Below are positions 1 through 59,213 of a stretch of 59,213 nt of DNA, piece by piece (positions within the stretch are counted from its first letter, which is position 1; the number at the start of each line of letters is the position of its first letter). The notes below the pieces were generated by a model. That model ran no database searches. It saw only the letters and a list, made by a program, of their open reading frames with translations, and was not told the DNA's origin. Source of the stretch: Singulisphaera sp. GP187 (lineage in GTDB: Bacteria > Planctomycetota > GCA-002687715); the NCBI GenBank assembly GCA_945907755.1, contig CAMDTN010000013.1:1-59213 (forward strand). Direction: 5' to 3'. Position numbers and translations under genes: made by a program.

Positions 1-1
1 C

Positions 2-892
2 ATGAAGGCCTTGGAACATGCGCTCAGCGATTACGACCCGCAAAGTGAATCGGAGTTGTTGGGCGCGGCCAGTGGCGACGGTGTGATGCGGCCTGTGAGC
101 GCAGACCTTTTCGAGATGTTGCGCGCAGCACGTTGGATGGCGCAACGCAGTGACGGAGCTTTCGACCCCACTTGCGGTGCATTGACGCGTTTGTGGCGTG
201 CCGCGCGGCGCGCCGGTGTGCCGCCGGATGCGGTAGCCGCAGCGAACGCGGCCCGCACAATCAGTTGGCGCGCAATCGCGTTGCATGCGACAGAGCAACG
301 CGCAGCGTTGCAACACGCCGGTGCGCGGCTCGACTTCGGCGGCATCGCCAAAGGGCACGCAGTGTGCGAAGCCTCGCGCTTGTTGGCCAAGCGCGGTGCG
401 CCGATGCACATGGTGAGCATCGAAGGCGACATCGCACTGGGCGCCGCGCCACCAGACGCCCACGGATGGAAAGTGGAAGTGGACGCGATGCCTGCGCAAG
501 CGCTCGAACGACCGCAAGCATCAACACCCGCACGGCCACCATCCGTGGACGCGCGCTGCGCGCTGTTGCTCGCACACTGCGTCATCTCTACTTCAGGCGA
601 CAACTTTCAGCATCTGGTTGTTGGGAATGAGATCCACTCGCACATTCTGGATCCGCGCACGGGCAATCCCCTCACGCGACGCGTTGCAGCCAGCGTCATC
701 GCGCAAGAAGGCTTGGTCGCGGACGGCGCTGCCACCGCGCTGTGCGCGCTGGAAACCTCGCAGCGTGCAGGATTTGTGCAGCGCATGCGCATCGCAGCGC
801 GCATTGTGGAAGCCACTGCATCGGGCCTCAATGAAACGACCTACGGCCCTTGGCCGTGCGCCGAAAGCGTCGTACCCACGCGCTCGCGTTGA
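2..892 (+). CDS. apbE: FAD:protein FMN transferase (ApbE), 5' end cut by window edge
   Basis: ApbE-family enzymes move FMN from FAD onto a Thr/Ser of target flavoproteins, such as Rnf or Nqr subunits, outside the cytoplasm. The visible 296 residues carry the family hallmarks: an FDPTCGAL segment, the DFGGIAKG motif near the middle, STSGDN, a HILDPRTG motif, and a VADGAATALCAL segment matching the usual ADALSTA metal-site region. The frame is open to the first base, so the signal peptide and the true start lie outside the window; the ATG at 2 is probably internal. No flavoprotein target is visible nearby. The next gene, on the same strand, has its own promoter. Confidence 0.88.
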   Translation: MKALEHALSDYDPQSESELLGAASGDGVMRPVSADLFEMLRAARWMAQRSDGAFDPTCGALTRLWRAARRAGVPPDAVAAANAARTISWRAIALHATEQRAALQHAGARLDFGGIAKGHAVCEASRLLAKRGAPMHMVSIEGDIALGAAPPDAHGWKVEVDAMPAQALERPQASTPARPPSVDARCALLLAHCVISTSGDNFQHLVVGNEIHSHILDPRTGNPLTRRVAASVIAQEGLVADGAATALCALETSQRAGFVQRMRIAARIVEATASGLNETTYGPWPCAESVVPTRSR

Positions 893-971
893 CACCCTCG
901 CGCGTTTGATCTGGCACTAAGACTCATTCGCAAATAGCCTATATTTCATGCGTTTTGTGATGCCTGTTTTC

Positions 972-1000
972 TTGATCGCGCTCAGCTCGCTTCGTATTCT
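972..1000 (+). promoter_or_regulatory. Sigma-70-type promoter for the choice-of-anchor L gene
   Basis: TTGATC at 972-977 and TATTCT at 995-1000 are separated by exactly 17 bases, a good match to a housekeeping promoter. Transcription would begin near 1007 and give a leader of about 45 bases before the ATG at 1052. The boxes are seen directly; activity is inferred. Confidence 0.55.
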
Positions 1001-1051
1001 GTGTTCGCTTGCTTTCATTTTCTCTAACCCTTGCATCAAAGGAGAATCCTC

Positions 1052-2992
1052 ATGGCATCCCGCAATCGATGGAACATCACATGCACCGCGCTGCTGCTTG
1101 TGGCTGTGTTCGGTATTAGTGCCGCTGCGCAAACACCAGTACGCCCTGTTATTGCCAACGGCATCAGCAACTGGACACCTCAGCCCGGTGCCGACGTCGC
1201 ACTGGTGGTGCAACCACTAAGCGCGGGCATCACGCCCACGCAACTCGCGCAGTCGATTCTGTCCGGCACCGGAACGACTGTTTCGAATGTCATCTACTCC
1301 GGCAACAGCGTTTCGGCCGGAACATTTACCACCACCAACCCCGCCATCCTCGGCTTCTCCAGCGGCATCATGCTGAGCTCTGGAAATGTGTCTTCTGTAG
1401 TCGGTCCCAATATTTCGGACGCGACCACTACCGTCAACGGTTTGGGTGGCGATGCACAGTTGCAATCGCTGGTCCCCGGCTATGTGGTGCACGACGCCTG
1501 CACACTGCAGTTCGACTTCACCACCACCGCGCTGGTCCCAGGCCAAACGGGCGCTGTGAATTTCAACTTCGTGTTCAGCTCCGAGGAATACAACGAGTGG
1601 GTGAACTCCTCGTTCAACGATGTGTTCGGCTTCTTCTTGAATGGGCAAAACATCGCACTGCTGCAAAACTTGGTGACGCCTGTTCAGATCAACACTGTGA
1701 ACGGCGGCAACCCATACGGCCCGCCACCGAGCGGCACCAACTGGAGTCAGTACCGCAACAACGATCTCTCTGACGGCGGCGGCATGATCGATTGCGAAAT
1801 GGACGGGCTCACCGTCACCCTCACCGCCCACGGCAACATCACCGGCCCCGGGCCGCACCACATCAAGCTGGGTATTGCAGATGCTGGCGATTCCGTCCTC
1901 GATTCGAATGTGTTCATCCAAGGCGCAAGCCTTGTGACTTCGCAAGCACCTTCGTTCATCGCACCCACACCGACCGCGCCCGTCAATGTCATCGCACAAA
2001 TGCCAGTCTCGTGGCAGGTGCGCGGTGTCGCCAACAACGGAACGCCCGCCGCTGCGGTCACCATGACCATGCCCTCCGTCACCTTCGATGCCGGTTTTGC
2101 CGGCACGCCGGTTCCAGTGGCCTCACCACTCAGCGCGTCGCCAGCGCTGCCAACCAGCGGCCAGCCTGCTGCATCCACTTTCACTTGGACGCCACAGGGA
2201 ACCGCCGTCGGTGTGTGGGCCTTCACTTACCACTTGCTTGACAACATGGGGCTCACGGCAGATCACACGGTGGCTGTGAATGTCATCCCGCCCGCCATCG
2301 GCGGCCCCATCTGCGTTGCGCCGACGCCTGCAACCAATGTTCTCGCCGTCATCGGCAGCCCCGTGTCGTGGAACATGGCAGCCATTACCAACAACGGCAT
2401 TCCTGGCAGTTGGGTGCGCATCGACAGCGTGTCGGTGGAGTTCGATGCGAACTTCCTCGGCAACGCCTTGGCAGTCAACAATCCAGCAAGTCACACGCCG
2501 AACTTCCCGATCATCGGCCAGCCCGCAAACACACTCGCGTCCTGGGTGCCGACCATCGCCGACACCGGTGAATGGACCTTCGATTATCACCTCGTCGACA
2601 ATGTGGGGATGATCTTCGACTGCTCCATCACGGTGGATGTGCGCGACGCGGCACTCATTATTGGCTTCGCGCCACTGAATGCGCCCTTCTCGCCTGGCTC
2701 GAACGACATCCTGCGCGTGGAGCCTTTCTGGCTCTATTCCATCATCGAAAACGACCAGCCCGACTTGATCGTGCCCAACTCGCCACTGCTCATCGGCTTC
2801 GATGTCTACGCGCAAGTGGTCATGCTGAACCCTGGGCTCTACCCCGCGGATCCGCTGAAGACTTCGCCGTCAGTGCGCTTCCGCATCGGCATTTCTAACC
2901 TGATCACTGGGCCTGGCAGCGGATTGGACCTCGTCCCCCTCGGCCTCGCTCAGCCAGGAGAATCGCTGCCCTACGAGTTCTTCATCCTGTAA
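1052..2992 (+). CDS. Secreted choice-of-anchor L domain protein
   Basis: A 646-residue exported protein. I chose the ATG at 1052 because AAAGGAG lies six bases upstream; the longer reading from TTG at 1031 would place this ribosome site inside the gene. A signal peptide spans about residues 1-27 and ends in SAAAQ. Residues of roughly 45-240 match the choice-of-anchor L domain, with LGFSSGIMLSSG, FNFVFSSEEYNEW and a DVFGFFLNG segment. Two repeated Ig-like segments follow, each ending in a W-x-F-x-YHL-x-DN pattern. The C-terminus has a QVVMLNPG/YEFFIL stretch resembling the ends of other secreted proteins here. Such proteins are usually surface or matrix components; no enzymatic role is visible. 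It probably forms a single-gene transcript. Confidence 0.85.
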   Translation: MASRNRWNITCTALLLVAVFGISAAAQTPVRPVIANGISNWTPQPGADVALVVQPLSAGITPTQLAQSILSGTGTTVSNVIYSGNSVSAGTFTTTNPAILGFSSGIMLSSGNVSSVVGPNISDATTTVNGLGGDAQLQSLVPGYVVHDACTLQFDFTTTALVPGQTGAVNFNFVFSSEEYNEWVNSSFNDVFGFFLNGQNIALLQNLVTPVQINTVNGGNPYGPPPSGTNWSQYRNNDLSDGGGMIDCEMDGLTVTLTAHGNITGPGPHHIKLGIADAGDSVLDSNVFIQGASLVTSQAPSFIAPTPTAPVNVIAQMPVSWQVRGVANNGTPAAAVTMTMPSVTFDAGFAGTPVPVASPLSASPALPTSGQPAASTFTWTPQGTAVGVWAFTYHLLDNMGLTADHTVAVNVIPPAIGGPICVAPTPATNVLAVIGSPVSWNMAAITNNGIPGSWVRIDSVSVEFDANFLGNALAVNNPASHTPNFPIIGQPANTLASWVPTIADTGEWTFDYHLVDNVGMIFDCSITVDVRDAALIIGFAPLNAPFSPGSNDILRVEPFWLYSIIENDQPDLIVPNSPLLIGFDVYAQVVMLNPGLYPADPLKTSPSVRFRIGISNLITGPGSGLDLVPLGLAQPGESLPYEFFIL

Positions 2993-3008
2993 CGCGCGTT
3001 CGAACTGC

Positions 3009-3611
3009 TCAGCCGCCTCGGGGCACCGTTCCGAGGTGCGTAGGCGGCGGCAGATCGGCGTCGGGGTCGCGCCCCGCGCGCAGCAGCAGGTAGCGCTGCA
3101 AGATGGCATCGGCGATCTCGCCGGCCACGACCTCGTTATTGCCGACGAGCACCCAGACGGGTTGCATCGGCCGGTTGTCTTCCGCTGCGCCGAAGTTCGT
3201 GCGCGCATCGATGCGCTGCGCGATGACACCAATGCGCGCGGCCCCTGCCAGCGCAGGGTCATTCGCTATTTGCACCGTCACCACAGTGCGCGCGGCTTGG
3301 CCATTCTCGACGCGTTCAATCAAGTGCGTTTCCACCACCTGCTTGGTTTCGTCGCGCAGCGCGATGGCTTGCGGCCCAAAGGCGCGGTCCATGAACCCAC
3401 GCGCTGCTTGCCACAACATGGCGCGATCCGCACTCGGCACCGAACGCACCAACGGCACGATTTCGTGCTGCATGCGCGCGACTTCTGCGGGTGACTGTTG
3501 CGGTGCGGGCTCGTAAGAGTTCACGATGCAGCCGCTGCTTGTGCATGTGCAGGCGATCAGAAGTGTCCGTGCAAGAGTGCGATTCACGATGGTGCCCCCG
3601 TTGGGGCCCAT
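3009..3611 (-). CDS. Putative lipoprotein of unknown function
   Basis: A roughly 200-residue protein beginning with a short basic region, a hydrophobic stretch and a lipobox-like SSGC, so it is likely exported and lipid-anchored. The mature part has no domain I recognise; it includes VWVLVGNNEVVAGEIADAIL. The ATG at 3611 lies one base past the hydantoinase B stop. A GTG at 3587, preceded by GGGGGC, is an alternative start that also keeps the signal sequence. It is the last gene of the minus-strand unit 7765-3009, and its tight spacing suggests co-transcription with the hydantoinase genes. The pattern resembles the YcfL or penicillin-binding-activator LpoB families only loosely, so I assign no function. 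Confidence 0.62.
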   Translation of the reverse strand: MGPNGGTIVNRTLARTLLIACTCTSSGCIVNSYEPAPQQSPAEVARMQHEIVPLVRSVPSADRAMLWQAARGFMDRAFGPQAIALRDETKQVVETHLIERVENGQAARTVVTVQIANDPALAGAARIGVIAQRIDARTNFGAAEDNRPMQPVWVLVGNNEVVAGEIADAILQRYLLLRAGRDPDADLPPPTHLGTVPRGG

Positions 3612-3612
3612 G

Positions 3613-5226
3613 TTACGGCTTGCGCGCAGAGCGCGGAACCGCCGCGCCGTAGCCGCCGCCACCCGGTGTGCTGATGCGCACTCTGGTGCCACGCTTGCCA
3701 GCAACGCTGCTGAGAAGCGGCGCCATACGACCATCTGGGTCGATGACGCAATCTTCGCCGGGCTTGCCAGTGCCGCCGCCGTTCGCGCCGGGTGCTCCGC
3801 TTTCGCGCCGCGTGGCTAAGACCGTCACTTGTGCTGGTTCCAGCAATTCCATTTCGCGAACCAAGCCATCGCCGCCGCGGTTTTCCCCAGCGCCACCGCT
3901 GCCCGTGCGCAAGTGATAGCGCGTGATGCGCACCGGAAACGCCGCTTCCAACGCTTCCACAGGCGTGTTGAGCGTGTTCGTCATGTGCACCTGCACGGCG
4001 CTCTCGCCGGGGCCATCCGCGGAGGCCCCCGCACCGCCGCCCAGTGTTTCGTAGAAAGTCCACGCGCGTCCGTCGGCGCGCACACCGCCCACGGTCAAGT
4101 TGTTCATTGTGCCCTGCGAGCACGCGGGCAGCCGCCCAGGCCATGCCTTTTGCAAAGCAAGGAACAGCAAGTCCACCACACGCTGCGAAGTCTCCACATT
4201 GCCGCCCGCAACAGCCGCAGGGCGCCGCGCATTCAACAGCGACCCTTCCGGCAGAATCACTTCCACGGGGTCTAAGCAGCCAGAGTTTGTGGGCAAGTCG
4301 CGGTCCAACAACAAACGCAGCACATAGAACAAGCACGAAATGGTGATGGCGCGGTTGGCATTCAATGGCGCGGCCACCTGCGGGTCTGTGCCTGTGAAAT
4401 CCACGCGCAGCCCGCGAGGAGTGCGCTGCAACACCACACGCAAGCGCGGAGATTCCGGCCCGTCAAGCAACAACGAAGCGCTGTGGCGGCCCCCACGCAT
4501 TTGCCGCAACAGCGCTTTCGTACTGCGCGCCGCGTGCCGCCGCAACGCCTGCACCGCTCGTTGCAATCTCGCTGCACCTTGATCGCGCACTAATTCCTGC
4601 ACGCGCTCTACGCCGTGGCGCACCGCGGCGGCCTGCGCCAACAAATCGCCTTGGCGCTCATCGGGCGTGCGTGTGTTGGCTAACACCATGGCCAACAATT
4701 CTTGTTGCAACACACCGTGACGGAACAAGCGCACCGGCGGAATCACCAAGCCTTCGCCATACAAATCCAATGCCGGGCCCATGCTGCCGGGATGGGCACC
4801 GCCGATATCTGCATGATGCGCGCGCACCAGCACTCCGAAATCTGCAATCTTGCTGCGCGCACAAAACACCGGCGCAAACAGCGTGATATCGGGCAAGTGC
4901 GTGCCGCCGGCCCAAGGGTCGTTCAGCAGCACCATGTCGCCAGGTGCCAAGGCATCAACGCCGCGCTGCGGCCCGAGCGCCGCCAGAATATGCCCAGCGG
5001 TGAGGTGCGCACTACCCAAGTGCACTGGGATGTGGCTGGCTTGCGCCACCAGCGCGCCATCGCGGCCCGTCAGCGCACAAGAGAAATCCAAACGCTCTTT
5101 GATGTTGGGCGAAAACGCTGCGCGACGCAGGCGCAAACCCATTTCTTCGGGAATGGCGGATAGGAGGTTTTGATGCAAGCGCAGTTCCACCGCGTCGAGC
5201 CCGCCTTGTTTGCGCACATTTTTCAT
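3613..5226 (-). CDS. Hydantoinase B / oxoprolinase family protein
   Basis: The 537-residue product is the B-type subunit of ATP-dependent N-methylhydantoinase, 5-oxoprolinase or acetophenone-carboxylase-like enzymes, which open or carboxylate amide-type substrates with ATP. Family signatures include LSAIPEEMG near the start, HIPVHLGS, NDPWAGGTHLPD (a HxxD metal-site-like segment), GNVETSQRVVD, YETLGGGAGA and a C-terminal TPGGGGYG. I chose the ATG at 5226 because it overlaps the hydantoinase A stop as ATGA and has GGAGG seven bases upstream. Family length is usually 520-590, so it looks complete. The substrate cannot be deduced; 5-oxoproline or hydantoins are both possible. Confidence 0.9.
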   Translation of the reverse strand: MKNVRKQGGLDAVELRLHQNLLSAIPEEMGLRLRRAAFSPNIKERLDFSCALTGRDGALVAQASHIPVHLGSAHLTAGHILAALGPQRGVDALAPGDMVLLNDPWAGGTHLPDITLFAPVFCARSKIADFGVLVRAHHADIGGAHPGSMGPALDLYGEGLVIPPVRLFRHGVLQQELLAMVLANTRTPDERQGDLLAQAAAVRHGVERVQELVRDQGAARLQRAVQALRRHAARSTKALLRQMRGGRHSASLLLDGPESPRLRVVLQRTPRGLRVDFTGTDPQVAAPLNANRAITISCLFYVLRLLLDRDLPTNSGCLDPVEVILPEGSLLNARRPAAVAGGNVETSQRVVDLLFLALQKAWPGRLPACSQGTMNNLTVGGVRADGRAWTFYETLGGGAGASADGPGESAVQVHMTNTLNTPVEALEAAFPVRITRYHLRTGSGGAGENRGGDGLVREMELLEPAQVTVLATRRESGAPGANGGGTGKPGEDCVIDPDGRMAPLLSSVAGKRGTRVRISTPGGGGYGAAVPRSARKP

Positions 5227-7226
5227 GCCGCGCCTCCACGCTGCACCAGAATGGCTCCGTCGGCGAGGACCACACCTTCGTCGCCCGCTGCCAACAACGC
5301 TGTGGCGGTGTGGTCGCAAAGCAGCGCAGGGCCACAGACTTTCTGCCCGCGCAGCAGCAAGTCGCGGTCGAACACCGGCAAGCCGGTGCCGAATGCGGTG
5401 CGTGTGCGTCCGACGGCTTGCGCTTTGCGTCCGCGCGCCGGTGGCAGCACTAATGCTGTTGGCGTCGGCACCGCAGCTTCGGCGCGCACGCGCACCCCCA
5501 CCAGTTCCACACGGCGCGTGGGGTCTGCAAAGCCTGCGCGCTGTTGGTGCACTTTGTGGAAGGCGCGTGCAAGGTCTGCGCAGAGCGGCACTTCAATCTC
5601 GAACGACTGCCCTTCGTAGCGCAAGTCGCAACTGACGGACACCTGCACTTGGCGGCGCGATGCCCCGGCATCTAACAATTCTGCGATGGCCTCGTCGCGC
5701 AGTTCGCGCACAAACTTTGCGGGTGGCGGCGCAAGTCTTTGGCCAGAGTTTCGCGCAATCGTCCGCCCGGGCCGTGCGCCGCGAGCAACCAAGGCACCTA
5801 ACAGCGTGCGACTGCGCGTGGCTGCGAGTGGCGCCAGCAACAACCCCTGTGCCGAAAATGCTCCGGCTGCGGCGGGCAGCAAAAACCGGCGCACACCGAG
5901 GGAGCGCGCGAGCGCGCTCACATGCAGGCCACCGGCGCCACCAAAAGGCAGCAGCGTGGCTTGGCGCGGGTCGCGGCCTTGCTCTTCGCCCATGAAGCGC
6001 AGCGCACGCGCCATGGACGCATTGGCCAAAGTGATCACGCCGCGCGCACACGCAAGCGGCGAAAGCCGGGCGCATTTGGCCAACGCGCGCAACGCGAGTT
6101 CTGCTGCGGCACGGTCCAAACTGTCGGCGCCCGCAGGAAAAAACTCGGGCGCGAGATTGCCCAGCAATAAGTGCGCATCGGTGACTGTGAACGGCCCATC
6201 GTTGCCATGGCAGGCTGGGCCGGGGTCGCTGCCTGCGCTTTCGGGGCCCACGCGCAGCGCGCCGCCCGCATCCAAAGCAGCGATGCTGCCACCGCCGGCA
6301 CCCACTGTGTGAATGGCCAACGACGGCGTGCGCACGCTGACACCAGCGATGCGCAGTTCGGGCACATGAGGCACGGCGCCCTCGCACCAAGCCACATCTG
6401 CGGAAGTGCCGCCCATATCCAACGACAACACTGCCCCCAAGCGATGCGTGCGCGCCAGCGCTGCCGCAGCCACCACGCCGCCCGCAGGCCCCGAAAGCAA
6501 CAGGCGCACGGGTTGTTCAGCGGCCACCGCGCTCGCGATGGTGCCACCGGCGCTGGTCATAATACGGAGCAGCGCGTCCTGCGGCAGACGCCGTTGCAGC
6601 GCGCTGATGTACGGGCCCACCACCGGACGCAGCGCTGCATTCAGTAGCGCCGCAATGCCGCGCTCCACTTCGCGAAACTCGCGTTGCAGTGCGCTGGAAA
6701 CTGTCACCGGCACACCCAAAGGCAGCAATGCTTGCAATGCAGCCTGTTCGTGGGCGGGGTTGTGCCACGAATGCAGCAGCACCACCGCGATGGCTTGCGC
6801 GCCACGCTCTACCAACCCGCGACCCGCGCGGCGGCAGGCAGCGGCGTCGAACGCTTCGATCTCGTAGCCCATGTGGTCCAGCCGCCCCGGCACTCCGGCG
6901 CACAAACGCGCTGTCAGTGGCAACCAAGGCTTGCGCGGTGCCAGCGCATACAGCTCGGGGCGCGATTGGCGCCCGATCAATAACAGGTGCTCGAAGCCGC
7001 TGTTGCAAATGGCTCCAGTGGGCGGCAGTGCCCGAGTGAGCAACGCATTGGTGCCCACGGTGGTGCCGTGGATCACTTCGGTGTTCGCCTCAGCCCCAAG
7101 CTGCGCGCAAGCGGCGGCTACCGCCTGCGACGGATCGGCTGGTGTGGATGGCACTTTCACCACGCGACCGTCGTCGGCCACGGCATCGGTGAAGGTGCCT
7201 CCAGTGTCCACCGCGATGCGCAACAC
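5223..7226 (-). CDS. Hydantoinase A / oxoprolinase family protein
   Basis: The 667-residue partner of the adjacent B subunit. It has an actin/acetate-kinase-like ATP fold: DTGGTFTD near residue 6, GTTVGTNALL, LDMGGTSADV in the centre and VGAGGGSIA followed by GPESAGSDPGP. I chose the GTG at 7226, because the family starts directly before the IAVDTGGTFTD strand and it follows the upstream stop by two bases. A longer reading to 7415 would overlap most of the upstream gene. Subunits A and B overlap by four bases, so translational coupling is likely. Related enzymes are 5-oxoprolinase, N-methylhydantoinase and acetone carboxylase; the sequence alone does not separate them. Confidence 0.9.
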   Translation of the reverse strand: MLRIAVDTGGTFTDAVADDGRVVKVPSTPADPSQAVAAACAQLGAEANTEVIHGTTVGTNALLTRALPPTGAICNSGFEHLLLIGRQSRPELYALAPRKPWLPLTARLCAGVPGRLDHMGYEIEAFDAAACRRAGRGLVERGAQAIAVVLLHSWHNPAHEQAALQALLPLGVPVTVSSALQREFREVERGIAALLNAALRPVVGPYISALQRRLPQDALLRIMTSAGGTIASAVAAEQPVRLLLSGPAGGVVAAAALARTHRLGAVLSLDMGGTSADVAWCEGAVPHVPELRIAGVSVRTPSLAIHTVGAGGGSIAALDAGGALRVGPESAGSDPGPACHGNDGPFTVTDAHLLLGNLAPEFFPAGADSLDRAAAELALRALAKCARLSPLACARGVITLANASMARALRFMGEEQGRDPRQATLLPFGGAGGLHVSALARSLGVRRFLLPAAAGAFSAQGLLLAPLAATRSRTLLGALVARGARPGRTIARNSGQRLAPPPAKFVRELRDEAIAELLDAGASRRQVQVSVSCDLRYEGQSFEIEVPLCADLARAFHKVHQQRAGFADPTRRVELVGVRVRAEAAVPTPTALVLPPARGRKAQAVGRTRTAFGTGLPVFDRDLLLRGQKVCGPALLCDHTATALLAAGDEGVVLADGAILVQRGGAA

Positions 7227-7228
7227 TT

Positions 7229-7765
7229 TCAGCGGCCTTCGGTACCGGAGGGCAAGAAGGAGCATTCGCTGATGCGCCAAGTGCCAGCGTTGCGTGCGAG
7301 TTGCAAGCGCAGGGTCTCTTCGTGGGCCGTGCCGCGGCGCTGCTCGTCGCGCTCGAAAGTCAATTGGTATTCGGCCCAGGCGGAAGCGCCTCCGCGCACC
7401 ACTCCCTTGGCGCATTGCCGCGAGCGCACGATCAGCCCGTGTTCATTCTGACGCAGCAAAAACAACTGATAGAAAGCCTCGAACGGCAGGCGTTCGCGCG
7501 CGGCGTCATCCAGCATTTCGTGGGCTGCGGCATAGCCCATGCGCTCGGCCACATCGCGCTGCGGAAACACATCTTCGCCATGCTTCAAGCGCGAGATGAA
7601 CTCGTCCGCGATGCTGAACGGCCCGGTGTAGTTGTCGTCGCTGCGCAATGTGAGCGACAATTGCACCACCGCAACCACGGTGAACGCCAGCGCGGCAGCG
7701 AGCAGCAACGCCAGCTTCCAACGCTTCTTGGCGACAGTAGTCGTAGGTGGGGTTTCAACCGCCAT
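7229..7765 (-). CDS. Single-pass membrane protein of unknown function
   Basis: A 178-residue protein with a short cytoplasmic N-terminus ending in KKRWK, one membrane segment at about residues 18-37, and an extracytoplasmic domain. The C-terminal half, ending in a W-R-I-SECSFLPS strand, looks like a small alpha/beta sheet domain of the kind found in NTF2-like proteins, but I do not recognise the family. It is the first gene of the minus-strand hydantoinase unit, two bases ahead of the hydantoinase A start, so it is probably co-transcribed. A weak TACGCT box lies seven bases before its ATG, resembling the leaderless pattern seen at other genes here. Confidence 0.7.
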   Translation of the reverse strand: MAVETPPTTTVAKKRWKLALLLAAALAFTVVAVVQLSLTLRSDDNYTGPFSIADEFISRLKHGEDVFPQRDVAERMGYAAAHEMLDDAARERLPFEAFYQLFLLRQNEHGLIVRSRQCAKGVVRGGASAWAEYQLTFERDEQRRGTAHEETLRLQLARNAGTWRISECSFLPSGTEGR

Positions 7766-7890
7766 GGGCAGCAGCGTAGCGCGCCCTGCGTAGTCTGCAT
7801 CGGTTCTTTATCCTCGCTGCTAACATCCGCCGCGATGAGCGCTTCTTGGCCCCAGTGCCACCAAACCACCGTGCAGCGCAGGCACCACCC

Positions 7891-8538
7891 ATGAGCGGCG
7901 GCGTCCTCGCGCTCTGGCTCGGCGGGGCCTACTTGCTGGGCAGCATTTCGTTCGCTGCGTGGATCACGCGCATGAAATCTGGTGTGGACCTGCGCAGCAT
8001 CGGCAGCGGCAACCTCGGAGCCACCAACGCTGGACGCGTCTTGGGTCGCGGCTGGGGGCTTTTCATCTACGCGCTGGACTGCATCAAGGGATTAGTGCCC
8101 GTCGGCGCGGCGCGCTGGGCTGGTGACGAATCGGTGCTTGAGAGTTTCACGCTGCCCGTGTCGGTGCTGGTGGGTGCTGCAGCGGTGATCGGGCACTGCT
8201 TCCCAGTGTGGAACCGCTTCAAAGGCGGCAAAGGTGCGGCCACAACATCGGGCGTGCTGCTGGCGTTGTGCCCCGGCGTGGCGGCTGTCGGGTTGACGGT
8301 GTTCGTGCTGGCCGTCGCCGCCACGCGCATGATTTCTGTGGGCAGCATCTTGGCGGGCTTGTCGTTGCCCATTGCGTGGATCAGCATTGAACGGCGCCAC
8401 GCGTTGGATGGCCGCGGCGCTGCGGTGCTGACATTTCTTTTGCTGTTGATGACGCTGCTCTTGGCGCTGCACCGCAAGAACATGGAACGCATTGTGCGCG
8501 GCGAAGAACCGCGCGTGGGCGGAGGCAAGCAGGCATGA
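7891..8538 (+). CDS. plsY: Acyl-phosphate:glycerol-3-phosphate acyltransferase PlsY
   Basis: PlsY transfers an acyl group from acyl-phosphate to glycerol-3-phosphate, the first committed step of phospholipid synthesis in most bacteria, in the inner membrane. The 215-residue product has several membrane segments and the three PlsY motifs: SGNLGATNAGR near residue 40, a HCFPVWNRFKGGKGAAT phosphate-binding loop, and the basic C-terminal HRKNMERIVRGEEPR. I chose the ATG at 7891 over the upstream TTG at 7846, because homologues begin shortly before the first membrane helix. The gene overlaps gpsA by four bases (ATGA), a pairing that makes and then uses glycerol-3-phosphate. Confidence 0.95.
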   Translation: MSGGVLALWLGGAYLLGSISFAAWITRMKSGVDLRSIGSGNLGATNAGRVLGRGWGLFIYALDCIKGLVPVGAARWAGDESVLESFTLPVSVLVGAAAVIGHCFPVWNRFKGGKGAATTSGVLLALCPGVAAVGLTVFVLAVAATRMISVGSILAGLSLPIAWISIERRHALDGRGAAVLTFLLLLMTLLLALHRKNMERIVRGEEPRVGGGKQA

Positions 8539-9530
8539 CTCGAGTCGCCGTCATCGGCAATGGTGGTTTCGGCACGGCCATGGCGCTGTTGCTGCTGGAA
8601 AACCGCTTCGATGTGACCATCTGGGGCCACGACGAAGACTATGTCGATCGCGTGCGCGAAGAGCGCGAGAATCGACGCTACCTGCCTGGAGTGCTGCTGC
8701 CCGAGGGCTTGCAGTTCACGCACAGCCCCGAAGAGGCGCTGGAAGATGCTTCGTTGGTGGTCATCGCCGTACCCACGGCGTGGCTGCGCGAAACGCTGGA
8801 AGGTTTTCGCGGGCTGCTGCCGCGCGGCGCTCCACTGGTGTCGCTGGTGAAGGGCATCGAGCCGCGCACGCTGCTGCGCCCGTCGCAGGTGCTTCGCGAA
8901 ATCTTCCCCGGCCGCCCAGTGGCAGTGATCTCTGGCCCCAGCCACGCTGAAGAAGTCGCGCGCCGCGTGCCCAGTTCCGTGGTGGCCGCCGCCGCCTCGC
9001 GTGATTTCACGCGCCGCTTGCAGAAGGCCTTCGGCACTCCACATTTCCGCGTGTACTCCAATCCCGACCCCGTGGGCGTGGAATTGGGCGGGGCGCTGAA
9101 GAATGTCATCGCTATTGCGGCGGGCTTGGTGGAAGGCCTAGGCTATGGCGACAACACCAAGGCGGCGCTGGTCACGCGCGGCATCGTGGAAATGCGGCGC
9201 TTGGCCATGCGCATGGGCGCGAAGGGCAGCACCTTCTTCGGCCTCGCCGGTATTGGCGATTTGATCACCACATCATTCTCCGCTCACGGGCGCAACCGCT
9301 CCGTCGGGCTAGGACTGGCATCGGGCCGTTCATTGCAAGAAGTGCTGGATTCGATGAATGGCGTTTCGGAAGGCGTGAACACGGCACGCTCCGTGGTCAC
9401 ATTGGCGCGACGCCACCGCGTGGAAATGCCCATATGCACTGAAGTGCACGCCATCCTCTTCGAAGGCAAAGCCCCCAGAGACGCCTTGCGCGATCTAATG
9501 ACGCGCAGCAGCAAGAGCGAAGATTTGTGA
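8535..9530 (+). CDS. gpsA: Glycerol-3-phosphate dehydrogenase (NAD(P)+)
   Basis: GpsA reduces dihydroxyacetone phosphate to sn-glycerol-3-phosphate in the cytoplasm, feeding PlsY. The 331-residue length is normal for the family. Visible motifs are the Rossmann GNGGFGTAMA at residues 8-17, VISGPSHAEEVA, the catalytic-lysine region GGALKNVIAIAAG, NTKAALVTRG, and GLAGIGDLITT. The start overlaps the plsY stop. The gene is followed after seven bases by a glycosyltransferase, so the three genes are probably one glycerolipid operon. Confidence 0.97.
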   Translation: MTRVAVIGNGGFGTAMALLLLENRFDVTIWGHDEDYVDRVREERENRRYLPGVLLPEGLQFTHSPEEALEDASLVVIAVPTAWLRETLEGFRGLLPRGAPLVSLVKGIEPRTLLRPSQVLREIFPGRPVAVISGPSHAEEVARRVPSSVVAAAASRDFTRRLQKAFGTPHFRVYSNPDPVGVELGGALKNVIAIAAGLVEGLGYGDNTKAALVTRGIVEMRRLAMRMGAKGSTFFGLAGIGDLITTSFSAHGRNRSVGLGLASGRSLQEVLDSMNGVSEGVNTARSVVTLARRHRVEMPICTEVHAILFEGKAPRDALRDLMTRSSKSEDL

Positions 9531-9537
9531 AGCCGCC

Positions 9538-10650
9538 ATGCGTGTCCTCTTCCTAATCAGCGACACCGGCGGCGGGCACCGCGCAGCAGCTAACGCCATC
9601 GCAGCAGCGCTGCGTGAAGCCAAGCCATCGGTGCAAATCGAAATAGTGGATGCGCTGGTGGAAGGCTGCCCGTGGCCGATGAGCAGTGCCCCAGGGATTT
9701 ACGCCTTCGGCATGAAGCATTTGCGCTGGCTGTGGGCGCTGTGCTTTCACCTGAGCAACGGGCCGCGCCGTGCGCGACTATCCTCTAACTTGGGTTACAT
9801 GAGTAATGCGCGCGGGCTGCGCCGCTTGTTGCGCAATCACGCGACAGACTTGGTGGTCAGCACGCACCCCTTGCTCACTCACCAAGTGCTGCGTGCGCTG
9901 AATGCCAATGGTGCCCGCCCGCCCTTTGCAGTGGTGGTCACCGATCTCGTTTCTGGACATTGGACCTGGTACGAACACGGCGTGGATTTATTCTGCGTGC
10001 CCACCGAGGATGCGAAATCCGTCATGACTGGCGGCGGCGTAGAAGCAACGAAAATTCATGTGTGCGGCCAGCCTGTGCCGGCGCGTTTGGCTGCATTACG
10101 CCTGCAACGCGCACACTTGCGTAGCGGACGACAATTAGAGCGCCCCACCTTGTTGTTACTGGGCGGCGGCGACGGAACCGGCGGTCTTGGGCGCTTTGCA
10201 CGCGCGCTAGCCGCAGCAAACCTGGGCATTGAGATCGTGGTCGTTTGCGCGCGCAATGCTGCTTTGAAGGCCGAGTTGGATGCCGCAGATCTCGGGCCGC
10301 AGGTGCGTGTGCTGGGATTTGTCCAGGACTTGCCCGAATGGATGGTGGCGGCGGACATGCTGATCACCAAAGGTGGGCCCGGTTCGATCATGGAAGGCTG
10401 CGCTGCCGGATTGCCCATGGTTATTTACGATTGGATTCCGGGGCAAGAAATAGGCAATGTGCGCTTTGCGCAGCAACAGGGGTTTGCACGCGTAGCTACG
10501 AAGCCTGCGCGCTTAGTAGACACCGTGCGGGCGCTGCTCGCAGACCCCGTCGCGTTAGCTCAAATGCGCGCTGCCGCTATCAGCGCCGCCGTTCCCGATT
10601 CTTCGGCCCGCATCGCACGCACGCTGCTCGATTTCACAGCGTCGCGCTGA
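9538..10650 (+). CDS. GT28-type glycosyltransferase, MGDG-synthase / diacylglycerol-glucosyltransferase-like
   Basis: A 370-residue protein of the family that includes MurG, plant MGDG synthase and UgtP. The N-terminus has SDTGGGHRAAA, the acceptor-side motif of galactolipid and glucolipid synthases; the middle has HPLLTHQVLRA and VTDL; the C-terminal donor-binding half has ITKGGPGSIMEGCAAGLPMVIYDWIPGQE. This supports transfer of a sugar to diacylglycerol at the inner face of the membrane. Position in one operon with plsY and gpsA strengthens a glycolipid role. The sugar (glucose or galactose) is not predictable here. The stop overlaps the convergent matrixin gene by 17 bases. A peptidoglycan MurG role is less likely given the N-terminal motif. 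Confidence 0.85.
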   Translation: MRVLFLISDTGGGHRAAANAIAAALREAKPSVQIEIVDALVEGCPWPMSSAPGIYAFGMKHLRWLWALCFHLSNGPRRARLSSNLGYMSNARGLRRLLRNHATDLVVSTHPLLTHQVLRALNANGARPPFAVVVTDLVSGHWTWYEHGVDLFCVPTEDAKSVMTGGGVEATKIHVCGQPVPARLAALRLQRAHLRSGRQLERPTLLLLGGGDGTGGLGRFARALAAANLGIEIVVVCARNAALKAELDAADLGPQVRVLGFVQDLPEWMVAADMLITKGGPGSIMEGCAAGLPMVIYDWIPGQEIGNVRFAQQQGFARVATKPARLVDTVRALLADPVALAQMRAAAISAAVPDSSARIARTLLDFTASR

Positions 10651-11923
10651 TGGTGCCGGAAACCGTGCGGATGCCGCTTTGAGCAGCGGCGTCGCCAGTG
10701 AGGAAGCCCAAATGCAATGTGAGCCCCGTGAGCGATGGTGTCGCCGGCAACCAGAAGCCGAATGTGGTGTTGGCGCTCGCATCCAATAGGCCCAACGGGT
10801 TATTCAACCATTGTGGCATTTGCGACCCGTAGAGCACACACATGAGCAATATGTCGTCATAGCCGAGCCCGATGATGCGCGGGTCGCCGGCGACGCCCAC
10901 ACTCGACACGGGGATAATGCCGTTGGTGAACGAGAGCATGGCCATGTACGGCCGCCCTGCATCCCCTGGCGCGCGGCACTGCACCCAGTTCCAAGAACCT
11001 TGCAATGGAGCGCCGCCGAAGCGGCAGTGGTCGTAGGTGAAGGCCGCCGCGGTGGTGCCTGTGAGCGCACCTGATGTGACCGCCACACTCACTGCTCCAG
11101 CAATGGCGCTTGGAGGCACCGTGCAACTGAGCAGCGACGGACTTTGCCAAGCCACATTGCTGGCGGCCACGCCGCCGAATTTCACCGTGCAGCCCTGCGA
11201 TGGGAAGCCCGATCCACTGACTTGCACTGTGGCGCCGCCGTCGAAGAAGCAGTGATTTGCAGCCACCGTGCTAACCGCTGGGGTCAGCGGCCCCGCTTGG
11301 CCATACAAAAATTGCATGCCACTGGCGTCGTCGTTGTGCAGTGAGCGGTTGCCGGTGGTGCCGGCAGAAACGGTGGCGGCCATGGTGGCGCCTGTGACGG
11401 TGCTGTGACCCAACCCTAATGCGTGGCCGAGTTCGTGGCAGGCCACAGATTGAATGTCGAACTGATTCCACACAGGCGAGTTAGCCCAAACGAAGTCGTA
11501 ACCCACCATGCGATCGAAGAACACAATGTCGAAGTTGGTGGTGATGCCGCCGAGAGTCCACCAGTAGCAGACCGCCAGCGGCCCGTTGCCGTCAGTGTGG
11601 CTGTAATAAACGGTGTTCACGCCGTCGGCTGCCACTGTGGCCACTGCGGTTTCACCTGCGTAGTTGAAGGCGAAGTTGCCTTGGCCGCTGGTGCGCCATT
11701 CGTCGGCGGCGGCTTTGATCGCGCCTACCTGCGCGTTGGCATTGCCGGCGCTGACATCCGTGAAGTTGGGATTGATGCGGTAGTTCGCAGTGGCCGTGTT
11801 GAACTTCGCGCCGGTGACAGCGTATGCCGCCGCGTCTTCGCCGGGCCAACCGGCCACAGCGAGCAGCACGATGGTGGCTCCCACGGGAAACAGCAAACGC
11901 CTTATGGAGTGATTGGTGCTCAT
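10634..11923 (-). CDS. Secreted matrixin-type metalloprotease with IPT/TIG and shared C-terminal module
   Basis: A 429-residue exported protein. A signal peptide or anchor covers about residues 9-33. The protease domain (about 38-208) contains HELGHALGLGHS at 163-174, the zinc-binding HExGHxxGxxH of matrixins, followed by a Met-turn-like SGMQFLY. An IPT/TIG fold follows at about 212-297 (SGSGF...VTSGALTGTTAAAFTY). The last 125 residues hold a module with SWNWVQCRAPGDAGRPY that recurs in the secreted protein at 52455-53210. The gene starts four bases after the stop of the small secreted protein upstream, so the two are probably one transcript. Substrate is unknown; extracellular protein degradation is likely. 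Confidence 0.85.
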   Translation of the reverse strand: MSTNHSIRRLLFPVGATIVLLAVAGWPGEDAAAYAVTGAKFNTATANYRINPNFTDVSAGNANAQVGAIKAAADEWRTSGQGNFAFNYAGETAVATVAADGVNTVYYSHTDGNGPLAVCYWWTLGGITTNFDIVFFDRMVGYDFVWANSPVWNQFDIQSVACHELGHALGLGHSTVTGATMAATVSAGTTGNRSLHNDDASGMQFLYGQAGPLTPAVSTVAANHCFFDGGATVQVSGSGFPSQGCTVKFGGVAASNVAWQSPSLLSCTVPPSAIAGAVSVAVTSGALTGTTAAAFTYDHCRFGGAPLQGSWNWVQCRAPGDAGRPYMAMLSFTNGIIPVSSVGVAGDPRIIGLGYDDILLMCVLYGSQMPQWLNNPLGLLDASANTTFGFWLPATPSLTGLTLHLGFLTGDAAAQSGIRTVSGTISATL

Positions 11924-11927
11924 CCGA

Positions 11928-12380
11928 TCATTTCCCCTTCATTTCGCGTGCAATGTCGGCTTCCAACAGCTCCAGCGGCATGCCGCTCAGTTCGCTGATG
12001 GCGCCGTTGACAACGGTCAGCTTTCCCTTTTCCCAGCCCAGCACCGGACACCAGTCATTTTGGCGCAAGAAAAGAACCACATCCTCGCCGGTGTGAAACA
12101 CCGGGGCCTTGGACACATGCAGCGTGGTGCTGCCGATGGTGCCGCCAGGAATAGTGATGAAGAACGGTTCGGAGCCGCCGCCCTTCAGGTTCTTCTGTGG
12201 CTGCAAGGTCACATCGGTCACCAGCAACTGGCCTTGCCAGCGGGTTTCCATAGTTCCAACCCTTGCTTCCACGATGCGCTCCGCGGAAGTGACAAAGAAA
12301 TGAAAGGGCACCTGTGGTGACCCGGCCTGAACCTCGGACAGACCAAGGAAGGTGGCGATGATGGCAACTGCGGTTCGCAT
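11928..12380 (-). CDS. Small secreted protein of unknown function, co-transcribed with the metalloprotease
   Basis: A 150-residue protein with a short signal peptide ending near VQAGS. The mature part reads as a beta-rich domain (HFFVTSAERIVEARVG, TDVTLQPQKNLKGG, FFITIPGG, EDVVLFLRQ) similar in style to small domains found beside planctomycete matrixin genes, but I cannot name a family. A pattern of a protein-release threshold or inhibitor is conceivable only from its position directly ahead of a secreted protease; this is a guess. GGAG lies seven bases before the ATG and is embedded in a hairpin (12385-12427). Confidence 0.72.
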   Translation of the reverse strand: MRTAVAIIATFLGLSEVQAGSPQVPFHFFVTSAERIVEARVGTMETRWQGQLLVTDVTLQPQKNLKGGGSEPFFITIPGGTIGSTTLHVSKAPVFHTGEDVVLFLRQNDWCPVLGWEKGKLTVVNGAISELSGMPLELLEADIAREMKGK

Positions 12381-12384
12381 GTGA

Positions 12385-12427
12385 GGGCTCCGGTTTGGAC
12401 TACCCGTGAGATCGGCTCACGGAGCCC
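12385..12427 (-). promoter_or_regulatory. Leader hairpin that covers the ribosome binding site
   Basis: On the minus strand, GGGCTCC (12427-12421) pairs with GGAGCCC (12391-12385), and an inner GTGAG/CTCAC stem (12420-12416 with 12410-12406) stacks against the first arm. The 3' outer arm contains the GGAG that serves the ATG at 12380. Folding would hide the ribosome site. Pairing is seen in the sequence; a regulatory role is inferred. Confidence 0.45.
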
Positions 12428-12713
12428 CGGACTGAAGCCACTGCGAGGCAGAGGTTTGGGGCAGGTTGCAACAGCGGATCTGGATGCGCACTAATGCCGA
12501 GAAGGGGGACGGGCTTGATGGGACGCAAGGCGCGAGGTGAGCGCCGGGCTGTGGAGCAAATTGACGAGGGCGCGGGGTTTGGGGAGTTCGGCGAGTTGCC
12601 TAACATGACCAGCCGATCCAAGCCGGGTCGCATTAAAAAACAGGATGCGCTGGCCCGCTTCGAGGTCCCCACGGGACCGTCCGCGGCAGCCGCCTAACCT
12701 CTGAAGGATCATC
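12428..12713. other. Intergenic region before korA, no convincing gene
   Basis: With the hairpin to its left, this is the longest gap in the window. It lies between divergent units and should hold the korA promoter, but I find no well-spaced -35/-10 pair. A 67-codon reading at 12494-12697, with an internal ATG at 12605 giving 30 codons (GRIKKQDALARF), ends just before the korA ribosome site GAAGG at 12703-12707. It could be a leader peptide or chance. Confidence 0.4.
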
Positions 12714-14564
12714 ATGAGTACGGGACAATCCGACGCGAAGGTGAAGGTCGAAGTCGTTGAGGAAATCGTCATCCGCTTTGCGGGCGACTCCGGCGACGGC
12801 ATGCAGTTGACAGGCACGCAGTTCACCACCACCAGCGCGCTGGTGGGCAATGACCTTGCGACCTTCCCCGATTATCCAGCGGAGATCCGCGCCCCCGCAG
12901 GCACGCTGCCTGGCGTCAGTGCATTCCAAGTGCGCTTCGCTTCCACCGATATTCACTCGCCCGGTGACGCTCCCGACGCGCTGGTGGCTATGAACCCCGC
13001 CGCGCTGAAGGTGAACTTGAAAGAGCTGAAGAAGGGCGGACTCATCATTGTCAACGAAGGCAACTTCGGGAAGATCGACTTAGAGAAAGCGACTTACACC
13101 TACAACCCACTCGAATCCAGCGACCTCGACGGCTTCCAAGTGGTTCGCGTCGATCTGAACAAGCTGACAAGGGAAGCGTTGGCGGGGCTGGGTTTGGACA
13201 CCAAGTCCACGCTGCGTTGCAAAAACTTCTTCGCACTGGGCATGACCTATTGGGTGTACAGCCGCCCCATCGAACCGACGCTCAAGTGGATGGAAGGGCA
13301 GTTCAAGAAGCGCCCCGAGTTGGTGGAAGCGAATCAGCGCGCACTGAAGGCGGGCTACAACTGGTGCGATATCACCGGTGTGTTCCAGACGCGCTTCGAA
13401 GTGCCGCCGGCGAAGCTGACTCCGGGTAAGTACCGCAACATCATGGGCAATCAGGCCACGGCGATTGGCCTCATCGCTGCCTCACGCCTCGCGAATTTGC
13501 AACTGTTCCTTGGTTCCTATCCGATCACTCCCGCGAGCGATGTGCTGCACGATCTGTCCAAGATGAAGCAGTACGGCGTGGTCACCTTCCAAGCGGAAGA
13601 TGAAATCGCAGCCGTGTGCTCTGCACTGGGTGCGGCGTATGCCGGCAACCTCGCTGTCACCACCACTTCGGGCCCGGGCCTCGCGTTGAAAGGCGAAGCC
13701 CTCGGCCTCGCTGTGATGACCGAACTGCCCATCGTCGTCATCGATGTGCAACGCGGCGGCCCTTCCACCGGCCTGCCCACCAAGACCGAGCAAGCCGACT
13801 TGCTGCAAGCGGTGTACGGACGCAATTCCGAAGCACCGCTGTGCGTGTTGGCCGCATCCAGCCCCAGCGATTGCTTCGCCGCAACCGTCGAAGCCTGCCG
13901 CATCGCGCTGGAGCACATGACTCCGGTGATCTTGCTGACCGATGGCTACATCGCCAACGGCGCCGAACCATGGTTGCTGCCCGAGATCGAAGCTCTGAAG
14001 CCGATTAAGACCAGCTTCCGAACCAATCCTGAGGGTTACCTGCCCTACTCGCGCGACCCTGTGACTTTGGCGCGCCCATGGGTGAAGCCCGGCACGCCCG
14101 GCCTCGAACACCGCATCGGCGGCATCGAAAAGGCCGACGGCACGGGCAATGTTTCCTACGACCCGGCGAACCACGAGTTCATGTGCCGCACGCGCGCAGA
14201 AAAAGTTGCACGCATCGCCAACCACTTCCCCGAAGCAACCGTGAAAGGTGCGCAATCAGGCAAGCTGCTGGTGCTGTCATGGGGCGGCACCTACGGCAGC
14301 GTTGCTGCGGCGCTGGAACACTGCGAAAAGCAGAAGCACAGCGTGGGCTGGGTACACTTGCGCCACTTGAATCCGTTCCCTCGCAATCTTGGTGAACTCA
14401 TCAAACGCTTCGACAAGGTTCTGGTGCCCGAGCTCAATCTCGGCCAGCTCATCCGCATGATTCGCGACCAGTTCGTGGTGCATGCAATTCCATTCAACAA
14501 GATCCAAGGCCGTCCCTTCATGACCAGCGAAGTCATCGGGGCCATCGAAAAGGAGCTGGGCTGA
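12714..14564 (+). CDS. korA: 2-oxoacid:acceptor oxidoreductase, fused gamma/alpha subunit
   Basis: With korB, this forms a thiamine-pyrophosphate and iron-sulfur enzyme that converts 2-oxoglutarate (or another 2-oxoacid) and CoA to acyl-CoA, CO2 and reduced ferredoxin. The 616 residues hold an N-terminal gamma-type domain (about 16-200, with RFAGDSGDGMQLTG), then the alpha domain with NQATAIGLIAASRL, GSYPITPASDVLHDL, TTTSGPGLALKGEALG and RGGPSTGLPTKTEQADL. This is the usual gamma-alpha fusion of bacterial KorA. The ribosome site GAAGG sits about six bases from the ATG. The 2-oxoglutarate preference is family-based; pyruvate cannot be excluded. Confidence 0.93.
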   Translation: MSTGQSDAKVKVEVVEEIVIRFAGDSGDGMQLTGTQFTTTSALVGNDLATFPDYPAEIRAPAGTLPGVSAFQVRFASTDIHSPGDAPDALVAMNPAALKVNLKELKKGGLIIVNEGNFGKIDLEKATYTYNPLESSDLDGFQVVRVDLNKLTREALAGLGLDTKSTLRCKNFFALGMTYWVYSRPIEPTLKWMEGQFKKRPELVEANQRALKAGYNWCDITGVFQTRFEVPPAKLTPGKYRNIMGNQATAIGLIAASRLANLQLFLGSYPITPASDVLHDLSKMKQYGVVTFQAEDEIAAVCSALGAAYAGNLAVTTTSGPGLALKGEALGLAVMTELPIVVIDVQRGGPSTGLPTKTEQADLLQAVYGRNSEAPLCVLAASSPSDCFAATVEACRIALEHMTPVILLTDGYIANGAEPWLLPEIEALKPIKTSFRTNPEGYLPYSRDPVTLARPWVKPGTPGLEHRIGGIEKADGTGNVSYDPANHEFMCRTRAEKVARIANHFPEATVKGAQSGKLLVLSWGGTYGSVAAALEHCEKQKHSVGWVHLRHLNPFPRNLGELIKRFDKVLVPELNLGQLIRMIRDQFVVHAIPFNKIQGRPFMTSEVIGAIEKELG

Positions 14565-14567
14565 GCC

Positions 14568-15578
14568 ATGAACGCAACCACACTCACAAAGAAGGATTAC
14601 AAGAGCGACCAGGATGTGCGTTGGTGCCCGGGCTGCGGGGACTACGCGATTCTGAACGCGGTGCAGGGCGTGTTCGCGGAATTGCAGATGGACCGCGCCA
14701 AGACGGTGATCGTCTCTGGAATCGGCTGCTCGTCACGCTTTCCCTACTACATGAACACCTACGGATTCCACACCATCCACGGCCGCGCGCCGGCAGTGGC
14801 CACCGGCATCAAGCTGGCGAATCCCGAGTTGGATGTGTGGGTGGTGACTGGCGACGGTGATGCGCTGAGCATCGGCGGCAACCACTTCATCCACGCATTG
14901 CGCCGCAATGTGGGCTTGAAGGTGTTGCTGTTCAACAACCGCATCTACGGGCTTACGAAAGGGCAGTATTCCCCCACTTCGCTGGTGGGAGCAGTCACTA
15001 AGTCGTCGCCCAACGGTGCGATGGACAACCCGTTCACTCCAGTGAGCGTGGCGCTGGGCGCCGGCGCCGCGTTCGTCGCGCGCACGGTGGATGTCTTCGG
15101 CAAGCACTTGCAAGAAACCCTCCGTGAAACCGCAGCCGTGAAGGGCTCGGCCTTCGTCGAGATCTTGCAGAACTGCAACATCTTCAACGACGGCGCGTGG
15201 ATGCATGTCACCGACAAGGACATCAAAGACGACCATGTCGTGGAGCTGCGCGCGGGGCAACCGCTGCGCTTCGGCAAAGAACTCAGCCACGGCCTGCGCC
15301 TGCGTGGCTTCGAGGTGGAGAAGTTCCAAGTCGGCACCGAAGGCGGTGCAGAAGACTGCATCAACTGGAACCCCAGCACGCCAAACCCTGGTCTCGCTTT
15401 CGCCATGGCGCAGTTGAACGAGCGCGAGATGCCCGTGCCTTTGGGCGTGTTCCGCAATGTCGAGCGCGCGAATTACGAACAGTCGGTACATGCGCAAATC
15501 GCTGAAGCCCGCGCCAAGCTGGGCAACGGCGACCTAAAGAAGCTGCTGCACTCCGGAGACACTTGGACCGTCTCGTGA
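14568..15578 (+). CDS. korB: 2-oxoacid:acceptor oxidoreductase, beta subunit
   Basis: The 336-residue TPP-binding partner of KorA, three bases downstream of its stop. Motifs are WCPGCGDYAIL at residues 20-30, SGIGCSSRFPYYMNTYGFHTIHGRAPA, the TPP/Mg2+ motif GDGDALSIGGNHFIHALRRN, and the NNRIYGLTKGQYSPTS loop. The Cys pair in WCPGCG and a further Cys in ILQNCNIF are typical ligand or structural positions of the short KorB family. No ferredoxin gene is next to the pair, so the electron acceptor must be encoded elsewhere. Together the two genes would replace or supplement the 2-oxoglutarate dehydrogenase step. Confidence 0.95.
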   Translation: MNATTLTKKDYKSDQDVRWCPGCGDYAILNAVQGVFAELQMDRAKTVIVSGIGCSSRFPYYMNTYGFHTIHGRAPAVATGIKLANPELDVWVVTGDGDALSIGGNHFIHALRRNVGLKVLLFNNRIYGLTKGQYSPTSLVGAVTKSSPNGAMDNPFTPVSVALGAGAAFVARTVDVFGKHLQETLRETAAVKGSAFVEILQNCNIFNDGAWMHVTDKDIKDDHVVELRAGQPLRFGKELSHGLRLRGFEVEKFQVGTEGGAEDCINWNPSTPNPGLAFAMAQLNEREMPVPLGVFRNVERANYEQSVHAQIAEARAKLGNGDLKKLLHSGDTWTVS

Positions 15579-15588
15579 CGGCGCACCG

Positions 15589-16698
15589 GTGAAGCTGAAC
15601 CGGACCGCGGTATGGATTGCTGTCGTCACCCTGTTGCAGGTGGGTGAACAGCAATCCATCGCGTTGATGCTGCCGCGACTGGGCGCGCAGTGGCCTGAAT
15701 CCGACGCGCGCTTGCTGCTGCTGGCTTATGCCTTGGGCGCGGCGCTACTGCCGCTGTGGCTGTTCCAAACTTTCCCGCGCCTCAATGCCAGCGCCGCCAG
15801 CATGGGTGCACTCATTGGCATCGCGTTGGCCAACGGTGCTTTCGCCATGCTGCCGCCGTTCGGTGTGGCGCTCGGCGCGCGCGCACTCACTGGGGCCGCG
15901 TCGGGCGTGTTATCTGCTTCGCTGTTAGATGTGGCCATCCGCACGGGCCGCGGCGCAGTGCTGGCGCAAGCGGGTGCCTTCGTCGCAGGCATCGCTCTAC
16001 TCGTGCCATTCGATGCGTGGTTGGGCGCGCTCATCGACATCGATGGCGTCGCTTCGGTTTACTCCGGCCTCGCGCTGTTTGTATTCATCCCTGGCTCGCA
16101 CTGTTTGCCCTTCGCGGAAGAGGTGCATGTCAGCCCGTCGGCCGAAGAAGCCGCCGCGCAAGCCAACCCGCGGGAACGCCGCTTGTTGTTGGCGGCATTG
16201 TTATCCGCAGCAGCGTTGGCGGCTCCGGCGGCGTTCGCCCCCGCGATGTTGCAATCCAGCGAAGGCGCAAACCTCGACCTCGGCGAAGCTGGCATGCTGT
16301 TGTCGTTTGCAGCGTTGGGCCCCATGTTGGTGATGCTGTTGCAACGCCAAATTTTTCGCGGGCGCTCGTTTGCCATGCTCGCTCGCGGCGCGACATGGCT
16401 GCTGTTGCCAGCGTTGCTGCTGTTGGCGGGCGCGCTGCGAGACCCCATCACCGCAGCGCTAATCCTGCCCGTGATCTTGGCCATTGAAACCGTGCGCCGC
16501 ACCGGACTTGCTGGGCTGATGGCCAGCGCCGTTCCCTCTGGCGAACGCCGTGCGTTCTTGGCGCTACGCGGTTTGGTGCTGCAACTGGGCACCGCCGTTG
16601 GCTTGGCCGCCGCGCTGCCGTGGAGTTCGTTCGCCGCTGTGTGCGTGTTGTCGGCAGGGTTCGCAGCCTCCGCCGCATTCATACTGCCGCGCCGCTGA
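15589..16698 (+). CDS. MFS-like membrane transporter
   Basis: A 369-residue, strongly hydrophobic protein with about ten to twelve membrane segments, a central hydrophilic loop (EEVHVSPSAEEAAAQANPRERR) dividing two halves, and an ARALTGAASGVLSASLLDVAIRTGR-type region resembling the motif-C helix of major-facilitator proteins. Typical motif A is not clear, and the protein is slightly short. It starts with GTG at 15589, ten bases after korB, so it may be co-transcribed with korAB and carry an organic acid, but this is only positional inference. Confidence 0.7.
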   Translation: MKLNRTAVWIAVVTLLQVGEQQSIALMLPRLGAQWPESDARLLLLAYALGAALLPLWLFQTFPRLNASAASMGALIGIALANGAFAMLPPFGVALGARALTGAASGVLSASLLDVAIRTGRGAVLAQAGAFVAGIALLVPFDAWLGALIDIDGVASVYSGLALFVFIPGSHCLPFAEEVHVSPSAEEAAAQANPRERRLLLAALLSAAALAAPAAFAPAMLQSSEGANLDLGEAGMLLSFAALGPMLVMLLQRQIFRGRSFAMLARGATWLLLPALLLLAGALRDPITAALILPVILAIETVRRTGLAGLMASAVPSGERRAFLALRGLVLQLGTAVGLAAALPWSSFAAVCVLSAGFAASAAFILPRR

Positions 16699-16752
16699 GG
16701 TCACTGCGCAAGCAGGCGCCGCTGCGTCGACGCATTCATTGCTACCGAAAAC

Positions 16753-18345
16753 TCAGTGCAATTGCACGCGCTGCGCAGGCTGTAGCAGCGACGCGGGCAC
16801 TGGCGGCGGTGTCAAGCGGCGCGGCTGCGGGCCATCCGTTACCAACAACGGCGTCAGGGCTTCAAGAAAGCACCACGCTCGCGCCACCGAACCAAATTGG
16901 TTGTCGTGGATGCCGTCGATAAAAAGATCTGGTTCGCGCGGCATGCGTGCAGCGATGTCCAACAGCGGCACGGAACGGCTTGCCGCCCAGTTCCGGAACA
17001 CCGCTTGTTGCAAGTCCACTGCACGGCGCAGGTGCGCGTAGCTGATGGGCCAGCACATGCTGTTCAAGTAGTTGAAGATCTCGGCGTGGCGCTGCGGATG
17101 CAATTGCATCTCTGCCTGCACCACCCACGGGAAGGTTGCCAACAACAACTGCGCCCCCACTGCGCGCGTGGCGGCGTCGATGGCATCGAGATCTTTCAGA
17201 ATCGCACCCATGCCAAGAGTGTTGTGCTGCCGCACCAATTCACAGGCCGGGTTGTTCTCGTCCATGCCCGTTGGCAGCACGAATCGCTGCGCTGGACGCG
17301 CTGGTTCCGTCAATGCGGTTGCAGTGGCACTCACGCCTGCAAGGCGCCGTGCCAGCGCACTCCAACTGGCTGCGCGTTGCAACGCGCTATCCCGCGCCAC
17401 GCCGCCGGCCGCAGCCAACAGCCCTGCGGGCGGCCCGCGATATTTGTCGGCGCCCTCCCATTGCACAACGCTGTTCGGCGCAAACTGGTTGGCTCCTTCC
17501 ATGTAGATGATGTAGTCCGGCGCAAAGGGCAGTGCTTCGGTGTGCACAATGGCGGCGATGTCATCAGAAGTGATGCCTTCGCGCCCCAAGTTCAGCACTT
17601 CGTAGCGCAGCGGATGATTGTTCTTCTGTGCCCACAGATTCAGCCAGTGCTGCAAGATCTGCGTCCAGCTCCATGCTTGGTCGTGGTTGCTGACAGTGGT
17701 GCTGGCACCGACGCAAGCGATGCGCACAACGCCAGGGGGCCGCTCCACGCTCACATCCGCGCCTCGCCACCCGCAGCGATTCAGCACTAATCCATCAGGC
17801 AGGGTGGTGGACGTCGGAAAGCGATACGCAGGCACGGCCGCACCATCGTCGGGCTCAAAGGTGCTCAACCAATCTGGACGCACGCCGCCGAGTAGTGCTT
17901 CGATGCCACCGGGCTGGGCCAACGCCGCACGCACACGCACTGCGTTGAACACATAGTGCACGGCACAGTTGCCATGCTGCTCTTCGCGCGTGCGCATTTG
18001 CGCATCCACTACTCCGCGCGGCAGCAGGGGCGGCATCTGCGTGATCCACGCCGGGTCTAAGTCGTCGCGCCCTGAAGCGCTGGCCAGCTTCGTAGCAATG
18101 GCGACAAGGTTGGCCGCGCTGTCATCAATGCCAGTGCTTGCTGCGTGGGCCGTGGCAGCGCCTGCATCCGTTAGTGCGCTTTCAACGGCGCGGCGTTCCA
18201 ACGCGAATGTGAACAAGCGATAACCGCCGATCAGACGCAAGCCGCACTCCAGCACGACGGTGCCCAACAGCAGCGCCAGCACCAACGCCAGCAAGCGGAA
18301 GATGCGGCGCCGTAACGGCGAAATCTGCGCATTCAAAGTGGTCAT
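16753..18345 (-). CDS. Membrane-anchored SGNH/GDSL-like hydrolase
   Basis: A 530-residue protein with one N-terminal membrane segment at about 15-37. The catalytic domain starts near residue 205 with VRIACVGASTT, where S215 is the expected nucleophile in block I. LNLGREGI supplies the block II glycine, YMEGANQF the block III asparagine, and DGIHDNQFG near the C-terminus the Asp/His dyad. These suggest an esterase or acetylhydrolase acting outside the membrane on a polymer or lipid. Similar proteins occur beside exopolysaccharide genes, but none are adjacent. Residues 40-200 match nothing I recognise. Confidence 0.78.
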   Translation of the reverse strand: MTTLNAQISPLRRRIFRLLALVLALLLGTVVLECGLRLIGGYRLFTFALERRAVESALTDAGAATAHAASTGIDDSAANLVAIATKLASASGRDDLDPAWITQMPPLLPRGVVDAQMRTREEQHGNCAVHYVFNAVRVRAALAQPGGIEALLGGVRPDWLSTFEPDDGAAVPAYRFPTSTTLPDGLVLNRCGWRGADVSVERPPGVVRIACVGASTTVSNHDQAWSWTQILQHWLNLWAQKNNHPLRYEVLNLGREGITSDDIAAIVHTEALPFAPDYIIYMEGANQFAPNSVVQWEGADKYRGPPAGLLAAAGGVARDSALQRAASWSALARRLAGVSATATALTEPARPAQRFVLPTGMDENNPACELVRQHNTLGMGAILKDLDAIDAATRAVGAQLLLATFPWVVQAEMQLHPQRHAEIFNYLNSMCWPISYAHLRRAVDLQQAVFRNWAASRSVPLLDIAARMPREPDLFIDGIHDNQFGSVARAWCFLEALTPLLVTDGPQPRRLTPPPVPASLLQPAQRVQLH

Positions 18346-18438
18346 CGCGGCGCGAGCTTATCCGCCTCGTGACATGCGTCGCAGTGCGCCGCTGCGTCGC
18401 TGCGCCGCTGCGAAAAATGCCCGCAACGCCGGTGCCGC

Positions 18439-19062
18439 TTAGAAGCGCCAACGCAAGCAGTAGCAGAGTGCCCAGCTCGGGGGCTGCGCACCAACAAAGG
18501 TGGTGGCGTAACGCTGCAAACGCGCGGGCGTCGCGCTTTGGCTTTGATGCATCAACTCGAGACTGCGTTTGCGGCGCTGCTCGGCGGCGCCAGTGTCATC
18601 GCCACGGGCTGTCAGCAAGGCCACGAGTTGAGCCCGCACCGCCAGCGCCTGGGGGGTGTCTTCGCCGGCCTCGGCAACAATCAGCGCTTCGGCACGGCGG
18701 CAGGCGCGCACCGCGCCGCGCTCGTCGCCATGCTTGGCAGCGGTAGCCGCCAGTTGGGTCAGCACCAATGCCTGCAAGTGCCCTGTGGAGCGCCCGGCCA
18801 CTGTGGTCCAGGCATCGTGGGCCGCTGTGAAAGCCATTTCATCGTGTTGCAGCAATAGGTGCGCGACCGATTCCATCAGCTTCAGCGCCGCGAGATCGTC
18901 GATGGAACGCTGGAGAAAGAAGGCGCGCGCGGCTAAGGCCCGCGCACTGCCGCTGGACTCCATCCAAACCTGCAAGTCCGGCAAAGCGCCCTGCAAATGT
19001 GCAGCGAGGGCGTCCAACACGGGCTGAGGTTGGAATGTGCGAGGAGTAGCGGTCAGGGCCAT
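18439..19062 (-). CDS. Hypothetical alpha-helical (TPR-like) protein
   Basis: A 207-residue cytoplasmic protein starting at the ATG at 19062, which has GGAGG six bases upstream; a longer reading to 19149 lacks such a site. Pairs of helices rich in Ala and Leu (LQALVLTQLAATAAKHGDE, AVRACRRAEALIVAEAGED, ALAVRAQLVALLTARGDD) are spaced like degenerate TPR repeats. The C-terminus WALCYCLRWRF is unusual. No signal peptide or catalytic motif is visible. It is followed at 94 bases by the SGNH gene on the same strand; whether they share a transcript is unclear. Confidence 0.65.
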   Translation of the reverse strand: MALTATPRTFQPQPVLDALAAHLQGALPDLQVWMESSGSARALAARAFFLQRSIDDLAALKLMESVAHLLLQHDEMAFTAAHDAWTTVAGRSTGHLQALVLTQLAATAAKHGDERGAVRACRRAEALIVAEAGEDTPQALAVRAQLVALLTARGDDTGAAEQRRKRSLELMHQSQSATPARLQRYATTFVGAQPPSWALCYCLRWRF

Positions 19063-19324
19063 GCGGAACCTCCAGCAGGCCTTGTAATTCCGCCCGCTTG
19101 AGGCCCTTTCGGCACGCTGGGCCCAGTTCCAAGAGTCAGATTTCCACACCGTGGCTCAAGGCGAAGCGCGTCCTTGGGGAGGCGGAACGGTCCGTTGGAG
19201 TGCATCCGACCGTGACCGCGCAGCCCCCCAACGGCGCGCGGAGCTGAGGGCAGCGTTGGCGCGAACTATGTAGGCTTGGAATCACCGCGGCCAAACTGGT
19301 GTTTGCGCTGCTCGGAGACTCGTC

Positions 19325-20950
19325 ATGCGCTATCTCGTCCTCGTGTTCGCGTTGCTCGCCCCACTCGCCGCCCAAGCCCCCGCTGATGTCATCAAAGCCA
19401 TCCGCGCCGAAGAGGCCACGAACCCGCAGGTGCAGGTGATTTTGAAGGACTTGGTGGACGGCATCGGCCCCCGCCTCACATCGTCCAGCCAGCTCACCAA
19501 AGCCTGCGAATGGGCGCGGGGCAAGTTCGCCAGCTTTGGCATCGACAACGCGCGCTTAGAAGAATGGGGCACCTTCCCTGTCGGTTTCGATCGTGGCGTC
19601 ATGACCGGGCGGATCACGGCCCCTGATGAAATGACCCTGCAATTCACTACGCCGTCATGGACCCCGGGCACTGCTGGCCCACAGCGCGGCCCAGTGGTGG
19701 CGGCTCCCGCCAGCGTGGAAGAACTGGACGCCATGGGCGCCAAACTGAAAGGCGCGTGGGTACTGGGCAGCGTCAAGGGCCTGCGCGGCAAAGAGCGCGC
19801 TGACATCTACGCGCGCTTGGGCGTGCTGGGCGGCATCAGCAGCGCCCCCGGCGATTTGGTGATCACCGACGGCAACAGCGGCATCACTTGGGAAACGCGC
19901 CCAACGGACACGCGCATCATCGTGGCTGCGTCGCAATTCAAAGCCATCGCCAAGCAACTCGAAGAAGGCAAGAAAGTCGAAGCCGAGTTCGACCTTGGGC
20001 AAAAGTTCGTCGAAGGGCCCATCAAGTTGTTCAATGTGCTGGCGGAAATTCGCGGCACCGAGAAGCCCGATGAAATCGTGATTGTCGGCGGCCACATCGA
20101 TTCATGGGACGGCGCTCGCGGCACCACCGACAACGGCACGGGTACGGCCACCACTATCGAAGCAGCGCGGCTGCTCATGAAAGTGGGCGCGAAGCCGCGC
20201 CGCACCATCCGCTTCATGCTGTGGAGCGGTGAAGAGCAAGGGCTGCTGGGCTCGCGCGCTTACGCGAAGGCCCACCCCGAAGAGAACGCGCGCATTTCGG
20301 CGGTGCTGGTTCACGACGGCGGCACGAATTATGTCAGCGGCATCAGCGCCACCGCAGCCATGCAACCGCTGTTCGAGCGCATCTTCGAGCCGCTCACTTC
20401 CATGCAAGGCGAACTGAAGTTCGCCATTCGTCCCGTGAAGAGCCTGCCCATGGGCATCGGTTCCGACCACGACACCTATGTGCAAATGGGCGTGCCCGGA
20501 TTCTTCTGGAACCAAGCGGGCACCGCCAACTACACACGCACGCACCACACGCAGCACGACAACTTCGATGCCGCCAACGCGGAATACCAAAGCCACACCT
20601 CCACCGTGGTGGCCATCGGCGCGCTGGCCGTGGCGAATTTGCCTGAGATGTTGCCGCGTGACGAGCTGCGTTCGTCCACCGAATTCACTCGCGGGCCGCG
20701 GCGCGCGCTGGGGATTCAGCTCGCCGAAGAAGGCGATGTGCTGGAAGTCGCATCGGTGGAAGACAAGGGCGTCGGCGACAAAGCTGGCATGAAAGCCGGC
20801 GATGTGATCATGACCATCGGTGGCAAGGAAGTGAAGAACCGTTTCGACATGCGCCAGGCGCTGCGCGACGGCGGCACTACCCAAGTGGTGGGAGTGAAGC
20901 GCGCCGGAAAAATCGTGGAACTGAAAGCCACCTTCGAAGCGGCGAAGTAG
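19325..20950 (+). CDS. Secreted M28-family zinc peptidase with C-terminal PDZ domain
   Basis: A 541-residue exported aminopeptidase-type protein. The signal peptide covers about residues 1-17 (LAAQA). A PA-type inserted domain lies at about 95-235. The zinc-peptidase core has GGHIDSWD (H257), TTDNGTG (D269), SGEEQG (E303/E304), a VHDGG aspartate at 331, and a late THHTQHDNFD histidine, the full two-zinc ligand set of M28. The last 90 residues form a PDZ domain (ALGIQLAEEGDVLEVASV..AGMKAGDVIMTIGG). GGAG lies upstream of the ATG. It probably trims extracellular peptides. It is transcribed toward the methyltransferase gene, with palindromes between them. Confidence 0.93.
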   Translation: MRYLVLVFALLAPLAAQAPADVIKAIRAEEATNPQVQVILKDLVDGIGPRLTSSSQLTKACEWARGKFASFGIDNARLEEWGTFPVGFDRGVMTGRITAPDEMTLQFTTPSWTPGTAGPQRGPVVAAPASVEELDAMGAKLKGAWVLGSVKGLRGKERADIYARLGVLGGISSAPGDLVITDGNSGITWETRPTDTRIIVAASQFKAIAKQLEEGKKVEAEFDLGQKFVEGPIKLFNVLAEIRGTEKPDEIVIVGGHIDSWDGARGTTDNGTGTATTIEAARLLMKVGAKPRRTIRFMLWSGEEQGLLGSRAYAKAHPEENARISAVLVHDGGTNYVSGISATAAMQPLFERIFEPLTSMQGELKFAIRPVKSLPMGIGSDHDTYVQMGVPGFFWNQAGTANYTRTHHTQHDNFDAANAEYQSHTSTVVAIGALAVANLPEMLPRDELRSSTEFTRGPRRALGIQLAEEGDVLEVASVEDKGVGDKAGMKAGDVIMTIGGKEVKNRFDMRQALRDGGTTQVVGVKRAGKIVELKATFEAAK

Positions 20951-20952
20951 GC

Positions 20953-20972
20953 CGCGGCGCCTTAGGGCGCCG
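20953..20972. terminator. Palindrome, likely bidirectional terminator
   Basis: GCGGCGCC, a TTAG loop and GGCGCCGC form a perfect 8-bp stem three bases after the M28 peptidase stop and 18 bases before the convergent methyltransferase stop. There is no run of T, so intrinsic termination is likely but not certain; it might instead be a REP-like palindrome. Confidence 0.5.
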
Positions 20973-20980
20973 CTACCACC

Positions 20981-21001
20981 CCGCGCCGTCTCAAGGCGCG
21001 G
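20981..21001. repeat. Second palindrome of a similar type, overlapping a stop codon
   Basis: CCGCGCC (20981-20987) pairs with GGCGCGG (20995-21001) around GTCTCAA. Both this unit and the one at 20953-20972 end in GGCTACTA- or CGCTACCA-like sequence, so they look like two copies of one palindromic element. The right arm codes for the last residues of the methyltransferase. Confidence 0.4.
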
Positions 21002-21803
21002 CTACTACATACGCAATCCACGAAGGGTCGTTGCTGCAACGGTCCTTCAAGGAGAACACGCCATTGCCGTGAGTGGTGCCGCGCTCGGTGCCTTCGAAGT
21101 AGCACTTCACTTCGCTGAAGCCCGCTTGTCCCAACAATTCCAGCACTTCAGGCAGCGTCCAAAAGCGCCAGTCATAGGTGAAGGCGTTGTTCATACGCGT
21201 GCCATCTTTGAACTCGAAGTGGATGGCGCATTGCACATCGTGGCTAACGATGTCGAAGCGCTTGTGCTCCCACACATAGCGATAGCCCGGCAGCGGTTTG
21301 CTTTCGCTGAGCGTGTCCATGGATTCGGTGCCGCCGTGCATGTCCATGAAGAACAGCCCGTCGCGCTTCAAGTTGCGCCGCGCCGCACGGAAGTACGACA
21401 GCAGCAATGCGCGCGACTTGAACACCCAGAACGAAAAGTTGAATGCGACATTCACATCCACGCGCGGGGTGCGCGTGTGCAGCACATCGCCAGGCACCAA
21501 TTTGACGCGCACGGAATCGGCACCGAGCGGGGCCACATTGTGCTCCATGCCCCAGGCTTGCACGCTCTCATCGAGGTCCACTCCGATGGCCGTGCGCTGC
21601 GGGTTGCTGGCAACCCATGCGCTGGAGAAATGTGCCGTGCCGCAAAAATCTTCGCGCAAGCTGAGCGCGGGGCGCGCGCGCAGCGCTTTGAATGTGCGCG
21701 AGATGAAGCTGACATCGGCTTCGGGCGTTTGCACCGCGCGTTGATAGAGCTTGTGGCGGTCTGCAGTACGGGCGGTGAGCGGACGGGTTTTCTTTGGTGG
21801 CAC
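20991..21803 (-). CDS. SAM-dependent class I methyltransferase
   Basis: A 270-residue cytoplasmic enzyme. I chose the GTG at 21803 because AAGGAG lies nine bases upstream; a longer reading to 21884 adds an unlikely Cys-rich tail. The SAM fold is recognisable: LREDFCGTAHFSSAW (motif I region), AIGVDLDESVQAWG with the acidic ribose-binding residue, a DVNVAFNFSFWVFKSR motif, and a GLFFMDMHGGTE strand. The C-terminal W-R-F-W-T-LPEV-ELL-GF pattern is typical of the family that methylates small molecules, but the substrate is unknown. Divergent from the AAA gene at 21905, with 101 bases between them. Confidence 0.85.
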   Translation of the reverse strand: MPPKKTRPLTARTADRHKLYQRAVQTPEADVSFISRTFKALRARPALSLREDFCGTAHFSSAWVASNPQRTAIGVDLDESVQAWGMEHNVAPLGADSVRVKLVPGDVLHTRTPRVDVNVAFNFSFWVFKSRALLLSYFRAARRNLKRDGLFFMDMHGGTESMDTLSESKPLPGYRYVWEHKRFDIVSHDVQCAIHFEFKDGTRMNNAFTYDWRFWTLPEVLELLGQAGFSEVKCYFEGTERGTTHGNGVFSLKDRCSNDPSWIAYVVAAP

Positions 21804-21892
21804 GCGAGGAGGCTCCTTGGCCCGCGCACGCTCGAAAACCACGCCCGGGCCGCTTCCGATAGCCACGCCACACGCCGGGCACAAGCCGTGCC

Positions 21893-21898
21893 TATACT
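21893..21898 (+). promoter_or_regulatory. -10 box placed for a leaderless start of the AAA gene
   Basis: TATACT ends six bases before the ATG at 21905. Transcription would start at or next to the start codon, and there is no ribosome site, so a leaderless mRNA is likely. No clear -35 box is seen. Confidence 0.5.
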
Positions 21899-21904
21899 CG
21901 GGGC

Positions 21905-22813
21905 ATGCGAACTCAGAAGATTGGTTCGGTGGAGTTGGTTTTGGCAGAGCCCGTGCCCTCGAACGCCGCGTGGGTGGGGCGCGGGGAATTGCTGGAGCAA
22001 GTGCTGGCTTGCTGGACGCTGGTGGACGCCACCGACGTGCCGCTGACGCCGCGCATCGTTGGCCGCCCCGGCATGGGCAAAACCACTTTGGCGCAGGCCG
22101 CTGGTGCCGCGGCAGAGGCGCCGGTCTACATCGTGCAATGCACCATGGACACGCGCCCCGAGGATTTGCTGGTGCTGCCGGTGATCGCCGATTCTGGACG
22201 CATCACTTATCACGCGTCGGCACTGGTCACAGCCATGTTGGAAGGCGGCGTCGCGGTGCTGGACGAAGCCAACCGCATGAGCGAGAAATCGTGGGCCAGC
22301 TTGGCGCCACTGCTTGACGCGCGCCGCTATGTCGAAAGCAGCGTCGCCGGTGTGCGCATCGCCGCGCACCCGAACTTTCGCGCGTGCGTGACCATGAACG
22401 AAGACAGCTCCACCTACGAGGTGCCCGAGTACATCCTCTCGCGCTTGCAGCCCATGGTGGAAGTCGACTTCCCCACTCGCGACGAAGAGCTGGCCATTCT
22501 GCGCTGGAATGTGGCCTTCGCCCCGGAAGTGCTGCTGGCCATGACCGCAGACTTTTTAAACGCTGCGCACACAAACCATGTTGGCTTCACCACACGCGAC
22601 GGCATCAACATCATGCGCTACGCGCTGAAATTGCAGCAGCGCGGCATTGGGTCCAGCACCGCAGATGTGTTCCGCTTTGCGATGGAAGCGGTCTTGGGCG
22701 CGGGCGCGGCAGAGTTTCCCACGCGCGCCGAAGCGCCGGACAGTGACGACGAGGATGATGACGACGGCGACGATGCGCCGCGCAACCCCGGCGACGAAGA
22801 CTTAGGCGGCTGA
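21905..22813 (+). CDS. MoxR-like AAA ATPase
   Basis: A 302-residue ATPase of the MoxR/dynein-related AAA group, which usually acts as a chaperone or remodeler for a partner protein. Walker A is GRPGMGKT at 53-60, Walker B VAVLDE at 116-121, and sensor 1 falls at VTMNE (N165); a LSRLQPMVEVDFP segment supplies the arginine-finger region. The C-terminal 35 residues are very acidic (DSDDEDDDDGDD), unlike most MoxR proteins, and could be a docking tail. The gene is one base ahead of the TraB-like gene, so the two form a module; no von Willebrand (vWA) gene, the usual MoxR partner, is adjacent. Confidence 0.88.
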   Translation: MRTQKIGSVELVLAEPVPSNAAWVGRGELLEQVLACWTLVDATDVPLTPRIVGRPGMGKTTLAQAAGAAAEAPVYIVQCTMDTRPEDLLVLPVIADSGRITYHASALVTAMLEGGVAVLDEANRMSEKSWASLAPLLDARRYVESSVAGVRIAAHPNFRACVTMNEDSSTYEVPEYILSRLQPMVEVDFPTRDEELAILRWNVAFAPEVLLAMTADFLNAAHTNHVGFTTRDGINIMRYALKLQQRGIGSSTADVFRFAMEAVLGAGAAEFPTRAEAPDSDDEDDDDGDDAPRNPGDEDLGG

Positions 22814-22814
22814 G

Positions 22815-24665
22815 ATGTCTGCATTGCAACACGGTTGCATTCACGCGTTGCCCGTCGTGCACGGCCGGTTGGCCTGTGCCGTGGAAGCGCGGCGCTTGCT
22901 CCAATCCGGAACATGGACCGACGTGGTGGTGGAATTGCCGCAATCATTGCGTAGCGGCATCGAAGAAGGCTTGGCCTTGCTGCCGCGCATTGCCGCCTTG
23001 GTTTACCGGCATGACTTGGATTTCGACGAACATAAAGCCACGCGCTGGTATGTGCCCATCGACCCCTGTGACGCCATGATCGAAGCGTTGCGTTGCGCGG
23101 CGCAGCAAGGCATCGACGTGCACTACGCCGACCGCGATGTGCGCGATTATGTGCCAATCCACGCCGTGCTGCCGGATGCGCACATGCTGCACACGCTGGG
23201 CGTCGCTGCGTGGTGGCAAGCGCTGCAACCGCTGTTGGCTTTGCACCCGCGTGACGCGGAAGACGAGTTACGCGAGCAGCACATGGCGGCGGTGTTGCAG
23301 CGCGTGCAACGCGCGCGTGGCCCGCAAGCGCGCATTCTGTTTCTGTGTGGGTTGGCTCACTGGAATGGCGTGCGTCAACTGCTGCAAAGCAACGCGACGC
23401 TGCGCGAGGATGCTGGCGAGCCACCCGAACAAGCGGAGCTGCATGTGTTGGCGCGAGCATCCCTGTCGCAAGCGCTAACAGAGTTTCCGTGGATGGCAGC
23501 GCGCTGGGAGCGCCACCGCAAACAGCGCAAGGCCACGGCGTTCGATCAAGCAGCGCAGTTACCGCAGTTGCTGTTGGCAGCCCGCGACGCTTTCGAGCGT
23601 AAGCACGGCGACACGCTGGAGCGGCCCACGCCTGCACGGCTTGGCGTGCTGGTGAACTACGCGCGCAAACTGACCATCCGCAGCGGGCGTTTGCTGCCGG
23701 ATGCTTGGACTTTGGGCGTGGCCGCGCGGGGCTGTGTGGGCAACGATTACGCGGTCGCGCTGTTAGACACCGCCGCCCACTATCGCGCGAATCCAGCGGA
23801 TGGCATGCGTCTGCTTCGTGGCCACGCCAATGGCCTCAGCGAAGCCGGGGCCGACATCGATGGCGCACGCGTGCCCATGCGCTTGCGCACTCCGGGCGAA
23901 GCGCACGAAGAGAAAGTTGTGAAACTGCATCGTCCGCCGCCGGCGAAACTGCGCCATCGCTGGCGCCGCGCGTGGGACCCAACCCAAGCCTGCTCGTGGT
24001 TGCCGGAAGATTCCACCATCGAAGCCTTTCGCAGGCATGTGTGCGGCAGCGCGTTGGCGCTGGCTGGCATCGAGCGCACGCGCAGCGAGCCCTTCACCAC
24101 TTCCATGTTGGATGGGCTGGACTTGCGCGCCACGCTCCGCGACCCGCACTTGCGCTTGCATGTGCGCGAAGAACCGCGCGTGCCCGGCGGCGTCGGTGCC
24201 TTCGTCATCATTTTTGAAGATGACCCGGATGGCGTCCGCTTCCCCTACCGCAGCACGTGGTATGCCGAAAAGCCGTGGGAATCGACTCTATCTTTCTACG
24301 CCACCGACCCGCTGGCGCTGCCCGTGGGCCCCGGCGTGGCGCAGGCGTTGTACGGCGGCGCGCTGTTTCTTTATCCGCCGTTACCTATCCCTGACATTTG
24401 GAACGACTTGCACTTCGAGCAGTCGCGCACCAGCGGTGAGCGCTTGCTGCGTGCGGCCATTCACTGGGCGCAAGACCGCTTCGTGGTGCATGTGGGCGCC
24501 AGCGCGCCGCCGCGCCACATCGAAACGGAAGCCGCCAGCTTGGGCAAGCACATTGTGCATTTGCCGCTGAGCACCTTCCCACAATTGCAATTGCAGCGCT
24601 TGCGCCGCATGCATGTGCTGAATGGCAACGAAGTGCGCTCGTGGGCCGGTCGCTGGATTCGCTGA
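22815..24665 (+). CDS. TraB/EreA-superfamily protein with uncharacterised C-terminal region
   Basis: A 616-residue protein, coupled to the MoxR-like ATPase by a one-base gap. Residues 1-190 show hallmarks of the EreA/ChaN/TraB fold: LPVVHG with H16, VVVELP with E40, YADRD at 105-109, LREQHMA with R153/E154, and FLCGLAHWNGV with H182. These match the His/Glu/Arg/His set of TraB/PrgY and of the large DUF5682-type proteins of MoxR-vWA systems. Residues of about 260-616 include PALG-type acidic and aromatic stretches (VIIFEDDPDGVRFPYRSTW) that I do not recognise. There is no signal peptide. Function is unknown; a hydrolase or heme-like-ligand role is only family-level inference. Confidence 0.7.
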   Translation: MSALQHGCIHALPVVHGRLACAVEARRLLQSGTWTDVVVELPQSLRSGIEEGLALLPRIAALVYRHDLDFDEHKATRWYVPIDPCDAMIEALRCAAQQGIDVHYADRDVRDYVPIHAVLPDAHMLHTLGVAAWWQALQPLLALHPRDAEDELREQHMAAVLQRVQRARGPQARILFLCGLAHWNGVRQLLQSNATLREDAGEPPEQAELHVLARASLSQALTEFPWMAARWERHRKQRKATAFDQAAQLPQLLLAARDAFERKHGDTLERPTPARLGVLVNYARKLTIRSGRLLPDAWTLGVAARGCVGNDYAVALLDTAAHYRANPADGMRLLRGHANGLSEAGADIDGARVPMRLRTPGEAHEEKVVKLHRPPPAKLRHRWRRAWDPTQACSWLPEDSTIEAFRRHVCGSALALAGIERTRSEPFTTSMLDGLDLRATLRDPHLRLHVREEPRVPGGVGAFVIIFEDDPDGVRFPYRSTWYAEKPWESTLSFYATDPLALPVGPGVAQALYGGALFLYPPLPIPDIWNDLHFEQSRTSGERLLRAAIHWAQDRFVVHVGASAPPRHIETEAASLGKHIVHLPLSTFPQLQLQRLRRMHVLNGNEVRSWAGRWIR

Positions 24666-24668
24666 GCC

Positions 24669-27425
24669 TCACCACACGCGGAAGAATAGACCGTTCGCGG
24701 CAGGAAACTCGATTTCGCTGAAGCCGCTAGGTGCACCACCTGACACGAATTGGAAGGGCGCGGTGAGCGGCGAAGCGTTGGTCTGTGGGCCGAGGCCCGC
24801 AAAGTTGGACCAAGTCACGGGCAGCGGCAGGCCAAGGCCGCCACCTGGGCTGATGCCCACGATGGAAGTGTTCAGCGCGCTGCGCCACACGCGCGGTGGC
24901 GTGTATTCGCTGATGCGCACGCCGCCGCCAGGCTGGAAAGTCGCAATCACTGTGGCTGGCGAGAACAGCGGCAGAGCGCCGCCGCTATCGGTGCCGGGGA
25001 TTTCGTCCCAGCGCGTGATCACCGCACCGCCAACACAAGTAACCGTAATCTGCCCGCTGATTTGCGGGCCCATGTCCGACCACAACGCGGCGATGCGCGG
25101 CGCATTGCTCATGAACTCTGCGATGGTTGGGGTGAAATCGGGGCTGCCAGTGCCAAAGGTGATGTTGCCGTTGGCGTTCACAAAGAACTGCGTATAGGCC
25201 GTGCCGTAGAACGAAACGGTTTGCGGGCCGCACAGCGGCATTGCGCCGGGCTGCACTGCCACGAAAGTATTATCGGCGATGGGGCCTTGCACCACTGCGC
25301 CGCTGCCCGTGTTCACGACATGCAAGCCAATAGGTTGTGAACCCGCGAAGCCGCCCGGCGACGAAGGCGACATCACCAACGCTTGCATGCTCAAGTCAAT
25401 GGCGCCGCCCAAGGGCAAACTCGTTCCAAGCGGGATCGTCGGCAATGGTGTGGTGAAAGTGAGCCCGAAGAAGCTGCCGAATGTCGGCGCAGTGATGTCC
25501 AAATTCAGAATAAAGCTGGGCAGCGGAGAACCGAATTGCAACGATTCTTGTGGCCGCAGCGTGTCTGTATTGCTGGTCAGCATGACATCGCCAGGAGCAC
25601 CTAACACCTGCGAAAAGAGCATGAGCGAGACGGAACTACCCACTGGGCGATAAATATCCACGGGCTGGAGCCCGGTGCCCACCAAGCCATCCACACTGAA
25701 AAACAACTGGCTGCCTTGGGTTTGGAATTGCGCTTGCGATGTGGGCGAAGCCAGCGCGCTGGTGTAAGTGGCGGCGAGCTCTGCGGCATTCAGCTCCCGC
25801 GGATACAGGCGGAACTCGTCCATGACAACATTGTTGGCAGATGGAATCCCAGTGCCGACGCTGCCGATGCGCAATGTGCTCGCCGAAGTGAAACTGTGCG
25901 CTACCCCTGTGAGCTGCACAAACTGTGTCCCGTTGCGATAGCCGCGCAGAATGTTCTGAGCGTCGCGAGTAAAGCTGACCACCACGCCATCGCCGATGTA
26001 CGGCTCGGGCACATCCACAATGCAAGAAGCGGTGCTCGGGCCGCTGCCTACGGTGAGCACAACCTTGGGCGGCGTACCGATGGTTCCTGCGGGAACCAGC
26101 ACCACATTGACCGGCATGCCAACCGCGCCCATGAGCCCGCCGGATAACTGCGTCAGCGGGACAGCACCGTTACGCTTCAGCCACATGCTGATGGTGTAGG
26201 CACCAGGACCGAGATTTGGCGACCAACCGCTGTCTACAAATGACGCAGTACCGCTACCGCCGTTGCACTCCAAGCCATTGTGGAATTGTCCCGGCCTTGT
26301 GCCGAGCGAATGCCCCGCCACCACGGCATTCAAAGCACCCGCGGGTGTGGATGCGGCGTTCAATGTAGTGCTGCCAGCGGGCTCGTTGAATTCGCAATAG
26401 ATGCGTTCGGGTACAGCGCCGCCAGACGGGCGATACCAGCGCTCTAGCGAGAATTTGATGTCAATGGCGCCGGTGTCCAGCGAAGCGATGGTTACCCAAC
26501 CACGCTCCGTGGCCATAGCGCCAGGCGCCACCGAACCACCGCACAGGTACAGATGCTTCGACTTCACTCCAGTCTGCTGGGTCATGTTGCCGCGGCGCGG
26601 CCACACGCGGTCGATGTTCTGGTTCGCGCTCAGGCGTACACCGAGGCCGGCATCCACCGGATCGTCTTCACCGTCACTGGAGTTCTCTACAGGCTGCGAC
26701 GCCGAGGAACCCTTCTTCACACCAGAGTCGGTCCAGCGCACCAAGATCTGCGACACCGCGCGCGCGTCACTGCAAGTGAGTTGAATAGTGCCGATCTCGC
26801 ATTCATACCCGCCGATATCGCAATTGAATCCAAGCGCCGGTGCCGTGGAGGGAAGCGGGGCCATCAACGAATAGCCGCAACCATAAGGCTGGAAGCCGAG
26901 ATCGTTGGAGACCAGCACATCGGTGACTGTCAATGCGACGCCCGCGGCGTCCAGCAATGTGATGGTGATGCCGTCGGCGGGGACGCCCAAAGTGTTGACC
27001 GCACGGAAGCGCACAACGGTGTGCGAGGCCACGGAGTTTTGCATCCATACAGCTTGCAGCACATCCAACACGCCATTCGGGCCAGCCGTGCCCGTGAAGC
27101 GCATGTATTGGCCGACTGTTGCGGGCACGCGGCCATCTTGCAGCACACTGCCACCGGTCAGGTGCACGGTGTCGAGAGCGGGAAAGCTGCTTGTGCCGAG
27201 CGGCGCGGCGGTGCCGCCAAGAACAGGCAGCGCGCCGCTGTCGACGATGACAGGCTGCGGCGCAGCGCCGTCCACTGGCAACACGAAGCGCAGGCTAAGC
27301 CCGTTGCGCGTGACTCCGGTGCGATTGACGAAAGCCATGTCTTCGCTGGTCTGGGCCAGCAGAGGCGCCGCTGCACTCAGCAGCAACACACATAGACAGA
27401 TGGCTGTGGCAACGCCAAATTTCAT
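24669..27425 (-). CDS. Large secreted protein with LamG-like domain
   Basis: A 918-residue exported protein. A signal peptide spans residues 1-24 and ends AAPLLAQ. Residues of about 375-560 resemble a LamG/concanavalin-like fold (FVDSGWSPNLGPGAYTISMWLKRNG, then IGDGVVVSFTRDAQNILRGYRNG and MDEFRLYPRELNAAEL), as found in surface adhesins and sugar-binding proteins. The last 200 residues have a nidogen-like feel (YTQFFVNANGNITFGTGSPDF). The start at 27425 has GGAG ten bases upstream; a slightly longer reading exists to 27461. Beta-sandwich content is high and no catalytic residues are visible. Likely a surface or matrix protein; a clear ligand is not predictable. Confidence 0.82.
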   Translation of the reverse strand: MKFGVATAICLCVLLLSAAAPLLAQTSEDMAFVNRTGVTRNGLSLRFVLPVDGAAPQPVIVDSGALPVLGGTAAPLGTSSFPALDTVHLTGGSVLQDGRVPATVGQYMRFTGTAGPNGVLDVLQAVWMQNSVASHTVVRFRAVNTLGVPADGITITLLDAAGVALTVTDVLVSNDLGFQPYGCGYSLMAPLPSTAPALGFNCDIGGYECEIGTIQLTCSDARAVSQILVRWTDSGVKKGSSASQPVENSSDGEDDPVDAGLGVRLSANQNIDRVWPRRGNMTQQTGVKSKHLYLCGGSVAPGAMATERGWVTIASLDTGAIDIKFSLERWYRPSGGAVPERIYCEFNEPAGSTTLNAASTPAGALNAVVAGHSLGTRPGQFHNGLECNGGSGTASFVDSGWSPNLGPGAYTISMWLKRNGAVPLTQLSGGLMGAVGMPVNVVLVPAGTIGTPPKVVLTVGSGPSTASCIVDVPEPYIGDGVVVSFTRDAQNILRGYRNGTQFVQLTGVAHSFTSASTLRIGSVGTGIPSANNVVMDEFRLYPRELNAAELAATYTSALASPTSQAQFQTQGSQLFFSVDGLVGTGLQPVDIYRPVGSSVSLMLFSQVLGAPGDVMLTSNTDTLRPQESLQFGSPLPSFILNLDITAPTFGSFFGLTFTTPLPTIPLGTSLPLGGAIDLSMQALVMSPSSPGGFAGSQPIGLHVVNTGSGAVVQGPIADNTFVAVQPGAMPLCGPQTVSFYGTAYTQFFVNANGNITFGTGSPDFTPTIAEFMSNAPRIAALWSDMGPQISGQITVTCVGGAVITRWDEIPGTDSGGALPLFSPATVIATFQPGGGVRISEYTPPRVWRSALNTSIVGISPGGGLGLPLPVTWSNFAGLGPQTNASPLTAPFQFVSGGAPSGFSEIEFPAANGLFFRVW

Positions 27426-27632
27426 GGAATCAACACTCCGGGCGGGTACGAACCGGCGCACGCGACGAGATCAAGCCTATCCCGCACACTGCGCGCGTAA
27501 CAAGGTTCAATAGATATCCAGCCCAGCAATTACACGCCGCCGCGCCATTTTCCCGACACCTGCTCGGGGCACCAATCGCAACACCCGCCTAGCGTAGGGG
27601 TTGCGTCGAAAGGGCGCCAATGCGCGGGGCCG
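27426..27632. other. Intergenic region before the LamG-type gene
   Basis: The gap between the kinase stop and the LamG gene start, both on the minus strand. It must hold the LamG gene's promoter, but I find no well-spaced -35/-10 pair, no hairpin with a T run and no RNA gene. Confidence 0.4.
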
Positions 27633-30503
27633 TTAGTGCGAGGTCAAAGCCCGTGCGGCGCGGAGGCCGACGAGTTTGTCGCGTTGATCGTCGGCGCGAT
27701 AGTCGCGAGCTGTGCAGCGCGCGCGCTCGGCGGTGCTCATGAAACCGCCGCCGCGGCACACCCAACCCGGGTAAACCGAGCCATCCTCCACCGCCGCATT
27801 CGCAGCCACCATGCGTAAACCTGTGCCCGGCTCTACCGCGTGCGTGTAGGCCGCCATGCGATCCGCGCACCACTCCCACACATTGCCCAACATGTCATGC
27901 AAGCCGAAACCATTCGGCACGCGCAATCCAATGGGCGCGTGCACTACATAGCCGTCGTGCCAAATTTCGTATTCCATCGGCGGGCCGCCATACTCTTTCA
28001 GACTCTGATCCGCCAAGTTTGCAGCGGCAGCCAAAGCCCCGCGCTCGCCACACCACCACGGCGCCGCAGCACTGCTGTCAGAACGACCACGCGCCGCGTT
28101 TTCCCATTGCGCTTCCGTGGGCAACGCGAGCGACCACAAGGCCAACCCCCGCGCCGCTTCCGCGTGAGTGATGCTCTCGACCGGATGCAATAGCGTCGGG
28201 TGATAGCGACTGCGATCTGCAACCCCGGGGTGGTGCATGGACGGATTCGTGCTCGCCGCGCGCAACCACTGTGCCTGAGTGATCTCATGCTTGCCGATGA
28301 AGTGCGCGCTCAGGGCCACGCGCTGCGCCGGGCCTTCCGAGCGTTGCGCCATCGCGTCGATGTTGGCGCCCGCCACAGCTTCCTCGCGTTCAATGACCTC
28401 TGCGCCCATGACGAAATCGGAATTGCCTAACAGCACCAGCACCAGCGCGCTGTCTTCGCTCAGAACCAGTTCGCCATTGGCTGCGGCGCTGCGTTGCGGC
28501 ACGCTGCCGCTTTGCAAATGCGCGAACTCTTCCAGCGTGGTGCGAGGGTCTGCACCCAGTGGCACTAATCCGAGCTGTGGTTCCAGCGGCGGCACACCGC
28601 TGTAGCGCGGGTTGCGTTGCATGCGTTCGCGCGCTTGCGCCCACAAGGCCGCCGGAGCGTGCAAACTATTCTCTTCGATCGCTGCGGTGAACAGAGCCAA
28701 CGCCGCCACGCGCGCGCGCGTGATTTGCAGCGCGGTCAAATCCAGCAACAGCCCTTGCACTGCTTCTGTGCGCCACGCCGCCACGGCGCCCGCAGACGCC
28801 GCGCCTGCCGCCTGCAATTCCAGCAGCGCCGCTTCGTGCGTGCCGCGCCGCAGCAACAGCGCGTCGGTTTGCGCCAACCACGCTGTCATGCCAAGCACGC
28901 CGCCCAAGTTCGCAGGATCTGCGGCCCAGCCCGCTTGCGCTTGCTGGCGCAAGTCGCGCACGCGTTTGGTGTCGGCCAATTCTTCCAGCCGCGTCACGGT
29001 GCCTTGCAGCACTTGTGCGTGTTCGCGCTCGTTGCCGAGGAAGAACGAAGTGGTGACCAACGCCGCGCACAAGAAAATAATCACGGCACCAATGCCGATG
29101 GCCGCCGCAGGGTTGCGCTGCGCCCAACGCAAGCAGCGCACGGGCAGCGGCACCGGCCGCGCATGGATGGGCTCGTGCTCGCGGATGCGACGCAAATCGT
29201 CGGCCAGTTCTTGCGCGGTGCGATAGCGGCGTTGGCGGTCTTTTTGCAACGCGGTCAGCACCACGAGACTCAAGTCGCGCGGCACATGCCGGTTCAGCTT
29301 GCGCGGGTCTTGCGGCTCGTGCTCCAGAATCGCGCGCGCCAATTGGTCGCGCGTGGCGCCAATGAACGGTTGTTGCAAAGTGATCAGCTCGTAGAGCGTG
29401 ACGCCGAGGCCCCACACATCGCTACGTCTGTCTACTGTGGATGGGTCGCCACTCAGTTGCTCTGGCGACATGTAGGCCGGCGTGCCCACGCGGTCGCCTT
29501 GTTGCGTCAGCGCAAGGTTGTCAACGCCTTCAAGGCGCGCCACACCAAAGTCCAACAACATCGGTTCGTTGCCGCGCGTCACCATAATATTCGCGGGCTT
29601 CACATCGCGGTGCACCACGCCGGCTTCATGGGCCGCATGCAACGCGGCGGCGGTTTTTTCCATTAAGCGCATGGCACTGAGGATGCCTTTGCGCAGCGCA
29701 GCTTCGCGACGCGGCGCTTCCGTGGGCTGACCGTCGGCGTGCACTGTGGTGGCGCTATCAAGGTCGACCTGCCCCGCGCGGCTGTGCCCAGACGCCGCGC
29801 GGGCTTGCGCAAGCACACGCGCGAGAGGCACACCATCCACCCAGCGCATGGCGATCCACGACAAACCATCGTCGGTGCCCGCTTCAAACACAGGGCAAAT
29901 GCCAGGGTGATCTAAACGCGACGCCGCTTCGGCCTCGCGCCGAAAACGCAGCAGCACTTCGTAGGTGTCGTGCCGCAGCGGCACCGCCAGAACTTTCAGC
30001 GCCACCGTGCGGCCCAAATGTGTGTCCACCGCGCGATACACCACGCCCATGCCACCGCGGCCGATTTCGTCTTCGATGCGATAGTGCGCGATGGTCTGTT
30101 GTGGTTGCGGTAACGCGCCGCCGCGACGCGAAGCACCAGCGGAGAAATGATTGCCACTACCGGCCATGGTGCCGGATTCCGGAGCAGTAGCGCCGCCCGT
30201 TGCACGAGCAGCGTCAGCCGCCGTGCCACCGCCGGTCGCGCGCGCAGCTTCCGCGGTGCCCTCGAAGCGCTCGTGAAAATTGTGCGGGACCACCGAACCG
30301 CTCGCATCCAGCGCAGGGTCGCGGAACTGCGAGGCGCTGGCCATCAGCGGTTCATATTCGGCGCGGATCGCGTCCGCGTGGATGGGCGCGCGGGCAACAT
30401 AGGCTTCCAGCGATTTGGGCGTACCGCGGCCCAAATCGGCGAGAAACTCGTCGAGAAACGCCTCTACCGCGGCGCGTTCGGCATTGGATCCAGAATCCCC
30501 CAT
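27633..30503 (-). CDS. Ser/Thr protein kinase fused to SUMF1/FGE-like domain
   Basis: A 956-residue signalling protein. The N-terminal 130 residues are low-complexity (Ala/Gly/Thr). The kinase domain (about 141-440) is complete: GRGGMG at 148-153, catalytic lysine K170, HRD at 298-300, DFG at 318-320, and GTPAYMSPEQ. One membrane segment lies at 467-489, and a helical stretch follows. The C-terminal 230 residues carry the formylglycine-generating-enzyme/SUMF1-like fold with LPTEAQWENAARG, MLGNVWEWCAD and CRGGGF. This architecture is frequent in planctomycetes. The extracellular domain may be a sensor rather than an active enzyme. The gene diverges from gdhA with only 57 bases between start codons. 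Confidence 0.92.
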   Translation of the reverse strand: MGDSGSNAERAAVEAFLDEFLADLGRGTPKSLEAYVARAPIHADAIRAEYEPLMASASQFRDPALDASGSVVPHNFHERFEGTAEAARATGGGTAADAARATGGATAPESGTMAGSGNHFSAGASRRGGALPQPQQTIAHYRIEDEIGRGGMGVVYRAVDTHLGRTVALKVLAVPLRHDTYEVLLRFRREAEAASRLDHPGICPVFEAGTDDGLSWIAMRWVDGVPLARVLAQARAASGHSRAGQVDLDSATTVHADGQPTEAPRREAALRKGILSAMRLMEKTAAALHAAHEAGVVHRDVKPANIMVTRGNEPMLLDFGVARLEGVDNLALTQQGDRVGTPAYMSPEQLSGDPSTVDRRSDVWGLGVTLYELITLQQPFIGATRDQLARAILEHEPQDPRKLNRHVPRDLSLVVLTALQKDRQRRYRTAQELADDLRRIREHEPIHARPVPLPVRCLRWAQRNPAAAIGIGAVIIFLCAALVTTSFFLGNEREHAQVLQGTVTRLEELADTKRVRDLRQQAQAGWAADPANLGGVLGMTAWLAQTDALLLRRGTHEAALLELQAAGAASAGAVAAWRTEAVQGLLLDLTALQITRARVAALALFTAAIEENSLHAPAALWAQARERMQRNPRYSGVPPLEPQLGLVPLGADPRTTLEEFAHLQSGSVPQRSAAANGELVLSEDSALVLVLLGNSDFVMGAEVIEREEAVAGANIDAMAQRSEGPAQRVALSAHFIGKHEITQAQWLRAASTNPSMHHPGVADRSRYHPTLLHPVESITHAEAARGLALWSLALPTEAQWENAARGRSDSSAAAPWWCGERGALAAAANLADQSLKEYGGPPMEYEIWHDGYVVHAPIGLRVPNGFGLHDMLGNVWEWCADRMAAYTHAVEPGTGLRMVAANAAVEDGSVYPGWVCRGGGFMSTAERARCTARDYRADDQRDKLVGLRAARALTSH

Positions 30504-30560
30504 GGTGTGCTCAGTTTACAGCCCGCCCCGGCGCATAGAATCCGCGCAAAGGCAGACCCC

Positions 30561-32000
30561 ATGGCACCCCGCAAACCAACACGCATCAAAGAAGACCTGA
30601 ACTTCAAACGCATCGTGGACCAGCAGTTCGACCGCGCCGCAGCGCACCTGCATGCGGAGCCGGGCCTGCTGGATCAGATCAAGTGTTGCAACAACATCTT
30701 CAGCTTCACCTTCCCGGTGCGCTCTGGAAACGGCGTGCGCATGGTGCAAGGCTGGCGCGCAGAGCACAGCCACCATCGGCGCCCGCTGAAAGGCGGCATT
30801 CGTTACTCGCTGCATGTGGATGCCGACGAAGTGCAGGCTCTGGCCGCATTGATGACCTACAAGTGCGCAATCGTGAATGTGCCCTTCGGTGGCTCGAAAG
30901 GCGCGGTGAAGGTGGACCCACGCACCACCAGTGTCGAAGAGCTGGAGGCCATCACGCGGCGCTACGCCTTCGAGCTGTGTCACAAGAACTTCATCGGGCC
31001 AGGCATCAATGTGCCCGCGCCAGACATGGGGACTGGCGAGCGCGAGATGGCGTGGATCGCCGACACCTACACCGCACTGCACAGCACCGATGTGAACGCT
31101 TTCGCTTGCGTCACAGGCAAGCCGGTTTCCCAAGGCGGCATCCAAGGGCGCACCGAAGCCACCGGGCGCGGCATCTTCTATGGCATCAATGAAGTGCTGA
31201 CCAACAAATCGTCGCTGAAGCACTTCGGCATGAAGGCTGGCCTCGGCGGCAAGACGTTTGCTGTGCAAGGTTTCGGCAATGTGGGCTTTCACGCCGCGTG
31301 CATCATCACGGCGGAAGGCGGCGCGAAGTTGGTGTCCGTCGGCGAATGGGATGGGTGCGTGTTCAACGCCAAGGGCATCGATCCGGTGGCGCTGAAAAAC
31401 TGGCAGAAACTGCACGGCACCATCCTCGGATTCCCTGGCGCAACCTCATCGAAAGACAAGCACGCCGTCTTGGGTGTCGAATGCGATGTGCTGATTCCTG
31501 CTGCGTTGGAAAACCAGATCACGCTGGCCAATGTGCGCCGCGTGAAGGCGAAGTTGGTGGCCGAAGGTGCCAACGGCCCCACCACGCCGGGTGCTGAAGC
31601 CGCGCTGCTGCGCCGCGGTATTCATGTGCTGCCAGATATCTGGTTGAACGCCGGTGGCGTCACAGTGTCGTACTTCGAGTGGGTGAAAAACTTGTCGCAC
31701 ATGCGCTTCGGGCGCTTGGCGAAGCAGTTCCAGTCGTCGCGCGAATCGCTGTCCATCGAAGCCATGGAAGGTTTGACGGGGCAAAAATTGGCGTCAGCCG
31801 AACGCGACCGCATGACTGCGGGCCCCGAAGAAGTCGATCTCGTCCGCTCGGGCCTGAAAGGCACCATGGAAGATGCATGGCGCGAGATCCTCGAAGAAAT
31901 GCTAGTGAGCAAGAAGCCGAAGGACGCACGCCTTGCTAGCTATGTGGTGGCCGTGCGCAAGGTGCTGGCCAGCTACGAGCGGCTGGGCATCTTCCCCTGA
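30561..32000 (+). CDS. gdhA: Glutamate (Glu/Leu/Phe/Val) dehydrogenase
   Basis: Converts glutamate to 2-oxoglutarate and ammonia, or the reverse, with NAD(P). The ATG at 30561 has AAAGG upstream; a longer reading into the divergent kinase gene is a shadow. The 479 residues have the substrate motif LKGGIRYS (77-83), catalytic-lysine segments MTYK and VPFGGSKG at about 98-114, DMGTGEREMAW, TEATGRGIFYG, and the Rossmann motif VQGFGNVG. Length is slightly above the usual 420-450. The C-terminal NAGGVTVSYFEW is diagnostic. It overlaps the cardiolipin synthase start by one base (TGATG), so the two are translated from one message. NAD or NADP use is not clear. Confidence 0.93.
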   Translation: MAPRKPTRIKEDLNFKRIVDQQFDRAAAHLHAEPGLLDQIKCCNNIFSFTFPVRSGNGVRMVQGWRAEHSHHRRPLKGGIRYSLHVDADEVQALAALMTYKCAIVNVPFGGSKGAVKVDPRTTSVEELEAITRRYAFELCHKNFIGPGINVPAPDMGTGEREMAWIADTYTALHSTDVNAFACVTGKPVSQGGIQGRTEATGRGIFYGINEVLTNKSSLKHFGMKAGLGGKTFAVQGFGNVGFHAACIITAEGGAKLVSVGEWDGCVFNAKGIDPVALKNWQKLHGTILGFPGATSSKDKHAVLGVECDVLIPAALENQITLANVRRVKAKLVAEGANGPTTPGAEAALLRRGIHVLPDIWLNAGGVTVSYFEWVKNLSHMRFGRLAKQFQSSRESLSIEAMEGLTGQKLASAERDRMTAGPEEVDLVRSGLKGTMEDAWREILEEMLVSKKPKDARLASYVVAVRKVLASYERLGIFP

Positions 32001-33427
32001 TGAACCCATTCGCCGACTGGCCTGCATTCGCCCTGTTCGCCGCAGAGAGACTTGCGGCTTGCGCCTGCGCGTTGCACGCGGTCTACCGGAAGCGCCGCAA
32101 CCCAACGTCAGCCGCCAGTTGGGTTGTGGTGTGCGTGTTCATTCCCGTGTTGGGGTCTTTCGGCTATGTCACATTGGGCGCCGAGCGCGTGCAACGCCGC
32201 GTGTTGCGCCGCCGCCGCGCGCGCGCCGAACAGCGCAGCGCTGAATGGGCAGCATTGGGCCTAACGCTGCCCGCGGAAGCCACCGCCGAACATGCACTGG
32301 CCGTGCGCGCTGGCTTGGCCGGGCTTGGCGGCAACCCGTTCGTCAGCGGGAATTCGCTGCGCTTGCATGTGGACGGCGACGAGGCCTACCCAGCCATGCT
32401 GCAAGCCATTCGCGGCGCGCAACGCAGCGTTGTGCTGGCCAGCTACATCTTCGACAGCAAAGGCGCGGATTCTGTTGGCGTCGACTTCTTGGAAGCACTC
32501 ACCCACGCGGCGCGCCGCGGCGTGCGCGTGCGCGTGCTGTACGACGCAGTTGGGTCTGGCGCCACGCGCGCCCGGTTTTTCGAGCCGCTGCGCGCAGCCG
32601 GCGCCCGCGTGCAAGAGTTTTTCCCGCGCCTGCAAGCATGGCGCCTGAACTTCCGCGACCACCGCAAGATACTGCTGGTCGATGACCGCATCGGTTTCGT
32701 GTCATCGCTGAACATTGGCGCACGCCACCTGCGCAAGGGCCCTTGTTTTTCCAGCCACGACTTCAGCGTAGAAATCGCTGGGCCGGTGTTGGAGCAATTG
32801 CGTCTTGCCTATGAACGCGAGTGGCTCTTCGCCACCGATGAAGAGGCCGAGCAAGAAGTGGTGGCGCTGCCGCCGGCGTCAGGCCCCCACGCGGTGCAGG
32901 TGCTGGAAGGCGGGCCGTTCCACACCGACCCCGTGTTCCTGACCAGTTTGGTCAGCGCCATTCATCACTCGCGCTCCGACATCATGCTGTGCACGCCGTA
33001 TTTCATCCCGGATGCCACGCTGCGGATGGCGCTACGCACAGCAGTCAGCCGTGGCGTGAAACTGACGCTGTTGGTGCCCGAGCGCTGCGACAGCATGTTG
33101 GTCGACCGCGCCCGCATGAACGAACTGCGCCCGTTGGCACGCGAAGCGCAGGTGCGCGTGCTGCTGGTGCCTGGCCCCATGCAGCACACCAAAGTGGCCA
33201 TTCTCGATGGCGAAGTGGCCCTGCTTGGCTCGAGCAATCTTGACAACCGTTCCCTGTTCTTGAACTTCGAACTGGATATTGCAGTGGCGTCGCGGGAATT
33301 CGCGCAACAGTTGCACAGCATGCTCGCACCGGATGTTGCGCGAGCACATGCGCTGCCCACGACGCGCGCACCCCTGCTGACACTGTTTGCTGAACGCGCC
33401 GCAGCACTGTTCGCGCCCTTGCTGTAG
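32000..33427 (+). CDS. cls: Cardiolipin synthase (PLD-type)
   Basis: Joins two phosphatidylglycerols, or phosphatidylglycerol and CDP-diacylglycerol, into cardiolipin at the inner membrane. The 475-residue protein has an N-terminal membrane and PLDc_N region (about 1-60), then two HxKxxxxD catalytic motifs: HRKILLVDD at 221-229 and QHTKVAILDGE with H396/K398/D403. Each is followed by a GSSN or SSLN motif. The N-terminal basic patch VLRRRRARAEQR fits membrane lipid binding. It is co-transcribed with gdhA, an unusual partner. With plsY and the glycosyltransferase, it adds to the membrane-lipid genes in this window. Confidence 0.9.
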   Translation: MNPFADWPAFALFAAERLAACACALHAVYRKRRNPTSAASWVVVCVFIPVLGSFGYVTLGAERVQRRVLRRRRARAEQRSAEWAALGLTLPAEATAEHALAVRAGLAGLGGNPFVSGNSLRLHVDGDEAYPAMLQAIRGAQRSVVLASYIFDSKGADSVGVDFLEALTHAARRGVRVRVLYDAVGSGATRARFFEPLRAAGARVQEFFPRLQAWRLNFRDHRKILLVDDRIGFVSSLNIGARHLRKGPCFSSHDFSVEIAGPVLEQLRLAYEREWLFATDEEAEQEVVALPPASGPHAVQVLEGGPFHTDPVFLTSLVSAIHHSRSDIMLCTPYFIPDATLRMALRTAVSRGVKLTLLVPERCDSMLVDRARMNELRPLAREAQVRVLLVPGPMQHTKVAILDGEVALLGSSNLDNRSLFLNFELDIAVASREFAQQLHSMLAPDVARAHALPTTRAPLLTLFAERAAALFAPLL

Positions 33428-33576
33428 TTACTGCTCAATCAAGCGCGCATGGAGCCATGGTGGCCGCGCAGATGCTCAAGCGGCACGCTTGCGGCGAATG
33501 CCATTGGCGCTCAATGCGTTGTCGCGTTCTAATCCTGCACCCGCCACGCATTTGCTGCCCTCTGCAGAGAACCGCA

Positions 33577-34566
33577 ATGTCCATACCACTTCCACCCCCG
33601 CCCCAGAGCCGCTTCGAGCGCCTTGCTCACTTGGCACGCACTATTCTGCACGCGCCCTTCTTAGGGTTGGTGCTTATCGAAGCAGATTACTTCTGGTCCG
33701 ATGGCTCGCGCGAGCCGCCGGAACAGCTTTATTTGCACATGGCGCCGTTTAGTGCGCTGTGCTTCCGCACAGGCCAGACGCAATACATTGGCGACACCGT
33801 CGCAGACCCGCGCTTCGCCTCCAACGCGTTGGTGCAGTCTTGGCCCGAACTGCGCTCGATCTGTTGCGCGCCCATCCGCACCAGTGGCATGGGGCCAGCC
33901 GCAACGCTGTGGGTAGCCTCGCCGGAAACCAACGCTTTCAGCGCGGCCGATCTGATCTCTCTGAGTGAATTTGCGCGCTTGATGGAATTGGACATTCGCG
34001 CGCACTACGCTGCGGAACTGAAACTCGGCGCCCCGTCCAACACTCGCCTGTCAGGGCTATCCAACGTCGATTCGCTCACCGGCCTTGCCAATAGATCCAG
34101 CGCAGAATTGCAACTGCAACAAGAACTGAACCACGCCTGCGTTAGCGGCGGCAACTTCAGCGCCTTGATGTGCACGGCCGATGGACTTGCCGCAGAAGAC
34201 GAGAACGAACTGAGCGAGGAACAGCGCGCGCTGGTGCGCTCCATGGGGCGCAATTTGGCCAGCGCGTTGCGCCCTTCAGATTTTGTCAGCCGCGCGGGGC
34301 CGGTCGAATTCCTGATCGTCGCACGCAACTGCGAGAAAGACGAAGCCCTTAGCCTTGCCGAGCAAGTGCGCCAGTATTTCCTGTCGAGCTTGCCGGAGGA
34401 TGCAGCGGCGGCGGGCGTCACGCTCAGTTTCGGCGTGGCCACCGCAGGCGCTGGCGACATGCGCGGGGTGGAAGGCCTGTGGGATAGCTGTTGCAGCGCG
34501 CTGCAAATGGCGCAGCGCGACGGCGGCAACTGTGTGCGCAGCACCAACGATCTTGTGATCAGCTAA
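33577..34566 (+). CDS. GAF domain plus degenerate GGDEF protein
   Basis: A 329-residue protein. Residues of about 10-180 resemble a GAF sensory domain (FRTGQTQYIGDTVADPRF, RSICCAPIRTSG). From about residue 195, NVDSLTGLANR and a late VTLSFGVA strand match the diguanylate cyclase (GGDEF) fold, but the active-site loop reads RAGPVEFLIVA instead of GGDEF, and the segment upstream of it lacks the usual metal-binding aspartate pattern. It is therefore probably catalytically inactive and may bind GTP or c-di-GMP or act as a scaffold. The ATG at 33577 fits the family better than 33457. The stop overlaps the convergent aminotransferase stop. Confidence 0.78.
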   Translation: MSIPLPPPPQSRFERLAHLARTILHAPFLGLVLIEADYFWSDGSREPPEQLYLHMAPFSALCFRTGQTQYIGDTVADPRFASNALVQSWPELRSICCAPIRTSGMGPAATLWVASPETNAFSAADLISLSEFARLMELDIRAHYAAELKLGAPSNTRLSGLSNVDSLTGLANRSSAELQLQQELNHACVSGGNFSALMCTADGLAAEDENELSEEQRALVRSMGRNLASALRPSDFVSRAGPVEFLIVARNCEKDEALSLAEQVRQYFLSSLPEDAAAAGVTLSFGVATAGAGDMRGVEGLWDSCCSALQMAQRDGGNCVRSTNDLVIS

Positions 34567-35855
34567 CGCAGCGTGCGCAGCGCGGCTTCCAAGCGTGGCA
34601 AGCCTTCTTCGATGGCAGCGCTGGATACAGCACCCACCGACGCTCTGAACCAACCCGTGTCGCCCGCGAAAGCGAATGCTTGGAAGGGCACTAATGCGCA
34701 ACTGGCGGCCGCCAACAACCAACGCCGCACTTCGTCGTTGGTGCGCAAGGTGGTGCCTTCCGGCGTGGTGCGCCCGTGCGCGTTGATGCGCAGAGTTAAG
34801 TAAATCGCCCCCATGGGCTCGATGCTGTCCACCGGCATGCCCGCAGCTTTCATGCGCTGAAAACCACCGTGCAGCATGTCCAAGCGCGTACGCACTTCAG
34901 CAAGATAATTCTCGCGGTAGCTGTTCACTGCGTCGGCTTCGTCGAGGAAACGCGCGGTGGCCACTTGCTCGGGGCGCGGTGCCCATGCGCCCACATGCCC
35001 GATGATGTCAGACATGCGCTGCATCACGCGCGGCGGCCCAAAACCCCAGCCCACGCGCAGGCCAGTTGCAGCCAGTGCTTTCGACGCGCCATCCACGAAC
35101 ACCGTGAACGGGGCCATAGCAGGGCGCAAACTGACTGGGTTCACATGGCGCACATTGCCGAAGGTGAGCATCCAATAAACCTGGTCATACATGACATACA
35201 GCGGGCGCACGCCTTTGCCGCGCCGTTCGTTTTCGGCCAGGACCAAATCGCAGATCTCGCCCAAGGCGTCCGCGCTGAAGGCCGTGCCAGCGGGATTCAA
35301 CGGCGAGCACAACGCCAATAGGCGTGCGTCGCGCAAGTGTGGCGCCAAGTCCTTCGCGGACGGCAAGAAGCGCTGCTCGGGCCCCACTGGCACCGCGATG
35401 CCGCGTGCGCCCAACTGGTGGCAATAGTGGTTGTTGTTCCACGACGGCACGGGGTACACCACGGTTTCGCCGGGGTTCACCAGCGCGCGGTAGGTGGCGT
35501 AGATCAGCGGACGAGCGCCGCCGGCCACCAAGATGCCGGGCACTGGATAATCCAAGTGCAATTCGCGCAGCAACAATTTGCGCACCGCTTCGCGCAGTTC
35601 GGGCATGCCATTGCTGGGCGGGTAATTGCTTTCACCGGCGCGGTACGCATCGGCGATCAATGCTTCCAAGCGCGCAGGGATGCGGAACTGCTGCGACGAG
35701 AAATCGCCGACGGTCAAATCCAGCAGCTTGCGCCCTTGGGCCTTCAGCTCGCGCACATCCGCGGCAATCTTCAGAATCTCGGAGCCCTTGAGTCCGGCGG
35801 CCATGTCGGACACCAGCAAGTCTTCAGAGTGATGCGTGTCGAAATCCAAGGGCAT
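34563..35855 (-). CDS. PLP-dependent class I/II aminotransferase
   Basis: A 430-residue cytosolic enzyme of the aspartate-aminotransferase fold. Motifs: GDFSSQQFRIP, SNYPPSNGMPELREAV, the substrate-side SPLNPAG (N187), YDQVYW (D224/Y227) and the PLP lysine K259 in VDGASKALAATGLRVGW. The start at 35855 has GGAG seven bases upstream. The substrate is uncertain: aspartate, tyrosine, or a related amino acid. It resembles the aspartate/tyrosine group more than branched-chain enzymes. It runs toward the GAF/GGDEF gene; its start faces thyA across 121 bases that should hold both promoters. Confidence 0.9.
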   Translation of the reverse strand: MPLDFDTHHSEDLLVSDMAAGLKGSEILKIAADVRELKAQGRKLLDLTVGDFSSQQFRIPARLEALIADAYRAGESNYPPSNGMPELREAVRKLLLRELHLDYPVPGILVAGGARPLIYATYRALVNPGETVVYPVPSWNNNHYCHQLGARGIAVPVGPEQRFLPSAKDLAPHLRDARLLALCSPLNPAGTAFSADALGEICDLVLAENERRGKGVRPLYVMYDQVYWMLTFGNVRHVNPVSLRPAMAPFTVFVDGASKALAATGLRVGWGFGPPRVMQRMSDIIGHVGAWAPRPEQVATARFLDEADAVNSYRENYLAEVRTRLDMLHGGFQRMKAAGMPVDSIEPMGAIYLTLRINAHGRTTPEGTTLRTNDEVRRWLLAAASCALVPFQAFAFAGDTGWFRASVGAVSSAAIEEGLPRLEAALRTLR

Positions 35856-35976
35856 GAAAGGCTCCGGGCGGCAGCCGCGAGCGATATCCCGGGCGCGGCA
35901 CCCAATTGCAGGCACGATACGCAGGGCAACGCAGGCGCCAAGGATGGCCTGATACCATCGCGCCGGAGCGAGAATC

Positions 35977-36771
35977 GTGCGGCAATATCTGGATCTTTTG
36001 CAGCAAGTGCGAACGCAGGGCCTGCGGCGCGAAGACCGCACCGGCACCGGCACGCTGGGCGTCTTCGGCCGCCAAATCCGCTTCGACTTGGCCGCTGGCT
36101 TTCCGCTGGTCACTACGCGCAAGCTGCACTTGAAGTCCATCATCCACGAGTTGCTTTGGTTCCTGCGCGGCGACACCAACATTGCTTACTTGAAAGCGAA
36201 CGGCGTCAGTATTTGGGATGAATGGGCAGATGAAGCTGGCAACCTTGGGCCTGTGTACGGCGCGCAGTGGCGCTCGTGGCCGCGCCGCGACGGCGGCACC
36301 ATCGACCAGATTGCCGGCGTCATCGATGCCATCCGCAAGACGCCGCATTCGCGCCGCCTCGTTGTCAGCGCATGGAACCCCGCAGATGTCGATTCCATGG
36401 CTCTGCCGCCATGCCACGCACTGTTCCAATTCCATGTGGCCGATGGGCGCCTGTCGTGCCAGCTTTATCAGCGCAGCGCCGACATCTTCTTGGGCGTGCC
36501 GTTCAACATCGCGTCCTACGCTTTGCTGACGCACATGGTGGCGCAAGTCACCGGCCTACAGCCCGGCGAATTCGTGCACACCTTCGGCGACGCGCACTTG
36601 TACTTGAATCACCTTGAGCAAGCAGATGCGCAACTCGCCCGCGCTCCTCTGCCGCTGCCGCGTTTGGTGTTGGACCCATCCGTCAGCAACATCGACGACT
36701 TCCGCTTCGAGCACATCGCTGTGGTGGATTACCAATCCCACCCCGCCATCAAAGCGCCCATCGCCGTTTGA
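35977..36771 (+). CDS. thyA: Thymidylate synthase
   Basis: Methylates dUMP to dTMP with 5,10-methylene-tetrahydrofolate. At 264 residues it equals the Escherichia coli enzyme in length, and the catalytic Cys falls at the same number, C146 in [11 protein letters not shown]. Other motifs are [52 protein letters not shown] and [12 protein letters not shown]. It starts with GTG at 35977 behind a GGAG ribosome site. It is followed after eight bases by folA, which regenerates the folate it oxidises. A -10-like TACCAT lies just upstream. Confidence 0.98.
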
Positions 36772-36779
36772 ACAGCACC

Positions 36780-37262
36780 ATGGAAATCGTTGCCATCGCA
36801 GCCATCGACCTTGACGGATGGATCGGCAGCGCCGGCAAATTGCCGTGGCACTTGCCCGACGACTTGAAGCACTTCAAGGAACTCACACGCGGCAAGCCGG
36901 TGATCATGGGCCGCAAGACTTGGGACAGTTTGGGCGGCAAACCGCTGCCGCAGCGCACCAACATTGTGTTGACGCGCACACCGCAGGATTTGGCGGGCGC
37001 CGTTGTTGTCGCCAGCGTTGCAGAAGCGCTCGCAGCCGCTGTTGGCAACGAAGCCTGCATCATTGGTGGCGCCGAGATCTACGCGCTATTTTTTTCCGTG
37101 ACCACGCGCATGGAACTCACCATCGTGGGCACCCACAGCAATGGCGACACGCGCTTTCCAGCCTTTGATCGCAGCGCTTGGCAGTGCGAATCCAGCGCCA
37201 CGCACCCTGCCGACGAGCGCCACGCTGCACCGTTCCACTTCGAAACTTGGCGCCGCCGTTAG
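36780..37262 (+). CDS. folA: Dihydrofolate reductase
   Basis: Reduces dihydrofolate to tetrahydrofolate with NADPH, completing the cycle begun by the adjacent thymidylate synthase. The ATG at 36780 gives a 160-residue protein, a typical length; a TTG four codons earlier is the alternative. Motifs are IDLDGWIGSAGKLPWHLPDDLKHF (the WHxPxD substrate site), GKPVIMGRKTW (NADPH site), and CIIGGAEIYALF. It is coupled to thyA and overlaps the convergent dus stop by four bases. Confidence 0.97.
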   Translation: MEIVAIAAIDLDGWIGSAGKLPWHLPDDLKHFKELTRGKPVIMGRKTWDSLGGKPLPQRTNIVLTRTPQDLAGAVVVASVAEALAAAVGNEACIIGGAEIYALFFSVTTRMELTIVGTHSNGDTRFPAFDRSAWQCESSATHPADERHAAPFHFETWRRR

Positions 37263-38206
37263 AGAAGCGCTGCGTCGCTGTGCCCCGCGGCCACAGCATC
37301 AATCCAGGCGTGCAAGCGTGCGGCTTCGGGCTCGCGCAGCGCAGCCGTGCGCGTGGCGGCGTCAATGAAGCGCGGGTGCAAGAAGCTCAGCAACTGTTTC
37401 ACGCGGCCAACGAAGTGCTTTTCCGCTTGCGGCGCGCCCGCGCGCATCACCTGCACATAGCGTTGCACGAAAGCAAAAGCCTCGGTGCGTGTGGCTTGGT
37501 GCCCGCTAAAAATCCATGGGTCTGCCAAGGCCGCGCGACCAATCATCACGAACTGGCAACCTGTTTCTGCCTGCATGCGAGCAATGTCGGCGTGGCAGAG
37601 AACGCTGCCGTTGCCGCACACAGGAATGCGCACTGCAGCCACCGCACGCGCGATGCGCGACCAATCCACGCTTTCGCAATAGCCTTCGGCGCGGGTGCGG
37701 CAGTGCAGCGTGATCATCGCGGCACCACCTTGCTCGGCGGCGCGCACCAACACTTCCAGTTGCGCCGGAGAATCCCAGCCGGCGCGCAATTTCGCAGTCA
37801 CCGGTAATTGAGTTCCCGCCACGGCCGCCGCCACGATGCGTTCCATGGCATGAGGATCGCGCAGCAGCGCCGCGCCTGCGCAGCCACTCACAGTGCCCTT
37901 CGCGGGGCAACCGAAATTCAAATCCACCCATGAAGCCCAGGTGTTTTCCACCAATGCCGCTGTGGCACTGATGGCCGCGGGATGATTTCCCATCAGTTGC
38001 AAGCCCACGGGAATGGGCCCGGTGGACAAGCCCAATTTTGCATTGAGGATGCGCTGCGGCACGGCGTAGTCCACCACGCGCACAAACTCTGTGGTGCTGC
38101 CGCCCAAGTGCTGCGGCTGATGCAGCGCAAGCATGACGCTGCGAAAGGCGGGGTCAGTCACCCCTTCCATCGGCGCAAGCAGCGCATCAGCCGTGAACGG
38201 CAACAT
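37259..38206 (-). CDS. dus: tRNA-dihydrouridine synthase
   Basis: Reduces uridine to dihydrouridine in tRNA using FMN. The 315-residue protein has LLAPMEGVTDPAFR at the start, MGNHPAAISATA, the conserved DLNFGCPAKGTVSGCAGAALLRDP active-site region with the catalytic Cys, VTAKLRAGWD, HCRTRAEGYCE and a FVMIGRAALADPWIF phosphate-binding loop. The subfamily resembles the DusB/DusC group. The ATG lies six bases behind a TATTGT -10 box, so it is probably leaderless. Its stop codon overlaps that of folA. Confidence 0.94.
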   Translation of the reverse strand: MLPFTADALLAPMEGVTDPAFRSVMLALHQPQHLGGSTTEFVRVVDYAVPQRILNAKLGLSTGPIPVGLQLMGNHPAAISATAALVENTWASWVDLNFGCPAKGTVSGCAGAALLRDPHAMERIVAAAVAGTQLPVTAKLRAGWDSPAQLEVLVRAAEQGGAAMITLHCRTRAEGYCESVDWSRIARAVAAVRIPVCGNGSVLCHADIARMQAETGCQFVMIGRAALADPWIFSGHQATRTEAFAFVQRYVQVMRAGAPQAEKHFVGRVKQLLSFLHPRFIDAATRTAALREPEAARLHAWIDAVAAGHSDAALL

Positions 38207-38212
38207 GCTCGC

Positions 38213-38218
38213 ACAATA
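38213..38218 (-). promoter_or_regulatory. -10 box placed for a leaderless start of dus
   Basis: On the minus strand TATTGT ends six bases before the ATG at 38206, and no ribosome site is present. The 20-base gap to the upstream fucosidase stop leaves room for a short promoter; the -35 would lie inside that gene. Confidence 0.45.
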
Positions 38219-38226
38219 CCGCGTGC

Positions 38227-39987
38227 CTACTCCACTAGTGTCAGGGTGATGCGGCGCAGGTTCAGCACAGCGGTCTTCGGTTTCTCCACAATGCCGACCA
38301 CCACTTCATGGTCGCCAGCAGCCAGTTCGATAGTACCGATGACATCCGTGCGCCACTGCGACCAACTTCCGGTGCTCTCAGGCTTTGCCGTGAGCTTCGC
38401 TGCGCCCACTGCTACGCAGTATTCGCCGCCACCTTGCGCGGCATCCACCGCCAGTTCCACCGCGACGCTGTAACGCCCCGGCTTATCCACGCGCAGCGGC
38501 CAGCTCACGCTGTCTTTGGCATCGGTCCAGTAACCAATGTTGTCGTTGTTTTCCACGCGCAGCGTTGTGCCGTGCAAAATTGCTTCCGTTGCGGGCAGCG
38601 TGATGCTGCCATCCGCCGCCGCTGTGGCGCGCCACGCTTTCACGCTCACAGGCCCGATGCAATCCAACACCAGCACCGTTGCGATTTTGTCCGGGCACTC
38701 CTTCGGCACTGTCAAACGCAAGCCTTCGGCGCCCACCGCAATGCCCAGCGCTGTGCCCGCAACATGCAAGCGCGCCGATTGCGGTGTTGCCGTCAGCCGG
38801 GGCAATAACACCGTGCCGTCAGCGGGCCAGTCGAACACATGGATGTACAAGCGCGTGCCGTGCTCGGTGCTGCGTGCGGTGCAGCGCCCGAAGGGCAGCG
38901 GCTTCAAGAATGGACCGGCAATGGTGCCGTGGATGGAATCAGCGTTGCGCGCCATCCATGCGCCCATGGCTTGCAAGCGTTCGACACTTGCTGGCGGAAT
39001 CTCGCCCAGCGCTGTGGGCCCAACATTCAGCAGATAATTGCCGCCCTTGCTGGCACAGTCGATGAGGTTGCGCACTAGTACTTCGGCGCTTTTCCAAGCG
39101 TGGTCGTCGCTGCGCCAACCCCACGTGGTGTTCATGGTCATGCAAGACTCCCAGTCCACTCCGGGCAGCCCACCAGGTGGGATCTCTTGCTCGGGCGTGC
39201 CGAAGTCCCCTGCAAAACCAGCGCCTTTGTCCAGCCCCTGCATGTCGTTGCGCCCGCCGCCCACCCTGTTGTTGATGATGGTCTGCGGCGACAAGGTGCG
39301 ACAGAAGTTGTACAAGTCCCAGCCGCGTTCACGGTTCCACGACTGCTCCCACTCGCCGTCGAACCACAGCATGTCAATGCTGCCGTAATTCGTGAGCAGT
39401 TCTTTCAACTGCGCTTTCAAGAACACGACGAAGCGGTCGAAGTCGGCGTCGGCAGCAGGGCGCTTGTCCACACTGCGGCGCGGCAAGTAGTCCGGGTGAT
39501 GCCAATCGAGGATCGAGTGATACCAACCGATGCGCAAGCCTTCGGCACGGCACGCGGCGGCCACTTCCTTCATGATGTCGGTGCGATTCGGCGCGCTGCC
39601 AACATCCCAATCAGAAACTGCTGAATCAAACAGCGCGAAGCCATCGTGGTGCTTCGTGGTGATCACCACATATTTCATGCCTGCGGCCTTGGCCAGCTTC
39701 GCCCAAGCCTTCGCGTCAAAGCGCTCGGGGTTCCACTGCGCCTTCAGCGGTTCGTAGTCCGCAGGGGTGATGCCTGCGTTGCGCATGATCCACTCACCGG
39801 TGCCACTAACAGGCTTGCCCTGCCACTGCCCAGCGGGAATGGCATACAAACCCCAGTGGATAAACATGCCGAAGCGTGCGTCGCGAAACCACGCCATGCG
39901 CTGGTTTTTCTCGGCGGCGGCGTCTTGCGCGGCAGCTTGCGCGACGAACGAAGTGAGCAGTAGAAACAAAGCGAGCGCAGTCTTCAT
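38227..39987 (-). CDS. Secreted alpha-L-fucosidase, GH29
   Basis: Removes terminal alpha-L-fucose from glycans. A signal peptide spans residues 1-20 (AQAAAQ). The GH29 barrel (about 30-370) has FGMFIHWGLYA, TKHHDGFALF, a GWYHSILDWHHPDY segment, and the nucleophile D210 in MLWFDGEWE. Also present is GNYLLNVGPTALGEIP. A C-terminal beta-sandwich, probably carbohydrate-binding, occupies residues 480-586. The start has GAGG upstream. It shares this neighbourhood with a sialate esterase and a GH2 enzyme, consistent with attack on fucose-rich polymers, such as algal or mucin-type glycans. It shares its strand with the HMA gene upstream, 61 bases away. Confidence 0.95.
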   Translation of the reverse strand: MKTALALFLLLTSFVAQAAAQDAAAEKNQRMAWFRDARFGMFIHWGLYAIPAGQWQGKPVSGTGEWIMRNAGITPADYEPLKAQWNPERFDAKAWAKLAKAAGMKYVVITTKHHDGFALFDSAVSDWDVGSAPNRTDIMKEVAAACRAEGLRIGWYHSILDWHHPDYLPRRSVDKRPAADADFDRFVVFLKAQLKELLTNYGSIDMLWFDGEWEQSWNRERGWDLYNFCRTLSPQTIINNRVGGGRNDMQGLDKGAGFAGDFGTPEQEIPPGGLPGVDWESCMTMNTTWGWRSDDHAWKSAEVLVRNLIDCASKGGNYLLNVGPTALGEIPPASVERLQAMGAWMARNADSIHGTIAGPFLKPLPFGRCTARSTEHGTRLYIHVFDWPADGTVLLPRLTATPQSARLHVAGTALGIAVGAEGLRLTVPKECPDKIATVLVLDCIGPVSVKAWRATAAADGSITLPATEAILHGTTLRVENNDNIGYWTDAKDSVSWPLRVDKPGRYSVAVELAVDAAQGGGEYCVAVGAAKLTAKPESTGSWSQWRTDVIGTIELAAGDHEVVVGIVEKPKTAVLNLRRITLTLVE

Positions 39988-40048
39988 GGCGTAGCCTCGG
40001 CAGCCATCTTAGTGGCCGCGGGCCGCGCGCAGACTGCGCTCGTATTGC

Positions 40049-40609
40049 CTAAGACTTCTTAGTGAACTTGGTGAGTTTGAAGTCCTTGTTGCCTTCGAGC
40101 AGCTTCTTGGCGCTCTCTTCGGTCAGGCCATCTGCGGCCTTGGTGAGCACCGTTACGAGGTGCGTGTCGCCATAGGGATGCGCGGCCACGACGCCATCAA
40201 CCTTGGTGAAGATCGCACGGATCTTCGCGCAGGTTTCGGCTCATCCAACGCCGTCGATTTCCAGTTCGAAGTTGCCCTTGGTCTTCGGCCGCTCCACGGA
40301 TGCATAACTGTCGATGCCCGGTTCCCATTGCAGCACTTTCAAAGCCTCGACGATGGCATCCTTGGTAGGGGCTTTGTCTTTCGCCTTGAATGTGACCGTG
40401 GCAGTGGAATCCACAACGAGATCAGCAACGCCGCTCAGTTTTGCCAAGGTCTCACGGACCTGATTGGCTTTGACTGCGGCTCCTCAGCCGCCGCCGTTGG
40501 TGTAAGTGAGCACCCACACCGTTTCCTTTTCCTCGGGAGTTTGCGCCGGCAGCGTCAACGCGCTGAACGCGAGCAGCAGCCCGAGGGCACTAATCACAGA
40601 AAGTTTCAT
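40049..40609 (-). CDS. Predicted double-selenocysteine two-domain heavy-metal-associated (HMA) protein
   Basis: The frame from ATG 40609 to TAG 40049 contains two TGA codons, at 40484-40486 and 40241-40243; read through, it gives 186 residues. A signal peptide covers about residues 1-23 (LTLPAQ). Two HMA-like domains follow. The first reads GGG-U42-GAAVKANQVRETLAKLSGV, the second GVG-U123-AETCAKIRAIF..VDGV. The TGA of domain 2 aligns exactly with the first Cys of the HMA CxxC motif; in domain 1 it is about two residues off. Each TGA is followed by a SECIS-like hairpin. Conceptual Sec decoding is an inference: no selA, selB, selC or selD is in the window. A ribosome site AAGAGG lies seven bases upstream. 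Sits divergent to a thioredoxin-like gene. Likely role: periplasmic metal or redox binding. Confidence 0.75.
40208..40236 (-). promoter_or_regulatory. SECIS-like hairpin after the second TGA
   Basis: Counting from the base after the TGA, GAAGATC (15-21) and GATCTTC (27-33) form a perfect 7-bp stem with loop CGTGC (22-26), at 40208-40226. An outer stem AACCT/AGGTT adds five pairs below an internal loop. Loop distance and a loop G-U fit bacterial SECIS elements. Confidence 0.6.
40443..40468 (-). promoter_or_regulatory. SECIS-like hairpin after the first TGA
   Basis: Counting from the base after the TGA, AGGTC (23-27) pairs with GACCT (33-37) around loop CGTGA (28-32), and GCCA (16-19) pairs with TGGC (38-41) below a three-base bulge. 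The loop begins with CGTG, as at the second TGA. The lower stem is weaker here. Confidence 0.55.
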
Positions 40610-40776
40610 GGTCGAACCTCTTGGCGAGATCATCGCACACCCGAGCAGGCGCAGGGACAAAAAAACAGCGAAGCCCCCCTTGTTACCTTGGCGCGCCCTA
40701 CAAACATGCGGGTTACTTGCGGCGCACACGGCGCTGCGGGCCCTGAGCGCCGTAGGTGCAACCCGAGGACTCAATC

Positions 40777-41781
40777 ATGCTGCGTTGGATAATGCTGTGC
40801 GCGTTGGCCCTGCCGTTAGTGGCTCAAGAACCTGCTGCCCCTGTGTGGGTCGGTGACTTCGACAAGGCCGTGGAAATGGCCAAGGCCGCCAAGAAGGATC
40901 TGCTGGTGGATTTCACTGGCTCCGATTGGTGTGGTTGGTGCGTGAAGCTGGAAAAGGAGGTGTTCTCGCACGAGGCCTTCCTGAAGGCGGCGCAGGCGAA
41001 ATACATCTTGGTGGCGCTGGACTTCCCCCAGGCCGAAGAGATCAAAGCCAAGGTGCCGAACCCAAAGCGCAACGAAGAGCTGCAGAAGAAGTACGAGGTC
41101 CGCGGCTTTCCCAGCATTTTGCTGATGGACGCGCAAGGCGATGTCTACGCGCAGACGGGCTATCAACCCGGTGGTCCCGAAGCCTATGTGAAGCATCTCG
41201 ATGAGATTTCCACCAAGGGCCGCGCCGCCATTACTGCGGTGGCCGCAGTGCTCGCCGAAGCCACGAAGGCAGAGCCCGGTCAGAAGGCCGCCGCGCTGTC
41301 CAAGGTCATCGACGCGCTGCTCGCATTGGATGCAGACTCTCCCGCCGCCGCGAAGCTCATCCCCGTTGTCAAAGAGGCACTCACAGTGGATGCCGACAAC
41401 AAGCGGGGCCTGAAGCTCAAGGCACTAAAGGCGCTGCTGAAGTTTGGCCAAAGCGATGCAGCGCTGTGCGCCGCTGCCAAGGAGCTCGACCCCAAGAATG
41501 AACACGGCTTGCTGGAGCAATGCGTGGTGGTGCAATCGAACCAAGTCGATTCTGAAGAAGCAGTGAAAGCAGCGTTCCAGGCCATCGAAGCGCTGGACGC
41601 GCTGGGCCCGGTGAAAGACAAGGAAGCCGCCTTGCAGCTCTACACCAACGCCGCCTTCTGGAACCAGCGTTTCTTGAAGGATGACGCCGCCGCGAAGAAG
41701 TTCGCAGCCAAAGCGCTGCCCTTCGCCAAAGACAATGAAGGCCTCAGCAAGGCCCTCCAAGAAATCATCGACGGCAAATAA
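40777..41781 (+). CDS. Secreted thioredoxin-fold protein with CGWC motif
   Basis: A 334-residue exported protein. After a signal peptide (about residues 1-17) a thioredoxin fold at 22-135 has CGWC at 52-55 and a cis-Pro loop in VRGFPSILLMD. Residues 150-334 are helical, Ala/Lys-rich and TPR-like, with repeated A-L-x-x-x-E/K segments (SKVIDALLALDADSPAAA). The start at 40777 has GAGG upstream. It could be a disulfide reductase or reductant for other exported proteins. It diverges from the double-TGA HMA gene (167 bases between), which suggests shared regulation or a redox link, but this is unproven. Confidence 0.85.
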   Translation: MLRWIMLCALALPLVAQEPAAPVWVGDFDKAVEMAKAAKKDLLVDFTGSDWCGWCVKLEKEVFSHEAFLKAAQAKYILVALDFPQAEEIKAKVPNPKRNEELQKKYEVRGFPSILLMDAQGDVYAQTGYQPGGPEAYVKHLDEISTKGRAAITAVAAVLAEATKAEPGQKAAALSKVIDALLALDADSPAAAKLIPVVKEALTVDADNKRGLKLKALKALLKFGQSDAALCAAAKELDPKNEHGLLEQCVVVQSNQVDSEEAVKAAFQAIEALDALGPVKDKEAALQLYTNAAFWNQRFLKDDAAAKKFAAKALPFAKDNEGLSKALQEIIDGK

Positions 41782-41816
41782 CCCAGCGCCTGCGCGCCAC
41801 GCTGCGCACATTGGCC

Positions 41817-41822
41817 TATGAT
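41817..41822 (+). promoter_or_regulatory. -10 box placed for a leaderless start of the sialate esterase gene
   Basis: TATGAT ends seven bases before the ATG at 41830. The ATGs at 41818 and 41821 fall inside the box, which is one reason for choosing the later start. Confidence 0.45.
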
Positions 41823-41829
41823 GCGCGCC

Positions 41830-43269
41830 ATGCGCATTGCAACTTTCCCGTTCGTCATGGCTGTTAGTTGGGTCGTGCTGAATTGCGCATCTGCGCAGGC
41901 GCAATTCAGTGTGCCCGCGCTGTACGCCGACCACATGGTGCTGCTCGCCGACAGCGACATCACCATCAAAGGCACGGACAAGCCGGGGCAAGTTGTGGTG
42001 GTGGATGCGCAGTGGGGTGCGAAGATCACGGCCACCGCGGATGCCGCCGGTGTTTGGCGTGCCACGCTGCACACCAGCGCGAAGGCCGGCCCATGGGAGC
42101 TGCGTTTCAAGGGCAGCGAAGAGCGCGTGCTGCGCGATGTGCTCTGCGGCGAAGTGTGGTTGTGCGGTGGGCAGTCCAACATGGAGTGGACTCTTGGCCC
42201 AGGCGTGGGCAAGGGCACTGCGAATTACCAGGCCGAAGTGGCCGCGGCAGCGCATCCAAACATTCGCCTCTTCGATGTGCCCAATGTCACTGGCGCTGCA
42301 CCGCAGGCAACTGTCACGGGCAACTGGGAACTGGGCGATGGCCCTCAAGTGAGCAAATGGAGTGCGGTGGCGTGGCACTTCGCCAAAGAAGTGCAAGCAG
42401 CGACCAAGCGGCCTGTGGGTTTGATCGTCTCCGCTTGGGGCGGCACGCCTGCGGAAAGTTGGGCCAGCGCTGTGGCCCTGCGTCGTCACGGCGGCTTCGA
42501 TGACACTCTCGACGCGTTGGCCGCGGCGGACGCGAGCAAAAAACTTGGCCCCAACACGCCTTCGGCGCTGTGGAACGGAATGATCGCGCCCCTACTGCCC
42601 TACGCGATCCGCGGCGCGATTTTCTATCAGGGCGAATCCAACATCGGACGCTGGGAGCAGTACCGCACGCTCTTCCCCGCCATGATCGCCGACTGGCGGG
42701 CGGGCTTCGGCGACATCCCCTTCTTGTTCGTGCAGATCGCTCCGTTCAATTACGGCAAGGACAAAGGCGAAGCTGCGCGTTTGCGTGAAGCGCAGTACTT
42801 CACTTCAGAACGCGTGGCGAACTGCGCTATGGCGGTGACCATGGACATCGGCGACGCCGGCGACATCCATCCGCTGAACAAACAAGATGTAGGGCGGCGC
42901 TTGGCCGCAGCAGCTTTGGTCAAGGCCTATGGCAAAGAAATGCCTTGGCGCGGGCCGCGCTACATGAGCGGTGAAGCTGCGGGCGAAGGCACGGGCGGTG
43001 AGTTCGTGTTGCACATGGACAGCGGCGGGTCTGCCTTGCAAGCCCGCGACGGGTTGCCGCTCACTTGCTTCAGCATTGCCGGCGAAGATCGCGTTTTTCA
43101 CGCCGCCGTGGCGCGCATCAGTGGCACAACGCTGCGCGTCAGCGCCGTTGCGGTGCCCAGCCCAGTCGCAGTGCGTTTCGCATTCGGCGCTGCGGATCAG
43201 CCCAATCTGCGCAATGCCGCAGGATTCCCCGCTTCGTCCTTCCGCACCGACGACTGGCCGCTGCAGTGA
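41830..43269 (+). CDS. Secreted sialate O-acetylesterase (SASA/SGNH type)
   Basis: Removes acetyl esters from sialic acid or related sugars outside the cell. The 479-residue protein has a signal peptide ending near SAQAQF. The catalytic Ser lies in LCGGQSNMEW, a second block reads VSAWGGTPAESWAS, then FYQGESNIGRW, and the Asp/His dyad lies in GDIHPLNK. The N-terminal 100 residues form a beta-sandwich domain typical of this family. I chose ATG 41830 over 41818, since TATGAT would serve as its -10 box. It lies 30 bases before the GH2 gene and is probably co-transcribed with it. Confidence 0.9.
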   Translation: MRIATFPFVMAVSWVVLNCASAQAQFSVPALYADHMVLLADSDITIKGTDKPGQVVVVDAQWGAKITATADAAGVWRATLHTSAKAGPWELRFKGSEERVLRDVLCGEVWLCGGQSNMEWTLGPGVGKGTANYQAEVAAAAHPNIRLFDVPNVTGAAPQATVTGNWELGDGPQVSKWSAVAWHFAKEVQAATKRPVGLIVSAWGGTPAESWASAVALRRHGGFDDTLDALAAADASKKLGPNTPSALWNGMIAPLLPYAIRGAIFYQGESNIGRWEQYRTLFPAMIADWRAGFGDIPFLFVQIAPFNYGKDKGEAARLREAQYFTSERVANCAMAVTMDIGDAGDIHPLNKQDVGRRLAAAALVKAYGKEMPWRGPRYMSGEAAGEGTGGEFVLHMDSGGSALQARDGLPLTCFSIAGEDRVFHAAVARISGTTLRVSAVAVPSPVAVRFAFGAADQPNLRNAAGFPASSFRTDDWPLQ

Positions 43270-43299
43270 TCGGCGCCAGCCACTAAGATCGCTGCGCGC

Positions 43300-46200
43300 A
43301 TGCGCTGGCTGGCCGCACTGTTCTTGTTCGCACTCCCCGCTGCGGCTCAAGAGTCGGCCGTGCGCGAATCCTTGTTACTGGACGGCGCGTGGCGATTCCG
43401 GGCCGAAGGCAGCGACTCGGTGCGCGAAGTGCAACTGCCCTGCGGGTTCGAAGATCACGAAGGCCAGTCCTTCGATGGCGCTGGCACCTATTCCCGCACG
43501 CTGCCGCGCTTGGTTACCGACGCCGGCAGCCGTTGGTTGCTGGAATGTGATGCCGCAGCCACCGCCTGCACGGTGCTGCTGAATGGGCGCGAGCTGATCA
43601 AGCATGTGGGCCCATGGACCCGCTTCCGCTGCGATATCACAGAGGCGCTGAACGGCGCCGCCGAAGCGCCTGACGAACTGTGCTTGCAAGTGCGTGAGAT
43701 CAAAGGCCACATCACCGACGGCTTCTTGCCCATCGTGGCGCCGCATTTCGGCGGGCCGTGGCAGCCCGTGCGTTTGCTGCATGTGCCTTCGCGCTGGATT
43801 GATGACACCAACCTGCTGCTGGTGGCCGACGCCGCGCGCAGCGAATTGGATGTGCGCGTGCCGCTACGCGGCCAAGAGCCCGCCCATGGCGACCAATTGC
43901 GCGTGCGCGTGAGCGACGCTGAAGGGAACTTGGTTGCTGAAGAGGCGTGCTTGGTCAGCGAAAACTGCGACCAAAAAACTCGCCTGCTCCATATGAAGAT
44001 CCCGTTGGAGCGCCCCAATTTGTGGAGCGCCCAAACTCCGGTGCTTTACAGCGTCGAAGTGTTGCTGCAACCCATGCAAGGGCGCGGCGACATCGTGCGC
44101 GCCCGCTGCGGCTTCCGCTCCATCAGTACTTCGGGTTCCCGCTTCATGCTGAACGGACGCCCAGTTTCCTTGCGCGGCGTACTGAATTGGGGCTTCGCTC
44201 CACCGTCGAATCGCCCCACGCTAAGCGAAGCGGCCATGCGGGCGGAAATTGCAGCAGCCCGCGCCATGGGCGCCAACATAATGAAGTTCTGCCTGTGGCT
44301 GCCGCCGCAGCGCTATCTCGAACTCTGCGACGAACTGGGAATGTATGCGTGGATCGAATACCCAACATGGCACGCGCCGTGGGACGCCGAACATGCCGAT
44401 GCGCTCGCTGCAGAGTACGCGGAGTTTTTCGCGCATGACCGCAACCACCCCTGCGTGCTGCTCCGCAGTCTCACTTGCGAGACAGGGCCCGGTGCCGACA
44501 TCGCTGTGATGCGCCGCATCTTCGACGACTGCAAAGCGCAAATCCCCGGTGCCATCGTGGAAGATGATTCATCGTGGATCCAATGGAACCGTCTCCACGA
44601 TTTCTGGGACGACCACCCTTACGGCAACAACCACACTTGGGTGCGCGATCTGGCGCGTCTGCGCGAGCACATCAGCGCCAATGGGGTGCAGCCGCTCGCT
44701 TTGGGCGAGGCCATCGCTGCGGACACATGGCCTGACACAGCACTATTGTCGCGGCAACGCACTGCATCTCCAGATTGGCCCGTGAGCAAAGCCTTGACCG
44801 CCATGATTGCTTTCGAAGACGCACTCGCACTGCAGGGTGCTGAACAAACCCTGGAACGCATGCGCGTCGATTCGCTGCGCTCAGCATGGCTGATGCGCAA
44901 GTTTCAGATCGAGACGCTACGCCGGGAAATGCCCGCCGCGGCCTATGTCGTTTCTGTGATGCGCGATTTCCCTAGTGCCAGCATGGGGCTGTTGGACAGC
45001 GCGGGTGCGCTGAAGTGGCCCGCTGAAAACTGGGCTTTCCATGGCGACACCATGTTGTTGCTGAGCACGCCGCGCGACGCGCGCGCGTTCGCCGCAGGCA
45101 CCGCACGCATGGATGTGCAGCTATCGCATTTCGGGCGACCTCCCTTGCGCGGGCTGGTGTTCGAAGCGCGTTTGAATGGGGCACTTGTTCTGCGCCAAGA
45201 AATTCGCGACCAGCGCGGCGGCATGGTGACGCGTGTGGCCACTTTGGAAATTGCGGTGCCTCCGGTGAGCAACCCGGAAATGATGCGTTTGGAAGTGGTG
45301 CTGCTGGAAGCGGGTGCCGTGCGCGCGCGCAACGGATGGGATTTGTGGGCCGTGCCCGCAGCGGATTCCAGCGCGGCCATGGCTGCCGCCAAACATCGCA
45401 GCACCAGCGACGAATTGCTGCCCTTGGGAATCACGCCTCGTTGGGACGGACACTCTCTCGACCGCGTGATTGTGGCGCAACATTGCGACACGGCGTTGTT
45501 GGATGCATTGCAGCGCGGTGCAAAGGTGCTGTTGCTGCCCGAGCTGGCGCTCGAACTGGCGCCCGAGCTGCCGCCCCATAGCGGCCGCGCAGCGCCAAAG
45601 ATTGCGGAGCACTGGTTCCTGCGTGGCGGGCCACTGCTGCCGAAGCATGCTTTGACCACAACCTGGCCACGGCAACTCTTGGTGGATCTGCAACACTTCG
45701 ACCTCGCAGGCCCTGTAATGCCTACACCCGCGTGGTTGAGCGTGGTGGATGCGGCGCTGCTGCTCTGGGACACCCACGACCGCAGCGATGTCGCGCTGCA
45801 CGCTTTGGTGGTGGACACGCGCGTGGGTGCGGGACGCTTGATGATCTCGGCACTGAACCACCGTGGCGACAACCCCGCAGGCGCGTGGATGCTCACTGAA
45901 ATGTTGCGTCACCTATCTCACGGCCCCGCACCGCGCGCGCTGTTGCCGCAAGAAGCGCTGCAAGACATGCGCCGCCGCTGCGACTTGAAGGAATTAGACC
46001 TAACCGGCGCCGGATGGAAATTTGCTCCCGAGGCAGCGCCGCTGGGTTCTAGCGCAGGCTCGAACCTGTCCGAGCCGCCCGCCGAAAGCACCGCCGCTTA
46101 CGACGACAGCACTTGGGCACCCATTGAAACTGGCCGCTCTTGGGAAGGGCAAGGCTTCGCTGCCCTCGACGGTTTTGCTTGGTACCGCCGCAGCATCACG

Positions 46201-46479
46201 CTGCCGGTGGATTTCGCCGGACGCGAAGTTTGGTTGCAAATTGAAGGGGCTGATGACAGCTACGAAGTGTTTGTGAATGGCATGTCCGTCGGCGGTGGTG
46301 GCGACGCGGCCGCGCGGATCACTGCGTTCGCGACAGCAAAATCCCTTAGCTTGCCAGTGCAGGCCGGCACAGCATTCACGCTCGCCATTCGCGTGCAGGA
46401 TTGGCAAGGAGCCGGCGGCTTGCATCGCCCGATGCGCATCGCCACTGCACCGCTGCCCGAAAAACTCGCGCTGTTCTGA
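43300..46479 (+). CDS. Secreted glycoside hydrolase family 2 enzyme
   Basis: A 1059-residue exported protein: signal peptide to about residue 17, then a sugar-binding jelly-roll domain (25-165), an Ig-like domain, and a TIM-barrel (about 285-560) with RGVLNWGFAPPS. The acid/base segment reads SLTCETGPG (E394) where GH2 enzymes have GNE; the Glu is kept but Asn is replaced by Cys. The probable nucleophile is E470 in LGEAIAADTW. A second jelly-roll domain (SWEGQGFAALDGFAWYRRSITLP) closes the protein. It may act on galactosides, glucuronides or mannosides; the altered motif makes the exact activity uncertain. It ends five bases before the convergent helical-repeat gene. Confidence 0.86.
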   Translation: MRWLAALFLFALPAAAQESAVRESLLLDGAWRFRAEGSDSVREVQLPCGFEDHEGQSFDGAGTYSRTLPRLVTDAGSRWLLECDAAATACTVLLNGRELIKHVGPWTRFRCDITEALNGAAEAPDELCLQVREIKGHITDGFLPIVAPHFGGPWQPVRLLHVPSRWIDDTNLLLVADAARSELDVRVPLRGQEPAHGDQLRVRVSDAEGNLVAEEACLVSENCDQKTRLLHMKIPLERPNLWSAQTPVLYSVEVLLQPMQGRGDIVRARCGFRSISTSGSRFMLNGRPVSLRGVLNWGFAPPSNRPTLSEAAMRAEIAAARAMGANIMKFCLWLPPQRYLELCDELGMYAWIEYPTWHAPWDAEHADALAAEYAEFFAHDRNHPCVLLRSLTCETGPGADIAVMRRIFDDCKAQIPGAIVEDDSSWIQWNRLHDFWDDHPYGNNHTWVRDLARLREHISANGVQPLALGEAIAADTWPDTALLSRQRTASPDWPVSKALTAMIAFEDALALQGAEQTLERMRVDSLRSAWLMRKFQIETLRREMPAAAYVVSVMRDFPSASMGLLDSAGALKWPAENWAFHGDTMLLLSTPRDARAFAAGTARMDVQLSHFGRPPLRGLVFEARLNGALVLRQEIRDQRGGMVTRVATLEIAVPPVSNPEMMRLEVVLLEAGAVRARNGWDLWAVPAADSSAAMAAAKHRSTSDELLPLGITPRWDGHSLDRVIVAQHCDTALLDALQRGAKVLLLPELALELAPELPPHSGRAAPKIAEHWFLRGGPLLPKHALTTTWPRQLLVDLQHFDLAGPVMPTPAWLSVVDAALLLWDTHDRSDVALHALVVDTRVGAGRLMISALNHRGDNPAGAWMLTEMLRHLSHGPAPRALLPQEALQDMRRRCDLKELDLTGAGWKFAPEAAPLGSSAGSNLSEPPAESTAAYDDSTWAPIETGRSWEGQGFAALDGFAWYRRSITLPVDFAGREVWLQIEGADDSYEVFVNGMSVGGGGDAAARITAFATAKSLSLPVQAGTAFTLAIRVQDWQGAGGLHRPMRIATAPLPEKLALF

Positions 46480-46484
46480 AGCGC

Positions 46485-48677
46485 TCAGGGCGCTGGCAAG
46501 AAACAATTGGCGATGGCGCTGAACGCGAACTGGCCCTTCGCTGCATCAAAGCGCCGCCGCACCAGCGCTGCATCGGTGCTGATGCAATCGGACATGCCGG
46601 GAAGCTCCCAGCCAAACATGTCTTCCAGCACGCGCCGCGCTACCACTGCGCGACAGCAGTTGGATTCCAGTTCGCCGATCCACCATGGCATTTCGCGCAA
46701 GTCGCGCTCGAATGACAACACCGCGGCATCTTCGTCATCCAGCCAGCGGTAGCGCCCAGCCACGATGACGGCGCGCAATTCTTCTTTGGCCGCTGCATCG
46801 CCGCTGCGCGCCAGTTCGCCGATGGCCACCGCGTGAAACTTAGTTTCGCGTTGGTCGCGCAGGCCTCTCAAGAACTCCTGCACGCGCGGATCGCTCACCA
46901 ATCCGAGGTCGCGGATGTCAGCAGCCCGCAGCGCAGGCAACAAAGCCACTAACGCATCCATCGTGCGCCCATCCGCCAGAGCCGCTCGCACCAGCGCGTC
47001 CACCTCTTCGCTGCGTTCGCAATCGGCCATGGCCCCCGCCAGTTTCGTGCTGACACCACCAAGCACCGCCATCCAACGCAAGGCGCGGGCCAGTGGTTCA
47101 CCTGCGGCAAACTCGTCGCGCAGCACGGCCACCAATGCAGCGCGCAGCTTTTCGGATTGTTCTGCTGGCAACGCACGCAAAGATTGTTCACTCACTTCGT
47201 CGCTGCTGGCCAGCAGTGTTGCGGCCGTTGTGCCGGCGCCCATGCGCACCAACAGCCGCAGGGCCACTGCGGCTGTTGGTGGTTCTGCCGCCCACATGCG
47301 CAACAATGTTTCCAATTCACTGCGTGCACGGCTTTCCAAGAATGCAAAGTCGGCCGTGGTCTCTGCGAATTCCAACGGGTCTGTTGCTGGCGCACCTTCG
47401 CGGGCCAACGCCGTCAATGCTGCGATGGCCACGGGCCGCGTGGCGCAGCCCGGGAACGCACTGCCCACACGGGCCAACAGCAGCGCATGGCGCGGGGCGC
47501 GCAACAGCGGTGCCAGCGCGTCCAACACGAGTTGTGCAACATCGGGCAAGGCCAGTTGCTCGCACGAATCTGCCAGCGCGGCCAATTGCTGCGCGGCGGC
47601 TCGGGCTTGGGCTGCATCGGCAGGGTTGGCAATGCGCGCCAACACTTGCTTGGCCGCGTCCGGCGCAGCGTCACACAGCAACGCAAGAGCATCAGCGTCC
47701 TCCGCCGCGCGGCGCAGCAACGCCGTGCGCGCTGCGGTATCGCCACGCCGTGCGAGACTCGCCAACGCTTGGCTGGAAAGCAGTGCTTCGTCGGCCACCA
47801 GTGTTTCCAACCACTGTGTAGCCTTGGCTTCTTTGATGCCCGCCGCTGCGCGCACGCAAGCCACTGCCAGCATCAATCCCAGCTTCGGTTCCACCTTCGC
47901 CATGGCGCCAACGGCTTGCAGGGCAGCCAAATCTGCAAGGCTAGCGGCTTCACTCTGCAACAGCCAGCGGCAGAGCCACGGCGCGCCGCCGCGTGGCAAC
48001 GCATCGGGGCCTTTCTCTTGGACCATTTCCAACAGCGCGCGCAACAGTGGATCCAGCCCGCTGCCATTGGTACCAGCCGGTGGCATGCGCCCCGCTCGCA
48101 GCAACAATGCGCGTGCCACCACGCTGCGATGCTGATCGGTGTGCGGCAACATGGCCGCTGCCATTTCGTTCATGGCCGCAGTGGCCATTTCCGGATCGGC
48201 TTTGTCTTTAGCGATTTCCAGCAACAGCGGGATGTGTTCTGCGCGCAATGCGCGGTGCAAGATGCCGAAGAAGCCCACGAGATCGACATCGGCACCACGC
48301 GGCCATTCTTTCCATGAACGCAAGATAGGACCAGCTTCGACGCTGCCGAGAAGCGAACGCCATTGCTCCATGTCCGCCGCATTTTCGTGCAGCAGCACCG
48401 AAGGAAAAAGCAAGAGCGCCACCTGCGCGCATTCTGTCGCATCCAAGTGCAAATAGTGCAGACGCGCTGCAGCCGCACGCGCAATGCCGTCGTCTCGTGA
48501 ATGCAGCGCGCAGCGCAACGCCGCAACTTGCTGCGCCTCCTTCAGGGCGTCCAATGCCGTTGCATCACCTTGCAACAGTTTTTCGGCTGCCGCGAGCGTG
48601 ATTGGTTCTTGCGCTGCAAGCGGCGCAGCGACGCCGAACCACAAGCCCACCGCGAAAACAACGGCTGCTATTTTCAT
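46485..48677 (-). CDS. Secreted helical-repeat (HEAT-like) protein
   Basis: A 730-residue exported protein with a signal peptide (1-22, LAAQEP). The rest is almost entirely alpha-helical, rich in Ala and Leu, with repeated helix pairs such as VARALLLRAG, LADLAALQAVGAMAK, ALASLARRGDTAARTALLRRAAED; this is typical of a HEAT-like alpha-solenoid. Two Cys are near the C-terminus (NCCRAVVARR). The start overlaps the amidase stop as ATGA, so it is translated together with the putrescine genes; no reason for this link is evident. Scaffold or binding role likely. Confidence 0.78.
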   Translation of the reverse strand: MKIAAVVFAVGLWFGVAAPLAAQEPITLAAAEKLLQGDATALDALKEAQQVAALRCALHSRDDGIARAAAARLHYLHLDATECAQVALLLFPSVLLHENAADMEQWRSLLGSVEAGPILRSWKEWPRGADVDLVGFFGILHRALRAEHIPLLLEIAKDKADPEMATAAMNEMAAAMLPHTDQHRSVVARALLLRAGRMPPAGTNGSGLDPLLRALLEMVQEKGPDALPRGGAPWLCRWLLQSEAASLADLAALQAVGAMAKVEPKLGLMLAVACVRAAAGIKEAKATQWLETLVADEALLSSQALASLARRGDTAARTALLRRAAEDADALALLCDAAPDAAKQVLARIANPADAAQARAAAQQLAALADSCEQLALPDVAQLVLDALAPLLRAPRHALLLARVGSAFPGCATRPVAIAALTALAREGAPATDPLEFAETTADFAFLESRARSELETLLRMWAAEPPTAAVALRLLVRMGAGTTAATLLASSDEVSEQSLRALPAEQSEKLRAALVAVLRDEFAAGEPLARALRWMAVLGGVSTKLAGAMADCERSEEVDALVRAALADGRTMDALVALLPALRAADIRDLGLVSDPRVQEFLRGLRDQRETKFHAVAIGELARSGDAAAKEELRAVIVAGRYRWLDDEDAAVLSFERDLREMPWWIGELESNCCRAVVARRVLEDMFGWELPGMSDCISTDAALVRRRFDAAKGQFAFSAIANCFLPAP

Positions 48678-49522
48678 CCGCGTAGGTGGTCGTACAAATC
48701 TGGGCGACGGTCGCGGAAAAACCCGAACGCTGAACGCCAGCGCGCCACAGCGCCAAAGTCGATGCTGGCGGTGATCACGCCGGTTTGGCCAGGCCCAAGC
48801 TCTGCCAAGATCTCGCCGCGCTGATCGCAGATGAAACTGTGCCCGTAAAACTCTTGGTCGGTCTCACGGCCCACACGATTGGCCGCCACTACAGGCAATC
48901 CGTTCGCCACAGCATGCCCGACCATGACACGCTGCCAAGGCTTGCTGGTATCGAGAGTCTTGTTGTGAGGTTCGCTGCCAATAGCCGTCGGGTACAGCAA
49001 CATTTCAGCACCCTGGATGGCCATGCTGCGCGCCGCCTCTGGGAACCACTGGTCCCAACAGATGCCCACGCCCACCTTGCCATGGGTGGAGTTGAACGCG
49101 CGGAAGCCCGTGTTGCCTGGGCGGAAATAAAACTTCTCTTGATAACCGGGGCCATCCGGAATGTGACTCTTGCGGTACAGACCCAGCACTTTGCCCGTCG
49201 CATCAATCAGCACGACGCTGTTGTAGAAGCAGTGTCCGTCGCGCTCGAAGAACGAAACCGGCACCACCACACCGCACTCTTGCGCCACTTGCTGGAAGCG
49301 CTGGATGACAGGGTGCCCTTCGCTGGGTTTGGCCCGCGCGAATTCAGATTCTTCTTGGCGGTTGCAGAAATAGTGCCCTTCAAACAGTTCGGGCGTGCAA
49401 ACCACTTGTGCGCCCTTGCCCGCGGCCTCGCGCACCAACGCTTCCACGCAGGCCACATCCGTCACAGCGTCATCAGTGAAGCTGCATTGAACGGCCGCGA
49501 GCACCACTGTGCGTTCTCTCAT
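48674..49522 (-). CDS. aguB: N-carbamoylputrescine amidase
   Basis: Hydrolyses N-carbamoylputrescine to putrescine, CO2 and ammonia. The 282-residue nitrilase-superfamily protein has the catalytic Glu in VCTPELFEGHYF, the catalytic Lys in YRKSHIPDGPGYQEKFYF, and the nucleophile Cys in VGVGICWDQWFPEAAR. The FRPGNTGF and NRQEESEFA segments are typical of AguB. The ATG at 49522 overlaps the agmatine deiminase stop by four bases, with GGAG seven bases upstream. With aguA it forms the agmatine-to-putrescine route. Confidence 0.95.
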   Translation of the reverse strand: MRERTVVLAAVQCSFTDDAVTDVACVEALVREAAGKGAQVVCTPELFEGHYFCNRQEESEFARAKPSEGHPVIQRFQQVAQECGVVVPVSFFERDGHCFYNSVVLIDATGKVLGLYRKSHIPDGPGYQEKFYFRPGNTGFRAFNSTHGKVGVGICWDQWFPEAARSMAIQGAEMLLYPTAIGSEPHNKTLDTSKPWQRVMVGHAVANGLPVVAANRVGRETDQEFYGHSFICDQRGEILAELGPGQTGVITASIDFGAVARWRSAFGFFRDRRPDLYDHLRG

Positions 49523-50568
49523 GCTTGGCTCCGTGCAGCAGGCTGCTGCTGCGAAATGCAATGAAACGCCCCGCCGCCCGCGAGTAATTCACGAGCGCGC
49601 ACGCCCACGGTGCGCCGCCCAGGGAACAGCGCTGCGATAGATTCCACCGCTTCCTTGTCGCTATCGCTCAAACCGCTGCGCCCGGGCGCGCCATACTCCG
49701 GCACCGCCACACCGCGGTTGCTGATGTAGAAGTTGACATAGGACGCCGCCATCAGTTTGCCTTGCGCGTCGTGCACCGCGCCGGGCGACGGAATGCTGAT
49801 GATCTCGAAGTCCTCGCCATCCGCCGTGCGCATGCGCGACAGATCCTGCAAGATTTCGTGCAGCACTTCGGCATTCGGGTCATCGCGCCCATTGGGTTCC
49901 ATGGCTATGACGCGTCCCGGGGCCACGAAGCGCGCCAATGTGTCGACATGCCCGTCGGTGTGATCATTCTGCAAACCGCGGCGCAACCAAAGCACCTTGC
50001 GCGCACCCAAGGTGTCGATCAAGCGCTGTTCGATGGCAGCACGCGCCATGCCCGGATTGCGATTCGGATTCAGCAAACACTGCTCGGTGGTCAGCAGCGT
50101 GCCTGCTCCATCAGACTCCACCGCCCCACCTTCCAGCACGAAACTGTGGCGCGTTGTTGGGAGTGTTGATGCCGCCGCAACGGCCTGCGACAAATCGCCG
50201 TCGCCATCCAGTTCGTACTTGCCACCCCAACCATTGAAGCGGAACGAGGCTGCACACACCGCGCCTGCGGCGTCGTGCACAAACACAGGTGCTGTGTCGC
50301 GCAACCAAATGTCGCCGAAGGGAATGTCATGGAAGCGCGGGTTCAAATGACCCAAGCGCCGCTGCGCTTCGGGCTGTCTGCGCGGCGGGCACAAGATTTC
50401 CAAACGTTCTGCCGGCACCGCGCTGTTCGCGCTGGGCGCAACGATGGCCTCGCAAAACTCTACGAAGGCCTGCTGCACCGGAGCCAGTTGCTCCAGCCAG
50501 AGATCTTCATGGCTCGGCCAAGCAAGCCAAACCGCATCGTGGCGGCACCATTCCGCGGGCTGCATCAT
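49519..50568 (-). CDS. aguA: Agmatine deiminase
   Basis: Converts agmatine to N-carbamoylputrescine and ammonia, the step before aguB. The 349-residue protein has the family motifs WLAWPSHEDLW, DIWLRDTAPVFV, VLEGGAVESDGAGTLLTTEQCLLNPNRN, and HTDGHVDTLARF. The catalytic Cys lies in the C-terminal GGGAFHCISQQQP. I chose ATG 50568 (or the adjacent 50565); a longer reading to 50703 would overlap the rhomboid gene. Arginine decarboxylase, which would supply agmatine, is not in the window. AguA and AguB overlap, so they are coupled. Confidence 0.95.
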   Translation of the reverse strand: MMQPAEWCRHDAVWLAWPSHEDLWLEQLAPVQQAFVEFCEAIVAPSANSAVPAERLEILCPPRRQPEAQRRLGHLNPRFHDIPFGDIWLRDTAPVFVHDAAGAVCAASFRFNGWGGKYELDGDGDLSQAVAAASTLPTTRHSFVLEGGAVESDGAGTLLTTEQCLLNPNRNPGMARAAIEQRLIDTLGARKVLWLRRGLQNDHTDGHVDTLARFVAPGRVIAMEPNGRDDPNAEVLHEILQDLSRMRTADGEDFEIISIPSPGAVHDAQGKLMAASYVNFYISNRGVAVPEYGAPGRSGLSDSDKEAVESIAALFPGRRTVGVRARELLAGGGAFHCISQQQPAARSQA

Positions 50569-50617
50569 GGGCGCCAAGGTACCCGCATTGCTGGCTGGTG
50601 CGAAGCGCCCACCATTG

Positions 50618-51706
50618 TCACGCCTGCGGCTGCGGCCGCGTGAAAAAGAAGAAAAGCAAACCCGCAGCGGCACCACCCAAGTGCGCCATCCAGGCCACAC
50701 CACCGCCGCCCGCGTGTTGCTGCGCTGCGGTCAGAAATTGCATGCCCACCCAAAACAACAGGTACATCATCACATTCACTTCCATCAGGCGGAAGAACAT
50801 GAACATGCCTAAGCGCGCCTTGGGGAAAGCCAATGCGTAGTACACCAGCACGCCGCTGATGCCGCCGCTGGCGCCGACGAGCGGGATCGCCGAAGTTGGG
50901 TCCAACGCCATTTGCCCGAGGTTGCCGGCAACGGTGGCCAAAGCCAACAGCCACAACAAACGCACGCCGCCGATGCGGTGTTCGACATTGTCGCCAAAGG
51001 CGAAGAAGAACAGCATGTTGCCCACCAAATGCATGATGCCGCCATGAATGAAGAACGGTGTCAGCAGCGTGAGCCCGCTGTGACGCCACGGGTCGTTGGG
51101 ATAGAACGCCCACGCTTCGATCACTTGGGCGAGGCCACCGAAGGCGAGCAAACTCAGCAGCGAAGTGATGCCGATGGTGATCCATGTGACCAGCGGCGGT
51201 GGCCCTGCTGTGGGCTGGTCCATTTCCACCGGCATGCCCAACATGGCACCCATGAAGCGCCAACCGCCAAGCGGGTTGTAGCCACCTGGCGCCGCGCCAG
51301 CCGCGGACATCTCGCGTTGCCACGGCGAATTTCGCTGCGCGAGGGAGGGCGTAGCCAAACCGGCGCTCGTTGCAGCCGCAGAGTCGGCTGTGTTCGGAAA
51401 CTGCTCCAATTCGCCGGCATCCAACCACGCCACTTGGCAGCGCACGCACACATCCAAATCGCAAGGCGCACCGGACACAGCGCCTGGCACCATGCGCATG
51501 GACATGCCACACACCGGACACATACGCCCACGGTTGAAGGTGCACTGTTTCGCGGCGAGCCACAGGCGTTGCACGGCTTCGGGATTCGCCGCCGCCCGCA
51601 GCACTTGCTCGGCCATCAGCCAACCGCTGCACTCGTGACAGCGAAAGGCCAAACCCCAAGTTGTGTTCTGACGCCCGAGTGGTTTGCGACACTGAGGGCA
51701 GGGCAT
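50618..51706 (-). CDS. Rhomboid-family intramembrane serine protease with N-terminal zinc ribbons
   Basis: A 362-residue membrane protease. Residues 1-30 form a CPxC..CxxC zinc ribbon and residues 62-92 a second (CPVCGMSM..CVRC, TFIIB-like). Six to seven membrane segments follow. The rhomboid signatures are HGGIMHLVGN at 221-230, GASGGISG with catalytic S280, and H342 in AHLGGAAAG. It probably cleaves membrane proteins within the lipid bilayer. The ATG at 51706 has only a distant AGGAG; a TTG three codons earlier has a better-placed one. It lies 50 bases ahead of aguA on the same strand, so a shared transcript is possible though unexplained. Confidence 0.9.
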   Translation of the reverse strand: MPCPQCRKPLGRQNTTWGLAFRCHECSGWLMAEQVLRAAANPEAVQRLWLAAKQCTFNRGRMCPVCGMSMRMVPGAVSGAPCDLDVCVRCQVAWLDAGELEQFPNTADSAAATSAGLATPSLAQRNSPWQREMSAAGAAPGGYNPLGGWRFMGAMLGMPVEMDQPTAGPPPLVTWITIGITSLLSLLAFGGLAQVIEAWAFYPNDPWRHSGLTLLTPFFIHGGIMHLVGNMLFFFAFGDNVEHRIGGVRLLWLLALATVAGNLGQMALDPTSAIPLVGASGGISGVLVYYALAFPKARLGMFMFFRLMEVNVMMYLLFWVGMQFLTAAQQHAGGGGVAWMAHLGGAAAGLLFFFFTRPQPQA

Positions 51707-51768
51707 TTCGGACAAGCAAGACTCCTGCGCAGGTTTTTCGCGCCGCTGCACGCGCGTGTTTGCGAGGC

Positions 51769-51774
51769 TACCAT
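51769..51774 (+). promoter_or_regulatory. -10 box placed for a leaderless start of the lipoprotein gene
   Basis: TACCAT ends seven bases before the ATG at 51782. The box overlaps an upstream ATG (51773), favouring the later start. Confidence 0.4.
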
Positions 51775-51781
51775 GGGCAGC

Positions 51782-52429
51782 ATGCGCAACCTCACCACCT
51801 TGGTCTTGGCCGCGCTGCTGTGCACTGCGTGCAACAGCACGCCGCATCTGTCGTCAGTCGATGTCATTGGCACCTATGCCTTTTCCGACCAAGACAACGA
51901 ACTGTTCAATGTGCTCGTTCATCCAGGCGGCAAGTGCGTTTCCACTTGGTGGAAGGGTGAGTCCGGCGCGGCAGGCGAAGTTGGCTCGTGGGAAGTGCGC
52001 GGCGACAAGCTGCGCCTGCGCTGGACCGACGGCTGGCTGAATGTGGTGGGGCACAGCAGGCTTGGGCTGATCCGCCAATCGTGGAGCCCAGGCCGCGCTG
52101 AAAACGCTGCGCCCCTCGATGCCGCGCCGGTGCGCCGCGCGGAAGGCCCGCGCGTGCCGTTCCTCGGGGTGTGGCTGTCGTGCGCATCCAGTGCTGGTAA
52201 TGCCCTGCACTTTGCCGTGCGCGGCGACGGCATGGTGGCGCGCTCGTGCGGCGCAACAATGACCGTTGGCACTTGGGAAGTGGACGCTGATGGCGCCACA
52301 TTGGTCTTCGCAGATGGCGTTGTGCATCGCCTGCTGCGCGACGGCGACACATGGCGCGAAGAAGTTTTCGCCCCCGGCGCGGCGCCCGAGTCCAAGCCCA
52401 CGCACAGCGGCACGCCGACGCGTTACTGA
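51782..52429 (+). CDS. Putative lipoprotein with duplicated lipocalin-like domain
   Basis: A 215-residue protein. The signal ends in a lipobox (LLCTAC), so the Cys near residue 17 is probably lipid-modified and the protein sits in the outer or inner membrane. The mature part has two similar halves of about 85 residues, each with a G-T/S-W-x-V-x-G/A-D strand (VGSWEVRGDKLRLRW and VGTWEVDADGATLVF) that look like a small beta-barrel repeat. I do not recognise a named family. It is divergent from the rhomboid gene (75 bases between) and convergent with the next gene. Confidence 0.7.
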   Translation: MRNLTTLVLAALLCTACNSTPHLSSVDVIGTYAFSDQDNELFNVLVHPGGKCVSTWWKGESGAAGEVGSWEVRGDKLRLRWTDGWLNVVGHSRLGLIRQSWSPGRAENAAPLDAAPVRRAEGPRVPFLGVWLSCASSAGNALHFAVRGDGMVARSCGATMTVGTWEVDADGATLVFADGVVHRLLRDGDTWREEVFAPGAAPESKPTHSGTPTRY

Positions 52430-52454
52430 GCGCCGTGCGCTGCGCTGGCCAGCA

Positions 52455-53210
52455 TTAGAGAATGCGCGTGTCGTGGCACTGCGAGAGCGCAATGCTGCCC
52501 GAGGGTTGCAGCACGGCAGCTTGCATGTGCAGCGCCATGCAGGCGAGCTGCGGCAGTTGTGGGATGAACAGTGCGATAGGTGGCGACGCGCCTTGCATGT
52601 CCAACACGCCTTGCAGATTCAAGCTGTACCCCGGCAACGCATTGGCGAGAGTCAACTGAAAGAGCACATCGTTATCCAGTGCGATGAAGCCGATGCCCGG
52701 CACCGCGATGCCGCTGTTGGTAGTGAATGAAGCCACCGCCGCATAGGGCATGCCCGCAGATCCCGGTGCGCTGAGCGCCAATTGCCACCACGAACCGAGC
52801 AGCGCGCCACTGAACTCATTCAGCACTGGGCCAGCAGTATTCACCGTCACCGGAAAAAACTCGGTGAACTGACTCCACGCTGCGTCGTAGTACACCACTT
52901 CAAACCAAAATGTCTCGGGCAGTATCACCGTGGGCGCAACCCATGTGGTGCTGTAGCTCTGGCATGCATTGACGGTCACGATTACAGGCAATGAGAAGCA
53001 CCCGCAGGGCACGATGGGCCCAGTTGGGCTGCCGCTGCGCACACTGGTGAAGCCTTGGCTGCTGGGCAGATGAATCGTGCCGCTAACGGCGCTCAGGGTC
53101 AGAGTGACCGTGCCGCCCCCCACCGCCGGGTCCGGTGTGGTGGTGCCCGCAATTTGCCCTTGGCCGTTCGCAACGACGACGCACACCAGCACCAACAAAA
53201 GGCTGCGCAT
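52455..53210 (-). CDS. Secreted protein with shared C-terminal module
   Basis: A 251-residue exported protein with a signal peptide of about 16 residues (VVVANG). The N-terminal 130 residues form a beta-rich domain with a CGCF and a NACQSY Cys segment. Residues of about 135-251 match the end of the metalloprotease at 10634: SWWQLALSAPGSAGMPYAA here against SWNWVQCRAPGDAGRPYMA there, then a LDNDVLFQLTL strand and a final ALHMQAAVLQ strand. This points to a common C-terminal module of secreted proteins of this organism. The start at 53210 has GGAG nine bases upstream. Function is unknown. Confidence 0.75.
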   Translation of the reverse strand: MRSLLLVLVCVVVANGQGQIAGTTTPDPAVGGGTVTLTLSAVSGTIHLPSSQGFTSVRSGSPTGPIVPCGCFSLPVIVTVNACQSYSTTWVAPTVILPETFWFEVVYYDAAWSQFTEFFPVTVNTAGPVLNEFSGALLGSWWQLALSAPGSAGMPYAAVASFTTNSGIAVPGIGFIALDNDVLFQLTLANALPGYSLNLQGVLDMQGASPPIALFIPQLPQLACMALHMQAAVLQPSGSIALSQCHDTRIL

Positions 53211-53299
53211 GATTCGGATCTCCGTCAGCATCATGCCATGCGCCGCGCGCGCAATGCAAGCGGCACGCTGCATCCACCGCGCGGCGCGCTATATGGTGC

Positions 53300-55327
53300 T
53301 CACGAGTGCGTGAACGGGGCCTCGGCGCGGGGGCCGTTTTTCAAGAAGTTGTCGATGCCGATCTTCATGTCCTGCGTGCGGCACACATCGCCGAAGCATA
53401 GGTTTTCGATGGTGAGCCCATCGGCCAGCGTCGTGCGCGCGCCGGCAAGCATCGCCTTGCACAGGATCGCATCCACCGCCTTTGATAGGTGCCCCAAGTC
53501 TGTTGCTGGCAATTCTTCGGGCACATCCAACAGCGGGCCCTTCTGAATGCCCGACAGTTTCACGCTGCCGTCGGCAAGGCCCAGCGCCAGCTTCGTGGCC
53601 ACAGCCAACAATTCGTCAGCCGCCGCCAACTCTTGCACCAAACCAAACTCGCGCGCTTCGGTGCTGGTGATATTGCGCCCGGTGCGCAAGAAGATTGCTG
53701 CGCGGGTGAGGCCGATCAAGCGTGGCAGTCGTTGCGATCCGCCGGCACCAGGAATGATGCCCAGTTTCACTTCAGGCTGGCCGCACAGGACTTTCAGTCC
53801 CGACACCGCGACGCGCGCAGTGCAAGCCATGGCCAATTCCAAACCGCCGCCGAAGGCCAAGCCATTCAGCGCGCAGACGACCGGCTTGCCCAGATTCTCC
53901 AGCAACAGCGTCAGGCTTTGCGCGTCGCGCGAATCCTTCATGCCCTGCTCGGGCGTGGTGGCCCGCGCCAAGAACTTGACATCGGCACCGGAGACAAAGG
54001 CCTTGCAACCAAAGCCAGTCAACACGACAGCCTTCACCGTCGCATCGCTGCGCAGCGCGCGGCAGTGTTCGCCAATCTGGCGGAACGCCGCTTCATCCAG
54101 CGAGTTCAGCGAGCCGGGGCGACGAATGGTGAGCAGCGCAACACCAGCGTGGTCTTGGCGCAATACCACGGGCACATCAATCGGACGCGCGGCTGCGGCG
54201 CACTGCGCCAACCAGCGCGGCGCCACGAAGCCTGCATTGCTCGCGGCATATTGTTGCGCCAGCGATAGCGCCTTGTCCAAACCCAGTTCGTTCGCGAGGC
54301 GCGCGGGGCCCTTCATCACCAAACCCATTTCGATGGCCATTTCGAAATCTGCCAGCGTGATCAAGCCGGCGCTCAAAATCTCGTCGCACAGCCCGAGGAA
54401 CGCGCCCTGCATGTTGGCGCGAATGGCGTCGGCACGCTCTGCCGGCACTTCAATCTTCTCGCCGCGCGCAAGCACTTCCCAAGCAGCACCGCTGGCCAGC
54501 GCGTCTTTCAACAACTGCGGCGTGCGGAACCACGGCATGATCTTCTCGCCCTCTTTGGCGAGGCCCGGCGCGGTGATGGCGTTACCGCCAGTGAGATTCA
54601 TTGCGGTGAATGGGCCGACGCCCAAACCCAACGCCTTGGCTGCCACGAAATCGACTTCCTTGGTGCTGCCCAAGCCTTGCTCGACGCACAGCGCCGCAGC
54701 CAAGAACAGGCCTTCGAACACAGGGTCCACCGCATAGCCGTAGCGACTCTTCACAAACACCGGCACTTTGCCGATGCGCTCATAGAAGTCGCGCACCCAT
54801 GTGGCCAGCGCTGGCTCGGTGTCGGCACCGGCCACTACTTCCACCATGTAATTGCGCTCGGCGGGGAAAAAGTAGTGCACCACTAAGCTGCGATTGCGGC
54901 GCGTCATGCTGGCGGCGATGACTTCTGGTTCCAAGTGGCTGGAGTTGCTGGCGAGGATCGCGTCCGGAGCGCACACGCGTTCAAGCTCTGCAAAGATCTT
55001 TGCTTTGATGGCCGCGCTTTCGGTGGCGGCTTCCACCACCAGCGTCGCACCAGCGAGTGCCGCGTAATCGCTGCTCCACTGCACTGCGGCTTTCATCGAC
55101 AGCGCTTCTGCCGCCTTGAACGCCCCGGCTTCCACGCCCTTATCAATCTTCTTTTCCAACTTCGCGCGCCCGCGCGTTAGCGCTTCGGCGCTGATGTCAA
55201 CAACCGTGATGGTGACGCCGGCCGAGGCGAGTGTCTTGGCGAAGTAGAGCGCAATGTCAGGCCCGATCTGCCCCGAACCAATGACGCCGATTTGTGAAAT
55301 GGTGCGACCGCGGAAAGTGAATGCCAT
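53300..55327 (-). CDS. 3-hydroxyacyl-CoA dehydrogenase / enoyl-CoA hydratase fusion
   Basis: A 675-residue bifunctional enzyme: the NAD-dependent dehydrogenase half comes first (about 1-390, with GVIGSGQIGPDIA and the LVVHYFFPA histidine), then the hydratase half (about 400-600, with the oxyanion motif NGLAFGGGLELA and PEVKLGIIPGAGGSQRL). This order is the reverse of FadB and matches the archaeal crotonyl-CoA hydratase/3-hydroxybutyryl-CoA dehydrogenase. It would process enoyl-CoA to 3-oxoacyl-CoA, or the reverse. AAGGA lies seven bases upstream of the ATG. It follows the thiolase gene on the same strand after 24 bases, so together they complete beta-oxidation from enoyl-CoA. Confidence 0.9.
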   Translation of the reverse strand: MAFTFRGRTISQIGVIGSGQIGPDIALYFAKTLASAGVTITVVDISAEALTRGRAKLEKKIDKGVEAGAFKAAEALSMKAAVQWSSDYAALAGATLVVEAATESAAIKAKIFAELERVCAPDAILASNSSHLEPEVIAASMTRRNRSLVVHYFFPAERNYMVEVVAGADTEPALATWVRDFYERIGKVPVFVKSRYGYAVDPVFEGLFLAAALCVEQGLGSTKEVDFVAAKALGLGVGPFTAMNLTGGNAITAPGLAKEGEKIMPWFRTPQLLKDALASGAAWEVLARGEKIEVPAERADAIRANMQGAFLGLCDEILSAGLITLADFEMAIEMGLVMKGPARLANELGLDKALSLAQQYAASNAGFVAPRWLAQCAAAARPIDVPVVLRQDHAGVALLTIRRPGSLNSLDEAAFRQIGEHCRALRSDATVKAVVLTGFGCKAFVSGADVKFLARATTPEQGMKDSRDAQSLTLLLENLGKPVVCALNGLAFGGGLELAMACTARVAVSGLKVLCGQPEVKLGIIPGAGGSQRLPRLIGLTRAAIFLRTGRNITSTEAREFGLVQELAAADELLAVATKLALGLADGSVKLSGIQKGPLLDVPEELPATDLGHLSKAVDAILCKAMLAGARTTLADGLTIENLCFGDVCRTQDMKIGIDNFLKNGPRAEAPFTHS

Positions 55328-55351
55328 GGGAGATCCTTTTTCTTGCGGCGC

Positions 55352-56557
55352 TCAGGCCACGCGAACTTCGAGACACAGCGCCATGGCGGAATCCCCCGCA
55401 GCGCAGCCCACAAACAGCCCGCGGCCACCGCCGCGCAGCACCAATTCTTCGATGAGTTCCACCACGAGGCGCGTGCCTGTGGGCCCTTGCGGATGCCCGA
55501 AGATCAGCGACGAACCAAAGCGGTTCACTGCGTCGGCAGGCACGCCGGTTTCGCGGCTGAAGTAAACATCGTTCACCGCGAAAGGGTTGTGCGTCTTGAT
55601 GGCGTTGCAATCAGCGAACGACCAACCTGCAGCCGCCAGCGCTTGACGCGCAGCCGGCACCGTTGCCATGGCCATGAAGCCCTTTTTCACGCGCGCTTCG
55701 CCTGAGGACACGATGCGAATGCTGACGGCTTTATCAGTGGCCAGTTCCTTCGCTTCGTCGGCGCCTGTCACCAACAGCCCCGCGTTGCCGTCCGCAGGAT
55801 GGGTTTGCGAACCGAAGGTCACCGTGCCTTCGGGCAGCACGGGCCGCAGCGCCGCCAAGCCTTCAGCGCTGGTGGCAAAAATGCCCTCGTCACCGCGCAC
55901 GGTGCCAATCACTTTCTTGCCCGACGGATTCAGTTCCAGCGGCAGCAGCATGAAGCGCTTCAAAAACGCAGAATCGTCTTTCAGCGCGTCTTGGTATTGC
56001 GCGTAGCGCAGCAATGTCAACGCGTCTTGCGTGGCGCGGTCGATGCCCGCTTCCTTCGCGACATTTTCTGCAGTGGCCACCATGGCCCCACCGGCCCACG
56101 GGTCTTTACTGAAATTGTCCATCACCCAGTTTTCAGATTGGCCTGTGCCACCCGGCGCGCTGGAGTCGCTGTAGTACAGATGCGGCCCGTTGGAGCAGCG
56201 GTCTGCGGTCAACACCAAGACGCGCGCATTGGAACCCGCGTCGATCATCGATGCCGCGGTGGCGATGGAACGCGCACCCGTAGCGCAGGCTTGCATCACG
56301 ATAGGCCCGGTGATTCCTGGCGCCCCCGTCAACGCCGCAACCCACGGAGCGCCATAGAAGCACTGCGTCGATGGCACGGTGAAGCCCAACACGATGCCGT
56401 CCAAAACCTTCGCGTCGATTTTCGCTCGGGCCAGCGCGCTGGTTGCGCATTGCGCGGCGAATTTCAGCGGGTGCAAGTTGGCCATGCTGCCTTGCCACTT
56501 CACGAAGGGGGTGGACCAGCCGCTGCCATAAGGGATGTACGCGCGTTGGAAGCTCAT
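55352..56557 (-). CDS. Thiolase (acetyl-CoA acyltransferase)
   Basis: Cleaves 3-oxoacyl-CoA with CoA, or condenses acetyl-CoA units. The 401-residue protein has the active-site Cys in QACATGARS, an unusual HNPFAVND in place of the NxHGGAIALGHP block, [11 protein letters not shown], and a final Cys in [11 protein letters not shown]. The start at 56557 has GGAG seven bases upstream. It is the first gene of the pair with the dehydrogenase-hydratase fusion, suggesting a fatty-acid or ketone-body pathway. No acyl-CoA dehydrogenase or CoA ligase is adjacent. Confidence 0.9.
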
Positions 56558-56612
56558 GGGATTCTCCGAAGCGCAGCACCATAGCAAGCGCCTTCGCCAA
56601 GCGCGCGACAGC

Positions 56613-56618
56613 TATAGT
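56613..56618 (+). promoter_or_regulatory. -10 box placed for a leaderless start of ispG
   Basis: TATAGT ends six bases before the GTG at 56625, without a ribosome site. The same spacing occurs at the AAA gene and dus. Confidence 0.5.
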
Positions 56619-56624
56619 CCCCGC

Positions 56625-57851
56625 GTGAGCACCTTGATCTTGCGCAAAAATACCGTGTGCTGCCGTGTGGGCGCAGTGCCCGTGGGCGGCGGCGAACCCG
56701 TGGTGATTCAGTCCATGACCAACACGGACACTGAAGACGCGCCACGCACCGCAGAGCAAGTGGTGCAGTTGGCCAAGGCGGGTTCTGAATTAGTGCGCAT
56801 CACGGTGAACACGCTGGCCGCTGCGCAGCGCGTGGCAGAAATCCGCAAGCGCGTGTGCGACGCCGGAGTGGATGTGCCGTTGGTGGGCGACTTCCATTTC
56901 AATGGGCACAAATTGTTGCGCGAAGTGCCCGAGTGCGCCGCTGCGCTATCGAAGTACCGCATCAACCCCGGCAATGTCGGACGCGGCAGCCGCCACGACG
57001 AAAACTTTGTGACCATGGTGAAAGTCGCCATGGACCACGGCCGCCCTGTGCGCATCGGCGTGAACGGCGGCTCGTTAGACCCAGCGCTGTTAGACGAACT
57101 GATGGACGCCAACGCGGCCTGCGCTGCACCGCTGTCCGCCGAAGCGGTGTTCAACGAAGCCATGGTGCAAAGCGCGCTGCGTTCTGCCGCATTGGCCGAA
57201 GCCACGGGGCTGCCCCACAACGCCATCATCTTGTCGTGCAAGCTCAGCCGCGTGCAGGACATGATTGCTGTGTACCGCGCGCTGGCCGCGCGTTGCGACT
57301 GGCCATTGCATTTGGGCTTGACCGAAGCCGGCATGGGCGCGAAGGGCATCGTCGCCACCAGCGCCGCACTCGCCGTGCTGCTGCAAGAGGGCATCGGCGA
57401 CACCATCCGCGCCAGCCTTACGCCAGAACCGAATGGCGACCGCGCGCTGGAAGTGCGCGTGTGCCAGCAATTGCTGCAAAGCATGGGCATTCGCCCATTC
57501 ACGCCGCAAGTGACTGCGTGCCCCGGCTGCGGACGCACCACCAGCACCGTGTTCCAATCCCTCGCGCAACGCATCGAAGCGCATCTGCGCACCCGCATGG
57601 AAGTATGGAAGGGTGTGCATCCCGGAGTAGAAAACCTCCAAGTCGCTGTGATGGGCTGCGTAGTCAACGGCCCCGGCGAAAGTCGCGCCGCGCATTTGGG
57701 CATTTCGCTACCGGGCACCGGCGAAGAACCGCGCGCGCCAGTATTCGTCGATGGCCAATTGGTGAAATCGCTCTACGGGCCAGGCCTCGCCGACGAGTTC
57801 ATCGAGATGGTCGATGCTTATGTGCAGCGCCGCTGGCCCGCGCATTCATGA
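56625..57851 (+). CDS. ispG: 4-hydroxy-3-methylbut-2-en-1-yl diphosphate synthase
   Basis: Reduces methylerythritol cyclodiphosphate to HMBPP in the MEP isoprenoid pathway, using a 4Fe-4S cluster. The 408-residue protein has [42 protein letters not shown] and the iron-sulfur ligands in ACPGCGRTT and [12 protein letters not shown] chose the GTG at 56625: the reading from 56535 would add 30 residues lying inside the divergent thiolase start region. The promoter is probably leaderless. Its stop overlaps the convergent DUF1501 gene by six bases. Confidence 0.95.
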
Positions 57852-59213
57852 TTGGCGCAGAATGGGATGGATGATTTCGCCAGCCACATCGGTGAGGCGG
57901 TAATTGCGACCATTATGGAAATAGGTGAGTTTGGTGTGATCCATGCCGAGGCAATGCAGCATGGTGGCGTGAAGGTCGTTCACTGACACCGCGCCTTCAG
58001 TTGCTTTCCAACCGATGTCGTCGGTTGCGCCGTGGCTGACGCCACCCTTCACACCGCCGCCAGCCAACCACATCAAAAAACCATCCGGGTTGTGATCGCG
58101 CCCGCCATTAGTGCCCTGCGACATGGGCATGCGTCCAAACTCGCCGCCCCAAACAACCAGCGTGCTGTCCAACATGCCGCGCTGTTTCAGATCCGTCAGC
58201 AAACCTGCGAAGGGCACATCCGTTTCAGCGCAATGCAAATCGTGGTTTTCGCGCAGGCCGAAGTGCGCATCCCAACTGTCTTGCTGATGCCCACCGCCAG
58301 AATAGATCTGCACGAAGCGCACGCCGCGTTCGACCAAACGGCGCGCCACCAAGCATTGCGTGCCAACGGTGCGCGTGCGTTCGCTATCAAGCCCGTACAG
58401 CGTGCGCGTCGCGGCGCTCTCAGCAGCGAGGTCCGTCGCCTCCGGCGCGGCGCTCTGCATGGCATAGGCCATTTCATGGCTGCGAATGCGCGCTTCCAAT
58501 TCGGCCACCTGCGGATGAGCAGCGCTGTGCGCACGGTTCAGATCGAGCAGCAAATCCAATTGCGCTCGCTGCGCCGCATCGCTGACACCTGTAGGCCGCG
58601 CAAGATCCAAGATGGGCACGCCACTGGAGCGGAAGGGCACTCCTTGCAAGCTGGACGGCAAGAAGCCGCTGCTCCAATTCTGCGGGCCGCCGATGGGGCC
58701 ACCACGCGGGTCGAACATGACTACAAAATCGGGCAAGTTTTTCGCGGAAGAACCCAATCCATATTGCACCCACGAGCCAGCGCTAGGAAAGCCAACGCGC
58801 GTCATGCCTGTGTTCAGATGGAACAGCGCCGGCGCATGATTGTTCGATTCGCAGTGCACCGCTTTCAAGAACGCGATGTCATCCACACACTTCGCGAGCG
58901 CCGTGTGTTTGTTGCTCACCCACTGCCCGCACTGGCCATAGCGCTTGAAGCTGTATGGCGAACGCATCAAGTTGCCATTGTCTTTGAAAAATGTCTTGAT
59001 GCCAGCGGGCGGCGTCTTGCCGTGTAGCCGATCCAATTCGGTTTTAGGATCGAACAGATCCATCGCGCTGGGCCCGCCATACAAGAACAGCCAGATGACT
59101 GCCTTCGCCGTTGCCGCGCGCGGCGGAGCGTGAATGATGCGCGGCGCTGTTGCGGCGTCTTCGCCCAAGAGCGCACCGAGTGCGAGCAAGCCCAGCCCGC
59201 CGCCGCTGCTGCA
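57846..59213 (-). CDS. DUF1501 protein, N-terminus cut by window edge
   Basis: A secreted protein family highly expanded in planctomycetes and related bacteria, distantly similar to alkaline phosphatase/sulfatase folds. 455 residues are visible. Motifs include [25 protein letters not shown]-type region, [38 protein letters not shown]-like segment, and [27 protein letters not shown]. The frame stays open to the edge as [17 protein letters not shown], which looks like the end of a twin-arginine signal. DUF1501 genes are often paired with DUF1553/PSD1 cytochrome genes; such a gene may lie just outside. Function remains unknown. Confidence 0.92.

Follow-up and report, generated by a model that had tools for sequence, protein, structure and literature searches.

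Our analyses indicate that a short planctomycete gene very likely encodes a protein with selenocysteine (Sec) at two in-frame TGA codons, one in each of two tandem HMA-type domains. The gene lies within a 59,213-nt stretch of DNA from Singulisphaera sp. GP187 (contig CAMDTN010000013.1, analyzed over its whole length and called the window here). Insertion of Sec at both sites is inferred from sequence evolution and from the Sec machinery of the genome, as there are no peptide or 75Se data. The overall explanation that we favor, by a narrow margin and with function untested, is that of an exported tandem-HMA protein whose two Sec residues bind a soft metal as a pair.

A short gene with two in-frame TGA codons

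The double-Sec tandem-HMA gene occupies positions 40049 to 40609 on the minus strand, with an ATG start at 40609 and a TAG stop that ends at 40049, and specifies 186 residues when TGA is read as Sec (MKLSVISALG...YTNGGGUGAAVKANQVRETL...EIDGVGUAETCAKIRAIF...TKFTKKS). This assignment rests on the frame and on orthologues that have both TGAs. TGA 1 is codon 42 (40484 to 40486, minus strand), read as Sec 1, and TGA 2 is codon 123 (40241 to 40243, minus strand), read as Sec 2. A first-pass annotation made from sequence alone had described these coordinates, a signal peptide, two domains and a TAG stop, all of which held; the strand had been left out. Its view that the frame stays open and coherent over both TGAs also held, with selection continuing downstream of both, as did its argument that a changed genetic code is unlikely given that other genes end in TGA: three neighboring genes in the window stop with TGA. 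Translation with the standard code splits the gene into fragments, and genes of this kind are therefore easily overlooked.

The predicted signal peptide, MKLSVISALGLLLAFSALTLPA (40544 to 40609, minus strand), was read from the sequence without a signal-peptide predictor and corresponds to a low-confidence N-terminus in the AlphaFold2 model. Export to the cell envelope is inferred from this signal peptide or, in relatives, from lipobox-like N-termini. Such N-termini were seen in the distant double-Sec relatives L051, L052 and L055 (LLGC, VASC and AAAC); these proteins could possibly be anchored lipoproteins as opposed to soluble exported proteins, an inference drawn from their sequences alone. 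Separately, the orthologue L023 (G009:C23) has ~100 extra N-terminal residues that look like a further HMA-like domain without Sec or metal-site Cys.

A thioredoxin-like protein with a CGWC motif is encoded divergently (40756 to 41781, plus strand). It is a neighbor only, retained in a same-genus genome and absent beside the gene in more distant relatives. The downstream neighbor, an alpha-L-fucosidase (38227 to 39987, minus strand), is probably unrelated. Comparison of gene neighborhoods for the double-Sec type revealed nothing conserved beyond close relatives, and no conserved mer, cop or ATPase neighbor was found among the relatives compared. A plasmid search for the double-Sec gene gave no match, and an Rfam scan of the window found no RNA family.

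The source genome encodes the Sec machinery

The source genome (2.68 Mb, 97% complete, 94 contigs) contains selA, selB, selC and selD, all four of the genes that the annotation had proposed looking for. The selA gene scored 498 bits, above the curated cut-off, and adjoins the tRNA-Sec gene, which scored 78 bits and was called by ARAGORN as tRNA-SeC with anticodon TCA. The selB match (325 bits) comprises 599 residues up to a contig end; the C-terminal piece matches a different contig, again at its end. selD is apparently split over two contigs and has one in-frame TGA within the motif GGGUASK; SelD (L019, G000:C26:33664-34227) is itself a candidate Sec protein. Within the order of the source organism, selA was present in 11 of 12 genomes. 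In the other class that we searched, selA is nearly universal (145 of 154 genomes), and association between the double-Sec gene and selA is therefore uninformative there.

Both TGA codons are conserved in a planctomycete family

All seven members from the same order, including that of the window, have both TGAs at the same columns, and the six others share 34-77% identity with the window protein. The nearest relative, at 76-77% identity and with both TGAs, is from a same-genus planctomycete assembled from Lake Baikal (SIAO01000010); a single-sequence scan of all genomes recovered this relative only. Profile searches of 392 genomes across the phylum and of 154 genomes of another class together yielded ~60 further relatives, and nearly all full-length matches carried two TGAs. 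Specifically, both TGAs are kept in ten more relatives across the phylum and in ~50 genomes of the other class. TGA is present at both columns in 55 of 55 distinct full-length proteins of the double-Sec type from Planctomycetota, even though pairwise identity among them has a median of 26% and a minimum of 15%. The only residues invariant in 100% of these proteins are the two Sec and Arg131. Sec 1 and Sec 2 always co-occur in full-length members, and 15 of the 55 proteins contain no Cys. The fetched loci that lack the double-Sec pattern encode other kinds of protein: L117, without a TGA, has a GMSC loop that looks ordinary; in L118, a single UxA domain precedes a degenerate one; L119 is a tandem with ordinary CxxC motifs; and L121 is of the GMTUxxxC type.

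No full-length Cys version of the double-Sec type was found in the Planctomycetota genomes searched by profile. These genomes were taken one per species, many were fragmented or incomplete, and the profile search was limited to Planctomycetota; thus, the absence of Cys forms holds only for the Planctomycetota searched. Because no full-length Cys homologue was available, the Cys/Sec pairing test was replaced here by strict TGA conservation and covarying SECIS hairpins. Of the outcomes that the first-pass annotation had foreseen for homologues, Cys or Sec at the TGA columns, Sec was found at both columns and a Cys form was not. Its proposal of a double selenoprotein is strongly supported by the Sec machinery and the homologues, with peptide evidence lacking. 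Its description of the protein as unusual needs adjusting, since the gene does not stand alone and belongs to a large family in planctomycetes.

Comparison with the same-genus orthologue gave dN/dS values of ~0.14 before, 0.18 between and 0.26 after the TGAs, showing that purifying selection extends beyond both. These data bear on the possibility that the gene is a pseudogene, or that an assembly error produced two false stops. The fragmentation of the assembly speaks for such an explanation. However, both TGAs recur in the same-genus orthologue, which is 76-77% identical, and in another 53 distinct relatives, and purifying selection persists 3′ of both TGAs, all but excluding this explanation.

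Covarying hairpins follow both TGA codons

Hairpins were folded from the 57 nt starting at each TGA, with CGTG[AC] as the typical loop. Hairpin 1, which is SECIS-like in the bacterial manner, lies at 40445 to 40463 (minus strand; positions 24-42 from the first base of TGA 1) and has the loop CGTGA. Hairpin 2, a putative bacterial SECIS with a 7-bp stem and the loop CGTGC, lies at 40208 to 40226 (minus strand; positions 18-36 from the first base of TGA 2). In 15 diverse sequences, taken at this constant distance from TGA 2, 105 of 105 cells of hairpin 2 were paired, with compensatory change at six of seven pairs; its covariation score was reached by 0 of 500 shuffles, and sliding the partner cut pairing to 31-44%. 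Across 55 sequences, 97.7% of its cells were paired and 53 had the loop CGTG[AC]. Hairpin 1 is weaker, with 83.8% of cells paired and compensatory change at five of seven pairs, and its covariation score was likewise reached by 0 of 500 shuffles; it sits nine nt nearer TGA 1 in the more distant group. When single sequences were compared with synonymous shuffles, significance was modest, both with respect to stem length and at UGA 1, so the support for SECIS elements comes from covariation across sequences.

Of the 55 genes, 54 encode Arg131 with CGT, which makes up 17% of the other Arg codons in these genes; the bias is explained by the position of the Arg131 codon in the loop of hairpin 2. 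The corresponding loop codon in domain 1 is CGT in some relatives and AGT in others, which changes Arg to Ser and retains the GT of the loop. The CGT bias and the retention of GT despite the change of residue argue that the constraint is at least partly on the RNA. Thus, the hairpins downstream of both TGAs are very likely bacterial SECIS elements, as judged from fold and covariation, with weaker support at UGA 1. A scan of the window for TGA followed by such a hairpin in open frames returned TGA 2 of the gene plus two other frames; the latter overlap other genes out of frame and were judged to be chance.

An alternative to Sec insertion is that TGA encodes another amino acid, such as Trp, or is read through by near-cognate suppression, and the presence of two in-frame TGAs in a single gene could be taken to favor it. 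Against this stand the TGA stops of the three neighboring genes, the presence of selABCD and tRNA-Sec, and the gene of the relatives, which has two internal TGAs and a TGA stop; in several relatives, TGA would be used twice as Sec and once as the terminal stop within one gene. Moreover, the TGAs are confined to metal-ligand columns and each precedes a covarying hairpin, and the covariation already contradicts this alternative, which we consider all but excluded.

The predicted fold places each Sec in a metal-site loop

The AlphaFold2 model, generated with a 17-sequence alignment (pLDDT 89.9, pTM 0.80), contains two beta-alpha-beta-beta-alpha-beta units. HMA-like domain 1 (residues 28-108; 40286 to 40528, minus strand) has the loop GGGUGAA and is assigned from this fold and from a Foldseek match to tandem HMA domains. 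HMA domain 2 (residues 112-185; 40055 to 40276, minus strand) has the loop GVGUAETC and is assigned from the model and from Pfam PF00403, which scored 30.5 bits against a cut-off of 24.8 over its best stretch, residues 116-172, with Sec read as Cys. In more distant relatives PF00403 falls below the cut-off (17.1 bits for L046, no match for L051). The best PDB matches found by Foldseek were the tandem HMA domains of CopA and ATP7B, and profile matches also included CopZ, MerP and mercuric reductase; viral fold matches gave nothing useful.

In the model, Sec42 and Sec123 each directly precede the first helix of their own unit, in the beta1-alpha1 metal-site loop, which is ~two residues longer in domain 1. 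In the CopA alignment, GMTCxxC has its first Cys in the Sec 2 column and its second in a column with conserved Thr. The annotation had placed TGA 2 at the first Cys of an HMA CxxC motif: the column held in alignments, where TGA 2 falls on the first Cys of GMxCxxC in CopA and ATP7B, whereas the likeness to CxxC failed. TGA 1, described there as close to the first-Cys position, occupies the matching beta1-alpha1 loop in domain 1. At the second ligand position, domain 1 has Ala (UxAA) and domain 2 has Thr (UxxT); neither motif is a CxxC in which Sec merely replaces the first Cys. The HMA criterion of a two-ligand CxxC metal site is thus not met.

Proposed role of the Sec pair

In the mechanism that we propose, the UGA codons 42 and 123 would each be decoded as Sec by SelB and tRNA-Sec, with the covarying hairpin shortly downstream of each UGA directing insertion. 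At the start of helix 1 in each domain, Sec would stand in for the first of the two metal-ligand Cys residues, the second Cys of CxxC being absent, and the protein would be exported to the cell envelope, probably to the periplasm. There, the paired selenols may form a bis-selenolate with a soft metal ion, for example, Cu(I), Ag(I), Hg(II) or an organomercurial, either within one molecule or with a partner. We infer a pair because neither Sec is missing from any full-length member and because 15 members have no Cys; in those 15 proteins, any intramolecular partner of one Sec must be the other. As the second ligand is lost in each domain, a classic two-thiolate site cannot form within one domain, and metal binding would therefore depend on pairing across domains or molecules, although the Sec-Sec distance is unmeasured. 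That the two selenols bind a soft metal as a pair is an inference without metal-binding data, and we see it as equally likely to be right or wrong. The lack of a conserved mer, cop or ATPase neighbor counts against the metal reading, and a redox role is not excluded.

Such a role is the main rival explanation: the protein would be a double selenoprotein, but its Sec residues would form a reversible diselenide or react with periplasmic peroxides or thiols. In its favor, most known selenoproteins are considered redox proteins and the GPX-like and OsmC-like selenoproteins also include UxxT motifs (PMC13188914), the two Sec are invariably together, and a thioredoxin-like protein is the divergent neighbor in the source genus. 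However, the predicted fold is HMA and not thioredoxin, some relatives lack any Cys and hence a resolving thiol within the protein, and the thioredoxin neighbor is lost in more distant genomes. On balance, we lean against the redox explanation. A further possibility is that, like selenoprotein P, the protein mainly stores or carries selenium and that its two Sec have nothing to do with metals. The inferred export and the related HMA proteins in the phylum with apparently four Sec are compatible with storage. However, the protein has only two Sec, both tied to the metal-site loops of a fold that binds metals, and a storage protein would not need such strict conservation of position; this possibility is very unlikely.

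Cys versions exist for many selenoprotein families, and it is common to regard Sec as a better Cys. The family described here is widespread and has two Sec as its sole conserved chalcogens, paired in a metal-binding fold that is inferred to be exported. The conserved Sec pair suggests a task that is perhaps specific to selenium, for example, mercury or copper capture. A bolder form is that of an obligate-selenium metal-handling family in which one Sec per HMA domain contributes to a bis-selenolate clamp or a reversible diselenide. We offer this only tentatively, as the evidence falls somewhat short of favoring it; if true, the chemistry would need selenium itself rather than merely be helped by it, and there would be no Cys-based counterpart in the lineage. 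The gene also provides a clean system with two putative SECIS elements in one short mRNA.

Other candidate HMA selenoproteins in planctomycetes

Our searches also brought up HMA proteins of other types. The source genome encodes a second HMA selenoprotein candidate (L039, G000:C6:31677-31991). This exported protein consists of one domain with the motif GMTUGGSC (UxxxC), and its TGA is followed by a strong GGTCCGTGCGACC hairpin; its relatives L038 and L041 are in two same-genus genomes. Apparent UxxU or UxxxU HMA proteins occur in L061 (G110), L138 (G264), L146 (G076) and L062 (G225). The two UxxxU domains of L061 would give four Sec in one protein, and L062 scored 34.2 against the NCBIfam UxxU cut-off of 95, below the threshold. 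Tandem or neighboring HMA proteins with GMTUxxC or GMTUxxxC, in which Sec is accompanied by a retained second ligand Cys, were seen at L028, L029, L043, L121 and L144. Genes that look from their sequences alone like xylulokinase or xylose isomerase-like genes lie near GMTUxxxC genes in several genomes (L067 3113-5772, L083 and L086; L080 7992-9452), and the double-Sec sub-group L053, L054 and L056 is likewise near such genes.

Comparison with known Sec-containing and tandem HMA systems

A 2026 review recognizes 119 prokaryotic selenoprotein families or subfamilies (PMC13188914), among them a UxxU protein with two Sec listed as a metal-binding protein or putative mercuric reductase. The corresponding NCBIfam family, NF041115 (UxxU metal-binding (seleno)protein), shares with the window protein an HMA-type domain, two Sec and presumed heavy-metal binding. 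However, both of its Sec lie in one UxxU of a short domain (a 74-position model), whereas the window protein has one Sec in each of two domains, lacks UxxU and scored 18.7 bits against the cut-off of 95, which is not met. NF045683 (MerT/CopZ fusion-like heavy metal transport selenoprotein) likewise combines Sec with a CopZ-like part but has a membrane MerT part that is missing from the window protein, which scored 17.8 bits, short of the cut-off of 375.

The annotation had noted that Sec-bearing HMA proteins have been suggested in metagenomic selenoproteomes, and this held: the GOS survey reported two sequences of a Sec-containing mercuric transport protein MerP, in a table without the motif (PMC2398784). 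The likeness is that of an HMA-type, mercury-related protein with Sec. MerP is usually a single Cys-based domain, and the window protein did not meet the MerP model TIGR02052 (16 bits against a cut-off of 92.55).

CopA (2rml/1p6t) and ATP7B likewise contain a tandem pair of HMA folds, and Sec 2 aligns with the first Cys of their GMTCxxC motif. In contrast to these, the window protein is free-standing and, by inference, exported, has Sec in place of Cys and has lost the second ligand; the whole-length TM-score of ~0.3 indicates that the mutual arrangement of the domains differs. A tandem HMA protein with one Sec per domain is not among the 119 families tabulated in the review. Thus, as judged from that table, NCBIfam and full-text literature searches, selenium-containing HMA proteins were known before (UxxU, MerT/CopZ-Se and the GOS MerP), and what is new is the double-Sec tandem-HMA family.
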